Below, in pieces: positions 1 through 64,000 of a stretch of 64,000 bases of DNA. Every line of letters begins with the position of its first letter. Position 1 is the stretch's first letter. The stretch is taken from contig AP017968.1 of NCBI GenBank assembly GCA_002356455.1, positions 2,480,001 through 2,544,000 of the forward strand. Reading direction: 5' to 3'. Below the pieces are notes generated by a model that saw only the letters and a list, made by a program, of their open reading frames with translations, was not told the DNA's origin and searched no databases. Source of the DNA: Fusobacterium varium (GTDB lineage: Bacteria; Fusobacteriota; Fusobacteriia; Fusobacteriales; Fusobacteriaceae). The translations under genes and the position numbers were made by a program.

Positions 1-378
1 TTTATCATCAAATATTATCCCATTTGTTGTATAAGTAAGTCCTATTTTATTTCTCTCTTCTAATGAATAATTATTTAAAATATGATCACATATTTTATTT
101 ATTGCCTCAGTATTTAATGTTGGCTCTCCACCAAAAAAGCATATACATAATTGGGAATATTCATAATCTGGGGTTTGAGTATATTTTAAAAATTTGTCTA
201 TCCCTGCATCTAAATTTTGAAAACATCTTTTAAACTTTTCTTCTGTATCTAATCTAAAAGGTTTTTTAGCTTTTTGATAACAAAACTCACATCTCAAATT
301 ACAGCTTTCATCTACCTTTATAAATAAAACAAATGGTTCAAACTTATTATAGTATCTACTTCTTTTTATTAATTTCAT
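1..378 (-). CDS. Radical SAM maturase-like protein, C-terminus cut by window edge
   Basis: The frame is open from an ATG at 378, with AAGGAG just upstream, to the left edge (126 residues). It carries the radical SAM cluster motif C-x3-C-x2-C at residues 26, 30 and 33 and the SAM-contact motif FFGGEP at about residues 81-86. Enzymes with this motif pair and layout use a 4Fe-4S cluster to cleave SAM; those related to anSME, PqqE and SCIFF maturases usually carry a C-terminal SPASM domain, which would lie outside the window. It starts 18 bases after the stop of the repeat-bearing phage gene and is probably co-transcribed with it. Its position suggests it modifies that neighbour; this is inference. 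A host gene at the prophage edge is the main alternative. Confidence 0.85.
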   Translation of the reverse strand, partial: MKLIKRSRYYNKFEPFVLFIKVDESCNLRCEFCYQKAKKPFRLDTEEKFKRCFQNLDAGIDKFLKYTQTPDYEYSQLCICFFGGEPTLNTEAINKICDHILNNYSLEERNKIGLTYTTNGIIFDDK

Positions 379-396
379 TATAGTCTCCTTTATACT

Positions 397-825
397 CTAG
401 TTTCCGCCTTCTCTATTATTACTTTCATTGCTATTAGATTCTCCAAGATTTGATTCTTTTTTGTTACATTCACTATTATTACATTCACTTCTATTACACC
501 AATTTTTAACTGATTGAGTAGCATTATAGACTTGTGTAATTTTACTTTGTACCATTAATTCTCCTATAGCAACATTAGTTATACTGTTAGTAACAGAAGT
601 TGCTCCTATTCTACTTGAATAAGTTTTGAGCCATGTAATCCAATTATTAAAAAGAGAAGCTCTACATACTTCCCCTGTTACTGCTCTTGCACTTCCTGCA
701 CTTGCTGTTCCCCAAGTAGAAACTATTTGATCTAATCCAGTTTGAATAATATTTACTGAAGCAGCGGTTATTATATCTCCTGCTGCTCTAGCTTCTGTAT
801 TATATGTTTCTATTCTATTCTCCAT
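397..825 (-). CDS. Phage tail-end protein with C/S-N-x-x-E pentapeptide tail
   Basis: A protein of 142 residues; I chose the ATG at 825 because a purine-rich ribosome site precedes it and the upstream gene stops at 815, giving an 11-base overlap. Residues 1-109 are polar, Ala/Thr/Ser/Asn rich and match nothing I recognise. Residues 110-139 form six tandem pentapeptides, three C-N-x-x-E then three S-N-x-x-E, followed by Gly-Gly-Asn. The spacing Cys-x3-Glu resembles the Cys-x3-Asp thioether motif of radical SAM peptides such as freyrasin. It is the second-last visible gene of the late operon, next to a radical SAM gene, so it may be a virion protein and an enzyme substrate. Function is otherwise unknown. 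Confidence 0.8.
   Translation of the reverse strand: MENRIETYNTEARAAGDIITAASVNIIQTGLDQIVSTWGTASAGSARAVTGEVCRASLFNNWITWLKTYSSRIGATSVTNSITNVAIGELMVQSKITQVYNATQSVKNWCNRSECNNSECNKKESNLGESNSNESNNREGGN
409..498 (-). repeat. Six tandem pentapeptide codon repeats (C/S-N-x-x-E)
   Basis: The coding repeat has a 15-base period. Position 1 is Cys in units 1-3 and Ser in units 4-6, position 2 is always Asn, position 5 is always Glu, and positions 3-4 vary. The period and fixed residues were read directly from the translation. Confidence 0.9.
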
Positions 826-1153
826 CTTCTTCCACCCTTTCAAAAGTTATATTTAAATCTTCAATTAAGTTAGAAGTAGTAATATCTTCACCACGTGGAG
901 TATGGATATATACTTCATGAGATAAATATTTTAAATTATTATAAATCTCTCCATCTATATTTAATTGATTTACACTTTGAATATTCTCTATGTTTAATAT
1001 TCTTCCAGTATTTTCATAATCAACATTTCTAAGCTTTATTACAGTTTTATTAGTATCATTTAAAAATCTAAATGCAAGAGTACTACTTATTGTAAATTCT
1101 CCTATCTTAGTTATTCCTCTTTCTTTACTTATATTATTAAGTTCTATTTTCAT
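815..1153 (-). CDS. Phage protein of the tail-fibre module, unknown
   Basis: A 112-residue acidic, soluble protein with alternating short hydrophobic segments suggestive of beta structure and no signal peptide or membrane segment. It sits 12 bases after the fibre gene, with a GGAGGA-type ribosome site, and overlaps the next gene by 11 bases, so translation of the two is probably coupled. Its place between the fibre and the pentapeptide-tail protein suggests a fibre accessory or chaperone role, but I do not recognise the family. Confidence 0.75.
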   Translation of the reverse strand: MKIELNNISKERGITKIGEFTISSTLAFRFLNDTNKTVIKLRNVDYENTGRILNIENIQSVNQLNIDGEIYNNLKYLSHEVYIHTPRGEDITTSNLIEDLNITFERVEEDGE

Positions 1154-1165
1154 ATATTCCTCCTT

Positions 1166-2464
1166 TTACCCCCATACAGGGTTATATACTTTTCCAAATC
1201 CTGATATACTTTTAGCTGCTGTTCCTTTTAAATCTCCTGTCATTGTGCTTCCAACCAGTTTTACTGCTGTAGTGTCATTGAAAGTAGTTGGTTTATCTGC
1301 TACATTAGCCCAATTAGTAGGGAAGATTGCTGGCACATTTAATAAATCAGCCCATTTTACACTTACTGCTGTAGTGTCTCCCTTTTCTCCTTTAGGTCCT
1401 TGTATCCCTTGTGGTCCAATAGGAACTATGATATCCTGTGTAGCATTATTTGTTAAGGTTATTGTATAGATATTATTTCCATTGCTATCCTTATTTTTAA
1501 AAGTTATACTTTTTACACTTATTCCAGTATCTCCTTTTGCTCCAGTTAATCCTATATCCCCTTTCTCTCCCTTATCTCCTTTTTCACCTTTTAAAGTAGC
1601 TCTATTATCAACAATATATTTATCCAGTTCTGCTTTTTTACTGCTAGTATGGGAATTTAATTCAACCTTTTCTCCTTCTACAAGCTGATCTATTTCTAAT
1701 TCTTTAGCTGTCACATGATTATTTATTTCTTCTTTTTTACTGCTAGTATGAGTATTCAATTCTTGCTTTTTAGTAGTATTATAAGTATCAAGCTCTCCCT
1801 TTTTAGCTGTTGTATAAGTGGTTAGCTCTCCTTTTTTAATATCAGTATGAGAAGTTAATTCAACCTTCTCTCCTTCTGTAAAATGATCTATTTCTTTTTC
1901 TTTTCCTGTAGTATAGTCATTTATTTCTTCCTTCTTGCTATTAGTATGAGTATTTAGTTCATGTTTTTTTGTTTCTTTATGATTATCTAATTCTAATTTT
2001 TTGTCTGAAGTATATTGAGCCAGCTCTTCTTTAGAATGCCTCATAAATTCATTTAATTGAAGAATTAAGTCATTTATATCACTTATCAATGTATCTCCTG
2101 GTATCATTACCAGTTCTGCCCCTGCAACTGTTTGTGTAACAATAAACTTCCCTAAGCTATTTACAGTCAATATTCTTTCCCCATCTATAAGGACTATTTC
2201 TATTAAAATATCCCCTATCATAGTTAAGGCATTATTAGGAACTATTATTTCATTCTCACTTTTTAATTCAGTCACCATACTAAAAACGCTTGTTCTATTT
2301 GGTTTTATAAAATTTATTTTCATTGATTTTCCATCAAAATCAAATTTATCTTCAAATATTATTTTTAAATAATGTGTTTGATTATCTCCTTGAGTGAATA
2401 CTATTTCATTTCCATAAGAAATACCTTTAGTTAGATTTACTCTTATTTCAAATATTCTCTTCAT
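1166..2464 (-). CDS. Tail fibre/baseplate protein with hendecad and collagen repeats
   Basis: A 432-residue protein; the ATG at 2464 has AGGAGG in front, and earlier in-frame starts would run back over the previous gene. Residues 1-125 resemble the N-terminal baseplate-binding domain of BppU-type proteins (beta-rich). Residues 152-283 are twelve 11-residue units (T-x-x-K-K-x-E-L-x-x-H/Y), a hendecad pattern. Gly-x-y collagen runs follow at 293-316 and 350-364. The end (residues 380-432) resembles the C-terminal fibre tips of Gram-positive phages. It probably forms the trimeric receptor-binding shaft at the tail tip; host specificity would lie in the C-terminal part. Confidence 0.85.
   Translation of the reverse strand: MKRIFEIRVNLTKGISYGNEIVFTQGDNQTHYLKIIFEDKFDFDGKSMKINFIKPNRTSVFSMVTELKSENEIIVPNNALTMIGDILIEIVLIDGERILTVNSLGKFIVTQTVAGAELVMIPGDTLISDINDLILQLNEFMRHSKEELAQYTSDKKLELDNHKETKKHELNTHTNSKKEEINDYTTGKEKEIDHFTEGEKVELTSHTDIKKGELTTYTTAKKGELDTYNTTKKQELNTHTSSKKEEINNHVTAKELEIDQLVEGEKVELNSHTSSKKAELDKYIVDNRATLKGEKGDKGEKGDIGLTGAKGDTGISVKSITFKNKDSNGNNIYTITLTNNATQDIIVPIGPQGIQGPKGEKGDTTAVSVKWADLLNVPAIFPTNWANVADKPTTFNDTTAVKLVGSTMTGDLKGTAAKSISGFGKVYNPVWG
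1616..2011 (-). repeat. Twelve tandem 33-base hendecad-coding repeats
   Basis: Twelve consecutive units of 11 codons encode fibre residues 152-283. Lys-Lys or Glu-Lys at positions 4-5, Glu at 7, Leu/Ile at 8 and His/Tyr/Phe/Leu at 11 are kept in most units. An 11-residue period fits a weakly right-handed coiled coil. Confidence 0.85.
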
Positions 2465-2478
2465 AATTTTCCTCCTTT

Positions 2479-3441
2479 CTATAACAGAGTTCTTGATTTC
2501 ATCCATGTTAGTGATAATATATTATCTGTACCAAAATGTGGGGAACTTTTTCCAGTCCACTTTCTTACTCTTGGCCATGTTCTAACACTATCTGAATTAG
2601 GTCCTGTTATCCAAGCTGTATATGTATAATATCCATCATCATTAGCAATATTCAATTTTTTTCTGGTAATGGAGAAATAGGCTTCTGCATAAGTTGTATG
2701 TTCAACACTTCCACTTCCCCCATCTCCTCCATCTCCATGACTTCCACCACTTCCTCCAGATGTGCTCCATGAAGCTTTATTAAGTATTTTAACAGTTCTA
2801 CTTTCCCCTAATTTCATATTATTTATTCCACTTATGTATACCCATCTTTTATCATGACCATTTGTGCTATCAAAGGTAACATTAAAACCTGCACTTTCTT
2901 CAACTGTCCATTTTCCAGATCTATAAGATTCATATTCAAGCTCTATAGTATCAACACTGCTCCCATATAATTTGGTTTTACTCCATTCTTTCATTTGATT
3001 TTGAATATTTACCATATGGTTTCTTCCCCAGTAATGACCAAATTCATACAACTCCTTCTCTGCATTAATTACTTCTGTAGGCAGGTAATAATCTGCCAAA
3101 GTTTTATTAACTATATACTTACTTGAATAATCAATAAGTGATGTGAAGTTATATTCAAAATTTGTAGCTCCTGTAATTTTTCCTTTAATAGAATTTATCC
3201 ATGCATTATACGACTGCTGCCATAATATTAGTTTATCTTTTAATAACAATTGTTCCTTATTTAAAGATATCAACAACTCCTTACTAAGTGTATCTCTAGC
3301 TTTAGCAATTTTAAAATCTGCTCCTGTTTTACTCCCAATTTTTCTAGTTAATTGAGAAAAGGTCGTATCTAGAAATCTAAGAGTTGCAGTACCTTTTTCA
3401 AAATCTGGAGATTTCTCAATTATTTCCATTAATTTAGACAC
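2479..3441 (-). CDS. Phage tail-tip protein with glycine-rich linker
   Basis: A 320-residue protein. The N-terminal half is helical with a leucine-rich segment at about 85-115. A Gly/Ser/Asp-rich run around 229-245 looks like a flexible linker, followed by a Trp/Tyr-rich C-terminal domain. It overlaps the upstream tail-hub-like gene by eight bases and precedes the fibre gene. The position between hub and fibre argues for a baseplate or distal-tail structural part. I do not recognise a named family. Confidence 0.7.
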   Translation of the reverse strand: MSKLMEIIEKSPDFEKGTATLRFLDTTFSQLTRKIGSKTGADFKIAKARDTLSKELLISLNKEQLLLKDKLILWQQSYNAWINSIKGKITGATNFEYNFTSLIDYSSKYIVNKTLADYYLPTEVINAEKELYEFGHYWGRNHMVNIQNQMKEWSKTKLYGSSVDTIELEYESYRSGKWTVEESAGFNVTFDSTNGHDKRWVYISGINNMKLGESRTVKILNKASWSTSGGSGGSHGDGGDGGSGSVEHTTYAEAYFSITRKKLNIANDDGYYTYTAWITGPNSDSVRTWPRVRKWTGKSSPHFGTDNILSLTWMKSRTLL

Positions 3442-5044
3442 TTATTCCCTCCTTTACTAGCCATTGTTTTATATAATTATGGTTATCTACACAGCTTTTA
3501 AAATTATTATCTGTATCATTAAATAACTTATGGCTAATCTCTTTTTCTGTTGTAGTTATTACCCAAACTCCATCAATAGCTTTTCCTAAAGTATTATCAG
3601 TAATAAATCCTCCCCATTCATGTCCTACATCAAAATGAGCTATTCCATTATATTCATCTTCTTCTGATATATTTTCTTTTTCTATTCCAGGAGTTCCCTG
3701 TGTTTCTCCTTCCCAAGCTACCAATGTTTTATGAGTTATAAAGAGATAATCTCCTACTTTATATTCTGCTGCCACCTCTAAAGGTACAACTATTTCTAGT
3801 TCTACTCCTGGAAGTCCATATCTACTGAAAATAGAATCTGCTAAAGTAGCTGAAAATGTAGCTTTATCTGTTAATGATAATTTATTTATACCCTTAATTT
3901 CATATTCTTCTGGTGAATCAGGAATAAGCATTTTAAACTTATTAAATGAAGTAGCAGATGAAAAGTATCTTTTTGTCCTTCCCTTATCTTCTTCAAAATC
4001 ATAGTCATATTTAACTATCATATTATTAACTATATTTTCATCAGTTATAGTCTTCCCACCAATAGATATAATATTTTCTTCTGATAATGTTATTCCTTCT
4101 GTTCCTATAGTAGGTTGTTTATGTAGTTTTAATCCTAATTTACCTTCTGTATTTACAAAGGGAAAAATAGCACATGGTCTATATACATTCTCAATTAAAA
4201 AGTCATATGGATCATCTATTGGCTCTCTAAATTCAAAATAGAAATTATATACTGATCTGTTTAAAGTATCTCTTATAGAATTCAAAGAACTCATATCAAC
4301 AAAGTCAGTCCATTTGTTAGTTAAATATGGCAGCTGTACTTCTAATACTGGAGTAGAAAAAATTATCTGAAATATCATTTCTACCATGTCAATAACATGA
4401 CCATTAAAAGAAATTACTTTAGTTAAAATCACATTTCCATCATCATCTGTTTCCCCCTCATCTCTTTTATCCATATAAAAACCTATTCTTTTTTCATTTA
4501 CTGTTTTATATGGCAGTCTATATGTATTTATATCTGGTATAGTTTCTTCAGAATATTCAGAAAATTCTCTGTCAAAAATAGAAGATTTTAATCTATCCTG
4601 GAAGTCTGCTATTTCTATTTCATATTCACTTTCAAACTCATCATTTGAAATGCTTCGTATAAGCCCTCTATATATCAATTTAAGGCTTCCATCTCCACAA
4701 AGGGCAAATATATCAACCATTTCTCCATAAGTCATTGTAGAACTAGAATTAAGTCTCTCATAAAGCCATTTTGATATTTCATAGCCAACATTTGTTACTT
4801 TAAAATTTATTGAACTTACTGAACATTGAGAGTCTCTTGGAGTAATTGAAGTTCCTGCCCCAGAAGGAATACTCATATAAGGCTTACATAAAATATTATC
4901 AATAACAATTCCTTCTTTTGTGCTTAAATATAAAGGAGTACCATCTGCTTCAGTTCTTAAAGAATCATATATCTTAGCTGCATAATGATAATATACTTTT
5001 GAATAATCAATTGAATACATTTCTTCAGTACTTCTTAACTTCAT
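3434..5044 (-). CDS. Phage tail protein, probable tail hub/baseplate component
   Basis: A 536-residue soluble protein with many beta-type segments and no secretion signal. Residues 1-150 contain a repeated-strand region like the first domain of tail-hub proteins, and about 220-260 holds a conserved-looking hydrophobic helix. It overlaps the next upstream gene by four bases (ATGA type), and its size and order (after the tape measure, before the fibre) match the slot of tail-tip hub proteins in other siphoviruses. The assignment rests mainly on size and gene order. Confidence 0.65.
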   Translation of the reverse strand: MKLRSTEEMYSIDYSKVYYHYAAKIYDSLRTEADGTPLYLSTKEGIVIDNILCKPYMSIPSGAGTSITPRDSQCSVSSINFKVTNVGYEISKWLYERLNSSSTMTYGEMVDIFALCGDGSLKLIYRGLIRSISNDEFESEYEIEIADFQDRLKSSIFDREFSEYSEETIPDINTYRLPYKTVNEKRIGFYMDKRDEGETDDDGNVILTKVISFNGHVIDMVEMIFQIIFSTPVLEVQLPYLTNKWTDFVDMSSLNSIRDTLNRSVYNFYFEFREPIDDPYDFLIENVYRPCAIFPFVNTEGKLGLKLHKQPTIGTEGITLSEENIISIGGKTITDENIVNNMIVKYDYDFEEDKGRTKRYFSSATSFNKFKMLIPDSPEEYEIKGINKLSLTDKATFSATLADSIFSRYGLPGVELEIVVPLEVAAEYKVGDYLFITHKTLVAWEGETQGTPGIEKENISEEDEYNGIAHFDVGHEWGGFITDNTLGKAIDGVWVITTTEKEISHKLFNDTDNNFKSCVDNHNYIKQWLVKEGISV

Positions 5045-5451
5045 AATAAATCAACTCTCTCTTTTACTTTTATTGTCATTTCATAATAAGGCTTCCCTGT
5101 ACTTTGTTTAGGTTTTATATCTTTCAACTCATAGTAGAATTTAGGTTCTCCTGGCATTTTTTTCATATCAATATACCCTTTTTTTGTAAGTAGATCTTTT
5201 GAAATTGTAACTATAGCCCTATTCCTTTTAGCTTCAAGAAAATCTTTTACTATATTTTCACATTCTTCATATGTAAGAAGCTGTAAAGAAATAGTATAAA
5301 CATGCTCTATCCATCTTAGAATATTAAATTCCTCTCCAGATTCACTTTTTTGATATATAGTTCCATCTTTATCCTCAATGGATTCATATTTACATCCCTT
5401 TATCTTATTTTCATTTAGAATATTTATTGAATTTAAAACATTTAACTGCAA
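5041..5451 (-). CDS. Small tail protein, possible distal tail component
   Basis: A 136-residue protein of mixed alpha/beta character. It is the first gene of the tail-tip group after the lipoprotein gene, and it overlaps the following hub-like gene by four bases, which implies coupled translation. The ATG at 5451 is preceded by GGAGGAGGTGAT, a strong ribosome site. No family is recognised; its position suits a distal tail or tail-completion protein. Confidence 0.65.
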   Translation of the reverse strand: MQLNVLNSINILNENKIKGCKYESIEDKDGTIYQKSESGEEFNILRWIEHVYTISLQLLTYEECENIVKDFLEAKRNRAIVTISKDLLTKKGYIDMKKMPGEPKFYYELKDIKPKQSTGKPYYEMTIKVKERVDLL

Positions 5452-5480
5452 AACATCACCTCCTCCAATATATTCATGTG

Positions 5481-5508
5481 TTGATTTTTTAGAAATATAG
5501 ATTATAAT
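5481..5508 (+). promoter_or_regulatory. Sigma-70 promoter of the lipoprotein moron
   Basis: TTGATT at 5481-5486 and TATAAT at 5503-5508 with a 16-base spacer face rightward, against the surrounding tail genes, and lie about 30 bases before the lipoprotein start. This is the only promoter-like sequence needed to express that gene alone in the lysogen. Confidence 0.7.
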
Positions 5509-5538
5509 AGTAATAACAATGTAAAAAGGAGATATTCT

Positions 5539-6102
5539 ATGAAAAAATTAATATTTACACTTATTTTATCTTTATTAACTTTTAGTTGTACCACTTTACA
5601 AGTTGGGGAAACTAGCATTAGTGATTCAAAGTCATACACTAGATTAACTGAAAGTAATCTTATGTACATTAAAGATTTTATTGAATTAGAAGAATATTAT
5701 TCTGGTAGTTCATTTACTATTGTAAATAGTATTTTTGAAAATCAAAAAAAACTTTATTTTAGTATAAAATATTATCCTAAGACTGAAGAAACTACTATGG
5801 TATTTAATGAATTTTCAGGAGCATATGATATTTTAAAAGGAGTTCTTTTTTCTAATGGAATAGAAAAAGTTGATATCAAAATTAAAAATCTTTCTAATAT
5901 TGGCAACTCCTTTATTCCACATACTTTTCTTTCATCATCAGAACTTAAAACTTTATATAATATTTTTAATACTCCTTCTCCAATCACAATGAGAGTCTTA
6001 ACTAGTGATGGATATTACGATCTTCAGCTTAATGATAACGATAGACCTCTACTTATAGAAGTTTTAGAAGTTGCATTAAGAAAAAAAATATATAATATTT
6101 AA
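5539..6102 (+). CDS. Prophage-encoded lipoprotein (moron)
   Basis: A 187-residue protein with a Lys-Lys signal peptide, a hydrophobic core and a lipobox ending L-T-F-S-C (Cys 17), so it is a lipoprotein anchored after Sec export. The mature part is beta/alpha mixed with no family I recognise. It lies rightward inside a leftward tail operon, with its own promoter and a terminator at its end; this is the classical layout of a moron expressed in the lysogen. Prophage lipoproteins of this kind often block superinfection or alter the host surface, but that role is inferred from context only. AAAAGGAG precedes the ATG. Confidence 0.85.
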   Translation: MKKLIFTLILSLLTFSCTTLQVGETSISDSKSYTRLTESNLMYIKDFIELEEYYSGSSFTIVNSIFENQKKLYFSIKYYPKTEETTMVFNEFSGAYDILKGVLFSNGIEKVDIKIKNLSNIGNSFIPHTFLSSSELKTLYNIFNTPSPITMRVLTSDGYYDLQLNDNDRPLLIEVLEVALRKKIYNI

Positions 6103-6108
6103 ATTCTT

Positions 6109-6136
6109 AAAAAGGTAGTAATTAGCTACCTTTTTT
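6109..6136. terminator. Bidirectional intrinsic terminator
   Basis: GGTAG (6114-6118) and CTACC (6126-6130) pair around a 7-base loop, with an A-run before and a T-run after, so it can work on either strand. It ends the lipoprotein transcript. It overlaps the last codons of the tape measure gene, so some late transcripts may also stop here. Confidence 0.75.
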
Positions 6137-8944
6137 CTTTCCTATAAGTGTTACATTATATCCATCATTAAGTTCCTTTTCTATCTGTTTAATCCAAAGT
6201 TTACTCATTTGTGAATCTGAAATATCAATAATTACATCTCCTTCATTTTCTTTTTCTGCTGTTTTTACTCTTTCTTCTATTCCTTCATCATATTTTGTAG
6301 AAGTATTTTCTTCCTTCTCTGAAGAATTATCACTTGGAGATATAGCTGATGCTGCAATTCCAAAAGCCGCTGCTATAGCTGCATTTTTTGCTGATGAAGC
6401 AAAAGATTTTTTTGCCCCTGAATAATCATGTGCAGCTAACTGAGATAGTCCTAAAGCTGCATCAGATACTGCCACTACTGCATGTTTTTGTCCTTTTGCC
6501 AGAAGCAATTCAGCTAATTGCATTTGAGCAAAATTTTTAAAATCTTCCAAAGACTTTATTTGCCCAGTTGCTAAAGCAGTGTAAGTGTCTATTATCGCAT
6601 CTGCTGATCTTTCATATATATTTGTTTCATAATTTTCTTTCCATTTCTCCCAATTTATTTTTTCTTTATCTCTTTTTTCAGCTTTTTTATTCTTTAATTC
6701 AAATTGTTTTATTTCATTTTCTTTTATTGCTAACTTTGTGTCTAATGCTTTTTCTGCATAATTTTTATCTGTTTCATAAAAAGCTAATCTATTTTCAAGC
6801 TCTTTTGCTTCTTGCTGTAGTTTTCTTTCTTCCAATAGATATCTTGCTTCTTCTCCTCTTTCATTAATTTCATCTTCACTCAATTTTCCTGCTTCTCTCA
6901 TTTCAGCTATCTTACTCAAATTTTCCCATTCATCTTGTAATAGCTCAGCTTGAAACTGCTTTCTCTTTATTCTCTCTTCTTCTAGGTACTCATCTTCTCT
7001 ATCATCAAAGTCTCCTCCCATAGATACTGAAGTTCTTTTCTGAATATCTATTTCTATCTCTATAACTTTTTTATGATATTCATTTGCTTTAGCCTGATCT
7101 CCAATCTTTTTATAATATTCTTCCATTTCTTTTAAAGATTCAAGATTAGTCATATCCTGTCTATTTAAAAGTTCTCTATCTATTTTCTCTATATTCTTGT
7201 TATATTCTTCTTTAGATATAGCCCCAAGATCTAAAAGCCTGTTCTGTTCTTCTATCATATTTTTTTTAGATTCAAGATATGATAACTCAGAACTTTTCAT
7301 TATTTCATTATGTTTTTTTAGATTTCCTTCTTCTAATTTTTTTAATTCAATTTCTTTTTGTATCTTTTCTTCTTGAATTCCTATTCTTTCATTTAAAATT
7401 TCTATTTTTTGCTCTAACTGTACTCTATCCTGTTTTAGTTCTGCTTTTTTACTTGAATCATTTGATGTATTAGTTATCTCTTTATTTAATTTTAGAATAG
7501 TTTCCAGATGCTCTTTAACCTGTTTTTCTTCTCCTTTATTACTATTGTTAAGATATTTTCCTAATTCCTTTCTATAATCTGTATAAGAAGAGAGATTTTT
7601 TTGATATGCTTCTTCTCTTATCATATTTTCTGTTTCAGTTACTTCTTTTGTAAGCTTGGCTATTTCTTCACTGTGTCTCTTCATCATTGTAGCTTTTTGT
7701 TGGTTATTCAGGTTATCTAAACTTAGTATCTTTTGAATTTCAACTTCATGCTCAGCTATTCTTTTCTTTGTATCTTCTAAATTTTCTGCTCTATTATCTT
7801 GACCATCTACAAGCTGCCTAATTTCTTTTATAACAACATATATAGGTTTCTCCAAAAATGTAACAAGATTTCTCCATCTTGAATTCATTGCATTTGTTAA
7901 TTTATCCCATTCAGTTTTTATATTTGCTGATGCTATAGTATATGCAGTATTTAATTCTCCAGATTTATTTTTCATATCATTTATTTTTTCTGAAAATTTC
8001 TCTGCATTAAGCCCGGTAAGGTTAAGAGCTGCACTTCCTGCTTCCACACTTCCAAATAGATCTACTATAGACTTATTTGTCTTTTTAGCATGGTCTGCCA
8101 TTATGTTTAAAGCTCCTTGTAAATCTCCACCTTTTTCTATAAACTCTCTAAAAGACTGCCCTGAAATTTTATTAAATATATCTGCTGCCTGTTGTCCTTC
8201 CTTTGATAATTCATTGAACATTGTCTTTAACATAGTTGTTGATTTAGCTGTATTATTTCCATTTTGAGTTATTTGAGCAAGTGCAGCCCCTACATCATTC
8301 AAAGTAATTTTTAAAGGTGCAGAAATGGCTGTTACATCAGCTAAATAAGCTCCAAGTTCTCCTACTGTTGTTACTCCTTTATTTTGAACTGTAAGTAGCC
8401 AATCAGCTATCTCTCCTGCTTCCCTTGCTTCCATTTTATAAGCATTCATTATTGATGATATAGTCTTTATTGATGTTTCTGCTGTTGTTTGCCCTGCAAG
8501 AGCTGTTTTAGAAGCCGTTTCCAAGAAATCTACTAAATCTTCTTTCTTAATCCCAGATGATAAGGCTTGATATGCACCTTTAGCTATATCTTCCTTGCTT
8601 GCTCCTGTTTTTATGGATAAATCAATAAAGGCATCTGCGTATTTATTTAATTCTTCCCTTGATACTTTTAAAAGAGTATTTACTGTGGATAATTGTTTTT
8701 GAAAAGCTATCATGTCTTGAATAGCAAGTCTTGTCTTATTTGCAAAATATATTGCAGCAGCTGCAAGAGAGAGTTTTGAAGTTACTACTTTTTTAATTAC
8801 AGTACTTAGGCCTGAAAAAGATTTATTCAACATTCCAGTACTGCTGGATGTTTTCCCTTGCATCTTATCTAAACCTTTTGTATAATCTCCAGTTTCAAGT
8901 TTTGCTATATACTGTAATATATATTCATTTGAATATGGTGCCAT
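6122..8944 (-). CDS. Phage tail tape measure protein (TP901 type)
   Basis: A 940-residue protein, the longest in the prophage. Residues about 75-330 match the TP901 tape-measure core. Residues 380-760 are charged, heptad-rich coiled coil, and an Ala-rich hydrophobic stretch lies at about 810-890. Tape measure length sets tail length; at roughly 1.5 angstrom per residue this predicts a tail near 140 nm (rule of thumb). It starts 4 bases after the tail chaperone stop. Confidence 0.92.
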   Translation of the reverse strand: MAPYSNEYILQYIAKLETGDYTKGLDKMQGKTSSSTGMLNKSFSGLSTVIKKVVTSKLSLAAAAIYFANKTRLAIQDMIAFQKQLSTVNTLLKVSREELNKYADAFIDLSIKTGASKEDIAKGAYQALSSGIKKEDLVDFLETASKTALAGQTTAETSIKTISSIMNAYKMEAREAGEIADWLLTVQNKGVTTVGELGAYLADVTAISAPLKITLNDVGAALAQITQNGNNTAKSTTMLKTMFNELSKEGQQAADIFNKISGQSFREFIEKGGDLQGALNIMADHAKKTNKSIVDLFGSVEAGSAALNLTGLNAEKFSEKINDMKNKSGELNTAYTIASANIKTEWDKLTNAMNSRWRNLVTFLEKPIYVVIKEIRQLVDGQDNRAENLEDTKKRIAEHEVEIQKILSLDNLNNQQKATMMKRHSEEIAKLTKEVTETENMIREEAYQKNLSSYTDYRKELGKYLNNSNKGEEKQVKEHLETILKLNKEITNTSNDSSKKAELKQDRVQLEQKIEILNERIGIQEEKIQKEIELKKLEEGNLKKHNEIMKSSELSYLESKKNMIEEQNRLLDLGAISKEEYNKNIEKIDRELLNRQDMTNLESLKEMEEYYKKIGDQAKANEYHKKVIEIEIDIQKRTSVSMGGDFDDREDEYLEEERIKRKQFQAELLQDEWENLSKIAEMREAGKLSEDEINERGEEARYLLEERKLQQEAKELENRLAFYETDKNYAEKALDTKLAIKENEIKQFELKNKKAEKRDKEKINWEKWKENYETNIYERSADAIIDTYTALATGQIKSLEDFKNFAQMQLAELLLAKGQKHAVVAVSDAALGLSQLAAHDYSGAKKSFASSAKNAAIAAAFGIAASAISPSDNSSEKEENTSTKYDEGIEERVKTAEKENEGDVIIDISDSQMSKLWIKQIEKELNDGYNVTLIGKKKGS

Positions 8945-8948
8945 CTAT

Positions 8949-9572
8949 TTAACCTCCTAACATAGCTTTTAATTTTTGTAATCCTGAAAAATCCATGCTT
9001 TGGATAATCTTTACTCCTTTATCTTGGAAAGTATTTCTATATTTCTCCAATGTCTTTCTATATTTTTCATTTCCATCTCTATTTTTTAAATGTATGTGGT
9101 TATCATATATCTCTGCATTTCTTAAACTCTCTTCTGCTATCACTGCTTCAATTCCTTCCAAAGCATTGAAAAATACAAATACATTTGTTAAAAGAGCTTC
9201 CTTTAATGAAGTATTCATATATCTGCAATACTTTGCTAAAATATAATCAAAAGATATATATACTTCATCATTAGATGAAGCTGTTTTTTCTTCTTCTGTT
9301 TCTTTTTGCTTATTTAAAAGGACTTCTAAACATCCTGATAGAGCTGTCCATATTTCTTGATTACTAAGATTATCAATATTTAAATCAGGTATCATTATTT
9401 TTATCAGTTTATCAGCAGTATCTCTGAACTTTTTATCTAACATAGAAAAATCAATAGTATTTATTTTAAGCCATTCTATTACAGCAGGTTCTTTGATTTT
9501 ATAGCCCTTAAATCTTATTGTTATCTCTTTATCTTCTCTTACATACTTTTCCATATTATTAAATTTAATCAT
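8949..9572 (-). CDS. Probable tail assembly chaperone
   Basis: A 207-residue acidic, helical protein lying directly between the tail tube gene and the tape measure, the invariant slot of the tail assembly chaperone. No second frame is available for the frameshifted longer product seen in lambda G/GT, because the tape measure begins four bases after the stop. The ATG at 9572 has AGGAGG upstream. The call rests on position and size. Confidence 0.7.
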   Translation of the reverse strand: MIKFNNMEKYVREDKEITIRFKGYKIKEPAVIEWLKINTIDFSMLDKKFRDTADKLIKIMIPDLNIDNLSNQEIWTALSGCLEVLLNKQKETEEEKTASSNDEVYISFDYILAKYCRYMNTSLKEALLTNVFVFFNALEGIEAVIAEESLRNAEIYDNHIHLKNRDGNEKYRKTLEKYRNTFQDKGVKIIQSMDFSGLQKLKAMLGG

Positions 9573-9600
9573 ATATACCTCCTAATTTAACATTTATTGA

Positions 9601-9625
9601 TACTCCTCTTTATTTGAGAGGAGTA
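9601..9625. terminator. Stem-loop after the tail tube gene
   Basis: TACTCCTCT (9601-9609) and AGAGGAGTA (9617-9625) form a perfect 9-bp stem with a 7-base loop, 15 bases beyond the tail tube stop. The T-run on the minus strand is weak, so it may act as a partial terminator or an mRNA-stabilising hairpin. Confidence 0.55.
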
Positions 9626-9639
9626 CTATAAATATTAAA

Positions 9640-10176
9640 TTACTCTGTTGGAGCTGATGGTTTTGTATATTCTCCTATAGTAAATAATTTTCTATATGTT
9701 GGAGAACTTGAATCTTCATCTGAAGAAAATTCAAATGTTAGATCACATTTTGCTTGACCATCTTTTTTGAATGATATATTTGTATCTATCTTACAAAATA
9801 CTCTTGGTCCAATAATATCAAATTCTTTTGAAGTTCCTGCTGAAATAGGATGTACTTCAAGTTTTCCAAATTTCATTTCTTTACCTGCTGTTGAAAAAGC
9901 TGTTCCTGTTGCTCCTTTCTCATAAACATTTGATAACTTTGTCACTATATCTTCATTTAACCAAATTGAACACTTTAATGTTGTTTCTGATGGAATAACC
10001 TTTGATTTATATGGTCCTTCCATCTGGTCCATTTCTACTTTAAAAATATCAAAAGTATTTGTAAATACTGTATCTGATTCTTTTAAAGTAAGTCCTAGAA
10101 TAACTGCTTCTGATTCACCATCAAGTGTATATTTAACTTCACATTCCCCTAAAGGATAATCTTTTAATGTTGCCAT
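9640..10176 (-). CDS. Probable major tail tube protein
   Basis: A 178-residue, beta-rich, soluble protein located two genes after the connector and before the tail chaperone, matching the major tail protein of siphoviruses in size and place. The ATG has a good GGAGGTAAC ribosome site. A stable hairpin follows, as after the capsid gene. Without a tail sheath gene in the window, a long non-contractile tail is the simplest reading. Confidence 0.75.
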   Translation of the reverse strand: MATLKDYPLGECEVKYTLDGESEAVILGLTLKESDTVFTNTFDIFKVEMDQMEGPYKSKVIPSETTLKCSIWLNEDIVTKLSNVYEKGATGTAFSTAGKEMKFGKLEVHPISAGTSKEFDIIGPRVFCKIDTNISFKKDGQAKCDLTFEFSSDEDSSSPTYRKLFTIGEYTKPSAPTE

Positions 10177-10186
10177 TGTTACCTCC

Positions 10187-10666
10187 CTAATTATAAAAAT
10201 TTATTTTTATATCTCTTCCTGATTCATCTCTAAATGCTTTTACCTTTAACTTAAATATATTTATTTTATCTGATTTGAAAGTATACCCAGGTTCTATTGT
10301 TATACTCACATTGTAAAGTTCTATAGATGCTGTTTCATCTAATGTCTCTATCTTTAAATTCCCTTTTTTTAATAGACTAGAAAGAGCACTGTCTATACCT
10401 AAAATTGTCATCATTTCATTGGAGAAAAGAAGAGAAGTTTCAAAAGTTATTTTTCTTCCCAGTTCAATCTCTTCTTTTGCTTCACTGCTTTCATCTGTCT
10501 TTATTTCTTCTGTTATTGGAACTATTTTTAAAGTAGTACTTTCACTTTTTAAAGTATTTCCTATATCTGAATCATTAAACTTTATTTTACATGGCCCTAA
10601 TGGAACTATTACAGGACTTTTTACTTCCTCATCTTTGAAAATCTTATATCTCACAAGTCTATTCAT
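10187..10666 (-). CDS. Phage tail protein, unknown (tail terminator or second tube-like)
   Basis: A 159-residue beta-rich protein with an acidic Glu/Ser segment at about 56-69. It lies 10 bases before the tail tube gene in the same operon. The slot fits a tail terminator or completion protein, and its strand-rich composition could also make it a tube paralogue. No decisive motif is visible. Confidence 0.6.
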   Translation of the reverse strand: MNRLVRYKIFKDEEVKSPVIVPLGPCKIKFNDSDIGNTLKSESTTLKIVPITEEIKTDESSEAKEEIELGRKITFETSLLFSNEMMTILGIDSALSSLLKKGNLKIETLDETASIELYNVSITIEPGYTFKSDKINIFKLKVKAFRDESGRDIKINFYN

Positions 10667-10672
10667 ATTTAC

Positions 10673-11053
10673 CTACCTTATGTACAAATTCCAAGGTTTA
10701 GCTTTTTCATCTGTATTGGTTCCTTCTGATATCTGAGCTTCTCTCACTCTTTTTAATGTATCTCTAAAATCAACCATAAGATCTGCTGCAAGGTCTATAT
10801 AATCTGTATGTGCTATATGTTCATAAAGTTTAGCTAATACATAGCTTTTACATAGTCCAGATAGAAGTTCTCTTCCATTTTCTAACTCTTTTACTTTATC
10901 CAGATTTACGCTTGAAGCTATTACTCCTATTGCTGTTTTTTCAAGATGACATATTTCCTCTTGAAACTCACCATCAGTAAAGCCTGAATAATGTTTTAAG
11001 ATATTTGCAGTAGTTTCAGGTATAAGATTCTCTTTCATATATATGTAGCTCAT
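10673..11053 (-). CDS. Probable head-tail connector
   Basis: A 126-residue mostly helical protein between the major capsid and tail genes, the usual place of gp6-like connector or neck proteins. Tyrosine-rich N-terminus followed by amphipathic helices. The call is from size, helix content and gene order. Confidence 0.6.
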   Translation of the reverse strand: MSYIYMKENLIPETTANILKHYSGFTDGEFQEEICHLEKTAIGVIASSVNLDKVKELENGRELLSGLCKSYVLAKLYEHIAHTDYIDLAADLMVDFRDTLKRVREAQISEGTNTDEKAKPWNLYIR

Positions 11054-11071
11054 CTATGCCCCCTTTGAAGA

Positions 11072-11092
11072 AAAGAGGGAATATCCCTCTTT
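11072..11092 (-). terminator. Hairpin directly after the major capsid gene
   Basis: AAAGAGGGA (11072-11080) and TCCCTCTTT (11084-11092) pair with a 3-base loop, followed on the minus strand by TCTTC. It begins within a few bases of the capsid stop and could be a leaky terminator that raises capsid over downstream gene products. Confidence 0.6.
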
Positions 11093-11095
11093 CTC

Positions 11096-12067
11096 TTATA
11101 TTATTATTTCATATCTCTTAAATTTTGCAGTTGATAACACAATAGGCATAGGGGCTGATTTTCCCCATAGTCCTTTATTTCCTGTTGTTTCATCTACTCT
11201 TGTATCTCCTGCAATAAGTTCTGATCTTAAAATTTTAGTTTCATTTGTTTTTACATCTCCATAAGTTAGACAACCATAACCAACTGCTAGATTTTTAGGT
11301 ATTGATAATATTACTTTATTTGAAACATCAATAATCTTATCTTGTGAATCTTTAGCATTATATAAAAGCTCTATTTTCTTTTGACCCATTTCTAAATATG
11401 GAGTTTCTCCAAATATAAATTTAACTCCATTTATATTTTGCTTTGAGTTATCTGCCTCATCTTTTATAGCATTGAATATCTTTTCTCCTACTTCAACATT
11501 TGGAAATACTCCATGTTTAGTATGATAAGCTAAAATAATATTAAGCATTTCAGTAGAAGCTTTTTTTCCTGTCCAAGTTAATTTTTCTTCTTCTGTTACT
11601 CCTACATTTAATACTTTTTTATCTTTATCTGTATAAGTACCTTTCAAATACACTTCAGCGCACTGTTTTTCATATCTATTTCCTATAGCAGCTGCTATTT
11701 TTTTAGAGTATTTAACTTCCATTTGCTGTATTGTAGGAATTTCATTTCCAGTTGCAGTATACATTGGAACTCCTGCCATCAATTGTGTTACATCACTTGC
11801 AGAATAAGGAAATTGTCCTCCAATTATATCTGGTTCAAACTCTGTAATTTGATCTCCATCTTTTCCAAGAATTGGAAGAACTTCACTTCTTCCTACTATT
11901 CCTGCTGTTATAAAATGGTCCATCAAGTCAATAATTCTTATTCTCTCAGTTGGAGATAAATATTTGTTTCCTGATGCTTCAAATTTTTTCGAATATACCT
12001 TTGGTATATCTATTTTTTGCGATAATTCTGCAATAAGTGAAATTAAATATATCATTCTTTTTTCCAT
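11096..12067 (-). CDS. Major capsid protein
   Basis: A 323-residue protein in the canonical place after decoration and protease genes. Its length, mixed alpha/beta sequence and lack of signals fit the HK97-fold capsid family that accompanies lambda-D-like decoration proteins and Mu-type head genes. GGAGG precedes the ATG, and a hairpin follows. It would assemble the procapsid shell around the scaffold part of the neighbouring protease/scaffold protein. Confidence 0.85.
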   Translation of the reverse strand: MEKRMIYLISLIAELSQKIDIPKVYSKKFEASGNKYLSPTERIRIIDLMDHFITAGIVGRSEVLPILGKDGDQITEFEPDIIGGQFPYSASDVTQLMAGVPMYTATGNEIPTIQQMEVKYSKKIAAAIGNRYEKQCAEVYLKGTYTDKDKKVLNVGVTEEEKLTWTGKKASTEMLNIILAYHTKHGVFPNVEVGEKIFNAIKDEADNSKQNINGVKFIFGETPYLEMGQKKIELLYNAKDSQDKIIDVSNKVILSIPKNLAVGYGCLTYGDVKTNETKILRSELIAGDTRVDETTGNKGLWGKSAPMPIVLSTAKFKRYEIII

Positions 12068-12073
12068 ATTAAT

Positions 12074-12439
12074 TTAAGCCTCCTTAGTTCCTTCAATTTT
12101 TTCTGTTATAATTACTCCTGCCAATTTTAATTGTGATAAAGCTGTAAAATCTTCATCCCAAGTAATTTCTTGAATATCTGATTTTCCTATCATGACTAAT
12201 GTTGTAATTGTTCCTATTTCTCCATCTGTAGCCGTTTTGCTTTCTCCAGTATATAGCCCAACTATTGTACCTTTATTTTCATCACTTTTTACATAAGCAT
12301 AAAACTTGCCATCTGTCTTATCTTGTGCTAAAGGTTGTAAATATTTTATCTCCCCAGCTCCTAGTATTACCCTCATATCAGGTTGTAATCTTTGAAAACT
12401 TTTTTCTGCCTTTCTTTCTTCCCTATTAAAATATGCCAT
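12074..12439 (-). CDS. Head decoration protein (lambda gpD-like)
   Basis: A 121-residue protein immediately before the major capsid. The repeated short strands and the segment around residues 55-85 resemble head decoration proteins that trimerise on the capsid surface and stabilise it after expansion. The call combines sequence flavour with position and is fairly safe. Confidence 0.75.
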   Translation of the reverse strand: MAYFNREERKAEKSFQRLQPDMRVILGAGEIKYLQPLAQDKTDGKFYAYVKSDENKGTIVGLYTGESKTATDGEIGTITTLVMIGKSDIQEITWDEDFTALSQLKLAGVIITEKIEGTKEA

Positions 12440-12440
12440 T

Positions 12441-13445
12441 TTATATACCTCCTATATCTTTTACTAGTTTTTTTGCTTGTTCTACTGGATCATCTGATGT
12501 TACAGAAAACTCTTTCCCATCAATTACATTTTTAAACAACTTCTCAAAAGGACTATCTTTATCAGAAAACTCTTTTAATATTGCTGCCATACTTGATTTA
12601 TCTGTTTCAGAAAATTCAATTATATGGTTATATTCCTCTTCTTCATAGGCTTTATCTATTGCAAATTCCAAAACTTTATGTAATATTGGTGGAAACATTG
12701 AAATAATTTTCTTCTTAGTTTCTTCCCTTTCATTCTCTCTTGCAAACTCTGCTTTAGCTTTAGCATAAATCTGTTGTGGAGTTAGTTCTATTAGCTGTTT
12801 AGGAGAAAGTATCATTCCTAGTGTATCAGCTATATTTTTTAAAGTAGTTTCAGAAAATTCTGTTGTTTTTTCTACTGTATAACCTTCTTTTTTTAATCTT
12901 TCCACACTTCTTTTTAAATCTGTTCTTTCCCAGATAATATCTTGTAACCCTTCAAAATTTAAAGGTTCATTTAAATCTAAAGCTTTTATAACTTCAACTG
13001 TATTATCTATAACTTCTTGTGCTGATTCTCCTTCTTCAGCAAATTCTATTGTTTCAATTTTCTCTGCTCCTGTAAAATCTTGTGAAAATTCTGAAAATGA
13101 TTTATCTAAATCTTTTAGATGTGGTGGAGTATATCCTAAAATTGCTAAATGATGAGGTTTTTTATTATTATCAAATCCTATGCTTAAATTAGGATATTTA
13201 TCTTTTATTCCCTCTCCAAAAGAATTATAGTTAAATTCTCCTAATAAATATCCTTCTGTATCTACACCTGTAACCTTACATGTTCCAGCTATTGGAACTG
13301 CTGTTATAGGATAACCATTTTTTATCCAATCTCCTACATGGCCAGGAACTATTGAAAATTCACTTCCTTCCATTTTTTTTAAATCTTCTTTGGTATAATT
13401 CCCCTTAGCTCCATAATTACCAGCTTTAAAAATTCTCTTAGGCAT
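12441..13445 (-). CDS. Mu gpI-like prohead protease fused to scaffold
   Basis: A 334-residue protein. The N-terminal 120 residues, with an aromatic/Gly start and an I-L-G-Y-T-P-P-H-L segment at about 103-111, resemble the Mu I protease domain. The rest is acidic and helical, with several repeats of the E-F-S-E/D type, as expected for a scaffold that is digested during maturation. It overlaps the upstream virion morphogenesis gene by eight bases and precedes the decoration gene. Catalytic residues cannot be assigned confidently by eye. Confidence 0.8.
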   Translation of the reverse strand: MPKRIFKAGNYGAKGNYTKEDLKKMEGSEFSIVPGHVGDWIKNGYPITAVPIAGTCKVTGVDTEGYLLGEFNYNSFGEGIKDKYPNLSIGFDNNKKPHHLAILGYTPPHLKDLDKSFSEFSQDFTGAEKIETIEFAEEGESAQEVIDNTVEVIKALDLNEPLNFEGLQDIIWERTDLKRSVERLKKEGYTVEKTTEFSETTLKNIADTLGMILSPKQLIELTPQQIYAKAKAEFARENEREETKKKIISMFPPILHKVLEFAIDKAYEEEEYNHIIEFSETDKSSMAAILKEFSDKDSPFEKLFKNVIDGKEFSVTSDDPVEQAKKLVKDIGGI

Positions 13446-13992
13446 TTCTTCCTCCTTTTAAATATTCTTTTATTTTCTTTGCGTATGTTCTTCTTTGACT
13501 ACTTGAAAACCCTATAAATGCTCTACCTGGTTTATCTCCCCATGGTGTAACAACCTTTCTTCTTCTTGTATGAGTTCTTACCTTTTCACTTCTTCCTCTC
13601 CTATTTCTGATATGTTCTCTTACTGTTTCTTCTACATCTGTTTCTCCTAGTTCTCCTTTTGCAACTGCATACTGTTGATACGCTGCATACTTTTTATTAG
13701 TTCCTACTATTGCTGTTTTAGCTGTTGCTTTAGAATTAATGCTTCCCTTCAATGCTCCTGTATCACTTAAAGGTTTTGATGATCTTTTTCTTCTTCTTGA
13801 TATTGTGCTTTCTTTTAAAGGTTCCCATTGCTCTCCTTCTGGTGTTTTAGATTGTCTAAATCTCATATCAACCTTACTTTTCATATCTTCTGCTATTTCC
13901 AGCATTAATGATTGAGTTTTTATAGAAGTATTTTTAAGTTTTTCCATACCTTTTATCACTATACTGGAGTTACTTTTAAACTTTACATCCAT
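13438..13992 (-). CDS. Phage virion morphogenesis protein (Mu gpG/P2 gpS family)
   Basis: A 184-residue basic protein with the family landmarks: an N-terminal helix, T-P-E-G-E-Q-W near residue 70, an Arg-rich middle, and P-W-G-D-K-P-G-R-A-F-I-G-F-S near 150-163. Members act in tail completion or head-tail joining in Mu and P2-like phages. Placed between portal and protease genes, as in Mu. Confidence 0.88.
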   Translation of the reverse strand: MDVKFKSNSSIVIKGMEKLKNTSIKTQSLMLEIAEDMKSKVDMRFRQSKTPEGEQWEPLKESTISRRRKRSSKPLSDTGALKGSINSKATAKTAIVGTNKKYAAYQQYAVAKGELGETDVEETVREHIRNRRGRSEKVRTHTRRRKVVTPWGDKPGRAFIGFSSSQRRTYAKKIKEYLKGGRNA

Positions 13993-13999
13993 AAAATAC

Positions 14000-14092
14000 C
14001 TACTTTTTACTTTTATTCATGAAATGTAGAGTTGTTAAAGTTCCTAATACTCCTATTGCAATCCCAATAGCTACAAATCCTGCTGTTGTCAT
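14000..14092 (-). CDS. 30-residue single-span membrane protein
   Basis: A short frame with an excellent ribosome site (AGGAGGT, 6 bases before the ATG at 14092). The product is one hydrophobic helix of about 20 residues followed by a Lys-rich tail. It fills the gap between the portal and morphogenesis genes. Role unknown; small membrane proteins in late operons can aid lysis, but nothing here proves that. Confidence 0.7.
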   Translation of the reverse strand: MTTAGFVAIGIAIGVLGTLTTLHFMNKSKK

Positions 14093-14104
14093 AATTATTA
14101 CCTC

Positions 14105-16240
14105 CTATATTTTTAATTTTAATTGATTTTTCATTTCTTCTATTTCTTTCTCTTTTTGCTTTATTGCTTTTTTTATTCCTAATACTTGTGTTCCATAAAA
14201 ATTTCCCATTTTATTTTTAAGCTCTTTTATTTCTTTAGTTATTGTTTTAGAAACTGTTAATCCATACTCTTCAAGTTCTTCTCTACTCAATGTAATTCTT
14301 TTACTTCTGCATCCATGATGATTAGGTGGAAGATATCTATTCCAAAATGGATGATCTAATGGATAAACTTTTCCATTTAAAATTTGGCATATTTCAGATG
14401 TTCTTTCATCATCTATTGCATCATACAATCCATAAGGTTTGTTTTTCTTATTAAGTTCTTGATTATAGAATGCTCCTGCATTATATGAACTCTGCATATT
14501 ATTTCTATATACCAGCTCTAAATACCATGGACTATCTCCTAATCCAGTTTTATCTAAAATTGTTTTACTAGTCTCTACCCAATCTTTAAATGTACCTCCA
14601 TTACTTAAATTATCTAAAAGATTATTATATAGAGTTCTTGTTGTTTCTAATTCCAAACTTCTTTTAATATAAAAGAATGTTTCATTTACTTTTTTAGTAA
14701 TATCATCTAGATGGTCATACAGAATAGGAAATTTCTTTATAAACCAATTTATCGCTTTGCTAAATGGTAAATTAAAAGGATCTTTCTCATCAGATGAAAA
14801 TTCCATCAATGGATTTTCTAATTCATCTATATAGCCTTTTAAATAAGTTATAATCATTTTTTCTTTTAGTTCACTCAAATCAAATGAGAAACTTTCTAAG
14901 TCATTTATATTTTTTATTTCTTTAAATTTTTCTTTAAGTTGCTTAGTTAAAGTTTCAGTAAAATCTTTTATTCCAGGAGAAATGGTTTCTTCAAATGCTA
15001 AAACTCTTTCTTTATTTTCTTCAAATAGATCATCTAGTTTTTTTTTACTGAACTCTGCTCCTATTCCGTTTGCATATATTTGTTCTGGCTTTTCTATAAG
15101 GAATTCTGGAGAGATTCCTAAATGTTCTGAAATATATTCTGCTGTAACCTTATAACCTGTACTTGATAACTTTTGCAGATTATCTAATTTCACTGTTTTA
15201 AGTTCTTCCTGCTGCTTTTCCCTTGCTATTTTCTCTTCTTCTGTAAATATTTTTTCTAATGTAAATTCAAAATCTTTAGGATTATATCCATGATATTTTG
15301 AATCTATCTCTAGCAGCTGAAACAGTGAATCTGTAACAAATTTACATATTTCTTCTACTACTTCATCAAATCCTTCTTTATGAATTTCTCCTAAACTATA
15401 TGAACCTGTTCCTCCACCATTATCCATTGTTAAAGTAGAACCTAATATATTTTGCACCAGTTTTTCCTTTTCTCTGTTTTCAAGTTCTGTATATATCTTT
15501 GGATCCAAATCTGAGAGTTTTATAAATTGGATAGCTTTATTTAAATCAAACTCTCTACTTGGTGATCTTACTGGAACTGCTATTGAAATCATCCCTTCTG
15601 GCTTTTCAATACTTTTAGCTATCTCATCTCTTTCTGCTTTTGTACTATTTATATCTACAGGATAAACAGGAATAACAGATCCATATTTTTTTGATAAACC
15701 TCTTAATTGATTTTCATATAATTCTTTATTCAGAAATGATTGTTGGCAGCTTTCAAATATACTTTTTCCTGTCGGCATTGCTGGATTCCATTTATGAATA
15801 CTTAATAAAAACTTATCTCTATTAAGCTCCATTTCTTCAGAACCTATTTTTAATTTCCATTTTTTATCTGAGTATGAAATATACTCAAAGGGTATTGGAA
15901 TTAATGCTTCTATGCTAAAGTCTGAGTTATAAATTATTTCAAAACAACTATATCCAAAATATCTAGCAGTTATTAAATGATTTACAATTCTATTAAACTT
16001 TATTCCTGAAAACCTTTCTTGAATTTCCTTTTCTAATTCTAAAGATTCTACTTTTTTACTTATTGGAAGTAATTTTCTCCCTGATACTGCTCTTTCAAGC
16101 TTCTGTAGAGCTGAGGTTATATCTATATCTTTCAAAAGCTTTTTTATAAAATCACTTGTTAAATCACTGCTGTCACTTGGTATTCCTTTAAAAAGCTCAG
16201 TAACTACTGATAACATAAATTCTTTTTTTATTTTTCTCAC
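14105..16240 (-). CDS. Fused portal (DUF935) and Mu F-like head morphogenesis protein
   Basis: A 711-residue protein joining two functions. Residues about 30-430 match the DUF935/Mu gp29 portal. Residues about 580-680 match the Mu F/SPP1 gp7 minicapsid domain, including a segment with D-D-E-R-T-S-E-I-C and P-P-N-H-H-G-C-R-S. Separate genes in Mu, they are one frame here with no stop between. The start is GTG at 16240, overlapping the terminase stop (GTGA); an ATG eight codons later is possible. It would form the dodecameric portal and bring the F domain into the procapsid. Confidence 0.9.
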   Translation of the reverse strand: MRKIKKEFMLSVVTELFKGIPSDSSDLTSDFIKKLLKDIDITSALQKLERAVSGRKLLPISKKVESLELEKEIQERFSGIKFNRIVNHLITARYFGYSCFEIIYNSDFSIEALIPIPFEYISYSDKKWKLKIGSEEMELNRDKFLLSIHKWNPAMPTGKSIFESCQQSFLNKELYENQLRGLSKKYGSVIPVYPVDINSTKAERDEIAKSIEKPEGMISIAVPVRSPSREFDLNKAIQFIKLSDLDPKIYTELENREKEKLVQNILGSTLTMDNGGGTGSYSLGEIHKEGFDEVVEEICKFVTDSLFQLLEIDSKYHGYNPKDFEFTLEKIFTEEEKIAREKQQEELKTVKLDNLQKLSSTGYKVTAEYISEHLGISPEFLIEKPEQIYANGIGAEFSKKKLDDLFEENKERVLAFEETISPGIKDFTETLTKQLKEKFKEIKNINDLESFSFDLSELKEKMIITYLKGYIDELENPLMEFSSDEKDPFNLPFSKAINWFIKKFPILYDHLDDITKKVNETFFYIKRSLELETTRTLYNNLLDNLSNGGTFKDWVETSKTILDKTGLGDSPWYLELVYRNNMQSSYNAGAFYNQELNKKNKPYGLYDAIDDERTSEICQILNGKVYPLDHPFWNRYLPPNHHGCRSKRITLSREELEEYGLTVSKTITKEIKELKNKMGNFYGTQVLGIKKAIKQKEKEIEEMKNQLKLKI

Positions 16241-17547
16241 CCCCTTCTAGTTCCATAAAATGTTTTTAATCTTTTCTTAAGTGGAGTATATTCAAATTCT
16301 TCCAATCCATATCCCATTGCTGCAATACTATGAGCATCTATATTATATTTTCCAGATTTCATACTTCCATCTGAATTTTTTTTATATACACAGCTTTCAA
16401 CTTCTTCTTTTGTATTAGGGCATCTTTTAATATCTATAACTATTCTTGAAAAACTCCTTAGCATTTGTTCATGATAATCAACTGATCCTTTTCCTTTTGT
16501 AGCTCCTGCGATATTATAGCCAGCATCATAAAAATCTGCTATTGTCTGGCTTGAAGCACTATCTGCATATATTGGAATATTTCCCTCTCTTAAAGGTTCT
16601 AACTCATCAAAGAGTTCAAGTGTTAGTTTTCCTTTGTTATAGTATTCCCAATAAATATAAAGTTCATTCAAATATGGATTAACAGCCATTTTCAAACCAC
16701 ATGTATAAGATATAGAAAATCCCCAGTCTATACCTCTATGAAGATTACTATTATCAATTTTTTCTTGTACATATTTTTCAAATACATTTTCTTCAAAGAC
16801 TGCATTGTATAAAACTAATTCTCCATCAGCTCCAAATTTCCCCTCTTTTGCTATTCTTCGTATTCTTGGATCTTTTTCAGATTCAAGTTCATAAATAAAA
16901 TTTACAGGTAGAAAAGGATTGTCTTTATAAGTAGAGTGATGAACTTTTATAATAACTTGTTCTTTTCTCCCATCTTCTAAAACTACTTTTTCAGTTTTAG
17001 TTAAAAACCTTTTTGTATATAACTCTTCTTCATCAAAATTAAAGCCAGCATCTGTAAAGAACATTTTATAGATTGAAGAATTTTTTGATACAGGATTACA
17101 CATAAGAACAAAATGTGATCTTATCCCTTTTACTCTTAATCTTTTTCTTAGTTCTTTAATATCATCTAATGTTAATTCATCAGCTTCCTCAATAACTATA
17201 TAGTCTATATTTTTTATAGATTTTAGTTTTCTATAGTCATCCATACCTTTAAATATAATTCTAGATCTATTCATTACATTTTGAACTTCCAAAGGTGATT
17301 TCATAAATTTCCACTCATCTAAAATATCTAATTGATCAGAAGCATCTAAAATATCCTCATAGCAACTCTCTTTATGAGTAGCAAAAACTTTTCTAATTAC
17401 AAGAACTTTTCTTTTCTCTTTAGAAGAATCAAGAACCATTTTAGAAAATCCAGTAAAACTTTTCCCAGATCCATATCCACCTATCATTAACAAAATATCA
17501 AAATCATCATCTGCAAAAACTTTATAGAAATGTTCAACTATTTGCAT
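16237..17547 (-). CDS. terL: Terminase large subunit
   Basis: A 436-residue DNA-packaging motor. Walker A is G-G-Y-G-S-G-K-S at about 23-30, Walker B is Y-I-V-I-E-E-A-D-E-L at about 115-124, and the nuclease domain starts near G-I-D-W-G at about 271. The sequence is of the PBSX/Terminase_3 type. It overlaps both the small subunit gene and the portal gene, so the packaging genes are translationally coupled. Confidence 0.95.
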   Translation of the reverse strand: MQIVEHFYKVFADDDFDILLMIGGYGSGKSFTGFSKMVLDSSKEKRKVLVIRKVFATHKESCYEDILDASDQLDILDEWKFMKSPLEVQNVMNRSRIIFKGMDDYRKLKSIKNIDYIVIEEADELTLDDIKELRKRLRVKGIRSHFVLMCNPVSKNSSIYKMFFTDAGFNFDEEELYTKRFLTKTEKVVLEDGRKEQVIIKVHHSTYKDNPFLPVNFIYELESEKDPRIRRIAKEGKFGADGELVLYNAVFEENVFEKYVQEKIDNSNLHRGIDWGFSISYTCGLKMAVNPYLNELYIYWEYYNKGKLTLELFDELEPLREGNIPIYADSASSQTIADFYDAGYNIAGATKGKGSVDYHEQMLRSFSRIVIDIKRCPNTKEEVESCVYKKNSDGSMKSGKYNIDAHSIAAMGYGLEEFEYTPLKKRLKTFYGTRRG

Positions 17548-18289
17548 TTGGTTTTATCACCTCTATAGTGATTTTTCTATTCATTTTCTTTTCATAATTA
17601 TCAATAGATTCTTGAGCTTTTTTAGTTTCTAATTCCAATAGCCCCTCTTTAACAGCAACATCTTTCTTCTTTAGTGTCAGCTCACTTTTCTTAATATCAG
17701 ATAACTTCTCTCGAATTCCATCTGCTGCCTTAGCTCCTAGGAAATCACCCCATACCGAAGCCGCTTGAATAGCTGCTCCAAAGCTTTTACTATCTTTAGA
17801 AGCTTCACTCATAATTTTTTCAAGCATTCCCAAAACTTCCCCAGTTCCAAATTTGCTTGTTTCCAGGTATGCTTTTTTCTGCTCTTCAAATACAGATTGT
17901 AGCTTTTTATTTTTTTTTAATTTAGAAGCTGCGTCTCGTGGATGCTTATATCCTGCCTTTTCTGCTGCAAGAGTTGGTTTCTCTCCCTGGAGGCAATAAT
18001 ACAAGAAATCTATCTGCATATCTGATAAACTTTCCAGATTATAAATTCTTGTCAAGTCCTCTTTTGTGATATTTTTTGATACTTTTTCAAGTTCTTCTAA
18101 GGATTCTGTAAATAGCTTATAGTACCTATTCACAATGTTTTTTATAGAGCTCTCTGAGTACTCTTTTAATCTAGATTGAGTTTCCTTTATCCTGTCATCT
18201 TTCTTTTTCCCAAAATTTGAGATCTGGAGAGAATGAAACAATCCTAAGATCTCTATATGTTTTTTGCTAAGTGGAGTTTTCTTTATCAA
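17534..18289 (-). CDS. terS: Terminase small subunit
   Basis: A 251-residue protein. I chose TTG at 18289 because AAGGAGG lies about 7 bases before it; the frame opens slightly earlier at another TTG without such a site. Residues about 75-140 include an H-T-H-type segment (L-A-A-E-K-A-G-Y) typical of Terminase_2 DNA-binding domains, followed by oligomerisation helices and a Lys-rich end. It recognises the packaging site, which by analogy should be close by. Confidence 0.88.
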   Translation of the reverse strand: MIKKTPLSKKHIEILGLFHSLQISNFGKKKDDRIKETQSRLKEYSESSIKNIVNRYYKLFTESLEELEKVSKNITKEDLTRIYNLESLSDMQIDFLYYCLQGEKPTLAAEKAGYKHPRDAASKLKKNKKLQSVFEEQKKAYLETSKFGTGEVLGMLEKIMSEASKDSKSFGAAIQAASVWGDFLGAKAADGIREKLSDIKKSELTLKKKDVAVKEGLLELETKKAQESIDNYEKKMNRKITIEVIKPNANS

Positions 18290-18323
18290 GTTTTTTCCTC
18301 CTTCCTTCAAATTTTTTTTTATA

Positions 18324-18366
18324 GGGAGAAAAGGGAATCGAACCCTTTCTAAGTTCCTACTCTCCC
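18324..18366 (-). other. tRNA-like minihelix (acceptor stem plus T-arm only)
   Basis: Read on the minus strand, a 7-bp acceptor-like stem (GGGAGAG with TTCTCCC, one G-T pair) encloses a perfect 5-bp T-arm (AAGGG/CCCTT) with the canonical loop TTCGATT. Only 12 bases separate the 5' acceptor strand from the T-arm, so the D- and anticodon arms are absent, and there is no CCA. It is either a deleted tRNA or a tRNA mimic in the intergenic region before terS. Confidence 0.6.
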
Positions 18367-18372
18367 ATAAAA

Positions 18373-18393
18373 CCGAGGGGGATAAGTCCTCGG
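18373..18393 (-). terminator. Short GC-rich hairpin before the tRNA-like element
   Basis: CCGAGG (18373-18378) pairs with CCTCGG (18388-18393) around a 9-base loop, and TTTTAT follows on the minus strand. It could weakly terminate transcripts arriving from the upstream late genes, or belong to the packaging region. Confidence 0.5.
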
Positions 18394-18400
18394 TAATAAT

Positions 18401-18434
18401 AACGGATTTTAACGAATTTTTAACGAATATTAAC
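18401..18434. repeat. Three tandem 10-11 base repeats (AACGRATTTT type)
   Basis: Starting at 18401, 18411 and 18422, three near-identical units AACGGATTTT, AACGAATTTTT and AACGAATATT are followed by a further AAC. One repeat per helical turn next to the terS gene resembles binding sites of terminase small subunits (pac or cosB). This is inference from position and periodicity. Confidence 0.55.
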
Positions 18435-18442
18435 TTTTTATT

Positions 18443-18589
18443 TTAGAATAAGAATTCCTTTACAAATACAAATGTTTCGCTTCCATTGTGGAGCTCGGAA
18501 ATCCCCGCAGATACCCTAAATTGATATCCACCTTTTTTATTTTTTTCTGAATTTAGATAAGTTTTATTAATTTTTTTTGATACAATCAT
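18443..18589 (-). CDS. Small phage protein, 48 residues, unknown
   Basis: The ATG at 18589 lies 8 bases after AGGAG, better spaced than the ATG two codons earlier. The product is basic at the N-terminus with two likely beta segments and no membrane span. It fills the space between the Tad2-like gene and the packaging region. Function unknown. Confidence 0.65.
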   Translation of the reverse strand: MIVSKKINKTYLNSEKNKKGGYQFRVSAGISELHNGSETFVFVKEFLF

Positions 18590-18612
18590 AAACATCACTC
18601 CTTTTTTAATTT

Positions 18613-18673
18613 TTTTAAGATTATTGGAAGTATAATCTTATCAAGTCCCACCTTTACAGATGGGATATGATAA
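18613..18673. repeat. Tandem inverted repeats in intergenic DNA
   Basis: Two dyads stand side by side. TAAGATTA/TAATCTTA is an 8-bp stem at about 18613-18637. TTATCA-N3-CCCA pairs with TGGG-N3-TGATAA at about 18636-18673. Neither has a strong T-run, so protein binding or mRNA stability are likelier than termination. Confidence 0.5.
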
Positions 18674-18680
18674 AAATATA

Positions 18681-19136
18681 CTATTTACTTCTTTCAAATG
18701 CTTCATTTGCTGCATATAAGAAATCTTCACACATTTTCATTTCTTCTAACAGAATGGGATCTGAGTTTTCTTTATTTTTATCTTTTAATCTATCTAGGTC
18801 TGTGTTTACACCAGTTTCAACATAGCCTACTGTTTCAGCTTCCATAGTTAAAACGATTTTTGGGTAACTAGGTTCACTTTTATCGTCTTCTAGCAAGATA
18901 TAATCTCTTGCATTTATTCTTCTAAGTGTCAATTCATATGGGCTTACAAGATTTCTGGAATCTTTTATAAATATCCAGGGCATAGATTTAGCTTTTCCTA
19001 TTCTTTCCCCAAATACTGGTTGTGCTTGGAATAGAAAAACATTTCTATCTTTCCATTTTTGTCTTGTAACTTTTTTCCCTGCTTTAAGTAACCTCTTTGT
19101 CTGTTCCCAACTCAATAATTTTTCTTTTTTTTCCAT
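18681..19136 (-). CDS. DUF2829/Tad2-like protein, anti-Thoeris candidate
   Basis: A 151-residue protein. Residues about 8-35 fit the start of the DUF2829 family: L-S-W-E-Q-T-K-R-L-L-K-A-G-K-K-V-T-R-x-x-W, then N-V-F-L-F-Q. A later segment ends A-R-D-Y-I-L-L-E, like the family C-terminus (W/Y followed by a terminal strand). Members named Tad2 bind the cyclic ADP-ribose signal of Thoeris defence and so protect the phage. About 45 residues beyond the core are extra. The position at the head of the late operon is unusual for an early-acting inhibitor. Binding residues were not verified. Confidence 0.7.
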   Translation of the reverse strand: MEKKEKLLSWEQTKRLLKAGKKVTRQKWKDRNVFLFQAQPVFGERIGKAKSMPWIFIKDSRNLVSPYELTLRRINARDYILLEDDKSEPSYPKIVLTMEAETVGYVETGVNTDLDRLKDKNKENSDPILLEEMKMCEDFLYAANEAFERSK

Positions 19137-19148
19137 TCTAAAATCCTC

Positions 19149-19574
19149 CTATTTCTTTTGTTTTTTAACTTCTTTGTCAACTTTTTTCTCTTTATCTACA
19201 GTTTTTTCAGAATTATCCTCTGGTTTTATAACTTCATCTCCCTTTTTTACTGTTCCAGGGAGTTTTCCAACAGAGCATTTTTTCGCTATCTCAGATAAAG
19301 AGCAGCCCTCGTTTATCTTGTCTTCGAATTCTCCTTTAGTTATTCCAGTTATTCCTTTGCCAACTATTTCTTTTGCGTACAAAGCTTCTATACCAGTTTT
19401 TTTAGTGTATTCAACTGTTACCTTTATCCCTTTGTCATTCAGCTTGTGTACGACTTTCTTTTCACTTATAGACTGCCCTATTACTTCTGCATCTTCGAGG
19501 TTATAGTTTTCTTTTACTTCTTCCAGTACAGCTGCCATAATCGCCATTTCTTTGTTATAAGTTTCCTGTTTCAT
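19149..19574 (-). CDS. Phage protein with Lys/Glu-rich tail, unknown
   Basis: A 141-residue protein, first gene of the leftward late operon. The first 110 residues are mixed alpha/beta; the final 30 are almost entirely Lys, Glu and Asp with valine, probably disordered. A good GGAGGAAAAC site precedes the ATG. The adjoining gene is the Tad2-like protein. No family is recognised. Confidence 0.7.
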   Translation of the reverse strand: MKQETYNKEMAIMAAVLEEVKENYNLEDAEVIGQSISEKKVVHKLNDKGIKVTVEYTKKTGIEALYAKEIVGKGITGITKGEFEDKINEGCSLSEIAKKCSVGKLPGTVKKGDEVIKPEDNSEKTVDKEKKVDKEVKKQKK

Positions 19575-19734
19575 GTTTTCCTCCTATTTTCTATTTTTCT
19601 CCAGTGTAGCTATATGTAGTAAGTAACTTTCTAACTTTTTATAAATCACTTTTACAGGACCTGAGCCTAACCCATATACTTTACCGCTAAAAAATCATAT
19701 TCTAGCCTTTTAAATATCTAGGTTTTCACATTTT

Positions 19735-19789
19735 TACCCCCTTGAAAAATGTGCTTTTTTTGAAATTCAAATTTCATTTTTTGGGGGTA
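19735..19789. repeat. Large inverted repeat between late genes and the Rep-like gene
   Basis: TACCCCC (19735-19741) pairs with GGGGGTA (19783-19789), and inside it AAAAATG pairs with CATTTTT, giving a two-part stem of about 14 bp. The loop itself holds GAAATT-CAAATTTC, a near palindrome. The rest of the 268-base spacer (19575-19842) shows no convincing gene. Confidence 0.6.
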
Positions 19790-19810
19790 GTTTCAAAAAA
19801 TACCCTGTAA

Positions 19811-19840
19811 AAAACAAAAACAGGATTTAAAATCCTGTTG
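19811..19840 (-). terminator. Intrinsic terminator of the Rep-like operon
   Basis: CAGGATTT and AAATCCTG (19821-19837) form the stem, with T-rich sequence following on the minus strand, a few bases beyond the stop of the Rep-like gene. Confidence 0.8.
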
Positions 19841-19842
19841 TC

Positions 19843-20937
19843 TTATAAACTATCTATTTTAGGCACTTCTTGTATAAATTCTATATTTGTTTTTATGCTT
19901 GTTATATTAAATAATAATTTCTCTAATCTATAAAAATTATTAAAGAATTTTATCTTTGTACTGCCATTTTTTTCTGTATCTTCCAGGCTCTCCCTAGCCC
20001 AACTGATATAGTTATATTTCATTCTGTCTGTAACCCCTACATCAGAATTTTTTATAATATTCTTTATCATTTCAAAGTCCAAAATTAAGGATTGCATATC
20101 CTTTATTTCTGCCCTTAAAGGCGGTTTGGACTTCTTTAATACTGTAATTAGTCTTTTTTTAAGTTCTTTGTTTTTCTTTTCTAGTACAAGATTTAATCTA
20201 TCCCACAAGTTTTTTTCTAGGTATTTTGAATATTTTTCTTTTAGGATCCGCATTGTAAATTTATCTAAATTTAATGTTGTTTCTCCCAGAACCTTTGGAG
20301 TGAATACCTGCTCCACTCTTATAATAGTTTTTCTACCTGGTATATAACTTTTCTTATTGGATTGAGCCATCTTGTTATAAATATTAATCTTATAGTCCGA
20401 CTTATTGTATGTAAACCCCGTGGTATAGTCTTTGGTATTTCCTTTTTGCTCTATTTGGATATATTTTTTAGATTTTTTATTTTCTGGACCCATGCTTTCC
20501 ACAAAGGTTTCATATACAATTCCAAAAATTAAAAAGTAATCTTCAAATATGTCCTCGAACTGCTGTGCAACATCTATTCGAATATACTTTAGATGGTGCA
20601 TTTTCAAGGTATCATCTGCCGAAAATTCCTTTACAAGTCTTAAAAGTTCTGCATTAACTTCCATTCTTTGCTTTTCTGTAGTTATAAGACTTATGTTATC
20701 TTCATAGAAGAATTTTGGGTAACTAAAATCTATATAAATAAAAGTTTCCTGGTAATCAAAACCTTTAGATTTCAGTTTAATGTTATTTATCCAGTGTCCT
20801 TTTAGCTTTAACGTGGCTTTTCGGTCATTGTTGCTTACTTCTGTTTCTCCATATCCTCTAAATTTTTTATCTAGGATAATTGATATAGTTTTTAGGTCTG
20901 TAGCTGCTACAGTCATTATATTGCAAGTATCTATCAT
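19843..20937 (-). CDS. Replication-initiator-like protein (Rep_trans/phage gene II type)
   Basis: A 364-residue protein. Landmarks are I-R-I-D-V-A near residue 123, then K-I-N-I-Y-N-K-M near 185 and I-I-R-V-E-Q-V-F near 205. These resemble the order seen in rolling-circle initiators of the Rep_trans/RstA group, where the third region precedes the catalytic tyrosine area. It follows a 77-residue gene by 9 bases and lies beside a dyad-rich spacer (21214-21352) that could be its origin. A second, DnaD-like initiator exists at 28.5 kb, so this gene may come from another replicon. The call is tentative. Confidence 0.5.
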   Translation of the reverse strand: MIDTCNIMTVAATDLKTISIILDKKFRGYGETEVSNNDRKATLKLKGHWINNIKLKSKGFDYQETFIYIDFSYPKFFYEDNISLITTEKQRMEVNAELLRLVKEFSADDTLKMHHLKYIRIDVAQQFEDIFEDYFLIFGIVYETFVESMGPENKKSKKYIQIEQKGNTKDYTTGFTYNKSDYKINIYNKMAQSNKKSYIPGRKTIIRVEQVFTPKVLGETTLNLDKFTMRILKEKYSKYLEKNLWDRLNLVLEKKNKELKKRLITVLKKSKPPLRAEIKDMQSLILDFEMIKNIIKNSDVGVTDRMKYNYISWARESLEDTEKNGSTKIKFFNNFYRLEKLLFNITSIKTNIEFIQEVPKIDSL

Positions 20938-20946
20938 AACAGCTCC

Positions 20947-21180
20947 TTAGGCGTATTTTAATGCTATATTTTCTATCTCTTGTTTTTCTTCCTTGTTAGC
21001 GATTTTAATTGTTGCTATATAAAATCTTAACCCATTTTCTTTCACTCCAAATTTAGGAGTTCCAAAAATTTTAAATTTAGAAATTTCTTGTAGTACTCTA
21101 TCATATTTCTTTAAAGATTTAGATGCAAAATGAAATAAAATAGTGTTTTCTATAATTTTACTTTCTCTTTTCTTTTCCAT
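20947..21180 (-). CDS. 77-residue protein upstream of the Rep-like gene
   Basis: The ATG at 21180 follows GAGGAGGAAAAA closely; earlier in-frame codons lack such a site. The product is basic, with beta-type strands (F-G-V-K-E-N-G-L-R-F-Y-I-A-T-I-K-I). In filamentous phages and small plasmids a short ssDNA-binding protein often partners the initiator; that analogy is the only functional hint. Confidence 0.6.
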   Translation of the reverse strand: MEKKRESKIIENTILFHFASKSLKKYDRVLQEISKFKIFGTPKFGVKENGLRFYIATIKIANKEEKQEIENIALKYA

Positions 21181-21213
21181 TTTTTCCTCCTCTTTTTTAA
21201 AAATACTTACCAA

Positions 21214-21352
21214 AACCTACAGCCAATAAACTATAGGTTTCAGAAAATACTTTTTTTATCAGGAAAGATCTTAAAGCAGACCCAAGTTTATAACTTGGTA
21301 TAAGAACCAAAGTTTTCTTTAATTCTTATATCAAGCAATAAATATGCTTGAT
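21214..21352. promoter_or_regulatory. Dyad-rich control region, possible origin
   Basis: Four inverted repeats follow one another: 21214-21239 (AACCTACAG/CTATAGGTT), 21282-21298 (CCAAGT/ACTTGG), 21300-21329 (ATAAGAA/TTCTTAT) and 21330-21352 (ATCAAGC/GCTTGAT). The last overlaps the -35 box of the rightward promoter. The region separates the divergent Rep-like operon and the 21418 gene. Dense dyads next to an initiator gene are typical of rolling-circle origins, but repressor binding explains them equally. Confidence 0.5.
21300..21342 (+). repeat. Duplicated 43-base element, copy 1
   Basis: This stretch is nearly identical to 22064-22105 (about 38 of 43 positions). Both copies contain an ATAAGAA dyad (arms separated by about 16 bases), end in ATCAAGCAATAAA, and lie about 80 bases before a rightward gene start. 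Confidence 0.75.
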
Positions 21353-21376
21353 TCCCATTCTCCAAAAAGCTATAAT
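21348..21376 (+). promoter_or_regulatory. Promoter of the 21418 gene
   Basis: TTGATT (21348-21353), a 17-base spacer and TATAAT (21371-21376) lie 41 bases before the start codon. The -35 box is embedded in the right arm of a 7-bp inverted repeat, a natural repressor site. Confidence 0.7.
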
Positions 21377-21417
21377 ATATTCACGACAAATTTTAAAGTT
21401 TAAGGAGATGATTAAGT

Positions 21418-21849
21418 ATGGAATTTCTTCCTAGAAATTTTGAAACGATTTTAAATATTCTCAATAAAAATAAGAATAAATTAAATCTTGATGATATTTT
21501 TTTTCAAATTAAAAATAATCCAAATTACAAAATTGAGGCAATAGAGCTATATCCTGCACTACATTCTCTCCTTAAAGACGGATATATTAATAAATATAAC
21601 CCTAAAAATTCAATATTTAATTCACATTTCATTGAGTCTGACGATATTCTCTATATAACTACCAAAGGGAAGCTCTATTTAACAAATGTTACTTTTACTA
21701 AAGAGCATATTGATAGAGAAAAAAAGCATGTTCAATTAGCAGAAGAGGCTAATCTTATAGCTAAAAAAGCTAAAAAAGAAGCTAAATTTGCTAATTATGT
21801 AGCCATTTTTTCTTTGCTTATAGCTATAATTGCCTTATTCAAAAAATAA
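21418..21849 (+). CDS. Winged-helix protein with C-terminal membrane anchor
   Basis: A 143-residue protein with two parts. Residues 1-90 look like a winged helix (helices, then a T-T-K-G-K-L-Y-L wing). Residues 100-125 are an Ala/Lys/Glu-rich helix and the last 17 residues are a membrane span ending Phe-Lys-Lys. It has its own promoter and a duplicated upstream element. Membrane-tethered DNA-binding or immunity proteins are known in prophages; the exact role is unknown. Its stop overlaps a convergent small gene whose product has a similar helix-plus-anchor design. Confidence 0.7.
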   Translation: MEFLPRNFETILNILNKNKNKLNLDDIFFQIKNNPNYKIEAIELYPALHSLLKDGYINKYNPKNSIFNSHFIESDDILYITTKGKLYLTNVTFTKEHIDREKKHVQLAEEANLIAKKAKKEAKFANYVAIFSLLIAIIALFKK

Positions 21850-21996
21850 TTTATATATTAAAACAACAATTGCAAAAACTAGTGAGAAACTTGAAATTGC
21901 TAAACTTATATGAACACTTTTCCTATATTGTTTAGCAGTTTCTAAACTTTCTTCAGCAATCCTTTTTCTTTCTTCTATATTTTTTCTCATATCCAT
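21835..21996 (-). CDS. 53-residue helix plus membrane-anchor protein
   Basis: The ATG at 21996 follows GAGGAGCAATAA. The first half is a charged helix and the second a single span of about 20 residues, ending Phe-Phe-Glu. It overlaps the convergent 21418 gene by 15 bases and resembles its C-terminal part in design. Function unknown. Confidence 0.65.
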   Translation of the reverse strand: MDMRKNIEERKRIAEESLETAKQYRKSVHISLAISSFSLVFAIVVLIYKLFFE

Positions 21997-22119
21997 TTAT
22001 TGCTCCTCTATTTTAAAGAAATCTGTAAAATCACACTCACACATTTCAGATTTATTATCTGACATAAGAACTAAAACTTCTTTAATTCTTACATCAAGCA
22101 ATAAAATTATTTTAGACAT
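21997..22119 (-). CDS. Possible 40-residue protein
   Basis: An open frame whose stop (TAA) abuts the ATG of the next gene, inside the GAGGAGCAATAAATG junction, so coupling is plausible. The start codon has no clear ribosome site, and the frame covers a duplicated regulatory element, which argues against it being a real gene. It is listed because the junction is shared with two neighbouring genes. Confidence 0.35.
   Translation of the reverse strand: MSKIILLLDVRIKEVLVLMSDNKSEMCECDFTDFFKIEEQ
22064..22105 (+). repeat. Duplicated 43-base element, copy 2
   Basis: One base shorter than copy 1 at 21300-21342, with about 38 of 43 positions alike, including the ATAAGAA dyad and the terminal ATCAAGCAATAAA. 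It lies upstream of the 22184 gene at nearly the same distance as copy 1 from the 21418 gene. Confidence 0.75.
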
Positions 22120-22141
22120 TTCAGTAAAAAAATGTTAAAAT
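22113..22141 (+). promoter_or_regulatory. Probable promoter of the 22184 gene
   Basis: TAGACA (22113-22118), a 17-base spacer and TAAAAT (22136-22141) lie 42 bases before the ATG, mirroring the layout at the 21418 promoter. Confidence 0.5.
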
Positions 22142-22183
22142 CCCTATGAGAGGGAACAAATAAAAATTTCTGGAGGTTTAAAT

Positions 22184-22426
22184 ATGAATAATGATATTGA
22201 ATTTAGAGACTTTATAAAAATTATTAACAAATTTATTGGAAAATCTACTAATGAATTTAGATATCCTTTAAGTGCCATGACTTCCTTAGATAGCAGTAAA
22301 TACGAATCTGGCAGAAGAATATTTATTGCTACTAAAGATGAGTACATGGCTCTTATAGAACAAATTTTTGATGATAAACTTCTAGAAATGGAAAATTTAC
22401 ATAAATCAATAACTAAAATTAAATAG
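22184..22426 (+). CDS. 80-residue soluble phage protein, unknown
   Basis: TGGAGG stands 9 bases before the ATG. The product is acidic and largely helical. It is preceded by a copy of the duplicated 43-base element and a promoter, and is therefore probably co-regulated with the 21418 gene. It converges on the 22445 gene. No family recognised. Confidence 0.65.
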   Translation: MNNDIEFRDFIKIINKFIGKSTNEFRYPLSAMTSLDSSKYESGRRIFIATKDEYMALIEQIFDDKLLEMENLHKSITKIK

Positions 22427-22444
22427 TTATAATGTTCCCTCTCT

Positions 22445-22816
22445 TTACTTCAGATCTATTTCAAAGTCTTTCAAAACTTCCCAATACTCACATTCACAAT
22501 AATAATCTGAAAAACTTATATCTCCTAATTTTAAAACTCTCCCAATCAAATTCAATTCTTCCTTTAATAATTTTTCCGAAAAATCTAATCTTTTTTTATT
22601 TCTCAAAAGAATTACTTTCTTTAAAACTTCTTCCCTTTCAAGAAATTCTATTTTTTCTAATAATTCATTACTGTTATATTCTTCTAAAATAAATTTTAAA
22701 TCTATTTCATTGTAATATTCTCCTGGTAAGAAAAAAAATTTTTTCTCTTTAGCAGCTGAACATTTTACAAACTCTTTAATTGCAGCATTCATTCTTTTAA
22801 GTTTTTCTGTTTCCAT
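22445..22816 (-). CDS. 123-residue Glu/Lys-rich protein, unknown
   Basis: A charged, helical protein with a Y-Y-C-E-C-E-Y-W cluster near its end. Its ATG lies in the junction AAAGGAGCAATAAATGG, directly after the stop of a frameshifted small frame, so the two were probably translated together. The first operator palindrome (22996-23012) lies upstream and may control the pair. Confidence 0.65.
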   Translation of the reverse strand: METEKLKRMNAAIKEFVKCSAAKEKKFFFLPGEYYNEIDLKFILEEYNSNELLEKIEFLEREEVLKKVILLRNKKRLDFSEKLLKEELNLIGRVLKLGDISFSDYYCECEYWEVLKDFEIDLK

Positions 22817-22968
22817 TTATTGCTCCTTTTCTGAAAGAGTATCAAAAATATTAAGAGATTTTTTCAATTCAAAAATAACCTTTTCACATTGCTCTAGACA
22901 TTTTGTTTGGAGCAATTTTTTTACTTGTTTTCTAATATATCTTTTATATTTTTTTGATTTTTTTTCAT
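22817..22968 (-). pseudogene. Small gene with a frameshift at an A-run
   Basis: The ATG at 22968 has GAGGAG in front but stops after 15 codons. Slipping back one base in the A8 run right after the start opens a 50-codon frame that is Lys-rich and ends E-K-E-Q at the start of the next gene, the same ending style as its relative at 21997. It is either a point frameshift, a sequencing error, or a product made by minus-one slippage on A-AAA-AAA. Confidence 0.5.
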
Positions 22969-22995
22969 TTACTGCTCCTCTATTTTTTAAAAAAT

Positions 22996-23012
22996 ATACG
23001 TTTAATTCGTAT
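22996..23012. promoter_or_regulatory. Operator copy 1 of the ATACGA-N5-TCGTAT family
   Basis: The sequence ATACG-TTTAATT-CGTAT keeps 5 bp of each arm. It lies about 28 bases upstream of the leftward small-gene pair at 22968-22445 and behind the small XRE gene. Confidence 0.65.
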
Positions 23013-23019
23013 AAAATAA

Positions 23020-23244
23020 CTAAAAAAATATAATTATATCTTTTTTTATTCCTTTTTCAATTTTAATTATATTTTTCAATGCTATACATTTGCCTTTTTC
23101 TAGATTTTCTAACCACGAAAAGAAAGTAGTATATTTTACATCAATATTTATAGCAAATTTTTTATAATCAATTTTCTTTTCTGAAATATAATCATTAATT
23201 TCTTTTATAATTTTTTTAGCAATTTCTGCTTCTTTACATTTCAT
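23020..23244 (-). CDS. Small XRE-type DNA-binding protein, Cro-like candidate
   Basis: A 74-residue basic protein with one helix-turn-helix: K-K-F-A at about 28-31, then turn and recognition helix ending S-W-L-E, and L-K-N-I-I-K-I-E-K-G-I at about 56-66. These are the usual spacings of XRE repressors. GGAGGA precedes the ATG. Its promoter contains an operator palindrome in the spacer, so it is probably controlled by the prophage repressor and may be the opposing Cro-like regulator. Confidence 0.65.
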   Translation of the reverse strand: MKCKEAEIAKKIIKEINDYISEKKIDYKKFAINIDVKYTTFFSWLENLEKGKCIALKNIIKIEKGIKKDIIIFF

Positions 23245-23269
23245 CTACTTCCTCCTTCTTTTATTTTGA

Positions 23270-23298
23270 ATTATATACGATACAGACGTATTTGTCAA
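23270..23298 (-). promoter_or_regulatory. Consensus promoter with operator copy 2 in its spacer
   Basis: On the minus strand TTGACA (23293-23298) and TATAAT (23270-23275) are separated by exactly 17 bases. The palindrome ATACGA-TACAG-ACGTAT (23275-23291, one arm mismatch) fills the spacer. It drives the small XRE gene and would be shut by anything bound to the palindrome. Confidence 0.85.
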
Positions 23299-23340
23299 AC
23301 AAAAAAATAAAAAGAGCAATTTCATGCTCTTAAAATTTTA

Positions 23341-23727
23341 TTAATTTTTATTATCTTGTAACTTTATTCTAGGAATTTTAAAACTTTTTAATCCTGATAA
23401 TTCAAAAGCTGTTTCTACTCTAGCAAAAATATTATCTTTAACCTTTTCATAAATCTCACTATTAAATATTGATATCTTATTTTTCCCCTCTATTTTGTAA
23501 TCAATCGCATATTCAGCTTCATATTCTACTTTATTTTCATTTTCATTTTTTAAAACGATACTAATCTTTACCAATACTGTTCCTTTTTCTAAAACATATT
23601 CTGGATTTTTTGCTGGCTGTGAAAAAATTTTGACATTAAGTTGAGTCTCAAATTTTAAGCCAGTTAGCTTATTTACTCTTTTGAATTTTTCTTCTTTTAA
23701 AATATTTTTTATGATACATATATCCAT
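23341..23727 (-). CDS. Possible SecB-like chaperone fold protein
   Basis: A 128-residue, strand-rich protein. Alternating hydrophobic strands fill residues 20-85, and a helix ending A-F-E-L-S-G-L-K-S-F-K-I-P-R-I closes it, like the last helix and Pro-containing strand of SecB-like proteins. SecB-like proteins in mobile elements often guard toxin-antitoxin pairs or bind exported clients. It overlaps the upstream membrane-protein gene by 19 bases, so the two are translated together. The family call is weak. Confidence 0.4.
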   Translation of the reverse strand: MDICIIKNILKEEKFKRVNKLTGLKFETQLNVKIFSQPAKNPEYVLEKGTVLVKISIVLKNENENKVEYEAEYAIDYKIEGKNKISIFNSEIYEKVKDNIFARVETAFELSGLKSFKIPRIKLQDNKN

Positions 23728-24173
23728 TTTTCAACCTCTATCTCATTTTCAGCTAAATATCCTGTTTTAGAAATATTTAGCTCCTCATTTTTAGGAAAAC
23801 ATTCTTCAGTATACTGTTTCATTTCAATTTTATCCTTATCAATATATAAAGTAAAATTACTAATAGACAATATACCACTTATTACTGCTATATTTTTTAT
23901 ATTATTGATTTTGATATTCTTCTCTTCATAGTTTATAAATTCATTAGAAATAGATTTTATTTTTTTATTTACTATATTATTAACAGCATTTTTATTTAAA
24001 AAATATTTTTTTAAATATTCAATTGAAATATTATTATATATAAAATTTAATTTTTGAAAATTATTTAAGCTTAAATTATATAATTTAAAATAATAGTAAA
24101 ACTTAGCAATTGTTCCTAAAATAGTTCCAGTTAATATAGAAAAAAATAAAACCAAAAATATTTTTAATTCCAT
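23709..24173 (-). CDS. Membrane-anchored protein, partner of the SecB-like protein
   Basis: A 154-residue protein with one N-terminal span (about 5-26) and a soluble Asn/Ile/Lys-rich remainder. It overlaps the SecB-like gene and follows a multi-span protein gene in the same direction. No family recognised. The group 23341-24606 lies directly behind the repressor and protease genes, the usual site for lysogenic accessory genes. Confidence 0.6.
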   Translation of the reverse strand: MELKIFLVLFFSILTGTILGTIAKFYYYFKLYNLSLNNFQKLNFIYNNISIEYLKKYFLNKNAVNNIVNKKIKSISNEFINYEEKNIKINNIKNIAVISGILSISNFTLYIDKDKIEMKQYTEECFPKNEELNISKTGYLAENEIEVEKWIYVS

Positions 24174-24192
24174 AATTTTATCCTCCTTTTCT

Positions 24193-24606
24193 TTAATTTT
24201 CGAGGCAATTACTACAAGCCAAAATTGTTATAATTCCTAATGGAATCAACAATAAAGTTTCTTTGTTTATTGGATAGTTAAAAGTTGCTATACCTAGAGA
24301 ATACAACATTTCTTCGTTTTTTTCAACTAATAAATAGCATGAAACCTGAATAGATTGAAGAAAAAGAATAAAAATCCCTGCACAATTCAATAAATAATGT
24401 ATAGTGTTTTTTTTACTTGTCTCTCTTTCTTGCTCTAATAATTCATATATAATAAATCCTTCTTGATAGAATACTGGTATATAATATAAACATAAATTTA
24501 TTGCATAACGTTCTGAGTCTTTATCTTTTGTTGTAAGATAAAATACTGCCCATAAAAAAATATTATAAAAGATTTCTAATATTATCTTACCTCTTCTTAC
24601 CTTCAT
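24193..24606 (-). CDS. Multi-span membrane protein of the immunity region
   Basis: A 137-residue protein with about four hydrophobic segments (roughly 9-25, 37-55, 68-92 and 111-130). A good ribosome site and the short gap behind the ImmA/IrrE gene point to co-expression in the lysogen. Superinfection exclusion proteins of prophages often look like this, but no specific family is recognised. Confidence 0.6.
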   Translation of the reverse strand: MKVRRGKIILEIFYNIFLWAVFYLTTKDKDSERYAINLCLYYIPVFYQEGFIIYELLEQERETSKKNTIHYLLNCAGIFILFLQSIQVSCYLLVEKNEEMLYSLGIATFNYPINKETLLLIPLGIITILACSNCLEN

Positions 24607-24623
24607 TTCACCCTCTAAATTTT

Positions 24624-25043
24624 TTAATTTTTCAATTTTTTTAATTGTTCCAAAACAATTAAATCTATACTCAATTTATACTCATAGTCATCTATGTCCT
24701 CGTCATAAAGAAGTTCAGCAGCAAAAGTATTAGCTTCTACTTCCATTTGATTAGTATATTTAGGAAATAAATCATAATCTTTCAAAGTTTGAATTTCTTT
24801 TGAATGGTGTAATAGAGCATGACCCAGCTCATGAGCTAAAACTACCATTTGACAAAATTCGCTTAAATTTTCATTAATTATTATAAATTTATTAGTTAAA
24901 GTTTTTTTATAAATACCTTTTATTTTTCCTAAATCCATATATAAAACTTCTATTTTAAAATATTTAGCTAATTTATACGGATTTTTGGTTCCCCATTTTC
25001 TTATTAAGTTTCTTACTCTTCCCTTTATATTCATATGTATCAC
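24624..25043 (-). CDS. ImmA/IrrE-type metallopeptidase
   Basis: A 139-residue protein with the zinc motif H-E-L-G-H (within V-V-L-A-H-E-L-G-H-A-L-L-H-H) near residue 69 and a downstream E-A-N-x-F-A-A-E segment typical of the family. These proteases cleave the XRE repressor encoded beside them and trigger induction (known for ICEBs1 ImmA/ImmR). The start may be GTG at 25043 or ATG at 25034; neither has a strong ribosome site, so coupling with the repressor gene 3 bases upstream is likely. Confidence 0.85.
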   Translation of the reverse strand: MIHMNIKGRVRNLIRKWGTKNPYKLAKYFKIEVLYMDLGKIKGIYKKTLTNKFIIINENLSEFCQMVVLAHELGHALLHHSKEIQTLKDYDLFPKYTNQMEVEANTFAAELLYDEDIDDYEYKLSIDLIVLEQLKKLKN

Positions 25044-25046
25044 ATA

Positions 25047-25493
25047 CTACTTATCTTTTTCTAAATCTTTTTTATTTTTATGAACATATTTTTTTTTATT
25101 AATTTCTTTACTTCTAAAAAAAACTTCATTTAAAGCTAATAATAATTTTTGTTTATCTTCCTCATCTATTTCTTCATCATTGAAAAACATGCTTGCTTCA
25201 TTCATAGCTTTTTCATATTGAGTTAATTCTTTTTTATCTAAATTTTCTATTCGTTTATCTCCAAAACTTTTATATTCTCTACCTAAAAATGCTGAATATA
25301 ATTTATCCTTTTCATCCGTAGTTAATTGAAGAGCTTTTACTATTTTATCTAAACTTTTTCTACTTCCATTACTTTTTCCAGATTCTATATCTCCTATGGT
25401 TCCATTTCCCAGCCCAGTCATTTCTGCTAATTTTAATATTGTAAGATCTCGGCTTTCTCTTAATTGTTTTAAAACAATAGATAATTTCAACAT
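25047..25493 (-). CDS. XRE-family prophage repressor
   Basis: A 148-residue protein. I chose the ATG at 25493 because AGAGGTGG precedes it; the frame opens 12 codons earlier without a site. Residues 8-65 form an XRE helix-turn-helix (L-A-E-M-T-G-L-G-N-G-T-I-G-D-I-E-S-G-K). The rest is charged and helical, ending in a Lys-rich tail. With the ImmA-like protease behind it and operators at its own start and in the divergent early promoter, it is the likely lysogeny repressor. Confidence 0.88.
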   Translation of the reverse strand: MLKLSIVLKQLRESRDLTILKLAEMTGLGNGTIGDIESGKSNGSRKSLDKIVKALQLTTDEKDKLYSAFLGREYKSFGDKRIENLDKKELTQYEKAMNEASMFFNDEEIDEEDKQKLLLALNEVFFRSKEINKKKYVHKNKKDLEKDK

Positions 25494-25509
25494 TTTTCCA
25501 CCTCTATTC

Positions 25510-25526
25510 ATTCGATTAATTCGTAT
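25510..25526. promoter_or_regulatory. Operator copy 3, at the repressor start
   Basis: ATTCGA-TTAAT-TCGTAT lies 17 bases before the repressor start codon, one arm mismatch from consensus. Binding here would give autoregulation of the repressor. A possible leftward promoter (TTGTTT, 18 bases, TAAAAT) lies at 25539-25568. Confidence 0.65.
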
Positions 25527-25575
25527 CACTTATTATTGATTTTAACATTTTTTAAATATAAAAAACAATTTTTTA

Positions 25576-25604
25576 TTGACATATACGAATTAATCGTATA
25601 TAAT
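25576..25604 (+). promoter_or_regulatory. Early promoter with operator copy 4 in its spacer
   Basis: TTGACA (25576-25581) and TATAAT (25599-25604) with a 17-base spacer form a perfect consensus. The perfect palindrome ATACGA-ATTAA-TCGTAT (25583-25599) sits inside. This is the main rightward early promoter; repressor binding would block it directly. Confidence 0.9.
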
Positions 25605-25642
25605 TAACTCAAATATTAACTTATATTTTTTTTACACATCAA

Positions 25643-25659
25643 ATACGATTAAATCGTAT
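25643..25659. promoter_or_regulatory. Operator copy 5
   Basis: The perfect palindrome ATACGA-TTAAA-TCGTAT lies about 35 bases after the expected early transcription start. It could act as a roadblock or cooperative site with copy 4. Confidence 0.75.
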
Positions 25660-25676
25660 AAAATAAGAGGAACTAT

Positions 25677-25733
25677 ATGCTGGCTTGGATCAAAAGATTA
25701 CTTAAATTTAAAATTAAATATTCAAGGAGGTGA
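25677..25733 (+). CDS. 18-residue leader peptide
   Basis: AGAGGA precedes an ATG 5 bases on. The frame ends in TGA overlapping the AGGAGGTGA ribosome site of the next gene, so translating it could open or couple that site. The peptide is basic and amphipathic. It is the first frame of the early transcript. Confidence 0.5.
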   Translation: MLAWIKRLLKFKIKYSRR

Positions 25734-25738
25734 AAATA

Positions 25739-25954
25739 ATGAAATTAACTCTTGACGCACTATTTATTGCAACAAATATCATTTTAGAGATTGAAGATTT
25801 GGAAATTAAAGAAAGATGTAGCAATCCTGGTGATACTTGGGAAAATACCAAAGAACTGTTTTTTAAAGAAGCTAGAAGAGGAATGGAAAACCCTTACTTT
25901 TGGTCTTCTGTTAAAGAATTTTCTAACATTTTGGAAAAGTATTATACAAGATAG
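25739..25954 (+). CDS. Early phage protein, 71 residues
   Basis: The ATG at 25739 is 8 bases after AGGAGG; a GTG three codons earlier is less well placed. The product is acidic and helical with no recognised motif. First substantial gene of the early operon. Confidence 0.65.
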   Translation: MKLTLDALFIATNIILEIEDLEIKERCSNPGDTWENTKELFFKEARRGMENPYFWSSVKEFSNILEKYYTR

Positions 25955-25960
25955 AAAAAT

Positions 25961-26030
25961 AGCCCTTCCTATTACGAGTAGGAAAGGCTGATGGATGATA
26001 TTATCAAACCACAATTACCTTGATAATATC
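25961..26030. repeat. Two consecutive hairpins in the early leader
   Basis: A 10/11-bp stem (AGCCCTTCCTA/TAGGAAAGGCT, 25961-25989) is followed by a perfect 10-bp stem (GATATTATCA/TGATAATATC, arms at 25997-26006 and 26021-26030). No T-run follows either. The second could be a protein binding site or an RNA structure that separates the first early gene from the next. Confidence 0.55.
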
Positions 26031-26061
26031 ACAAACTCATATATTAATCAAGGGGGATTTT

Positions 26062-26232
26062 ATGAAAAAGGTAAAAGAAAGAGTAAAAAAAATATCTAAT
26101 ATCTGGTTTTATTCTGTTCCTTTCGGAGATACATACATTGTTGGAACTGGGAAAGATTTAACTACTGCTTACAATGATTCTCTTTTAAAAATAAAAGAAA
26201 TGGAAGAAGGAGGAAAAAATGGAACTGATTAA
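26062..26232 (+). CDS. 56-residue phage protein, HicB-like flavour
   Basis: GGGGGA lies 8 bases before the ATG. The segment with I-W-F-Y-S-V-P-F-G-D-T-Y-I-V-G-T-G-K-D-L-T-T-A (strand, turn, strand, helix) resembles the start of small HicB-type proteins, but no toxin partner of HicA type is adjacent. It overlaps the next gene by 14 bases. Confidence 0.5.
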   Translation: MKKVKERVKKISNIWFYSVPFGDTYIVGTGKDLTTAYNDSLLKIKEMEEGGKNGTD

Positions 26233-26617
26233 AGTTACTGGTCCTGCTAAAAATAGAGATACTCTTGTGTCATTAAAATGGAATAATGGAAATGTGGGAC
26301 ATATTGCAATAAAAGAAGATAAAAAGTTAGTATTACTGGATAAAACTGAGAGAGGCTATTTTGTGTCAAAAAAACAGCTTTCTCCAGGAGTGGAACAAGC
26401 TGTTAGAAGATTTATAATGGCTGCCTGTCCTCCTTGGATAGAAGCAGAGTTGGTATCTATAGAAGCTGATATAGAACAGCAATTTAGATTTTCTAAAAAT
26501 GATACTTACAATCTTAAAAGCAAATATTATAACCTTAATATAAAAAAACTTGGATATAAAAAAGACTATTTAAAAAATGCTTTATCTGTAATAGAAAATT
26601 TAAATAAATATACATAA
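26219..26617 (+). CDS. Early phage protein, 132 residues, unknown
   Basis: GGAGGAAAAA precedes the ATG inside the end of the previous gene. The N-terminal half is strand-rich (K-V-T-G...L-V-S-L-K-W-N-N-G); the C-terminal half is helical. Its stop is followed at once by a terminator belonging to the opposite strand. Confidence 0.65.
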   Translation: MELIKVTGPAKNRDTLVSLKWNNGNVGHIAIKEDKKLVLLDKTERGYFVSKKQLSPGVEQAVRRFIMAACPPWIEAELVSIEADIEQQFRFSKNDTYNLKSKYYNLNIKKLGYKKDYLKNALSVIENLNKYT

Positions 26618-26635
26618 AAAAAGCCCCGAAGGGCT
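26616..26635 (-). terminator. Terminator of the small toxin transcript
   Basis: AGCCC-cgaa-GGGCT with seven T residues on the minus strand ends the leftward RNA 12 bases past the toxin stop. Confidence 0.88.
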
Positions 26636-26646
26636 GGGGTACGAGG

Positions 26647-26730
26647 TCACCTTTTGTCTATCCAGTCACAGATGATTTTAGCTAAAATGCCGGCTATCAC
26701 CTGTACTGCTAGTTCAATCAATATATCCAC
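26647..26730 (-). CDS. Fst/Ldr-like small membrane toxin (type I candidate)
   Basis: A 27-residue peptide starting at GTG 26730, seven bases after AAAGGGGG. One hydrophobic helix (A-V-Q-V-I-A-G-I-L-A-K-I-I) ends in D-W-I-D-K-R. The pattern (short lead, A-G-I-x-x-x-I, Trp, charged end) parallels Ldr and Fst toxins, whose peptides insert in the inner membrane. It is on the opposite strand to the early operon, with its own consensus promoter, structured leader and terminator. An antisense RNA partner was not identified, so the type I label is inference. Confidence 0.65.
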   Translation of the reverse strand: MDILIELAVQVIAGILAKIICDWIDKR

Positions 26731-26739
26731 GTGTACCCC

Positions 26740-26848
26740 CTTTGAATGATGTTCTGCTGCATACCAAGGCTCTGACCTCTTGATAAGCATGAAATAAGCA
26801 CCCTACAAGAGAGTGCCTATATCATCAGAGCTTTAACATCATTCAAAG
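26740..26848 (-). promoter_or_regulatory. Long-range stem covering the toxin ribosome site
   Basis: Arms 26740-26753 and 26835-26848 are perfectly complementary over 14 bp, and the stem runs into the A-A-A-G of the toxin AAAGGGGG site. A second stem (26766-26775 with 26825-26834, 9 of 10 bp plus one wobble) is nested inside. In the full transcript the start region would be closed until the 5' end is processed or paired elsewhere, as in known type I toxin mRNAs. Confidence 0.8.
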
Positions 26849-26872
26849 TGCCCCTAAGGGACTTCTGATTTA

Positions 26873-26900
26873 ATTATAACATAAATCTACAAAAAGTCAA
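26873..26900 (-). promoter_or_regulatory. Promoter of the toxin RNA
   Basis: On the minus strand TTGACT (26895-26900), a 16-base spacer and TATAAT (26873-26878) start a transcript of about 250 bases that carries the stems, the toxin frame and the terminator. Confidence 0.85.
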
Positions 26901-26953
26901 AGATTTCAAGCTATTTAGTAATATAAAATGCTTTAAATAATAGGAGGATAAAA

Positions 26954-27757
26954 ATGTGTAAAAAACTAAATGACAAATTTAAAATAGAAGATATATCTTG
27001 GAAAGTCTTAACTTGCAAATGGAATAATGGCAAACCTTGGGCTTTACTTACTCCATATGTTAATGCTTCTGCTATTCAATCGAGATTAGATGAATTATTT
27101 GATTTTGATGGGTGGCAAACTGAATATGTAATGAATAACCAGTATGTTAATTGTAGATTAAGTATTTGGAGTGATAAAAGAAACCAATGGATCACTAAAG
27201 AAAATACCTGCGAAGTAGACGATCCTAAACAAGATAACAGCCCAAACAACCCATATAAGACAGCTTGTTCTGGAGCTTTTAAAAGGGTAGCCTTAGAATT
27301 TGGAATAGGAAGATATTTAAAAAATATAAAATACTTTGCTAAAAATGTGTGTGAAAGCCCAGATGATAAAACGCTATATCTTCTTTGTACAGATAAAAAA
27401 TCTAATAAAACATTTTATGCATCTATACCAACAGAAAAAGAAATACTTGAATTAATTGAAGCACCTGAAAACGACAACAAAGTCCCTGAAAAAGATAAAA
27501 AACTACCTAAAAAACCTACTGAAATATCTAAAAAAGAGATTGATCCTACTAAAACTGACAAAGACCTAATTACTCAAGAAACAGCAATTCAAATAACTAA
27601 ATATATAAAAAGTAAATTTCCTGATAATGAAGCAAAAGTTATACTCGGAATAAGGAGAGCCTTTAATATAAGCGATTTTAAAGAGCTCACTAAACAGCAG
27701 CATGAAATTATTATAAACTGCCAATTTGATATAGAGAAGATTAAGAAAGCTGTATAA
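26954..27757 (+). CDS. Rad52/Rad22-family ssDNA annealing protein
   Basis: A 267-residue protein. The N-terminal 150 residues have the Rad52-type landmarks: A-L-L-T-P-Y-V-N-A-S-A-I near 35, D-G-W-Q-T-E-Y near 54, and A-C-S-G-A-F-K-R-V-A-L-E-F-G-I-G-R-Y-L near 104. The rest is a Lys/Pro-rich linker and a helical tail. Such phage Sak proteins anneal complementary strands during replication and recombination. GGAGG precedes the start. Confidence 0.88.
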   Translation: MCKKLNDKFKIEDISWKVLTCKWNNGKPWALLTPYVNASAIQSRLDELFDFDGWQTEYVMNNQYVNCRLSIWSDKRNQWITKENTCEVDDPKQDNSPNNPYKTACSGAFKRVALEFGIGRYLKNIKYFAKNVCESPDDKTLYLLCTDKKSNKTFYASIPTEKEILELIEAPENDNKVPEKDKKLPKKPTEISKKEIDPTKTDKDLITQETAIQITKYIKSKFPDNEAKVILGIRRAFNISDFKELTKQQHEIIINCQFDIEKIKKAV

Positions 27758-27767
27758 GGAGAAAAAT

Positions 27768-27968
27768 ATGTATTTGAGTAATATAGAAATAGTTCTTAAT
27801 GCTGTAGAGAAGAATCCAGCAACCCAAGTTATACACTTAGATAGAACCGATTATGTTATCTATCAAAAAAATTTAGATGCATCAAACAGAGCAAAATTAA
27901 AAGATTCTTTAGAATCTTTAATAGATGCACATGGTCCTATAACAGTAATAGAAGTGTATAACGATTAA
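27768..27968 (+). CDS. 66-residue phage protein, unknown
   Basis: An acidic, mixed helix/strand protein 10 bases behind the annealing protein gene, with AAGGAG in front of the ATG. A strong hairpin follows it. No family recognised. Confidence 0.6.
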   Translation: MYLSNIEIVLNAVEKNPATQVIHLDRTDYVIYQKNLDASNRAKLKDSLESLIDAHGPITVIEVYND

Positions 27969-27978
27969 GTTTTTCTAG

Positions 27979-28007
27979 GTTCTATGATTAATTTTAAATC
28001 ATAGAAC
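27979..28007. repeat. Perfect 11-bp hairpin
   Basis: GTTCTATGATT (27979-27989) and AATCATAGAAC (27997-28007) pair around a 7-base loop. No T-run follows in the rightward direction, so it may be a processing or stability element, or a binding site. Confidence 0.6.
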
Positions 28008-28039
28008 TTATTAAAAACTTAAAGAAAAAGGAGAAAGAT

Positions 28040-28462
28040 ATGGAAGAAAAAAAGCTTATCCTCTTATCTGTTACAGATAGAGGAATCCCATGTTTATGGG
28101 AAAAAGGTGGAAAGGATCAGAATGGTTATGCATCTGCTCTATTAATAGCAGACAGTGAGGGAAACAAGAAAAATGCTATATATTTTAGAAATTGGTACTG
28201 TGATGAGCATGCTTTAATCCCAGTAGAAATAAGAGATTTGGTATGTGATTTTTTCCAAGATTATGAGAATGGTCCTATACTTTGGCAAATAGAAGATATA
28301 GATGTCCAGCAGCAGTATGCATCACTTGTCAAAATTGATAACGCTGCTGCTCCTTGTCTGGTAAAGATGACAGAAAGAAAGTCTATGCACTACAAGTGCA
28401 CTATACCTTATTTTGTAAAAAACTGGGATCAAAAAACACAATATAAAATCTATAAAAATTAA
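28040..28462 (+). CDS. 140-residue early phage protein, unknown
   Basis: GGAGAAAG precedes the ATG. The protein is Trp/Tyr/Cys rich with mixed strands (C-L-W-E-K-G-G near 25-31, I-Y-F-R-N-W-Y-C near 53-60). It lies between the recombination and initiator genes. A distant likeness to the 132-residue gene at 26219 (an I-E-x-D-x-Q-Q region in both) is too weak to claim. Confidence 0.65.
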   Translation: MEEKKLILLSVTDRGIPCLWEKGGKDQNGYASALLIADSEGNKKNAIYFRNWYCDEHALIPVEIRDLVCDFFQDYENGPILWQIEDIDVQQQYASLVKIDNAAAPCLVKMTERKSMHYKCTIPYFVKNWDQKTQYKIYKN

Positions 28463-28502
28463 TTGCGATATTTATTAAAAATCTTTAAAAGGAGGTGTAA
28501 AG

Positions 28503-29492
28503 ATGGATCTTACTCCAGAGATCAAAGAACAACTTGGAATAGTAGATAATAGAAAAGACTTTTATTTTAAAGTAGAGAATTCTGTTATTGATGGCTATAT
28601 GGAATATGATGCAGAATTAAAAAGAGATGCTCCAAAAGACTATTTTTCTAATATCTATGAAAAAATGGTTTTTATAGTTCTTTCCAGGTATGCAAACAAT
28701 AATGACGGGATAGCTTTCCCTAGTATCTCTACAATAGCAAGAAATGCACTTTGTGGAGCTACAAAGGTTAGAGAATGTATTAAATCCCTGGAGAAAAAAG
28801 GATTCATCAAAAAAGTTACTAGACCCAAAACCAATAAAGATAATGATAGTAATCTTTATTCTGTAAAAAATATAGAAATTTTAGAGAAAAAACCTCTAAA
28901 AGAAAATTTTTCTATACCTACTTCACCCCACGAGGTAGCTACCTCGCCCGACGAACCCTATAAAGAACTATATAAGAAGAACTATAAAAAGAATCATGAT
29001 AGCAATAAAAATACCAATGATATTTTTGAAAAATTATTTGAAGAATTTGGAATTAATTACACTACTAAAAACCAATCTTCTGTAAAAAAATTACTATCTA
29101 AAATGAGCCAAGAAGCAGTTATAGACTACCTAAAAGAAACCTACATAAATATTTCTAGTTCTCCAGGAGTGGAAAATATAGCAGCTCTTTTCTCTGCCAA
29201 GATAGAAAAGCAAGAAAGACAAGTAACAGCAGCAACAAGAAAAGCTATTACCCTTAAAGAAAAGCAAATAGAAGAAGAAAAAAAATCCCTTAATATCCAA
29301 AATACAAGCATAGAATTAATTTTTTATGCTTTGCCAGAAAAAGAAAAATTACAAGTAGAAAAAGAAGCTTTTGCCCTTTTCTTCCAGGAGCAAAATATCG
29401 ATCCAGGAATAATGGCAAAAATGAGGGAAAACAATTATCTTATGTATTTCCAAACACTAAAAAAATATATAAGCATAGTCTTAAATTTATAA
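28503..29492 (+). CDS. Phage replication initiator with winged-helix domain
   Basis: A 329-residue protein. Residues about 45-120 form a winged helix (I-V-L-S-R-Y-A-N-N...A-F-P-S-I-S-T-I-A-R-N-A...I-K-S-L-E-K-K-G-F-I), the pattern of phage replisome organisers. A Lys/Asn-rich linker leads to a helical C-terminus. It would bind the origin and load the helicase. No helicase loader gene is recognised nearby. Confidence 0.8.
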   Translation: MDLTPEIKEQLGIVDNRKDFYFKVENSVIDGYMEYDAELKRDAPKDYFSNIYEKMVFIVLSRYANNNDGIAFPSISTIARNALCGATKVRECIKSLEKKGFIKKVTRPKTNKDNDSNLYSVKNIEILEKKPLKENFSIPTSPHEVATSPDEPYKELYKKNYKKNHDSNKNTNDIFEKLFEEFGINYTTKNQSSVKKLLSKMSQEAVIDYLKETYINISSSPGVENIAALFSAKIEKQERQVTAATRKAITLKEKQIEEEKKSLNIQNTSIELIFYALPEKEKLQVEKEAFALFFQEQNIDPGIMAKMRENNYLMYFQTLKKYISIVLNL

Positions 29493-29507
29493 AACAAGGA
29501 GGGGAAA

Positions 29508-29768
29508 ATGTATTTTAAAAAAGAAATTGATTTAGCAAAAAAGAGCATCCATGTTTCCAGAGCAATTTCCAAGCTACCAGGAAGAAGTGCTGAACTAGAA
29601 GAAACAGCAAGAATACTGGCTAATAGATATACCCAGTATGATGTTAAAGAAACCTTAAAAAATATGTATAGATATAATAAAGAAATTCCTGATATTAAAA
29701 AAAAGTTGATAGCTGATACAATAAAATTTTTCAATAGCAGAATGAAAAAAGAAAGGAGGCTTGGATGA
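29508..29768 (+). CDS. 86-residue basic phage protein, unknown
   Basis: GGAGGGG precedes the ATG, and the stop overlaps the next start by four bases (ATGA). The product is helical and Lys/Arg rich. Position between replication genes suggests a replication accessory role, no more. Confidence 0.65.
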   Translation: MYFKKEIDLAKKSIHVSRAISKLPGRSAELEETARILANRYTQYDVKETLKNMYRYNKEIPDIKKKLIADTIKFFNSRMKKERRLG

Positions 29769-30679
29769 GAAAGGTAAAAAATGCTAAGAAAGAAAATACT
29801 TTAAAATTTATTACAGATCTGGAATATGCTCGAGCTGTAGAAGCAGCAAAAGACATAGCTGAAACCCATGTAGAATATAAAGTTTTAAATTATCTTGCAT
29901 GTACCCAGCAAATGTTTGATAAGGAAGTTGCCGAAATCCTAGTGGCTATAACAAGTTATCTATACACTAATAACAGAGCGAAAAAGTTTAAAATGAAGAT
30001 AGCTATTAGAAATAATATTAGAAGTCTTGTAACTGTGGCAGCTCCACATTTATTAGCTAATACAAATACCCAAGTTTTTACTATAATGTTTGAATTGAAC
30101 GAAATTTTAGTAGATTATAGCAGCCTTGAAAATAAAATGTTAAGAGAAATAGAAAAAAAGGGATTCCAAGAAGCTTATCCAGAATTCAAAAACGCAATGC
30201 AGGAAGCAGATGGAAACTTTTTAAAAGAAAGAATTAATGTCATTCTAGGATATGATCCTGTTTTTAATGGAGAAATAAAAGAAAAGTTCTTAGATGTCCT
30301 TAACTGGATTCCTAAGACAATTACCAGGCTTATAAAATACAATAGTCAATTTTATATCCCTTCTGTCCTTTCTGAAGAAATAAACAGAAAACTAGAAATA
30401 GTTCTTCAGGAAGCAAATAAAAAACTTGGATATACAGACCAAGCAGAGAAACTTTTTAAAAATGAATGCACATTAATAAATGAGCTTGCTGCTAGAGTAA
30501 TGTTAGTTCAGAGAGCTATCCCGTTCTTGGAAGAAGAAAACAAAGAATTGTTTCCAATGGAATATAAAAAAGATCTTACACACTTAAAAGGAACACTTAC
30601 AAGAATAAAAAACTTATTAGGTATCTTGTATGACTACCTAAATTATGGAGAACTAAGAAAAGGAGAATTGAATGTCTGA
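29765..30679 (+). CDS. 304-residue helical phage protein, unknown
   Basis: Almost wholly helical, with no signal, span or nucleotide motif that I can see. It overlaps the neighbours on both sides by a few bases, so it belongs to a tightly coupled block (29508-30946). Possibly a replication or DNA-binding partner. The family is unrecognised. Confidence 0.7.
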   Translation: MRKVKNAKKENTLKFITDLEYARAVEAAKDIAETHVEYKVLNYLACTQQMFDKEVAEILVAITSYLYTNNRAKKFKMKIAIRNNIRSLVTVAAPHLLANTNTQVFTIMFELNEILVDYSSLENKMLREIEKKGFQEAYPEFKNAMQEADGNFLKERINVILGYDPVFNGEIKEKFLDVLNWIPKTITRLIKYNSQFYIPSVLSEEINRKLEIVLQEANKKLGYTDQAEKLFKNECTLINELAARVMLVQRAIPFLEEENKELFPMEYKKDLTHLKGTLTRIKNLLGILYDYLNYGELRKGELNV

Positions 30680-30845
30680 ATATATAGAATGTCAATTAAA
30701 AAAATGCTGCTATACCTGTTCGAGCGTTTATTTTAAAATCAATAAAATGTCTTGTATGTGGGAACTTAAAACTGGGGATCCAAATATAGATGTTTGTCCT
30801 AGCTGGGAGCCAAACGAGGAAATATGTAAAAAATTAAAGTTATAG
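30672..30845 (+). CDS. 57-residue Cys-rich protein, possible zinc binder
   Basis: The ATG overlaps the end of the previous gene, and AGGAGA lies 5 bases before it. Seven cysteines occur (one early, a C-C-x-x-C cluster near 12-16, one near 29, one near 44, one near 53). The spacing suits a small zinc-binding fold. Function unknown. Confidence 0.65.
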   Translation: MSEYIECQLKKCCYTCSSVYFKINKMSCMWELKTGDPNIDVCPSWEPNEEICKKLKL

Positions 30846-30853
30846 GAGGATAA

Positions 30854-30946
30854 ATGTTTGAAATATCTTGGGAAGTATTTTTAATAATTTATTTTATTTT
30901 GTGCTCTCTTCTGGGAGCAGTTGTTATAAAATTTTTAAGTAGATAG
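30854..30946 (+). CDS. 30-residue single-span membrane peptide
   Basis: TAGGAGGA precedes the ATG. One long hydrophobic segment is followed by a short basic end. It is coupled to its neighbours by gaps of 8 and 11 bases. Unknown role. Confidence 0.55.
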   Translation: MFEISWEVFLIIYFILCSLLGAVVIKFLSR

Positions 30947-30957
30947 GAGAAAAATAA

Positions 30958-31242
30958 ATGATTATAAACCTAGAAGAAGCTAAAAAATATGAAATAGAAC
31001 TTAAAGACATGGCTGTCTACTATTGTCTTATCTTACATGATGGGGAGCTGTCTAATAAAGAATTAAGAAGTAAATTAGGCAGCAGCTATGGAGTAGCCGA
31101 AATATCTAATATATGCTCTAAATTAGAAGCTAAGAAACTTATAAAAAGATATCTTACTAAAACAAATAAAGTCCAATATGAGATTTTAGCCTTAGAGGAA
31201 AAAGAGAAAAATAAAAAATTTATTCAAAATACAATATTTTAA
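30958..31242 (+). CDS. Winged-helix DNA-binding protein, 94 residues
   Basis: Residues about 20-75 look like a MarR/replication-type winged helix (E-L-S-N-K-E-L-R-S-K-L...V-A-E-I-S-N-I-C-S-K-L-E-A-K-K-L-I-K-R-Y). AGGAGA precedes the start. It may regulate late or replication genes; the target is unknown. Confidence 0.65.
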   Translation: MIINLEEAKKYEIELKDMAVYYCLILHDGELSNKELRSKLGSSYGVAEISNICSKLEAKKLIKRYLTKTNKVQYEILALEEKEKNKKFIQNTIF

Positions 31243-31256
31243 AAAGGAGATAATAA

Positions 31257-31610
31257 ATGAATAAAACAAAATTAGATTTAAGTATGTTTACAATGGAATT
31301 TGGAAAGATGAAAGTACCTACAGATAAACATTTTCAAAAAGTTTATGAAGAATTTAACGAGCTCAATAATGCTAATAATGATTATGCTTATGGCAAAATA
31401 GAAACAGATATTCATCCAGCAGAGAAGGAAGAAGATAGAAAAAAATTATGTGATGAAGCTCTTGATATGATCCAAGCATCTATAAGTTTTGTATCACATT
31501 TGATTAAAAAAAATCTTATGACTGTTGAAGATATAGAAGCTTGGAAAGATAAACTTGAAAAAAGAAAAGAAAAATATATAAAGCAAGAAGGCTTAAATGA
31601 AAAATTCTAA
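31257..31610 (+). CDS. MazG-like nucleotide pyrophosphohydrolase
   Basis: A 117-residue all-helical protein with paired acidic motifs E-E-F-N-E-L near residue 25 and C-D-E-A-L-D-M near 63-69, matching the ExxE and ExxD metal sites of MazG-like enzymes. Phage copies hydrolyse dNTPs or alarmones. It overlaps the YopX-like gene by 14 bases. Confidence 0.6.
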   Translation: MNKTKLDLSMFTMEFGKMKVPTDKHFQKVYEEFNELNNANNDYAYGKIETDIHPAEKEEDRKKLCDEALDMIQASISFVSHLIKKNLMTVEDIEAWKDKLEKRKEKYIKQEGLNEKF

Positions 31611-32001
31611 TTTAAGATTCTGGGATAAGACAAATAAAAAAATGATAAAAATTGAAGAGTTGCCTGCTATAGCTTTACTAGAAATTTTTAAAAATTATAA
31701 AATAATGTGTTCTACTGGATTTAAAGATAAAAATAATAATGAAATTTTTGAAGGCGATATTTTAGAAATAGAGATTGAAAATACTGGCTGGAAAAGAAAA
31801 CTCCTCTGTAGAATTGGAAAATTTAAAAAGAAAATAATCGGGATAGATAAAAAAAGTCACACTGCTGAAATTAATGGATTTTATTTTTTAAGCGATACAT
31901 TTGATGCCTTGTTACCAACTATAAAAAATAAAATTTCTGATACAGAAAAAATGGTAGTTTTAGGTAATATATATGAAACTCCTGAATTAATGGTTTGGTA
32001 A
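31597..32001 (+). CDS. YopX-family phage protein
   Basis: A 134-residue protein with the family marks R-F-W-D-K-T-N-K-K-M at the start, S-T-G-F-K-D-K-N-N-N-E-I-F-E-G-D-I near 38, and V-L-G-N-I-Y-E-T-P-E-L near 122. YopX proteins are common in prophages but of unknown function. Confidence 0.88.
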   Translation: MKNSNLRFWDKTNKKMIKIEELPAIALLEIFKNYKIMCSTGFKDKNNNEIFEGDILEIEIENTGWKRKLLCRIGKFKKKIIGIDKKSHTAEINGFYFLSDTFDALLPTIKNKISDTEKMVVLGNIYETPELMVW

Positions 32002-32018
32002 AAAATGGAGGGAATAAA

Positions 32019-32369
32019 ATGACAATCACTGAAGCAAGAGAAACACTTGAAGAAATAGAAAATTTTGAAATGGTTATAGATGATGTATTGAAATTTAAAA
32101 ATAATATGAAAAATTTTGAATCAATTTCTATTGAAGGAATTTGGGTTTTTAAAAAAGAGGATAAAGACAAAAGAGCAGAAATAGCAATATCAGAAAAAGA
32201 AGAAATAAAAATACTAAAACCTTTTATTAATGAGTATGAAAAATATTTACTGGAAAAGTATAACTCTAAAATAGAAGCACTAAAAAAAATCGGAATAGAA
32301 ATTGAAAGTAAATATATTAAAGAAAAAAAGATTAATAAAAAAAATCTATGTTTGGAGGACTTAAAATGA
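32019..32369 (+). CDS. 116-residue charged phage protein, unknown
   Basis: The ATG at 32019 follows GGAGGG; an earlier in-frame ATG lies in the previous gene. The product is helical and Glu/Lys rich with no motif. It ends in an ATGA overlap with the next gene. Confidence 0.65.
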   Translation: MTITEARETLEEIENFEMVIDDVLKFKNNMKNFESISIEGIWVFKKEDKDKRAEIAISEKEEIKILKPFINEYEKYLLEKYNSKIEALKKIGIEIESKYIKEKKINKKNLCLEDLK

Positions 32370-32548
32370 CAGTAAGACATTTAATAGAAGTATTACAAAA
32401 ATTTGATGAAAATGAAAAAGTTTATATAAGAATGAAGGATAATTTTGGCGAAAGCCATTATATAGAAATAGATGCTTGTGTTGGTATAGATATATTTCAT
32501 AGACCTGAAAAAGGTACAATAATTGACTTAACAGACTGTTGTTATTAG
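32366..32548 (+). CDS. 60-residue phage protein, unknown
   Basis: TGGAGGA precedes the ATG that overlaps the previous stop (ATGA). A helix-strand-strand pattern with a C-C near the end. Small proteins of this pattern are frequent in phage early regions; no function assigned. Confidence 0.6.
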   Translation: MTVRHLIEVLQKFDENEKVYIRMKDNFGESHYIEIDACVGIDIFHRPEKGTIIDLTDCCY

Positions 32549-32566
32549 AAAAAAGGAGAATCAAAA

Positions 32567-32869
32567 ATGGAAAATTTTAGAAAGATAAATGGATATAAAG
32601 AATATTTCGAACAATTTTGTAAAAAACTGCTTTATTTTGGTCACTATAAAAATTTTACTCTTATGGCAACTATAGAATTTGATGATAAAACATTAATCAG
32701 TGTTGGTAATATGAGTCCACATGATGAATTAAGCCAAGCTGAAATAGATGAGATCATGAAAGAATTGGGATTCGAAAATATAAAATATAAAACTTGGGAT
32801 TTTAAACGATTATTTAGAAATAAAACTAAGTATTTTGAGTTTATCCCTTCTGATAAAGGAAGTAACTAA
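32567..32869 (+). CDS. 100-residue phage protein, unknown
   Basis: AAGGAG precedes the ATG. The sequence is aromatic-rich, with alternating helix and strand and no signal or span. Nothing recognised. Confidence 0.6.
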   Translation: MENFRKINGYKEYFEQFCKKLLYFGHYKNFTLMATIEFDDKTLISVGNMSPHDELSQAEIDEIMKELGFENIKYKTWDFKRLFRNKTKYFEFIPSDKGSN

Positions 32870-32870
32870 A

Positions 32871-33125
32871 ATGTTAATAAAAATAAATGAAAAAGTAGTC
32901 TTTATAGAATGTAAAGCAAGTGATCCACAACTATATAATATACTCCTTGCTATTAAAGAGAGTGTTAATATCTCATATGATTTGTGTATTTCGGAAAAGT
33001 CTTGGGAAGAACTTACATTATATCAAAAATCAGATATTTTTATAAAAGCTTTAAATGCTATATTTGGTTTTGTTAAATTATTTGAAAAGAAAAATATAGA
33101 TTCAAAAAATTTATGCCAATTTTAA
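32871..33125 (+). CDS. 84-residue phage protein, unknown
   Basis: The ATG at 32871 stands one base after the previous stop, with AAGGAAG 9 bases before; the longer frame from 32835 lies inside the previous gene. Mixed helix/strand; no motif. Confidence 0.55.
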   Translation: MLIKINEKVVFIECKASDPQLYNILLAIKESVNISYDLCISEKSWEELTLYQKSDIFIKALNAIFGFVKLFEKKNIDSKNLCQF

Positions 33126-33145
33126 TTAAATATAAGGAGGAAACT

Positions 33146-33247
33146 ATGAGTAATAATATAATAAGAAAAGCTGATGCAACTTTAGAAGATCAAGAAAAAA
33201 TCCTTAGTTTGCTTCTTAGTATGGCAAATGAGGAAATAAGTGAATAA
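33146..33247 (+). CDS. 33-residue frame upstream of the integrase
   Basis: AAGGAGG precedes the ATG by a normal gap, and the stop overlaps the integrase GTG start by eight bases. The peptide is short, helical and acidic. Its main role may be to couple integrase translation to its own. Confidence 0.55.
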   Translation: MSNNIIRKADATLEDQEKILSLLLSMANEEISE

Positions 33248-34631
33248 TGTAGCTATTTATTGTAGAGAAAGCACAGAGAAGCAAAATATTGATACACTTG
33301 TTTCTCTGTGTGAAAAAGAAGCCAAAAAACTTGGATATAGCAATTATAAAATATATAAAGATGTAAAATCTGGATATTCCAAAGATAGAGAAGAATATAC
33401 AAAATTAAAAGAAGATATAAAAGATGAAAAAATTAATGTAGTAATCTTATATGAAAGTTCCAGAATTACTAGAGATGAAATTGAACATCATATGTTTTAT
33501 GCTTTATTAAAATTATATAACGTTAAAGTTTATACCTTAAATCATGGTTGGATAGATCTTACAAATGAAGATGATTGTTTTTTAGCTGGACTTTTAAATC
33601 TTTTAGATGCAAGAGAAGGAAGAAAAACAGCTAAAAGAGTAAAAGACAGAATGGAAGAAATGGCAAAAAATGGTTTTTGGACTGGTGGTCCTGCTCCATT
33701 TGGTTATAAATTAGTAGATAAAAAATTAATAATAGAACCCGAAGAAGCTGAGAAAGTAAAAGAAATATTTAGATTATTTTTAGAAGGAAAGACAAGATTT
33801 TATCTATCTGCATTATTTGGATTTGAATGTAAAAGAGTAATGAGAATGCTTGTAAATCCTGTTTATAATGGAAAATTAAAATTCAGGCAGATTGAATTTA
33901 AAAATAAAAAAAGAATTGAACATAAACAATTTGATATTTTACCTGGAATTCATGAACCAATAATAGATGATTACACTTTTAAATTAGTCCAAGATAAAGT
34001 TAAAAATATAAAAAGAGAAACTAATAAAGAAAGCTATATATTTAAAGATCTCTTAATTTGTACTTGTGGTGAAAAAATGTATCTTCATAAAAAAAAATAT
34101 TTTTATAAAAGAGATACTCCTACAATTACCAATGTTTATATATGTAATAGTAAAGATAGAAAAATAAGAAATTGTTCTCTTTCAATCATTCATGAAAATG
34201 AACTTTTTGTAAATGTTATTGAATCTTTAGAGGAATTAATTCTTTCTTTTAATGTAGATGATATAGATACAAATAAAAATGACTTTGAAAAGCAATTAAA
34301 ATACTATAAAAAAGAACTCTCTTCTCTTTCTGTAAAAGAAGAAGTTTTAGCAAGGCAGCTGATGAACGGAAAACTATCTGAGAACTTATATGAAAAATTT
34401 ATAGTTGAACTATCTGAAAATAAAGAATTTATAGAAAATAAAATAAATTCTTTAACAAAGGTAATCAATTCACAAGAAGCTAAAAAAAATAATAAAACAA
34501 TTTTAAAAAAATATTTCAATAAAATAAAAAAAGAAAAGGATCCAGAAAAGCTTAATGCCTTTTTTAAATTAATAATAGATTCAATCGAATTTATAAATGA
34601 CTATAGATTTTATATTCATTTAAAATTCTAA
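33240..34631 (+). CDS. int: Large serine recombinase, phage integrase
   Basis: A 463-residue recombinase. The catalytic domain (1-140) holds the Y-C-R-E-S-T motif with Ser 10. The recombinase domain (about 150-250) contains G-F-W-T-G-G-P-A-P-F-G-Y. A zinc ribbon with C-x-C and C...C pairs lies at about 275-320, followed by a long coiled coil (340-430). Such enzymes integrate the phage between short attB/attP sites and need a directionality factor for excision. The start is a GTG overlapping the previous frame. Confidence 0.93.
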   Translation: MNNVAIYCRESTEKQNIDTLVSLCEKEAKKLGYSNYKIYKDVKSGYSKDREEYTKLKEDIKDEKINVVILYESSRITRDEIEHHMFYALLKLYNVKVYTLNHGWIDLTNEDDCFLAGLLNLLDAREGRKTAKRVKDRMEEMAKNGFWTGGPAPFGYKLVDKKLIIEPEEAEKVKEIFRLFLEGKTRFYLSALFGFECKRVMRMLVNPVYNGKLKFRQIEFKNKKRIEHKQFDILPGIHEPIIDDYTFKLVQDKVKNIKRETNKESYIFKDLLICTCGEKMYLHKKKYFYKRDTPTITNVYICNSKDRKIRNCSLSIIHENELFVNVIESLEELILSFNVDDIDTNKNDFEKQLKYYKKELSSLSVKEEVLARQLMNGKLSENLYEKFIVELSENKEFIENKINSLTKVINSQEAKKNNKTILKKYFNKIKKEKDPEKLNAFFKLIIDSIEFINDYRFYIHLKF

Positions 34632-34643
34632 CTGGAGGTAAGC

Positions 34644-35219
34644 ATGACTTCTATTTTAAAAAACAAAGTTAATAAAAAATACTCTATAGGTAAATTAGAA
34701 AAATTATTAACCAAAAACATTTTTTTATATTTTGCTGATAATAATTCATTGGAAATACCCCCACTTTATAATATTTCATATTTTATTGATATTGACTATA
34801 TTGAATATACAGTCAAAGACTTTAAAAAAGATTATCCTCTCTATAGTAATTATAAAGAAATAGATACTGTCTTTAATATATTCAAACAAGGGTATTCTTT
34901 ACATAGATATTTTATTTTAAAAAATATACATAGTGTTTTTGTTAGAAATTTAAAAGCTGGATTTATTTATAATTCTAAGGTTACTAACTTAAAAAATGCT
35001 ATTAATGATTTTATTATAGAATATGATATCTCAAATTTCAAAGTAGAATTTTATAAAGAACACATAGAATTATATGGTAACAAGGAGCTCCTTGAAGCTT
35101 TTAAAAACACTTTCAATCTCCAAGAAGATATTTATTATGAGAAATATAAGAGTAGCTGGCATTTAGCTTTTAGTGGATTATTAGCTGATTATATTATGTA
35201 TAAAGAAAAAAAAGGATGA
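34644..35219 (+). CDS. 191-residue protein behind the integrase, unknown
   Basis: GGAGG precedes the ATG, 12 bases after the integrase stop, and a terminator follows, so it ends the early operon. Aromatic/Lys-rich with no recognised motif. In serine-integrase phages an adjacent gene sometimes is the directionality factor, which makes it a candidate; a host gene is less likely because of the tight spacing. Confidence 0.6.
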   Translation: MTSILKNKVNKKYSIGKLEKLLTKNIFLYFADNNSLEIPPLYNISYFIDIDYIEYTVKDFKKDYPLYSNYKEIDTVFNIFKQGYSLHRYFILKNIHSVFVRNLKAGFIYNSKVTNLKNAINDFIIEYDISNFKVEFYKEHIELYGNKELLEAFKNTFNLQEDIYYEKYKSSWHLAFSGLLADYIMYKEKKG

Positions 35220-35238
35220 TTTTTCATCCTCTTTTTTT
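35213..35238. terminator. Convergent terminator at the prophage right end
   Basis: AGGATGA and TCATCCT (35213-35230) pair around a short T loop, with an A-run before and T-run after. It separates the rightward early operon from the leftward host methyltransferase genes. Confidence 0.8.
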
Positions 35239-35281
35239 ATTATCTAAATATTCATCTTTTCATTTTTTAAATTAGTTTTTT

Positions 35282-35926
35282 TCATACTTTTTCTCTTTGC
35301 TTATAATAAAGACCAACACCATCTCCAAAAGGGAGAAGTACGAACCTACCTTCTCTCTCATAAAGATAATCAATAAAACTATCTAACCTTTTTACAATAG
35401 TCTTAAATCTCTTTGGATATTCTTTATACAAATATCCTCTAAACATTATATTATCAATAAATACTATCCCGCCTTCATTCAATAGCTTATAAGAATCTTC
35501 AAAAAAATCCATATAATGACCTTTTGAAGCATCTATAAATATAAAGTCAAATTTATCATTTATTTTTTTTACTTCTTCTAAAGCATCTCCTTTAATTGAA
35601 ATAATATTATTCAATCCAGATTTTTTAAAGTTTTCCTGTGCAAGATTGTATCTTTCTTCATCTATTTCAATAGTATACAATTTTCCATTATTTTCTTTTA
35701 TCTCTTTAGCCATAAGTATCCCTGAATAACCAATAGCAGTTCCTATTTCTAGAATATTTTTAGTTTTATAGGTTTTTACCAAAAATTTTAAATATTCAGC
35801 AACCTCTTTTGTTACAATTGGAATATTATATTCATGAGCATATTTCTCCATTTCAAGTATCAACTTATCTTTTTCAATGATTTTTCCTACTATATATCCA
35901 TTGGCTTCCTTTAATTCTTCTAACAT
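35282..35926 (-). CDS. SAM-dependent O-methyltransferase (TrmR-like)
   Basis: A 214-residue class I methyltransferase. Motif I is I-L-E-I-G-T-A-I-G-Y-S near 58-68, then F-I-F-I-D-A-S-K-G-H-Y near 128-138, and E-G-G-I-V-F-I-D-N-I near 151-160. The pattern is that of the catechol-type family 3, which in bacteria includes the tRNA hydroxyuridine methyltransferase TrmR (YrrM). Substrate not proven. It follows rsmB by 3 bases. Confidence 0.85.
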   Translation of the reverse strand: MLEELKEANGYIVGKIIEKDKLILEMEKYAHEYNIPIVTKEVAEYLKFLVKTYKTKNILEIGTAIGYSGILMAKEIKENNGKLYTIEIDEERYNLAQENFKKSGLNNIISIKGDALEEVKKINDKFDFIFIDASKGHYMDFFEDSYKLLNEGGIVFIDNIMFRGYLYKEYPKRFKTIVKRLDSFIDYLYEREGRFVLLPFGDGVGLYYKQREKV

Positions 35927-35929
35927 TTT

Positions 35930-37228
35930 TTACCTCTTTTTTCTGATTTTTGCAATATAAAATCCATCTAGAATATCTTCATTATAATCTATTGTAAATC
36001 CACCAGCTTCATCATAAGTTCCCTTTACATTTTCTGGTATATATATTTCTGCTGTTTCAAATTCTGGATATTTTTTCAAAAATTTCTTTATATTTTCTGT
36101 ATTTTCTTCTTTTAAAATAGTACAAGTACTATATACCAACTCCCCATCATCTTTAAGAACTTGTGAAGCTGACTCAAGTATTTCAAATTGTAATTCTGAT
36201 AATAATTCTATATTTTCGGCAGTTTTATTGTATATAGCTTCAGGTTTTTTTCTAAGCACACCATAACCGCTGCATGGAGCATCTACTAATATTTTATCAA
36301 ACTTTTTCCCCTGCTGATTTAATTTCCTTGCATCCATTTTTATAGGTTTAACTATATCTATTCCCAATTTTTTACAATTTTCTTCTATTAGTTTTAATTT
36401 ATGAGGATAAATATCCAAAGCTAAAAGCTCTCCTTTATTTCCCATCAATTCACCAAGTACTGCTGTCTTTCCTCCAGGAGCACTGCAAGTATCTAAAACT
36501 AAATCTTGTTCCTTTGGATTTAAATTTTTAGCTGAAAGATAAGATGAGGCATCCTGTACTATTATTTTACCCTCTTTAAATTCATTGCTATATAGTAATA
36601 TTCCTGAATCCACATAATATACTGTATCTACTTTTTTTATTATTTCTATCTCTTTAGTTGAAAGCAACTCTTCAAACTCTTTTTCACTATACTTTAATGT
36701 ATTTACTCTAAAACTTATATAAGGTATTTTTTTTAATGATTCTAAAAATAATTCTCCTTCTTCTCCATATTCATCTTTTATTTTTTCATAAAACCATCTT
36801 GGATATGATAAAAGAATATCTGCTTTATCCATTTCTCTTAACTCTTTTATATCATCTTCCATTTCTCTCAAGTATCCTCTTAATACTCCATTTACAAATT
36901 TCCCAACTGGCACACCAAATTTTTTCTTGGCCAGTTCAGAGGCTTCCCATACTACTCCTTTATCATCACTCTTCATAAAAGTAATCTGATATATAGATAT
37001 TCTCAGAAGATTTCTTATCCAATCTTTTTTTATTGAACTTACCCTTTTATTTATTTCATAATCTAAAAATATTTTTTTCCTTATTACACCATAAAAAAGT
37101 TCTGTTATAAAGCCTCTTTCTTTTTTATTTAGAGTATTTTCTCTAAAGTAATCATTTAAAGCTATATTGGAATACTTTCCATTTTCAACTTCTTGTATAA
37201 GCCCAATGGCTCTTTGCTTTACATTCAC
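35930..37228 (-). CDS. rsmB: 16S rRNA cytosine-967 C5-methyltransferase
   Basis: A 432-residue protein with an N-terminal NusB-like domain (about 1-130) and a C-terminal Rossmann domain. Marks are D-T-C-S-A-P-G-G-K-T near 244, D-A-P-C-S-G-Y-G near 315, and the catalytic Cys in Y-S-T-C near 368. RsmB methylates 16S rRNA in the small subunit. First gene of a leftward pair with the O-methyltransferase. Confidence 0.93.
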   Translation of the reverse strand: MNVKQRAIGLIQEVENGKYSNIALNDYFRENTLNKKERGFITELFYGVIRKKIFLDYEINKRVSSIKKDWIRNLLRISIYQITFMKSDDKGVVWEASELAKKKFGVPVGKFVNGVLRGYLREMEDDIKELREMDKADILLSYPRWFYEKIKDEYGEEGELFLESLKKIPYISFRVNTLKYSEKEFEELLSTKEIEIIKKVDTVYYVDSGILLYSNEFKEGKIIVQDASSYLSAKNLNPKEQDLVLDTCSAPGGKTAVLGELMGNKGELLALDIYPHKLKLIEENCKKLGIDIVKPIKMDARKLNQQGKKFDKILVDAPCSGYGVLRKKPEAIYNKTAENIELLSELQFEILESASQVLKDDGELVYSTCTILKEENTENIKKFLKKYPEFETAEIYIPENVKGTYDEAGGFTIDYNEDILDGFYIAKIRKKR

Positions 37229-37395
37229 TTTTATCCTCCTAAAATCTCTCTATCTTAATTATTATACAATATTTACAGTATAATTAAAAGTTTTCTGTTC
37301 AGAAATTAAATTTTTTTATAAACAAATATTGCGTTTTTTCTGAGAAAATGCTACCCTTATATGTGTAACAAAATTTTTAGAAATGGAGGTGGAAT

Positions 37396-38730
37396 ATGGA
37401 AAATGTTTTGTTTTTCCTAAAAAATAATCAATTAGCAAAATTGAAAGAATCACTTATGGAAGAAAACCCAGTAGATATTGCAGAACTTCTTGAAGATCTT
37501 ACTAAAGAACAAAGCCTTAAAATATTTAGAATTCTTCCTAAAGATACTTCAGCAGAAGTATTTTCATATCTTTCTTCAGAGAAACAACAGGAAATTGTTG
37601 AAAATATAACAGATGAAGAAATACGTCATATAATTGATGAAATGTTTATTGATGACACTGTAGACTTCATTGAAGAAATGCCTGCAAATATTGTAGATAA
37701 AATATTGCAGAATACTTCTCCAGACACCAGAAAATTAATCAACCAGTTTCTAAAATACCCTGAAAACAGTGCTGGTAGTGTAATGACAGTGGAATATGTT
37801 TCTCTAAAGAGCGATATGAATATTGGACAGGCTTTAAATCACATAAAAAAAGTAGGTATTGATAATGAGACCATTGATATATGCTATATTATTGACAATC
37901 AAAGAAAGCTTGTTGGATTTATTTCACTAAAAAGTCTTATTTTTTTAGATGATATCCTTCCTTTGGTTGATGCAATGGAAACTAATGTTATTAGTGCTGT
38001 TACTACTGATGATCAGGAATTTATTGCTTCTCAATTCAGAAAATATGACCTTACATCTATGCCAGTAGTTGATAATGAAGGAAGACTTGTTGGTATTATT
38101 ACTATTGATGATGTGGTAGATGTCATTGATCAAGAAAATACAGAAGATTTTCAAAAGATGGCTGCTATGAACCCATCAGATGAAGAATATCTGAAAGAAT
38201 CTGTATTTTCTCTTGCAAAACATAGAATTATATGGCTTTTGGTGCTTATGATTTCTGCCACTGCTACTGGTACTATCATAAGAAGATATGAAGAAGTACT
38301 TCAATCTGTTGTTATTCTAGCTGCATTTATTCCCATGTTAATGGATACTGGAGGAAATGCAGGTTCACAATCTTCTACTTTAATTATCAGAGGAATAGCT
38401 CTTGGAGAAATACAAATTAAAGATGTTGGAAAAATACTTTGGAAAGAATTTAGAGTAAGTTTGATAGTTGGAGTCACTCTAGCTGCTGTTAATTTTTTGA
38501 GAATATATTTTATAGACAGAGCTGGTCTTACTATTTCATTAGTGGTGTGTGCAAGCTTGTTATTCACAGTTGTAATAGCTAAAGTTGTTGGAGGAGTCCT
38601 TCCGCTGATGGCAAAAGCATTTAAACTTGATCCTGCTATTATGGCAAGTCCATTGATCACTACAATAGTAGATGCTTGTGCATTAGTAGTTTATTTTGGA
38701 TTATCAACTCATTTTTTAAATCTTGCATAA
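37396..38730 (+). CDS. mgtE: Magnesium transporter MgtE
   Basis: A 444-residue channel with the MgtE N-terminal helical domain (about 15-120), two CBS domains (about 135-250), a connecting helix and five membrane helices (about 280-440) containing the conserved G-G-N-A-G-S-Q segment. The cytosolic domains sense magnesium and close the pore. GGAGG precedes the start. The 167-base upstream spacer shows no M-box-like structure. Confidence 0.95.
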   Translation: MENVLFFLKNNQLAKLKESLMEENPVDIAELLEDLTKEQSLKIFRILPKDTSAEVFSYLSSEKQQEIVENITDEEIRHIIDEMFIDDTVDFIEEMPANIVDKILQNTSPDTRKLINQFLKYPENSAGSVMTVEYVSLKSDMNIGQALNHIKKVGIDNETIDICYIIDNQRKLVGFISLKSLIFLDDILPLVDAMETNVISAVTTDDQEFIASQFRKYDLTSMPVVDNEGRLVGIITIDDVVDVIDQENTEDFQKMAAMNPSDEEYLKESVFSLAKHRIIWLLVLMISATATGTIIRRYEEVLQSVVILAAFIPMLMDTGGNAGSQSSTLIIRGIALGEIQIKDVGKILWKEFRVSLIVGVTLAAVNFLRIYFIDRAGLTISLVVCASLLFTVVIAKVVGGVLPLMAKAFKLDPAIMASPLITTIVDACALVVYFGLSTHFLNLA

Positions 38731-38764
38731 TATGTTTATAATTATAAAGTTGTGAAATAGATTA

Positions 38765-38810
38765 AGTTTTAGAATTTTTTTATCTTTTAAAATTCTAAAA
38801 CTTTTTTTAT
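38765..38810 (+). terminator. Intrinsic terminator after mgtE
   Basis: AGTTTTAGAATTTT (38765-38778) and AAAATTCTAAAACT (38789-38802) form a 14-bp stem followed by a long T-rich run. Confidence 0.85.
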
Positions 38811-38817
38811 TTTTATA

Positions 38818-38877
38818 TTGACACGAAAAATGATTTATGGTATATAATTATTAGCCACATAAGTTATAGAGTGCTAA
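38818..38877 (+). promoter_or_regulatory. htpG promoter with CIRCE-like operator
   Basis: TTGACA at 38818 and TATATA at 38841 (17-base spacer; TATAAT is also present at 38843) form the promoter. TTAGCCACA at 38851 and GAGTGCTAA at 38869, separated by 9 bases, have the layout of the HrcA operator CIRCE. The right arm is perfect and the left keeps only TTAGC. Confidence 0.65.
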
Positions 38878-38894
38878 AAGGAGGATTTTTAAAT

Positions 38895-40715
38895 ATGAGA
38901 AAAGAATCAAAAGTGTTTCAAGCAGAAACAAAAGAATTACTTAACTTAATGATAAATTCTATCTATACAAATAAAGAAATATTTTTAAGAGAACTTATAT
39001 CAAATGCAAGTGATGCAATTGACAAATTAAAATTTAACTCTCTTACTGACAGCGAAATATTAGGCGATGACAAAGATTTCAAAATAACATTATCTGTGGA
39101 TAAAGACAAAAAAGAATTAACAATAACAGACAATGGTATAGGAATGACTTATGACGAAGTAGCAGAAAATATTGGAACGATTGCCAAATCAGGTTCTAAA
39201 GCTTTTAAAGAAAAATTAGAAAATACTTCAAAAGATGAAATAGATATTATTGGTCAATTTGGAGTAGGATTCTATTCAGGATTTATGGCTGCAGATACTA
39301 TCACTCTTACTACTAAATCTCCTTATTCTGATAAGGGAGTAAAATGGGTATCTTCTGGAGATGGTTCTTATGAAATTGAAGAAATTGAAATTGAAAAAAG
39401 AGGAACTTCTATAACTCTATCTATTAAATCTGGTGAAGAATATGATAGTTTTCTTGAAGATTGGAAAATCAAAGATCTTGTAAAAAAATATTCTGATTAT
39501 GTAAGATACCCAATCTATTTTAATGATGAAATAATTAATTCCACAAAGCCTATATGGAAAACTGATAAGTCAACTTTAAAGGATGAAGATTATAATGAAT
39601 TTTATAAATCTAATTTCCATGACTGGGAAGATCCTATGATGCATTTTCACCTAAAAATACAAGGAAATATTGAATATACTTCACTTTTATATGTCCCTAA
39701 AAAAGCTCCTATAGATTTTTATACAAAAGATTACAAAAAAGGACTTCAGCTTTATACTAAAAATGTATTTATAATGGATAAGTGTGATGAATTAATTCCA
39801 GAATATTTTAGTTTTATCAAAGGTCTTGTAGATTGCGACAATCTTTCACTTAATATATCAAGAGAGATTTTACAGCAAAATAGCGAACTTCAAGCTATCT
39901 CTAGAAACCTTGAAAAGAAAATAATAAGTGAATTTGAAAAACTTTTAAAAACTGATAGAGACAAATATATAGAATTCTGGGAAGCCTTTGGAAGAAATAT
40001 AAAATTTGGTGTCCATGATATGTTCGGAATGAATAAAGATAAACTTCAAAATCTTCTTATCTTCAGAAGTTCTCTTGATGAAAAGTATGTTACATTGAAA
40101 GAATATACAGAACGTATGGATGACAGAAAAGAAATTCTTTATGTAGTAGGAGAAGATTTAGCTACTGTTACTTCTCTTCCTAAAATGGAAGCACTAAAAG
40201 AAAAAGGAATGGAAGTTCTTTTGCTTACAGATAAAATAGATGAATTTGCTTTAAAAACTATGATGGAATATGATGGTAAATCATTTAAATCTATCAATGA
40301 TTCAGATTTCAAAATTGATGACAGCAAAGAAAAAGAAGAAGAAATAAAAAAACTTTCAGAAGAAAATAAAACACTTCTTGATAAAATAAAAGAGGTACTG
40401 TCAGATAAAATAGTTGATGTTGAACTTAGTAATGATCTAGGGAAAGCTGCTTCTTCTCTTCTGGCAAAAGGAAGTGTTTCTTTGGAAATGGAAAAAGTTC
40501 TTTCTCAAATACCTGGAAATGAAGGAGTAAAAGCTGAAAAAATACTTGCTTTAAACCCTGAACATCCTGTATTTAAAAAGCTTCAAAATTCTGAGAATAC
40601 AGAAACTTTTAATGATCTTCTTGATGTATTATATACTGAAGCATTAATTTTAGAGGGATTCCAAATAGAAAATCCTGTAGATTTCATCAAAAAATTAAAT
40701 AATCTTATTAAATAA
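38895..40715 (+). CDS. htpG: Hsp90-family chaperone HtpG
   Basis: A 606-residue protein; ATG 38895 has AAGGAGG in front. The GHKL ATPase N-domain has E-L-I-S-N-A-S-D-A near 33-41, T-D-N-G-I-G-M near 80-86, and G-Q-F-G-V-G-F-Y near 117-124. The middle domain carries the S-R-E-I-L-Q-Q-N catalytic loop near 322-329. The C-terminal dimer domain completes it. It stabilises client proteins in the cytosol. The operator-like element suggests heat-shock control. Confidence 0.96.
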   Translation: MRKESKVFQAETKELLNLMINSIYTNKEIFLRELISNASDAIDKLKFNSLTDSEILGDDKDFKITLSVDKDKKELTITDNGIGMTYDEVAENIGTIAKSGSKAFKEKLENTSKDEIDIIGQFGVGFYSGFMAADTITLTTKSPYSDKGVKWVSSGDGSYEIEEIEIEKRGTSITLSIKSGEEYDSFLEDWKIKDLVKKYSDYVRYPIYFNDEIINSTKPIWKTDKSTLKDEDYNEFYKSNFHDWEDPMMHFHLKIQGNIEYTSLLYVPKKAPIDFYTKDYKKGLQLYTKNVFIMDKCDELIPEYFSFIKGLVDCDNLSLNISREILQQNSELQAISRNLEKKIISEFEKLLKTDRDKYIEFWEAFGRNIKFGVHDMFGMNKDKLQNLLIFRSSLDEKYVTLKEYTERMDDRKEILYVVGEDLATVTSLPKMEALKEKGMEVLLLTDKIDEFALKTMMEYDGKSFKSINDSDFKIDDSKEKEEEIKKLSEENKTLLDKIKEVLSDKIVDVELSNDLGKAASSLLAKGSVSLEMEKVLSQIPGNEGVKAEKILALNPEHPVFKKLQNSENTETFNDLLDVLYTEALILEGFQIENPVDFIKKLNNLIK

Positions 40716-40733
40716 TATTGAAGAATTTTAGTT

Positions 40734-40780
40734 AGAGGAGAACAACTTATGTATTTAAGTTATTCTCCTCTATTATTTTT
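40734..40780 (+). terminator. Terminator after htpG
   Basis: AGAGGAGAA pairs with TTCTCCTCT (arms at 40734-40742 and 40763-40771) with a partly paired loop, followed by a T-rich run. Confidence 0.8.
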
Positions 40781-40831
40781 TTAAAAAACATTGTATAATT
40801 AATTAAAAACTATATCTCAAGGTGGGTTAAA

Positions 40832-41470
40832 ATGAAAAATGAGATTATTGATGAAGTTCCTGTATATCAGAAGATAGCAATTGATATAGCAAAAAAAATA
40901 ATAAATGGAAAATACAGTCTTGGAGAAAAACTCTCTGGACGGTCTACTCTTGCTACTGAATACAGAGTTTCTCCTGAAACTATTCGAAAATCTGTATATA
41001 TTTTGAAAGAATTTGATATATTAAATATTTCAAAGGGAAGTGGAATAGAAATTAAATCTATTGAAAATGCTATCAGATATATGGAGCAATATGGAGAAAG
41101 CCAAACAATTAACAGTATTAAGAAAGATATTCATGATTGGATAAAAAGACAGAAAAAAGAAAATGAAAAACTTTTAAACAGTATAACAAAACTTCTAGAA
41201 ATTACAGATAAATTTGAAGCTGTAAATCCTTTTACCCCTTTAGCTATCCGGATTACTCCAAGCATGAATTTTATTGGAAAAACAAGTGCTGAGGTAATGT
41301 TTTGGAATCATACTGGAGCTACTATATTTGCTATTAAACATGGTGAAAAAACTATTCTTTCCCCAGGACCACAGACTGTCTTTCAAGAGGGAGATATTCT
41401 GTACTTCATAGGAGATGAGCAGTCTTATGACAGAGTTAAAAATTTTTTCACTAGTGCTATTCAAAGTTAA
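40832..41470 (+). CDS. GntR/RCK_C regulator, BusR-like
   Basis: A 212-residue protein. The GntR winged helix fills about 8-75 (L-A-T-E-Y-R-V-S-P-E-T-I-R-K-S-V near 41-56). A coiled coil spans about 85-130, and an RCK_C (TrkA-C) domain about 133-210 with the family-typical E-G-D-I-L-Y-F-I-G. This is the architecture of BusR, a c-di-AMP-responsive repressor of osmolyte uptake; the ligand here is inferred. The gene stands alone between two terminators, so its targets are elsewhere. Confidence 0.8.
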   Translation: MKNEIIDEVPVYQKIAIDIAKKIINGKYSLGEKLSGRSTLATEYRVSPETIRKSVYILKEFDILNISKGSGIEIKSIENAIRYMEQYGESQTINSIKKDIHDWIKRQKKENEKLLNSITKLLEITDKFEAVNPFTPLAIRITPSMNFIGKTSAEVMFWNHTGATIFAIKHGEKTILSPGPQTVFQEGDILYFIGDEQSYDRVKNFFTSAIQS

Positions 41471-41477
41471 ATAAAAA

Positions 41478-41520
41478 AAACTGATCTAAAGATATTCATC
41501 TAAAGATCAGTTTTCCTTTT
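41478..41520. terminator. Bidirectional terminator
   Basis: AAACTGATCT (41478-41487) and AGATCAGTTT (41504-41513) pair, with A- and T-runs outside. It ends the regulator transcript and the leftward adhesin operon. Confidence 0.8.
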
Positions 41521-41882
41521 TATTTCATAATTTCAAACATATAAATTATTTCTTCTTGTTTTTTCATTTCATCTTCTAAAACTCTTTTAGCATCTGCATA
41601 TTTTTTTGCTAATTGATTATACTGACCTTTGTAGTATCTAAATTCCTTTACATCAGCTATACGTTTCTCCTGAGTAATTATTTGCTGATATGTAGCTTTT
41701 TGTTCTGCTAATACTTTTTCGGCTATTTCAGCTTCTGCTTTTCTCTGATTATACATGGCTCTTTCTTCAGCTTCTAATTCTTGAAAGTTTTGTTCTAATT
41801 GCTCAAGAGTTACCATAACATCTGTGGCTCCAAAAGATGCTGCTGATACTAATAGTAAGCAGCCTAATAATATTTTTTTCAT
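41520..41882 (-). CDS. FadA-family adhesin
   Basis: A 120-residue protein with a signal peptide (M-K-K-I-L-L-G...S-F-G-A) and a mature helical coiled coil with E-A-E/E-R-A-M-Y-N-Q-R-K-A-E-A and Y-Y-K-G-Q-Y-N-Q-L-A-K-K-Y near the loop region of FadA. FadA forms helical hairpins that polymerise on the fusobacterial surface and mediate attachment to host cells. It lies behind the giant autotransporter gene in the same direction. Confidence 0.85.
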   Translation of the reverse strand: MKKILLGCLLLVSAASFGATDVMVTLEQLEQNFQELEAEERAMYNQRKAEAEIAEKVLAEQKATYQQIITQEKRIADVKEFRYYKGQYNQLAKKYADAKRVLEDEMKKQEEIIYMFEIMK

Positions 41883-41912
41883 AATTATTACCCTCCTATT
41901 TCTATTTTATAT

Positions 41913-41983
41913 ATGAGAATGACTTGTAAATTAAAATATAAATATAATTTTAAAATTTACTTTTATTCTTCAGCCATTCTCAT
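41913..41983. repeat. Nested inverted repeat between autotransporter and FadA genes
   Basis: ATGAGAATG (41913-41921) pairs with CATTCTCAT (41975-41983), and inside it GTAAATT (41926-41932) pairs with AATTTAC (41954-41960). No T-run follows the outer stem on the minus strand. It may attenuate or process the adhesin transcript. Confidence 0.55.
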
Positions 41984-41998
41984 ATTAATGTTAATTGA

Positions 41999-44900
41999 TT
42001 AGAACTTATAGTTAAATTTAACTGCATATTTTATACTTGTATCCTTTTTATGGCTTTCATCTGCTGCTGACACTTCAAATGTCACACCCATATGGTTTGC
42101 TTTTTCTACTGTAAGTCCTATTGTTCCTACTACTTTTCCTTCTCTTTCTTCTGGTTTGATTAAACTATAATATCCTTCATCTCCATTTTTAAGCCTTGCC
42201 TTATTTCTGTCATAATTTTCTCCAAGCTCATACAGATATTTTGCATCTGCTGTTGCTTTTACAGATATATCATTTCCTGCATAGATTCTTTGTGATGCTT
42301 TTACTCCTGCTCCTACCTGTGCACTGAAATAGTCATTATCCTTAATCTGTACTTCAAGTCCACCTTTGCTTCCAGCGCTCTCTTTAAAGTCATCTATTTT
42401 TCCATACTCAAGATCTAGGATTCCATATACATCTAATTCTCTTGATAAATCTGTATAAAGTGTTTTTATAAGTCTGTTGTCCAAACTTACAGAGTAAGTA
42501 TTATACTCTCCCTTATTTTCATATGTTTCCTGAAGATTAAGTTTTCTCTTAGCTATATGTCTGTTGTATCCTAAATCCAGTCTAGTCAGCCAAGAAAGTT
42601 TGTTTTCATCGCTTAATCTCTTAACTCTGTGTACTCCAACTCTTAATGAGTATACATCCTCTTTTGAACCGCCATCATCAAAGTCAAACTTCGATCCGGC
42701 AAATCCTAATGTATATCCATATTTAGTTCCATATTCTGCCCCTTCTTTTTCTTTCATATACAAAAGTCCCATTACCTTGTAATCATAGTCATCTATTCCT
42801 AAAGTATTATCCTTGTATTTTCCATCAGTATAGATAACACTGTATTTACTGCTGTCTTTAGTCAGATTGTATGATGATTCAAGTTCATAGAAAGAGTTAG
42901 TAAATGCCTGGTTGATATCCTGCATTCTTCCCTGAATAGTGGCATAAATATCCCCTCTGAATTCTGCCAGTTTTTTTGAAGTTTCACTTTCAAACTGATC
43001 TGCTGGCAGTCCATCTAAATATTCATTCAACCCTTTTAATATATCTGCATCTTTACCATAACCACCGCTGTTCTTTAATATATTATCCAGCCCTTTGTCC
43101 ATAGCATCAAACTGTTCTCCTATTGTTAAATCAGCATATGGTCTTTTAGCTATTACCAGACTTCCTGTATTTGTAACTTTTGCAACAAATAAAGGTGATG
43201 TAACAGGAGTAAGTTTAGTTCCTGTTATTGTTCCCATTGCTGTATTTACAAAGCCATCTATCTCATAAGAGATACCATTTCCTGTTGATGCAAAATTAGA
43301 CAGCAGTCTTACTTCTCCGCTCACACTATGCGCATTAAATAGCGGTGTTCCAGTTGTTACATCTACATATGCTCCATCCACTATTATTGCTCCAGCTGTT
43401 GTAAGTGTTCCTCCAATTGAAGTATAGTTTCCATTGATTTTAATAGTACCATCTGGTTTGATTTCTACAGCTCCTACTTGTGCTGTTGCAAGTCCTGTTG
43501 CTCCTACAGCAGTTCCAGTACCTGTTACAACTATATTTCCTGTATTTACAACTCCTCCTGGTCCTTCAATACCTATTCCATTATTTACAAATATTGTTCC
43601 TGTATTTGTAAATGTTGATCCTACTCCTATAAGCATTCCAACACCTTCATTGACAGTTATTGTTCCAGCATTTTCTATTCTTGCTCCTGAATAAGCTGCC
43701 ATACCTACTGTTGTTGCTCCACATGTAGCAAGAGTTCCTCCAAGATTAATGTTAGCTCCTGCTGCATTGACAGCTACTGCTCCATCTCTTACAAGTATTC
43801 CCACTGCTCCATTATCTATATTTATTGTTCCAGTATTTGTAAATCTAGTTCCTGTTCCTTCTCCATATACTCCTACTGAGTGATCATGATTTACTGTTAT
43901 TGTTCCAGAACTTGTTGCTGTTGTTCCTCCCAGCAAATACATTCCTATAGAATTTAAATGCTCATCAGCTTTATTGTGATTTAATGATGGCCCTAAGTCA
44001 GTAGCTCCTACAATTATATTTCCAGTATTTGTTACTGTATTTGCTCCATTTGAATAGATTCCTACTGATGATGTTCCCAGTGTCATATCAGCATTGTTGA
44101 TAACTGCAGCAGAATTAGAAGTCATAGTTGATGAAACTATATCTCCAGCTGCATTTCTAGTAATTATAGCCTGCTGCAGGTAAATTCCATATCCACTATC
44201 ACCAATATTCCAATTTCCAGATGATGTTGTTATTATTCCATTACCAAGGATTTTGTAGATTCCTACTGATGCTGCAGAAACTTTATTATCTATTGTCATG
44301 GCTCCTGTATATGTCACATTTCCATCACCTTCACTCACAATACCTATACTTGTATTAGCGCCAATACCCATGTTTCCTGTTACTATTGAGTCCATTCCTT
44401 TAGCATATACTCCTATTGCATTGTCTGTTCCCACTATGATGTTTGACATATCAGCAGTTATTGTTCCTCCAGTTCCTTCACCATAGATTCCAAGACCATC
44501 TTTTCCAACAGTCATTGTTTGAGTTCCAGTTCCCTGTTTAATTACACTTCCAGCTGTCATTCCCTTTCCAAAGACACCTATACTGTAATCTCCTGCTGTA
44601 ATATTTCCAGTTCCTACATATGAGCCTCCATTTAAAGAAACTCCTATTGATGATGTTGACTTATTTACACATGATGAAGAATCTCCAACTGTTACATTTC
44701 CATTTATTGTAACTATACTGTCTTCTCCATATACACCAATATTGTTATCTCCTCCGCTTATAGACACAGTACCTGCTACAGTTAAATTAGAATTTCCTTT
44801 TGCCATTATTCCTACCTGGTTATTTTCAGTAGAACTTCCAATAGAAATTCCTCCAGCTGTAGTTCCTGTTGAATTGTTTAATACCATACCAATAGTATAG

Positions 44901-47900
44901 CTTCCTGTCTGAGTTATTACTGGAGCAGTTCCAAGTGCTGCCACTCCATCATAGTAAACTCCCATAGAATATTTAGATGATGTTCCTGCCTGTACTGCTA
45001 TTGTTGTTGTTCCAAATGCTGGAGCAGCTCCTTTTACATATGCTCCTATTCCACCATTTTGAACTGTTATAGTTGATGCTCCTATAGCATTAATAGTTCC
45101 ACCATCAGCTACTATTCCTATTTGATCATTAGCTGTGATATTTCCACTAAAATTCAATGCAGCATTGTTAGAATACATATATATTCCCTCTGTCCCAACT
45201 GTAATATTAGCTGTATTTGAAACTGTTACTGTTGTTCCTGCTCCTTGTGCATATACTCCTATACCATTAGCTCCTGTTGATATTGTGGCTGTTCCTGCAA
45301 GAGTCATATTAGCTCCATTTTCAGCTACTATTCCTATTGCACTCTTAGATGAACTTCCATTACCTGTTGTTATTGTTCCATCTATTGTTGAAGCTGCAGT
45401 TCCTGTTACAAATACTCCTACACTTTCATTCCCTAAAGCAATTGTTCCCACGTTAACAGTTCCTGCTACTCCCTCAAGAACTACCCCTGTATTTCTTGAA
45501 CCTGTTGAAGCTATATTATTTGCAGTAAGTCCATTTGTTGCTCCTTTAATATATACACCTATTCCCTCTGTTCCTGTCATAGTCATATTATTATTTTGTA
45601 CAGAAGTAAGTATTCCATTATTAGCTGAGTATATTCCTATTCCTTTGCTTCCTACATTAATATTTCCTGTATTTACCACATCTGCAATATCTGTGTAGAT
45701 TCCTATTGATGGTGTATTTGCAGTTGATACACCAGATGCATTGATAGTTCCAGTATTATTTATTGTTACTGGGAATGTAGGATTAGTTGCTCCTTTCACT
45801 GCTGCAAGGCCTATTCCTCCTGATGCAGCTGTTATTGTTCCAGCATTATTTACACTGTGCGCTGCAGTAAGACCAGCATCATATAACCCCATAAGTCCTG
45901 TTGCGCCTTCTCCTATACTTAGGTTTCCAGAAGAACTTAGACTTCCATTTGTTGTAGCTGCCAGTGAACCTGATCCTGTTACATTTATATTTGCTCCAAG
46001 ATTCATTGTACCGCCATTATTGAAAACTCCTATTCCTCCTCCAGACAGGAAGTTAAATGTCAGACTTCCACCTGTTCCAAGATTAGCAGTTCCTCCAGCT
46101 ACATACACTCCTGTACCGCCATTTATATTAAGTACACTTGTACCTGTTGTAAGAGTAGTTCCATTGTCTACATAGATACCTATTCCTCCAACTGTATTTA
46201 CAGTTCCACTATGAGTAAGATTTATTCCTGGTGCAGTTCCATCTAAATAGATTCCTACTCCATTTTGAGCGCTTACAGTTACATTGCTCATTGTATATGT
46301 CCCTACTGCGCTGTTTAAAAGAATTCCTATTGAACTATTTACAGAATTTGTACCTGTTGTTATATTAGCCCCAGTGAATGAAACGCTATTGTCAAGAACA
46401 TAAACTCCAACAGAATCCTGTCCTGTTGCTATATTTCCAGAAATTACTGAAGTTCCCTTAGCTGCAACTCCAACAGCTCCAGTTCCAGCAACATTTACTG
46501 CAAAATCAATATCTGCATTTTCACCAAATACTCCAACTCCTCCTGAAGCTATATTTAAAGTTCCTGCTGTTACTTTATTTGCTCCAGTATTTTTAAGGTA
46601 TATTCCAACTGCATTTGAATTAATAGTTCCTCCAGTTCCATTGAAACTGTTTGCAGCACCATCTATATATACCCCTGTTCCAGTAGTAGTTGTTATTGTT
46701 CCAGCATTTGTACCAGAGCTTATTCCAGCTCCTCCTATATACATTCCAAGATTAGCACCTGCTGATATAGTTCCACCAGCAGCATTTTCTGCAGCAGCAG
46801 TTTTTCCTGCTTTAGCTTCAGCAACCATACCTACAACTGATTTAGTTGGCACACTTGGTGTTCCATTCATCAGGATAGTTCCTGAGTTGATTCCCTTACC
46901 TTCTTCTGCATATATTCCTATACTGTCATTGTCATTCATTGTAATAGTTCCTGTTGAAGTCAGCTGAGAACCTCCTCCCACATATGAAGCTATACTGTCA
47001 CTTTGTCCAAGTGTTGATGTTATGTTGGCATTGTTTACTAAAGTTATTCCATCAGCGGCATATATTCCTATACTTTCACTTCCAATAAGAGAAACAGCTG
47101 AACTATTTGTTACAGTACCTGATGCAGTTCCCTTACTGTAGTAAACTCCTATATTTTTAGTTCCAGCTGCTGTGTTATTTACAGTTATTATTCCGCCACC
47201 TGCAGAGGCACCATCAGTAAGATACATTCCTGTTCCTCTTCCTGTATCTGTATTAAGGGCAAGACCACCTGCATCTATAGTTACAATTCCGCCACTTCCA
47301 TATACTCCGACTGCTCCTGCTGAAGAAGTTCCTTTTGCAGTCACAGTTCCAGATATAGTTGATGCTCCATCTATGAATACTCCTGTTGTTTTATCTCCAG
47401 TTGCTGTAACATTAACATTTAAAGTATTATTTCCTTTAGAGTAAATCCCCACTGCTTCCTTTATAACAGCAAGCTGTCCTGCAGTTCCATTAAATATACT
47501 TGCAGTACCAGCATTTTCAAGATAGATTCCTACTGTTTTATTTCCAGGAGTTACTGCTGCTGCCACCCCATCTACAGTTACTATTTTACCTAAATCTATT
47601 CCTACAGTGGCCCCTTTACCATAAACATAAATATTCTTATTTTCATTTGTACTTGAAAGAGTAAGACTATCTTTGAAATCAACAGATGAATTTTCTGCAA
47701 AAACTCCCACACTTGATTTACCATTGAATACTATAGTGTTTCCAATATCAAGTTCAGTTACAGCGCCAGATTTAACATATATTCCTGTAGTACCATCTAC
47801 ATTTAGATTAATTGTTCCTTTGTTTATTGCTTTAACATTAGTTCCTTCTGCATACATACCTATCTGTGTAGAATCATTGACATCAATTACTCCTGTTCCA

Positions 47901-50900
47901 GTATCATTAAGAATATTAGCAGTTTTCGTATACATTCCAACAGCACCTGTTTTACCAGTTCCTAAAGTTATAGTTCCTTTATTAGTACCAGTATTAGCAG
48001 TACTTCCTTTAACATATATTCCAATTCCAGAAGTTCCAATATTTAAAGCTCCTGATGAAATAATACTGATATCTTCAGCATATACAGCAGTTCCTTTATC
48101 TAAAGCAGAAGCATTTACAGTTGTATTGATATTTCTAGTTCCTGTTCCACTTCCTTTAAAGAAGATTACTGTTTTTCCAAGAGTTCCAGTATTATTTGAA
48201 GTTACAGTAACAGCAGTTGCTGTAAGATCTGATGTTTCATCAAGCATAACTCCAATAGCATCTGCTCCAAGGTCAAGAGTTCCAAGATTTGTAACTTTAG
48301 TTCCATTTTTAGCATAGATGGCAACTCCGCCATCACCTACAGATACTTTTCCCTGATTAGAAATAGTAGCTTTATCACCATAGATACCAATAGCAGCATT
48401 AGCTCCACTGGAATGTCCAACTTTTATTTCTCCAGCTGCTGTATTTGTTACAGTAACATCAGCTTCTGTTCCTGAAGCATTGTTGTTATATGCATAAATA
48501 CCTACAGCTCCTGTACCATCAAGAGTTATTTTATTAGTGTTAGTAATATCAGCTTTTCCCTGAGCAGTAAAAATACCTACAGTTCCAAATTCATCTACAA
48601 TAGGTGTTCCCACAGGCTGTTCTCTATATGCCATTCCTAAAATACCTATAGATTGATTTCCACCAACTTTTATATCTCCAGCATTCAATACTGTACTTCC
48701 ATTTACTGCATAAACTCCTACAGCTTTATCATTTACAGTATTTCCTCCACCAGTTACTTTTTCTACTTCTACTTCTGCTCCAACAGCTATATCTATTTTA
48801 CCAAAGTTTATGTAAAGACCAATAGCACCATTTCCTGAATCTGTTCTGTCTGCTATTACTTTAGAATTAGTTAGTAAATTAATTTGAGCATCTGTTGCAC
48901 TTGCTGCTGAAACACTTGAATTCATTTCAAGTCCTACCACTTGGTTATTAAAATATGTTGTGGCATAAGCTGTATCTGTTGAACTTGTCACTGTAATGCC
49001 AGTATCAACTGTCAAATCAAGTCTTTGCCCCAAAAATCTTCTTGAATAAAAATATCCTGTAGTAGTATCATTTTGACTATATTTATCCATATTGGCATCA
49101 ATAGTTAAATCTCCGCCATCTACAGTAGCTATTTTATATTTATCAAATGTAATCAATCCAGAAGTTCCATCTACAATTGTTACTCCTGCTCCTAAATTTG
49201 TTTCAACTGTAGCCTTTAAACTGTTAGAAAGAAGACCAGTAGCATTTTTTAAATTTGCCACTGTAGCATCATTTGACATCATTGTGATTGTTGTCCCATT
49301 TAATGTTACTTTAGGAGCAAGCAAATCAAGTTCTACTCCTGTTGCTTTTCCTGAAAGTTCTAGGCTGGCATTAGTCAGATTGATTGTTCCATTCCCATCG
49401 GAATATGCTGCATATCCCTCTCCAGAATATTTCAGTTCTGAACCTATAAGGCTGATGTTTGTTCCTGCACCAAAGGCTGCTACACCTGCTGCTCCTTCTT
49501 TTACTTCTATCTTAGCAGCTCCAAGAGTAACTGTTGCTGCTCCCTCTGCATATATAGCTAATCCTTTTGTTGCCGGATTTGATGTATCATCAATTGAAAT
49601 AGTTAAGGTATTTCCAGAAGTTGATGTTGTTGTTCCTCCATCACTGTATATTCCTGTTGTTCCACCTGTTCCTTTTAAAGCAACTGTTCCACTTATATTT
49701 ACAGTATTACTATTATATATTCCAGAAGATGATTCTCCAGTTACTTCTATATTACTTCCATTAGAAATAGCAAATGTTCCTGTATTATATATTCCTGATT
49801 TATTATTTCCTGTTCCAAGAACCTTTACAGTTCCGTTATTACTTCCAACTCCATTACTTACAGTTGCTAACCCTATATTTTTATTATTATTTCCAGTTAT
49901 TTCTATTGTTCCAGAGTTAGTAATTGAAGCTCCAGAACCATTAGCTATCAAACCTGTAAATTCATTTAAATTACTTTGCAATATTGCAGTATTTTTAATA
50001 GTTCCTGTTCCTGAAGCTTGAGCAAAACTATTTCCTGTAAGACCTGAAGTTACAGTTATATTTTTATTTAACTGAACTGCATTTTGATCACTTCTTACTA
50101 AAGTACTCTTTTTAGCATTAGCTCCAAAATTTAAACTATTTATAGTTGTATTATTTAAAACCATATCATTAGTATTAGTAGCTGTAGTAACATTTCTGAA
50201 AAAACCTACATTTTCTTCTCCATTTACTAAAATATTCAATCCTGTCACTCTGCTTATAGGATCTCCACTTGAAGTACCTTGTGCTATTGCTATTCCTATA
50301 TTCTTTTTTCCAGCCACTGTTATTGTTCCATTTGAACCTGTAATATTAGTAGAGTCATAATAAAAATTATTGCTGCTAAAATAATTTTTCATTCTAAAAC
50401 CATAGTTATCTTCTCCATTTATTGTTATATTTCCTAAAGATACTATAGAATTTGGTCTAGCAGAATAATAATATCCATAGTCTATTCCTATACTCTGTTT
50501 ACCATTTATAATAATATTCCCACTATTTTTTGTTTGTGGCTGTGTTGTAAATGCACTTCCAGCTATAGCAGATTCATTATACTCTGTATCAATCATTATA
50601 CCAACCATATTATAACCACTATTAAGTATTATTGTACCAGTGTTTTCAAGAATAGATGTTGAAGATGTTGAAAATTCTCCTCCACCTCCACCTCCTCTTA
50701 ATAGCTGGTGTTCAAATCCTACTAAACTCTTGGCAGAAGATGGATTATTATGACCATTTAATGTCAAAGTTCCTGCAAAAGTATATGTTCTATTTATAGT
50801 TGTTCCGCCTCTTCCTACTTCATAAGGGTTCAAGCTTAAAAACATTATAGTTCCATTTCCGCCATCATCTCTTGTCATATTATAGCTTCCATTAATTACT

Positions 50901-52039
50901 GCATCATGATTTAAAACATCACTTATGAATGCATTTAAATTTGATCCTGTATTTGAAGGAGTCAATGTACTTCCTCCAGCAACTGTCATAGTTGCTCCAG
51001 ACCATGAAGTTCCTCCAGTTCCACTTGTTATATTTAAAGTTGCTCCTCCAGTATCATATGAAGCATAATTTTGTGCAATTATATTTGAACGGGGCATAGA
51101 TACTGTTGTAGGCTGCCCAAACCCTGTACCATTAAAAGTCAAATTTAATGGTACTAAAACTGAAATTGCAGGTGTTGCAGGTGTTGCAGGCTTATTAGGA
51201 ACTGGAATTACTGAAGGTGTATAACCATCTGGTGCTATTGGTGCAGCAACTGTTATTGTTTTATCAATTGGTACAATTGGTGTTGTTATTGTTGGTGCTG
51301 TTACTGTTATTTTTTCTACTGCACTAGGTGTCGTTACTGTTACTGATACACCTGCTGGAGCTGTTGGAGTTACTACAACAGGAGCTGTTATTGTGGGGAT
51401 TCCAACTATTGTTGGTGTTACTGTTCCCGGAAGTGCTCCTAAATTAACTGTAGGTGCTGATACTGTCACTGATATATTTGGATTTACTACTGGTAAATCT
51501 GGCTGTATCGGTTTTATATTTGCTCCTACTTCAATTTCTTCTCTGAATACTTCATTATCTACTGCTACTCCATTTCCTTCAAGTATTTTGTCAACACCAA
51601 TATTGCCACTTGATTTAAGCAGACTTCTTCCACTCTTTGTTCCATAATGCTTGTTTATTGCATCAATTGTTTCTGAAAATTCGCTTATAGTTTTATTTTT
51701 CATAGTTCCATTATCTAAATGCTGATATGAAAAAAATACTTGTGTACTATTGAATGTTGGCTTAGAGTAAAAATCTCCCTTTCTTACAAGTTCCACAAAA
51801 TCTGAGTTGTATTCTTTTATCAATCTTTCATTTTCTTCTATTTTTCTTCTTATTTCTTCGCGCTCTGTCTGAATTCTAGTTAAAAGATCGCTTTTAGTTT
51901 CCTGTATTTCCTCTGCTGTTATTCCTGCACCTAAAGATATTCCTCCTGTTATCATGAAGGCTATCAAAAGCGAAAGAGAATAACTGACTTTTCTCTTCAA
52001 AAATCTCTTTAGAGATTTTTCAATGTCATTTTTTCTCAT
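41999..52039 (-). CDS. Giant type V autotransporter adhesin (fusobacterial)
   Basis: A 3346-residue protein. A long fusobacterial-type signal peptide (about 1-38) is followed by a helical autotransporter-associated N-terminal region (to about 95), a Thr/Pro/Val-rich stretch (about 175-310) and some 2700 residues of Gly/Asn/Thr-rich passenger with endless I-G-V/I-Y-x-x-G turns, a beta-solenoid pattern. The last 280 residues are an autotransporter barrel ending Phe-Asn-Tyr-Lys-Phe. Size, start and neighbours resemble RadD and related fusobacterial adhesins. It appears less AT-rich than its surroundings. Confidence 0.93.
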   Translation of the reverse strand: MRKNDIEKSLKRFLKRKVSYSLSLLIAFMITGGISLGAGITAEEIQETKSDLLTRIQTEREEIRRKIEENERLIKEYNSDFVELVRKGDFYSKPTFNSTQVFFSYQHLDNGTMKNKTISEFSETIDAINKHYGTKSGRSLLKSSGNIGVDKILEGNGVAVDNEVFREEIEVGANIKPIQPDLPVVNPNISVTVSAPTVNLGALPGTVTPTIVGIPTITAPVVVTPTAPAGVSVTVTTPSAVEKITVTAPTITTPIVPIDKTITVAAPIAPDGYTPSVIPVPNKPATPATPAISVLVPLNLTFNGTGFGQPTTVSMPRSNIIAQNYASYDTGGATLNITSGTGGTSWSGATMTVAGGSTLTPSNTGSNLNAFISDVLNHDAVINGSYNMTRDDGGNGTIMFLSLNPYEVGRGGTTINRTYTFAGTLTLNGHNNPSSAKSLVGFEHQLLRGGGGGGEFSTSSTSILENTGTIILNSGYNMVGIMIDTEYNESAIAGSAFTTQPQTKNSGNIIINGKQSIGIDYGYYYSARPNSIVSLGNITINGEDNYGFRMKNYFSSNNFYYDSTNITGSNGTITVAGKKNIGIAIAQGTSSGDPISRVTGLNILVNGEENVGFFRNVTTATNTNDMVLNNTTINSLNFGANAKKSTLVRSDQNAVQLNKNITVTSGLTGNSFAQASGTGTIKNTAILQSNLNEFTGLIANGSGASITNSGTIEITGNNNKNIGLATVSNGVGSNNGTVKVLGTGNNKSGIYNTGTFAISNGSNIEVTGESSSGIYNSNTVNISGTVALKGTGGTTGIYSDGGTTTSTSGNTLTISIDDTSNPATKGLAIYAEGAATVTLGAAKIEVKEGAAGVAAFGAGTNISLIGSELKYSGEGYAAYSDGNGTINLTNASLELSGKATGVELDLLAPKVTLNGTTITMMSNDATVANLKNATGLLSNSLKATVETNLGAGVTIVDGTSGLITFDKYKIATVDGGDLTIDANMDKYSQNDTTTGYFYSRRFLGQRLDLTVDTGITVTSSTDTAYATTYFNNQVVGLEMNSSVSAASATDAQINLLTNSKVIADRTDSGNGAIGLYINFGKIDIAVGAEVEVEKVTGGGNTVNDKAVGVYAVNGSTVLNAGDIKVGGNQSIGILGMAYREQPVGTPIVDEFGTVGIFTAQGKADITNTNKITLDGTGAVGIYAYNNNASGTEADVTVTNTAAGEIKVGHSSGANAAIGIYGDKATISNQGKVSVGDGGVAIYAKNGTKVTNLGTLDLGADAIGVMLDETSDLTATAVTVTSNNTGTLGKTVIFFKGSGTGTRNINTTVNASALDKGTAVYAEDISIISSGALNIGTSGIGIYVKGSTANTGTNKGTITLGTGKTGAVGMYTKTANILNDTGTGVIDVNDSTQIGMYAEGTNVKAINKGTINLNVDGTTGIYVKSGAVTELDIGNTIVFNGKSSVGVFAENSSVDFKDSLTLSSTNENKNIYVYGKGATVGIDLGKIVTVDGVAAAVTPGNKTVGIYLENAGTASIFNGTAGQLAVIKEAVGIYSKGNNTLNVNVTATGDKTTGVFIDGASTISGTVTAKGTSSAGAVGVYGSGGIVTIDAGGLALNTDTGRGTGMYLTDGASAGGGIITVNNTAAGTKNIGVYYSKGTASGTVTNSSAVSLIGSESIGIYAADGITLVNNANITSTLGQSDSIASYVGGGSQLTSTGTITMNDNDSIGIYAEEGKGINSGTILMNGTPSVPTKSVVGMVAEAKAGKTAAAENAAGGTISAGANLGMYIGGAGISSGTNAGTITTTTGTGVYIDGAANSFNGTGGTINSNAVGIYLKNTGANKVTAGTLNIASGGVGVFGENADIDFAVNVAGTGAVGVAAKGTSVISGNIATGQDSVGVYVLDNSVSFTGANITTGTNSVNSSIGILLNSAVGTYTMSNVTVSAQNGVGIYLDGTAPGINLTHSGTVNTVGGIGIYVDNGTTLTTGTSVLNINGGTGVYVAGGTANLGTGGSLTFNFLSGGGIGVFNNGGTMNLGANINVTGSGSLAATTNGSLSSSGNLSIGEGATGLMGLYDAGLTAAHSVNNAGTITAASGGIGLAAVKGATNPTFPVTINNTGTINASGVSTANTPSIGIYTDIADVVNTGNINVGSKGIGIYSANNGILTSVQNNNMTMTGTEGIGVYIKGATNGLTANNIASTGSRNTGVVLEGVAGTVNVGTIALGNESVGVFVTGTAASTIDGTITTGNGSSSKSAIGIVAENGANMTLAGTATISTGANGIGVYAQGAGTTVTVSNTANITVGTEGIYMYSNNAALNFSGNITANDQIGIVADGGTINAIGASTITVQNGGIGAYVKGAAPAFGTTTIAVQAGTSSKYSMGVYYDGVAALGTAPVITQTGSYTIGMVLNNSTGTTAGGISIGSSTENNQVGIMAKGNSNLTVAGTVSISGGDNNIGVYGEDSIVTINGNVTVGDSSSCVNKSTSSIGVSLNGGSYVGTGNITAGDYSIGVFGKGMTAGSVIKQGTGTQTMTVGKDGLGIYGEGTGGTITADMSNIIVGTDNAIGVYAKGMDSIVTGNMGIGANTSIGIVSEGDGNVTYTGAMTIDNKVSAASVGIYKILGNGIITTSSGNWNIGDSGYGIYLQQAIITRNAAGDIVSSTMTSNSAAVINNADMTLGTSSVGIYSNGANTVTNTGNIIVGATDLGPSLNHNKADEHLNSIGMYLLGGTTATSSGTITVNHDHSVGVYGEGTGTRFTNTGTINIDNGAVGILVRDGAVAVNAAGANINLGGTLATCGATTVGMAAYSGARIENAGTITVNEGVGMLIGVGSTFTNTGTIFVNNGIGIEGPGGVVNTGNIVVTGTGTAVGATGLATAQVGAVEIKPDGTIKINGNYTSIGGTLTTAGAIIVDGAYVDVTTGTPLFNAHSVSGEVRLLSNFASTGNGISYEIDGFVNTAMGTITGTKLTPVTSPLFVAKVTNTGSLVIAKRPYADLTIGEQFDAMDKGLDNILKNSGGYGKDADILKGLNEYLDGLPADQFESETSKKLAEFRGDIYATIQGRMQDINQAFTNSFYELESSYNLTKDSSKYSVIYTDGKYKDNTLGIDDYDYKVMGLLYMKEKEGAEYGTKYGYTLGFAGSKFDFDDGGSKEDVYSLRVGVHRVKRLSDENKLSWLTRLDLGYNRHIAKRKLNLQETYENKGEYNTYSVSLDNRLIKTLYTDLSRELDVYGILDLEYGKIDDFKESAGSKGGLEVQIKDNDYFSAQVGAGVKASQRIYAGNDISVKATADAKYLYELGENYDRNKARLKNGDEGYYSLIKPEEREGKVVGTIGLTVEKANHMGVTFEVSAADESHKKDTSIKYAVKFNYKF

Positions 52040-52055
52040 AAAATCTTCCCCCTAT

Positions 52056-52616
52056 TTAATTTCCTGCTCTTACTTTCTGTTCCATCTTATCTAATCTGCT
52101 CAAGTATTCATTAAGCTTCTCATTTTCAAGTAATAAAAGTTCAATTTCATTATTATTAGTTTTGAACTTATCATATACTTCATCAAATTTCTGACTTAAA
52201 AATACTCTGTTTTCATCTGTTTCCATCCCCAAAACTTCTTCAAGTTTCATAATTTCTTCCTCTTCCATTTTCAGGAAAGCCATTCTTTCCCTTCCTATTT
52301 CAAAAGCTGCTCCTGCTGCTGCAATTCTTGTTTCAGGAGTATTTTCACTTCTGAATACTTTTTCCTCAAGAGATTCATTCATATCCCTTCTGATGTCTTC
52401 AATTATTTTCTTTCCTTTTTTCTCCTCTGCTTTTTCAGCAGCAATTCTTGCTTTTTCAGCATCTTCAATAGCTTTCTGTTTAGCTTTTTCTTCAGCCTGT
52501 ATCTCTCTTCTTATCTGTTCAAGAACTTTTCTTCCCTCTTTTTCACTTACTTCCTGTGAATAAAGAGTTGTTGTTAAACAAGATAGTAAAAGAAATATCC
52601 CCAAAAGTTTTTTCAT
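52056..52616 (-). CDS. Exported coiled-coil protein, first gene of the adhesin operon
   Basis: A 186-residue protein with a signal peptide (L-L-S-C-L-T-T-T-L-Y-S-Q) and a Glu/Lys/Ala-rich coiled coil throughout. The Cys within the hydrophobic part does not sit in a clear lipobox. It precedes the autotransporter by 16 bases, so it is co-transcribed and possibly a periplasmic helper for its secretion. Similar small coiled-coil genes precede large autotransporter genes in other fusobacteria. Confidence 0.7.
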   Translation of the reverse strand: MKKLLGIFLLLSCLTTTLYSQEVSEKEGRKVLEQIRREIQAEEKAKQKAIEDAEKARIAAEKAEEKKGKKIIEDIRRDMNESLEEKVFRSENTPETRIAAAGAAFEIGRERMAFLKMEEEEIMKLEEVLGMETDENRVFLSQKFDEVYDKFKTNNNEIELLLLENEKLNEYLSRLDKMEQKVRAGN

Positions 52617-52959
52617 ATTTCTTTCCTCCTTTAATGTTTTTTGTCAAACAAATAATGCATTTCAATTCTTTAAACCACCTTTATTTAATACAGTTTTAAA
52701 ATTGCATAATGTATTATTTACAAATTAAAAGAACTTTTATAGAACAATTATAACATGGTGTTTATTTTTTTTAAAGAATATATTTCTCAAATTGTATTAA
52801 TAATATGTATTTTTATTAAATAGAAAAAAATAATACAGTTACGTTCTGAAAAAAATATAGCAAATAAAAAAAGCTGAGTAACATTTAAAAAAAATGTTTT
52901 ACTCAGCTCTCTTTTTTGTATAATATAGTTACCACCCTAATTATACAAAGGAGACATTC
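52617..52959. other. Intergenic region upstream of the adhesin operon
   Basis: This 343-base stretch must hold the leftward adhesin promoter, but no consensus pair stands out. Its right part belongs to the insertion sequence region: a long hairpin (52872-52908) and a promoter-like TATAAT near 52920 reading rightward. Confidence 0.45.
52872..52908. terminator. Bidirectional hairpin at the IS91-like left end
   Basis: AGCTGAGTAA and TTACTCAGCT (outer arms 52872-52881 and 52899-52908) enclose ACATTT/AAATGT. T-runs follow on both strands, so it can stop transcripts in either direction. Confidence 0.7.
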
Positions 52960-54168
52960 ATGCAAATCAAACATATTATCTCTAAAATCAATATAACAAA
53001 TCTTTTAGGTAAAATCAAGAAATATTTTAAAAATGAACATTTTGAGGATATTAAACAGACTATTCAAAAATTCTTAGCTTGTTCTATTGATAAATCTTTT
53101 CTCTCTCTTCAATGCCCTAAGTGTCATGATGCGCATAAAATTAAAGTTACTTGTAAATCTAGATTTTGTCCTTCCTGCGGTAAACGTTATTCTGCTGTTT
53201 GAACTGAAAAAACTTCCACTTCTCTTATTGATGTTAAACATAGAAGTGTCCTTTTTACTATTCCTGAAGAACTTAGAATGTTTTTCTTCTATGATAGAGA
53301 CCTTTTAACTAAGCTTGCTTATGCTGTTAATGATGTTTTTAAATATCAATTTCATAACATTAAAGCAAAAAATCAAAGAATTCATAAAATTTCAAAATAT
53401 TCCTCTAAATACTTTACTAACTCAGATATCATTCATTATGGATTGATTACTGTTATTCATACCTTTGGGCGCGATCTTAAATGGAACCCTCATATTCATG
53501 CTATTGTTACTTTAGGTGGATTCAATAAAAACTTCCAATTTCTTGAAAAAAAATATTTTCATGTTAATTCCATTGCTGGACAATGGAAAAAAATGGTTAT
53601 TGATATTGTTAAATCTGGAAATTATGACAAGCCTGAAATTAAAGCTAAAGCTTATGCTGCTGCTAACTACCTTTATCGCAAAAATACAAGATTCTTTTTC
53701 AATGTTGCAAAAAATGATTTAAATAATAATATTTATGCAATTAAATATATTGGCAGATATCTGTCAAGAGCTCCTATCGCAGAATATAAAATTGTTGATT
53801 TCTATGATAATAAGGTTACTTTCTATTATGAAAGTCTTGCTGATGATAAACAAAGAATTGAGCTTACTTTAGATGCGGAAACATTTCTTTCCAAATTAAT
53901 TATTCACATTCCCCCTAAACATTTCAAAATGATTAGGCGCTTTGGAATCTATTCTAGAAATATTAAATCAGAACTTAAAATCATCATGAAATTCATGAGA
54001 AAATATGTCTCTAAATATTCCAATTCTACTTTTTATCAACTTGAAATATGGAAAGCTTTTGGAGTAAATCCTTTTTATTGTTTTAAATGTAATGCCAGAA
54101 TGAAAGTTAAAAAAATATCATATTTTAATATACATACAGGCTCCATTTGCTGGAAAGAATATCGCTAA
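52960..54168 (+). pseudogene. IS91-family transposase with an in-frame TGA
   Basis: The frame has 403 codons, interrupted by TGA at 53200-53202 where family members have Trp (R-Y-S-A-V-stop-T-E-K). The N-terminal zinc motif is C-P-K-C-H and C-P-S-C-G near 47-76. The transposase part contains F-G-R-D-L-K-W-N-P-H-I-H-A-I near 169-182, an HUH-like relaxase motif of rolling-circle IS91 enzymes. The C-terminus appears complete. One nonsense change probably silences it unless read through. Confidence 0.85.
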
Positions 54169-54307
54169 ACGAGGCTGTTGCAAATTCAAAATAGCCCAAT
54201 TACCCAAAAAGCTGACTTGAAGTTTTCTTCTTGTCAGCTTTTTCTTTTAAAATAAAAAAAGGTATAAAATACTAAAAATTTTTTCAAATTTCTAATATAA
54301 TATACCT

Positions 54308-55786
54308 ATGCAAAAACCAACTAATAATAACATTTTTTTTCAATTAAATTAACCTAAACTTTTTAACTTTTTACAATATGAAATTTCTGATAATGATCCT
54401 GTAAGAAAACTTAGCTCAATATTGGAGGGATTAGATTTTAGTAGTTTAATGCAAGTATTTTCTTACAAAACAAAGGTACATCCTATCAGAATGTTTTCTA
54501 TCATTGTTTATGCCTATTCGCGCAATTTAACTTCTACTAGAGATATAGAAATGGCTTGCCATGAAAATATTAAATTTAGGTTTCTTTTACAAGATTCTAA
54601 AATTCCTGATCACTCTACTATTTCTAGATTTTTAGCAAAAACTGAAGATATTCTTCCAGATCTATTTGAACAATTCGTTGAAAAAATTTTTGAAATGGAA
54701 AATATTTCCACTGAAACAATATATATTGATGGCACTAAAATTGAAGCATATGCTAATAAATATACATTTGTTTGGAAAAAATCTATTGAGAAATATAGAA
54801 CTAGATTAGATGAAAAAATTCTTGAATTAATTTCAAATTTTAATGATGATTTCAACTTACAATATGACAACTTCCTTGAAATATATTCATATCTTTCTAA
54901 TTTGAATTTTCAAATAGTCAAAGGTAGAGGAAAGAGAAAATCTAAAGAGCAAAAGTATTTAGAATTATGCGCAGAATACTTAGAAAAGTATCAAAAATAT
55001 TCTAATCATTTTAAAAATCTTAATGGTAGAAATAGCTATTCAAAAACTGATATAGATGCTACTTTTATGAGAATGAAAGATGACCATATGAGAAATGGTC
55101 AATTAAAACCTGGATATAATCTACAAATAGGGGTGATTAGTGAATATATTTCTTCATATGAAATTTTTTCTAACCCTTCTGATTCTAAAACTTTGATTCT
55201 ATTTTTAGAGAAAATTTCATCTCAAAATTTAGAAATTAAAAATATTGTAGCTGATGCAGGATATGAAAGCATTTCAAATTATGAATATTTGGAAAAAATG
55301 GACTATACTTCATATATAAAACCAATATATTTTGAAAAATCTAAAATCAGAAAGTTTAAAAATGATTTAAACAGAGTAGAAAATTTAATATATAATCATT
55401 CTGAAAATAAGCTATTTAGAAAAGATGGATTAGAATTAGAATTTCTATACTCTAACAAAAATAATACAGTTCAATATTTTTGGAATCCTGAAACTAACAA
55501 AAAAATTAAGTACAATGCGAGATTTAGAATTTTATCAAATAAATCAAAAGAGAATGTATCAAGCAATTATGGAAAACAATTAAGAATGAACAGAAGTATT
55601 CAAGTAGAAGGTGCTTTTGCAGTTTTGAAAGAAGATATGAAATTGCGAAAATTAAAAGTTCGAAGTAAAAAAAGTGTTTTAAGAGAAATATGTTTGTTTT
55701 GTATCGCTTACAACTTCAACAGATATCTAAGCAGAAATATAAATAATCGCTTAGGAACAACACTTCACTCATTAAAAGTAGTTTAG
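54308..55786 (+). pseudogene. IS1182-family transposase with early in-frame TAA
   Basis: The natural ATG at 54308 begins M-Q-K-P-T-N-N-N but meets TAA at 54350-54352; the same frame then continues to 55786. The remaining 478 codons contain the D-H-S-T-I-S-R-F segment near 106, the I-Y-I-D-G-T-K-I-E-A DDE start near 145, D-A-G-Y-E-S and the N-R-S-I-Q-V-E-G-A-F-A-V-L-K end motif. A TTG or internal start could still yield a shorter protein, probably inactive or reduced. Confidence 0.8.
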
Positions 55787-55851
55787 ATAAATAAAAAATC
55801 ATCTACTTCTTTTTTTGATACTTAAAAATAAATATAAAAATATAAATTAGC

Positions 55852-55882
55852 AGAAATCTATAAAATAGATTTCTATTTTTTT
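55852..55882 (+). terminator. Terminator within the IS1182-like element
   Basis: AGAAATCTAT (55852-55861) and ATAGATTTCT (55865-55874) with a T-run after it end the transposase transcript. Confidence 0.75.
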
Positions 55883-56055
55883 ATGAAAAATAAGAGAGGC
55901 TACACAAATTAGTTTATCAATCACTAATTTGCAACAGCCCCTTTTTGTGCTGTCAATTTTAATCTTATTCAATTAATATATCTAATATGAATACAAAATA
56001 ATTAACATTTTTTATTTTTTCAACAAATTTATCAAATTATAATTTCCTAAGAAAC

Positions 56056-56092
56056 AAAAAAAGAGAATGATTTCTTAAAATCATTCTCTTTT
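56056..56092 (-). terminator. Terminator of the tgt-rel group
   Basis: AAGAGAATGATTT (56061-56073) and AAATCATTCTCTT (56078-56090) pair; on the minus strand a T-run follows, 27 bases beyond the tgt stop. Confidence 0.85.
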
Positions 56093-56116
56093 ATAACATA
56101 TTTATTTATTTTTCAG

Positions 56117-57292
<1,176 letters not shown>

Positions 57293-59473
57293 TTATCTGT
57301 CTACTGATATTACATTTTTTAATTTTAATATATTATTTAATAAATATTTATATTCACTTTTGTCACTTATCTCAATAGTTAACTTAACATTTATAAGTTT
57401 TTCTCCATTTTTATTTATTTCATTTGAATTTACAGAAACAAGATGTATTTTATGATTTGCTATTGTGTTGATAATATCTAAAAGTATATTTGGTTTATCA
57501 TAAACAAGAACATTAAATGTAAATTTATATTTATTAACTTTCTTTTCTGTTAGAGACTTATCCCATGCCACTTCTATCTCTCTGGAAGGGTCATGTTCTA
57601 TCATACTTTTTAGATTTTTACAATCTTTACGATGAACTGTTATTCCTGTAAGTTTTGTCACATAACCAGTTATTTCATCTCCAGGAAGTGGTGTGCAACA
57701 TCTTGCAAATCTTATAAGGGTATTGTTCACTCCATCAATGACTATCCCAAAATCATTTTTACCAGAAGAACTTTTTTCTTTTTCTTTCTTCTTTTCCATA
57801 AGTTCATCAATATTAATATTTGAAATAGCTCTCTCTTTTTCTATTCTTGTTCTAAGTTTTTTTATAATAACATCTATCTTGCTTCTTTTTTCACCTACAT
57901 GATAATAAAAATCATCTAAATTACTGATATTATTTTTTTCCATGTGTTTTTTTATGATAGGATCCTCTTCCATTTCTTTTAAAGATATCCCTAATTTTCC
58001 CAGTTCTCTTTCAAGATTTTCTCTACCATTCTTTATTGTTTCATCCATTATCTGCTCTTTGAGCAGTTTTCTGATTTTACTTTTTGCTCCATGAGTGACT
58101 ACTATATCCAACCAGTCTTTTGCAGGCCCTTTTGAATTTTTAGCAGTAATTATTTCTACTCTATCCCCATTTTGAAGTTTATAATCAAGCGTAACTATCT
58201 TTCCATTGACTTTAGCTCCCACACATTTACATCCTATCTGTGTATGTATTGCAAAAGCAAAGTCTAAAGGTGTTGATCCTTGAGGAAGTTCAAGTATATC
58301 TCCTTTTGGTGAAAATACAAAAACCGTTTCATTCATGATATCTTCAGTTACACTTTTAATGAAATCCTGTGTATCTTCTGCTTCATTTTGAAGTTCTAGT
58401 ATATTCCTAAGCCATCCATATACTTGATCGCCTTTTGTAACCTTTGTTTTTTCTTTATAACTCCAGTGAGCTGCTATTCCCTCTTCAGCTACTCTATCCA
58501 TATCCTCTGTTCTTATTTGTATTTCAATAAATTTTCCTTGGGGTCCAACTATTGTTGTATGTATAGATTGATAATTATTTGATTTTGGTACTGCTATATA
58601 GTCTTTAAATCTTCCTGGAACAGGTCTGAAATGACTATGTATAACTCCAAGAGTGTTGTAGCATTCTCCTTCTGTATCCACAATTATACGTACTCCCATA
58701 AGGTCATATATATCATCAAATTCTTTTCCTTTTTCATACATCTTTTTATATATACTATAAAAGTGTTTAAATCTTCCCTTTACATTTCCTTTAATTCCTG
58801 TATCATGTAAAAGTTTTACTATAGTTTTTATAAAACTTTCTACATACTCACTTCTTTCATTTCTTTTACTATCAATCAAAGATTTAATATGTTCATATTC
58901 TTCTGGTTTCAAATAACGCAGACATAAATCCTCAAGTTCCCATTTTATTTTTGCTATTCCTAACCTATGTGCAAGAGGAGCGTATATATCCAGAGTTTCT
59001 TGTGATATAGCTATCTGTTTTTCAGGTTTCATATATTTTAACGTTCTCATATTATGAAGTCTGTCAGAAAGCTTAATTATTATTACTCTAAGATTTTGTG
59101 CCATAGCAAGAATCATTTTTCTTATATTTTCATCCTGCTTTTTAGTCCCATTAGGAAGACTTTTTAATTTTGTAACTCCATCTACAAGTGTTGCTACTGT
59201 ATCACCAAAATTATACTTGATATCTGCTAAAGTTATTAATGTATCTTCAACTATATCATGAAGTATTCCTGCTACAATAGTATCTGTATCCATTTTCATA
59301 TCTATAAGAATCTTAGTAACTTCCACAGGATGCATAATATAATCTTCTCCAGATTTTCTATACTGTCCTTCATGGCACTCCTCAGCAAAATATAGAGCTA
59401 GTTTGATTTTTTCCAGATCTACTTTTAAATTATTCTTATTTATCTGATTTACAATTTCTTCCCAATAGTTCAT
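57293..59473 (-). CDS. rel: Bifunctional (p)ppGpp synthetase/hydrolase
   Basis: A 726-residue RelA/SpoT homologue. The HD hydrolase domain has H-D-I-V-E-D-T near 72-78. The synthetase has G-R-F-K-H-F-Y-S-I-Y-K-K near 240-251, with the basic R-x-K-x signature of bifunctional enzymes rather than the acidic one of RelA. TGS (about 390-450), the zinc-finger-like C-C region near 590 and a C-terminal ACT domain (about 650-726) follow. It controls the stringent response. Confidence 0.95.
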   Translation of the reverse strand: MNYWEEIVNQINKNNLKVDLEKIKLALYFAEECHEGQYRKSGEDYIMHPVEVTKILIDMKMDTDTIVAGILHDIVEDTLITLADIKYNFGDTVATLVDGVTKLKSLPNGTKKQDENIRKMILAMAQNLRVIIIKLSDRLHNMRTLKYMKPEKQIAISQETLDIYAPLAHRLGIAKIKWELEDLCLRYLKPEEYEHIKSLIDSKRNERSEYVESFIKTIVKLLHDTGIKGNVKGRFKHFYSIYKKMYEKGKEFDDIYDLMGVRIIVDTEGECYNTLGVIHSHFRPVPGRFKDYIAVPKSNNYQSIHTTIVGPQGKFIEIQIRTEDMDRVAEEGIAAHWSYKEKTKVTKGDQVYGWLRNILELQNEAEDTQDFIKSVTEDIMNETVFVFSPKGDILELPQGSTPLDFAFAIHTQIGCKCVGAKVNGKIVTLDYKLQNGDRVEIITAKNSKGPAKDWLDIVVTHGAKSKIRKLLKEQIMDETIKNGRENLERELGKLGISLKEMEEDPIIKKHMEKNNISNLDDFYYHVGEKRSKIDVIIKKLRTRIEKERAISNINIDELMEKKKEKEKSSSGKNDFGIVIDGVNNTLIRFARCCTPLPGDEITGYVTKLTGITVHRKDCKNLKSMIEHDPSREIEVAWDKSLTEKKVNKYKFTFNVLVYDKPNILLDIINTIANHKIHLVSVNSNEINKNGEKLINVKLTIEISDKSEYKYLLNNILKLKNVISVDR

Positions 59474-59521
59474 ATATTTCCTCTTTTCTATAATGTGATT
59501 TTATTTTAAAAGAACTTAAAA

Positions 59522-59562
59522 TAAAAAAGCCTAACCAAAACAAGTAAATTCTGAGTCAGGCT
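59522..59562 (-). terminator. Terminator between apt and rel
   Basis: AGCCTAAC (59528-59535) and GTCAGGCT (59555-59562) pair with one mismatch; T-run on the minus strand. It ends the operon that includes apt. Confidence 0.8.
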
Positions 59563-59571
59563 TCTGCTATT

Positions 59572-60084
59572 CTAATATTTCATCAAAGTCAAAACAGGAT
59601 AATCTTTAAGTTTTTCCATCCCTTTTAACTCTTCAAGTTCAATTAAAAATGCTAGTCCCGCAACTATTCCTCCTAGAGATTCAACTAGTTTTATAACTGC
59701 TTCTATTGTTCCCCCTGTTGCCAGTAAATCATCTATTATTAAAACTCTTTGCCCAGGTTTAATAGAATCTTTATGCATACATAAAACATTTGATCCATAC
59801 TCAAGTTCATATGAATATTCTATAACTTCTCTTGGAAGCTTTCCTGGTTTTCTGACTGGAACAAATCCTATTCCTAAAGCATATGAAACTGGACATCCAA
59901 AAATGAATCCTCTAGCCTCTGGCCCAACTACCACATCTATATTATGTTCTTTAGCAAACTTTACTATTTGATCAGTAGCTTCTTTATATGCTTCTCCACT
60001 ATTCATCAAAGGAGTTATATCTCTAAATACAATCCCTTTTTTGGGAAAATCTAATACAGTCGCTACATAATTTTTCAAATCCAT
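59572..60084 (-). CDS. apt: Adenine phosphoribosyltransferase
   Basis: A 170-residue purine salvage enzyme making AMP from adenine and PRPP. The PRPP-binding motif [13 protein letters not shown] near 113-125 and G-P-E-A-R-G-F near 55-61 are intact. It is last in a leftward operon behind the TPR lipoprotein. Confidence 0.95.
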
Positions 60085-60098
60085 TTTATCTCACCCCA

Positions 60099-60947
60099 TT
60101 AATTCTCTATGCTATTTCTATTCAAACTTTTTTTAAGTTTAATATATTCTGGTCTGTATTTATAATTATCTGAAATTAATTTAAAGGAATTAAATGCTTT
60201 TTCTTCTTCACCATTTTCAAGATATAAAGTTGAAAGTATTAAAAAAAGCTCATCATCCCCACCATATTCTGATATATATCTTATCAATATTTTTGCTGAT
60301 AAATTTTTTTCATTGAATACAGTTGATAAAGAATTACAATATAAAATTACATAATCTCTTTCATTTTTATAATTTTCATATTTTTTATTTAATAAAGAAT
60401 ATAAAATTTCTTTTTTATTCAATTTTATAAGATTATTTTTTATTGTATGATACAGTCTCATATCATATTTTTCTTCTTGTACTTCTTTTAGATAATTATA
60501 TGATTTTTCATAATCACTTTTTTCATAAGCTATATATCCTCTAAGTTTCAAAATATCATTATCATTTGAATTTTTGGGAAACATATTGAGATATTTTTCT
60601 GCTCTTTCAAACTGCTTATCCCTATAATAGACATTAGCTAAATTTTTTATAACGCTTTCATCATTTGGGGCTATCTCATAAGCTTTTTCTAAATAATAAA
60701 TAGCTGTTTCCTTGTTGCCAAGTTCACAGTTCACTATTGCCATTTCTTTCATTACCATAAGATTTTTTGAGTTATTCTTATATATTTGTTCATATTCTTT
60801 TAAAGCTTCTTTTTTCTTCCCTTTATGATAAAGATTTACTCCTTTTATAAAGGTATAATCATCTTGAATAAGATTTTTTTCTTTCTTATCTGCCCCAGAG
60901 CATCCACCCAAAAGCAGTATTCCTAACAGAAAAAATATTTTTTTCAT
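60099..60947 (-). CDS. TPR-repeat lipoprotein
   Basis: A 282-residue protein with a signal peptide and the lipobox L-G-G-C (Cys 16), then several tetratricopeptide repeats (for example A-L-K-E-Y-E-Q-I-Y near 49 and Y-Y-L-E-K-A-Y-E-I-A near 82). It is probably a periplasmic or outer-membrane scaffold. Its start overlaps the DUF502 gene by four bases. Confidence 0.85.
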   Translation of the reverse strand: MKKIFFLLGILLLGGCSGADKKEKNLIQDDYTFIKGVNLYHKGKKKEALKEYEQIYKNNSKNLMVMKEMAIVNCELGNKETAIYYLEKAYEIAPNDESVIKNLANVYYRDKQFERAEKYLNMFPKNSNDNDILKLRGYIAYEKSDYEKSYNYLKEVQEEKYDMRLYHTIKNNLIKLNKKEILYSLLNKKYENYKNERDYVILYCNSLSTVFNEKNLSAKILIRYISEYGGDDELFLILSTLYLENGEEEKAFNSFKLISDNYKYRPEYIKLKKSLNRNSIEN

Positions 60948-61630
60948 TCTATTGTTATCTGCTCCTGTTCTTCTTTTTCCTCTAAATGTTTTTCTGGTAG
61001 AATAACTCCTCCAGATATTATCAACTTGACTGCATCATCTACTTTTATATCTAATATTTTTACATCTTTTGCATTTATAACTATAAACATACCAGAAGTT
61101 GGATTTGGTGAAGTTGGGATAAAAATATTATACATTCTTTCTATTCCTGTCGCCTTCTCCACATTAGGATTACTCTCAGATGTTAAAAATCCTATACTGT
61201 AAATCCCTTTTCTAGGGTATTCCACTGCTACTACTTTTTGATATGTTTTAGATCTGTCAGAAGTAATAACATCTATTATCTGACTTATTGTAGAATATAT
61301 CTGATTTATAAATGGTATTTTAGCCAGAAAAGCTTTTGCTTTTTTAGCTATTTTTGCAAAAAATACCATTTTTAATGTAAGTCCTACAAAACAAATAAAT
61401 ACTACCATTGTTACCAATGATAATATATATGTCAATATTTGAAAATAAAATAAATAATCCTCTTCTCCTACCAGATTTAATATAATTTCTTTTATTACTT
61501 TTGTAACAAATGAATCATTTAAAACTATCATTACTAAACTCATCACCCAGTTAAATATATATAGTGTTAACACTAATGGGAGAAGAGAAAATAACCCTGC
61601 ATAAAAATAACTTTTTATATGTTTAGTCAT
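60944..61630 (-). CDS. DUF502 membrane protein
   Basis: A 228-residue protein with two membrane regions (about 10-33 and 55-90) and the family segment F-I-P-T-S-P-N-P-T-S-G near 170-180. Function unknown in bacteria. It overlaps both neighbours by a few bases in a compact operon. Confidence 0.88.
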   Translation of the reverse strand: MTKHIKSYFYAGLFSLLPLVLTLYIFNWVMSLVMIVLNDSFVTKVIKEIILNLVGEEDYLFYFQILTYILSLVTMVVFICFVGLTLKMVFFAKIAKKAKAFLAKIPFINQIYSTISQIIDVITSDRSKTYQKVVAVEYPRKGIYSIGFLTSESNPNVEKATGIERMYNIFIPTSPNPTSGMFIVINAKDVKILDIKVDDAVKLIISGGVILPEKHLEEKEEQEQITIE

Positions 61631-62897
61631 CAGACTGTTGCTCCTTTTCTATTAGAACCTTTGATACTCTCATTTTATTTATTTCTAATACCTTCAGTTT
61701 AACTCCATTGAACTTAAGTTCATCTCCAATAGTAGCTAATCTTCCTAATTCAGTAACAATCAATCCCCCAAGACTTTCATAGTCATCAGATTCTGGAAGG
61801 TTTAAGCATAGTTCTTTATCAAGAGTTTCTATGTCTATCATAGCATCTACTTCATAGCTATTTTCATCTATCTGTGTAATGAACTCTTCTTCTTCTGTAT
61901 CAAATTCATCACGTATTTCACCAACTATTTCTTCTATAAGATCTTCTATAGTCAGAAGTCCTACAATTCCCCCATATTCATCCAATACTAATGCTATATG
62001 TACTTTAAGAGCTTTGAACTCCTTTAATATCTCTATAATAGATTTAGTTTCAGGAACAAAGTACCCCGGTCTGATAAAGTTTTTTATAGGAACATTTGTA
62101 TTTCCATCTTTTATGGAATTCATTATATCTTTTATGTAAAGTACTCCCAGTATATTATCAATAGTATCTTCATATACTGGTATCCTAGAAAAACCATTAT
62201 CTACCATCTCATACCAGATATCGTCTATAGTTTTATTTCCTTCAAATGCAAGCATTGCTGTTCTAGGCGTCATTACTTCTTTAGCAGAAGTTTCTCCAAA
62301 TCCTACTATAGAATGAATCATTTCTTTTTCATCCTCTTCTATTATTCCTTCAGCTTCTCCTACATTTACAAAAGAAATTATATCTTCTTCTGTTATCATC
62401 AATGTCTCATCTTCTAGTTCTATCCCAAGAAGCCTTCCTATGAACTTTGATATCCATATTAATATTTTGATCAATGGCTTTGTAAAAAAGCTAAACCAAT
62501 AAACAATAACTATAACCACTCCTGCTATCTTTAATGAATGATTTTTAGCTATTATTTTTGGAGTTATTTCTCCAAATACTAATATAATAATAGTCATTCC
62601 AATAGTTGCTACAGCAACTGATTTGCTCGAAGTTCCCATAAATTGAATAGTAACTATTGTTGCTATTGAGGAAGCAAGTATATTAACTATATTATTTCCC
62701 AATAACAACCCTGTAAGCATTTCATTAGGATTTTTTAACCATTTTTTTAAAAGATTTACTTGCTTATTATGCTTTCCATCTTCCAATTTCTCTAAATGTA
62801 TGCTTCTGAATGCTGTTAAAGCAGTTTCTGAAGCTGAAAAAAATCCTGATAACAAAATTAAAAACACAAGTAACACAACATTTTGGTACGTGTCCAC
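61623..62897 (-). CDS. CNNM/CorC-type hemolysin-like transporter
   Basis: A 424-residue protein with four membrane spans in a DUF21/CNNM domain (about 1-180), a CBS pair (about 205-325) and a C-terminal CorC_HlyC domain (about 340-420). Members export or sense magnesium or cobalt. The second span region carries S-A-S-E-T-A-L-T-A-F near 21-30, typical for the family. Confidence 0.92.
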   Translation of the reverse strand: MDTYQNVVLLVFLILLSGFFSASETALTAFRSIHLEKLEDGKHNKQVNLLKKWLKNPNEMLTGLLLGNNIVNILASSIATIVTIQFMGTSSKSVAVATIGMTIIILVFGEITPKIIAKNHSLKIAGVVIVIVYWFSFFTKPLIKILIWISKFIGRLLGIELEDETLMITEEDIISFVNVGEAEGIIEEDEKEMIHSIVGFGETSAKEVMTPRTAMLAFEGNKTIDDIWYEMVDNGFSRIPVYEDTIDNILGVLYIKDIMNSIKDGNTNVPIKNFIRPGYFVPETKSIIEILKEFKALKVHIALVLDEYGGIVGLLTIEDLIEEIVGEIRDEFDTEEEEFITQIDENSYEVDAMIDIETLDKELCLNLPESDDYESLGGLIVTELGRLATIGDELKFNGVKLKVLEINKMRVSKVLIEKEQQSDD

Positions 62898-62928
62898 TTT
62901 TACTCATACACCTTCCTTATTTTTTAAA

Positions 62929-63372
62929 CTAATAACATTTATTTATTAAATCACTCTTTGTGATTATTCCAACTAATTTCTCATTCTCTATAACCAAAAC
63001 ATAGTTATAACCCTTGTTAAGCATATTTGTAACTACATTTTCCAAGTCGTCATTTAAACCAGCAGTATAAAAATCTCTCTGCATAATATCTTCCACTTTA
63101 AATGAAATAAATTTTTTCAAACTTTCCTTATAACCCTTACTGTTTGGAAGAGCGATCATTACTTCCCAAAACGCAATAACTGGTGGTAAAGGTGTTTTCC
63201 CTTGTTTTATAAGTATGTCTTCCCTTGTTACTACACCAATTACTTTATCTCCTTCCACTACTGGAAGTTTTCCAAATCCCTGATTCTTCATTATAAAAAT
63301 GATATCTCCAAGAAGAGTATCTTTTCCTATTGTGACTATATTTTTATTATATACATCTTTAACTTTTTTCAT
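62929..63372 (-). CDS. Two-CBS-domain protein
   Basis: A 147-residue protein made of two CBS motifs (about 6-65 and 85-145), with G-V-V-T-R-E-D-I-L and G-I-I-T-K-S-D-L-I near the ends. Such stand-alone proteins bind adenosine nucleotides and regulate partners; the partner is unknown. Confidence 0.88.
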   Translation of the reverse strand: MKKVKDVYNKNIVTIGKDTLLGDIIFIMKNQGFGKLPVVEGDKVIGVVTREDILIKQGKTPLPPVIAFWEVMIALPNSKGYKESLKKFISFKVEDIMQRDFYTAGLNDDLENVVTNMLNKGYNYVLVIENEKLVGIITKSDLINKCY

Positions 63373-63562
63373 AGAACACCTCCATGTTATATAATCTTAC
63401 CATATAATTTATTAAAAAACAACATAACTTCAGTATATCTCCATGATACAATCCCTTTTTTATACTTGAATTTTATAAATTTTATAGAAGATTTGCAAAG
63501 AATACCTTTTACTATATATGTATACCACAAAAAAGTCAAATTTCATTTAAAAAAAATAAAAA

Positions 63563-63577
63563 CCAGAAAGAATCTGG
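63563..63577 (-). terminator. Terminator after accB
   Basis: CCAGA-N5-TCTGG with a T-run on the minus strand lies just behind the accB stop. The remaining spacer (63373-63562) shows no clear gene. Confidence 0.75.
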
Positions 63578-63579
63578 CT

Positions 63580-64000
63580 TTATTTTACAGAAAATAATTT
63601 GTCACCCTTCTTAACAAGCTGGCCATCTTCCACTAAAATTTTTACTATTGTACAATTTTTATGTGATTTAACCTCATTCATAAGTTTCATTGCTTCTATT
63701 ATACATAATGTATCTCCTGCTGAAACTGTTTGTCCTTCTGCTACAAATGCTGGATTCCCTGGAGCTGAAGACTTATAAAAAGTTCCTACCATTGGAGAAT
63801 TTATTGTTTCCATTTCCTCTGTTTCCACTTCAGTTTCTATATTTTCCTCTGCTATTGTTTCTTCAGTATTTTGTATCACTGTTATTCTTGGAGCTGCTGT
63901 TACTGTTTCCACTGCTGATGGCATTTCTTTCTTTAATGTTACCTTTGCTCCTTCACTTTCTATAACTACTTCATTTAAATTATATTTCTCAATATTTTCT
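63580..64000 (-). CDS. accB: Biotin carboxyl carrier protein of acetyl-CoA carboxylase, 5' part missing
   Basis: The frame is open to the right edge of the window (140 residues seen). The biotinyl domain has the motif E-A-M-K-L-M-N with the target Lys, and V-S-A-G-D-T-L and K-K-G-D-K-L-F follow the usual layout. An acidic Glu/Thr linker precedes it. The visible N-terminal part (E-N-I-E-K-Y-N-L-N-E) belongs to the same protein; an internal ATG at 63924 is not the real start. Confidence 0.9.
   Translation of the reverse strand, partial: ENIEKYNLNEVVIESEGAKVTLKKEMPSAVETVTAAPRITVIQNTEETIAEENIETEVETEEMETINSPMVGTFYKSSAPGNPAFVAEGQTVSAGDTLCIIEAMKLMNEVKSHKNCTIVKILVEDGQLVKKGDKLFSVK

What the first reader, a model, noticed from the sequence alone, without database searches (positions are those of the whole stretch)
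18681..19136. Tad2-like (DUF2829) candidate anti-Thoeris protein at the head of a late operon
Seen: the N-terminal K-A-G-K-K-V-T-R-x-x-W pattern and terminal A-R-D-Y-I-L-L-E of DUF2829. Known: Tad2 proteins sequester Thoeris signalling nucleotides. Odd: it is longer than usual Tad2 by roughly 45 residues and sits in the late rather than early region.
Basis: partly seen in the sequence, partly recalled or inferred. Interest (0 to 1): 0.55.

Follow-up and report, generated by a model that had tools for sequence, protein, structure and literature searches.

The report
Divergent Tad2-like phage protein with tail
A prophage carries a small protein whose first half has the fold of known phage proteins that soak up bacterial alarm molecules, but its binding loops are changed and it has an extra helical tail, so which alarm molecule it might catch, if any, is open.

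Summary
The ORF is on the minus strand (151 aa). Residues 12-80 match PF11195 Tad2-like above its cut-off (29 vs 25 bits, E 1.6e-6). A model built with Tad2 homologues overlays solved Tad2 (Z 10.8, 2.2 A, 74 residues), but a control with only the 3 close sequences gave no confident fold (pLDDT 40.8). The extra length is a C-terminal extension (84-151), predicted as a helical hairpin, under purifying selection, seen only in two related prophages. The late-region position is not odd: 10 of 25 other Tad2-like genes lie within 3 kb of TerL. Anti-Thoeris function is not supported: no TIR hit in the host with two models, though it has a CBASS cyclase and 4TM effector. Only 10 of 29 residues invariant in three solved relatives are kept; the GWNGK loop and W..S..D.LA.DW segment are replaced. 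Best reading: an accessory, fast-evolving, probably counter-defence protein of the Tad2 fold with an altered pocket and unknown ligand. A Tad1/Acb2-type hairpin was tested and found no sequence support.

The parts
18681..19136 (-). Tad2-like (PF11195) protein, 151 aa, with C-terminal extension
18888..19115 (-). Tad2-like domain, residues about 8-83
   Evidence: coordinates derived from residue numbers
18684..18887 (-). C-terminal extension, residues 84-151, predicted low-confidence linker and two helices (100-121, 127-150); found elsewhere only in L004 and L005
19149..19574 (-). 141-aa ORF 12 nt upstream, probably co-transcribed; no confident family; only 46% aa identity to its counterpart in L004
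18443..18598 (-). 51-aa ORF downstream, no confident family
19819..19839 (-). terminator-like hairpin after the Rep-like gene, upstream limit of the small gene cassette
18372..18394 (-). stem-loop ACCGAGG..CCTCGGT then TTTTAT, stem invariant and loop variable in 3 prophages; possible weak terminator (the scan did not call it, only 4 T)
18324..18366 (-). conserved hairpin with a tRNA T-arm-like end just before TerS; not called by ARAGORN or Rfam
17534..18310 (-). probable terminase small subunit
   Evidence: phrog_51, 1.4e-5
16237..17547 (-). terminase large subunit
14105..16240 (-). Mu-like portal fused to Mu F-like head protein
19843..20937 (-). conserved phage protein phrog_36664, Rep-like by my reading only

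Best explanation
The gene makes an accessory prophage protein with a Tad2-fold domain (residues about 8-83) and a C-terminal helical hairpin (about 100-150). Shown: PF11195 membership, selection on both halves, restriction to a few related prophages, a place among fast-diverging small genes between a Rep-like gene and the terminase genes. Inferred: like solved Tad2 it assembles into a multimer whose subunit interfaces hold a nucleotide, and it holds down a nucleotide alarm signal made by a host defence while the head and packaging genes are expressed. The pocket-lining segments differ from those of Tad2 that bind gcADPR, His-ADPR or cyclic dinucleotides, so the ligand is probably not the same; the hairpin is most likely an added oligomerisation or stabilising part.
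For: PF11195 above cut-off; profile and fold match to solved Tad2 only; dN/dS 0.08-0.14 in the domain for the two pairs with the window and 0.19-0.26 in the extension; divergence peak: Tad2-like gene 86.8% DNA identity against Rep 94.5% and TerL 98.8% in L005, and the 141-aa gene 59.3% in L004; recurrent place near TerL; the host carries a nucleotide-signalling defence, CBASS cyclase 3.9e-128 and 4TM effector 1.9e-51.
Against: No ligand or activity was tested. Only 10 of 29 residues invariant in three solved relatives are kept; loop GWNGK is KWKDR and W..S..D.LA.DW is Y..T..R.NA.DY, so the pocket could be lost rather than changed. The fold model depends on Tad2 homologues in the alignment. The L004 copy has a stop at codon 2, so the gene is dispensable. 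No TIR found in the host. Structural or regulatory roles are not excluded.
Confidence: 0.5

Rival explanations
1. A true anti-Thoeris Tad2 that sequesters gcADPR or His-ADPR, made late because Thoeris is triggered by the capsid protein.
For: Same domain and fold; Thoeris cyclases sense major capsid proteins (PMC12578639, passages read), which fits expression near the head genes; ThsB_TIR occurs in 6 of 61 genomes of the family.
Against: Pocket-lining segments replaced; no TIR hit in this host.
Confidence: 0.15
2. An anti-CRISPR of the AcrIIA7 type, which shares the DUF2829 domain.
For: AcrIIA7 carries DUF2829 (PMC6739104, passages read) and is in the profile hits.
Against: No Cas9 in the host genome; 2 of 12 genomes of the genus have it. 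Solved AcrIIA7-named proteins bind cyclic nucleotides (titles).
Confidence: 0.05
3. A domesticated Tad2-fold protein that lost ligand binding and serves phage assembly or packaging near the terminase genes.
For: Tad2-like genes often lie near TerL or next to a capsid gene; pocket residues replaced; a weaker structural match to a phage neck protein, 8qkh, Z 5.5, 74 residues.
Against: A copy with a stop at codon 2 exists in an otherwise similar prophage; the gene diverges faster than its flanks in one of two comparisons.
Confidence: 0.2

Closest known systems
SPO1 Tad2 (Gp34.65; PDB 8smf, 8wje)
   Same: Fold over residues 7-83 (Z 10.8, 2.2 A, 24% identity); residues L17, K18, G20, V23, R25, W28, F34, K58, A76, D78 kept.
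   Different: Pocket-lining loop and helix segments replaced; C-terminal extension of 68 aa absent from SPO1 Tad2.
AcrIIA7 / HgmTad2 (8kbi-8kbk) and SptTad2 (8wjd)
   Same: Same domain; some members are also longer than 90 aa.
   Different: The AcrIIA7 aligned carries a long insert between strands where this one has a short loop; their extra length is an insert or N-terminal, not C-terminal.
PF11195 copies in other genomes of the phylum (L006-L011)
   Same: Also lack most of the canonical signature: L008 keeps 9 and L011 10 of 29.
   Different: 69-80 aa, no extension.
Tad1 / Acb2 hairpin (PF24729)
   Same: Predicted hairpin overlays Tad1 helices (7uav_B Z 7.6, 47 residues).
   Different: No sequence or profile relation found; unrelated hairpins score as well.

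Membership tests
PF11195 Tad2-like domain | HMM score above the curated cut-off | tested here: met
   29 bits vs 25, E 1.6e-6, profile 5-71 of 73
PF11195 Tad2-like domain | Tad2 fold | tested here: met
   Z 10.8 to 8smf_H, 74 residues; caveat: without Tad2 homologues in the alignment no confident model
Tad2 anti-Thoeris sponge | Sequence signature of solved, ligand-binding members in the pocket-lining segments (GWNGK; W..S..D.LA.DW) | tested here: not met
   10 of 29 invariant positions kept; KWKDR and Y..T..R.NA.DY instead
Tad2 anti-Thoeris sponge | Binding of a Thoeris signal or inhibition of Thoeris | not testable with these tools
   needs biochemistry or phage assay
Tad2 anti-Thoeris sponge | Homotetramer with two shared pockets | not testable with these tools
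   single chains only
AcrIIA7 | Inhibition of type II CRISPR-Cas | not testable with these tools
   Cas9 absent from the host, present in 2 of 12 genus genomes
Acb2/Tad1 hairpin PF24729 | HMM or profile match of the C-terminal extension | tested here: not met
   0 Pfam families at E 10, no own-genome match at E 10, hhalign 0.6% over 6 columns against 60 hairpins
Acb2/Tad1 hairpin PF24729 | Two-helix hairpin fold like Tad1 | tested here: inconclusive
   Z 7.6, 7.1, 7.0 to Tad1 chains, but FemA 8.0 and a designed hairpin 7.6

The most novel reading that the evidence does not exclude
A two-module nucleotide sponge: a Tad2-fold domain with a rebuilt pocket for a signal that known Tad2 does not take (perhaps a CBASS product), fused to a Tad1/Acb2-type helical hairpin that adds a second binding site or locks the oligomer, expressed with the packaging genes.
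Probability: 0.07. Interest if true: 0.7.

Novelty: new variant of a known kind. Interest (0 to 1): 0.35.

Why it matters
Tad2-like domains are found in many phages, yet the solved members share one pocket signature. A branch with the fold but other pocket residues, kept by selection, would show either that the fold serves signals not yet listed or that it has other jobs. The recurrent place near the terminase genes bears on when these proteins are made, since Thoeris senses capsid protein.

Tried and rejected
Acb2/Tad1 hairpin: proposed from the fold list, tested by Pfam, a PDB profile, whole genomes and hhalign; no sequence support, left only as the novel case. PHROGs on the extension gave one chance-level hit in L005, phrog_645 E 0.094. 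Wider relatives of the extension: none in phages, only the two known prophages in IMG/VR. Closer relatives of the whole protein: 1 other of 61 family genomes, at E 0.002 inside a 1092-aa frame, taken as chance; in phages only distant Tad2-like or chance hits at E 0.1 or worse; one chance hit in plasmids; no close DNA relative in phages; first genome-contig scan empty; the second gave two distant loci at 29-30%. L012 (G053) matched only profile positions 38-73 in a 253-aa protein. tRNA and Rfam scans of the window: nothing. The CBASS genes have no near match in plasmids. Two papers on Tad2 that I looked up by DOI are not held, so pocket positions rest on the description in PMC12043709 (passages read) and on my assignment of sequence segments to its strands and loops.

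One search counts 25 of 47 contigs of 20 kb or more: 20 without a phrog_2 TerL hit were dropped, L004 and L005 set aside; L074 and L085 are near copies; the loci were found with a GWNGKGM-type query and are biased to it; the null places genes uniformly.

Full report
What is there. The named stretch is an open reading frame on the minus strand, 151 aa, with AGGAGG before its ATG. Residues 12-80 match PF11195 Tad2-like above the curated cut-off and residues 11-86 phrog_1048. By single-sequence search the solved Tad2 proteins are the best but weak hits (8wjd, E 0.023).

Relatives. In 61 genomes of the bacterial family only the window's own genome has a convincing copy (one more hit at E 0.002 inside a 1092-aa frame is taken as chance). 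IMG/VR gives two: L004 (83%) and L005 (86%). Both lie in the same prophage type with the same neighbours. The L004 copy has a stop at codon 2. dN/dS between window and L005 is 0.143 for the domain and 0.189 for the extension; window against L004 0.081 and 0.258; L005 against L004 0.078 and 0.393. So both halves are, or until recently were, under purifying selection.

Structure. With 36 aligned sequences (3 close, 33 Tad2-like domains from IMG/VR) the model has good confidence in residues 1-40 and 51-80, and two helices at 100-121 and 127-150 at lower confidence. Foldseek's 24 hits below 1e-3 in the PDB are all Tad2 or AcrIIA7 chains; the second look gives Z 10.8, 2.2 A over 74 residues to SPO1 Tad2. 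The viral library gives mostly proteins named Thoeris anti-defense 2-like. A control with only the three close sequences gave mean pLDDT 40.8 and no Tad2 fold to speak of, though the two helices came back. The fold claim therefore rests on homology found by HMM plus a model that borrows from Tad2 sequences.

Pocket. The review PMC12043709 (passages read) places the gcADPR pocket between loop b1-b2, loop b3-b4 and strand b4 of one chain and loop b1-b2, loop b4-a3 and helix a3 of another. In the solved proteins these segments read GWNGK and W..S..D.LA.DW; here they read KWKDR and Y..T..R.NA.DY. Of 29 positions identical in SPO1 Tad2, ModTad2 and an AcrIIA7, the window protein keeps 10; two short PF11195 proteins from other genomes of the phylum keep 9 and 10, so such divergence is not unique to this protein. 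Which segment is which loop is my assignment from the alignment; no coordinates were available.

Extension. The excess length is all C-terminal. Of 70 unique IMG/VR Tad2-like proteins in the sample, 30 have an N-terminal extension of 40 aa or more and only 2 a C-terminal one (5 of 80 loci were set aside as cut or misread, 5 more were duplicates). No relative of the extension was found outside the two prophages. The hairpin overlays Tad1 helices (Z 7.6, 7.1, 7.0), but FemA scores 8.0 and a designed hairpin 7.6. A direct test against the Acb2/Tad1 hairpin family failed: no Pfam match, no own-genome match at E 10, hhalign 0.6% against 60 hairpin sequences. The query profile has only three near-identical rows, so a distant relation could be missed.

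Neighbourhood. The order of transcription is: 88-aa gene, Rep-like gene, terminator-like hairpin, conserved 268-nt gap, 141-aa gene, Tad2-like gene, 51-aa ORF, two stem-loops, TerS, TerL, portal with MuF. The small genes between Rep and TerS tend to diverge more than their flanks: for L005 the Tad2-like gene is 86.8% identical against 94.5% for Rep and 98.8% for TerL; for L004 the 141-aa gene is 59.3% against 89.3% and 91.5%. Against L004 the Tad2-like gene itself, 86.8%, is only slightly below its flanks, and against L005 the 141-aa gene, 94.4%, is level with Rep. Tad2-like genes one or a few genes before TerS, or next to a capsid gene, also occur in Alcaligenes phage QDWS595, IMG/VR L016, Latilactobacillus phage TMW 1.2272 P1 and Klebsiella phage KPPK108.1; Escherichia phages Huey and N4 and Vibrio phage SD2 have theirs elsewhere. 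Of 25 IMG/VR contigs with a TerL hit, 10 have the Tad2-like gene within 3 kb (4.4 expected, P 0.008) and 7 upstream on the same strand within 3 kb (1.8 expected without regard to strand, P 0.0016). The late place is thus common, and would suit a defence that senses capsid protein (PMC12578639, passages read).

Host defences. No ThsB_TIR or TIR_2 in the host genome; ThsB_TIR in 6 of 61 genomes of the family. The host's 89.6-kb contig carries a CD-NTase (3.9e-128) beside a 4TM effector (1.9e-51), a CBASS by these models, next to AbiL-like genes. SMODS is found in 4 of 61 family genomes, this one included. Cas9 is absent from the host and present in 2 of 12 genus genomes. This makes a cyclic nucleotide a live candidate ligand, but a prophage need not act on the defences of the cell it sits in.

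Print. Searches for Tad2 with Thoeris or DUF2829, with gcADPR or SPO1, for DUF2829 alone, for Tad2 with sponge terms, with fusion and Fusobacterium, and for Thoeris anti-defense with Fusobacterium listed no paper whose title or abstract start concerns this protein; the last found none at all. Most subscription papers are not held.

Verdict. A genuine PF11195 protein, correctly spotted; the anti-Thoeris label goes beyond the evidence; the late position is ordinary; the changed pocket and private C-terminal hairpin are what is unusual.

Noticed in passing
window 18324-18394, minus strand: Two stem-loops before TerS, the second with a tRNA T-arm-like end (AAGGG TTCGATT CCCTT closed by GGGAGAG/TTCTCCC); nearly identical in L004 and L005, z-scores -1.8 to -3.2, one copy in the host genome, no other IMG/VR contig. 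Could be a leader or a packaging site.
   Followed up: partly
L004 6001-6006: Tad2-like gene with a stop at codon 2 in an otherwise similar prophage.
   Followed up: yes
L111 5887-9814 (own genome contig 2): CBASS cyclase with 4TM effector beside AbiLi/AbiLii-like genes on an 89.6-kb contig.
   Followed up: partly
G053 contig 3 (L012, L098, L103-L106): Five ThsB_TIR matches in one genome (four within 9 kb, one about 6 kb from L012), and a 253-aa protein in L012 that ends in a stretch matching only the last half of the Tad2-like profile.
   Followed up: no
L061 (Tad2-like ORF, 291 aa) and L077: Other Tad2-like proteins with C-terminal extensions (177 and 68 aa), unrelated at sight to this one.
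   Followed up: no
window 19575-19842: 268-nt non-coding gap conserved at 89-93% between prophages although the next gene is replaced or strongly diverged in L004.
   Followed up: partly
window 41999-52039, minus strand: 3346-aa ORF, longest in the window, not analysed.
   Followed up: no
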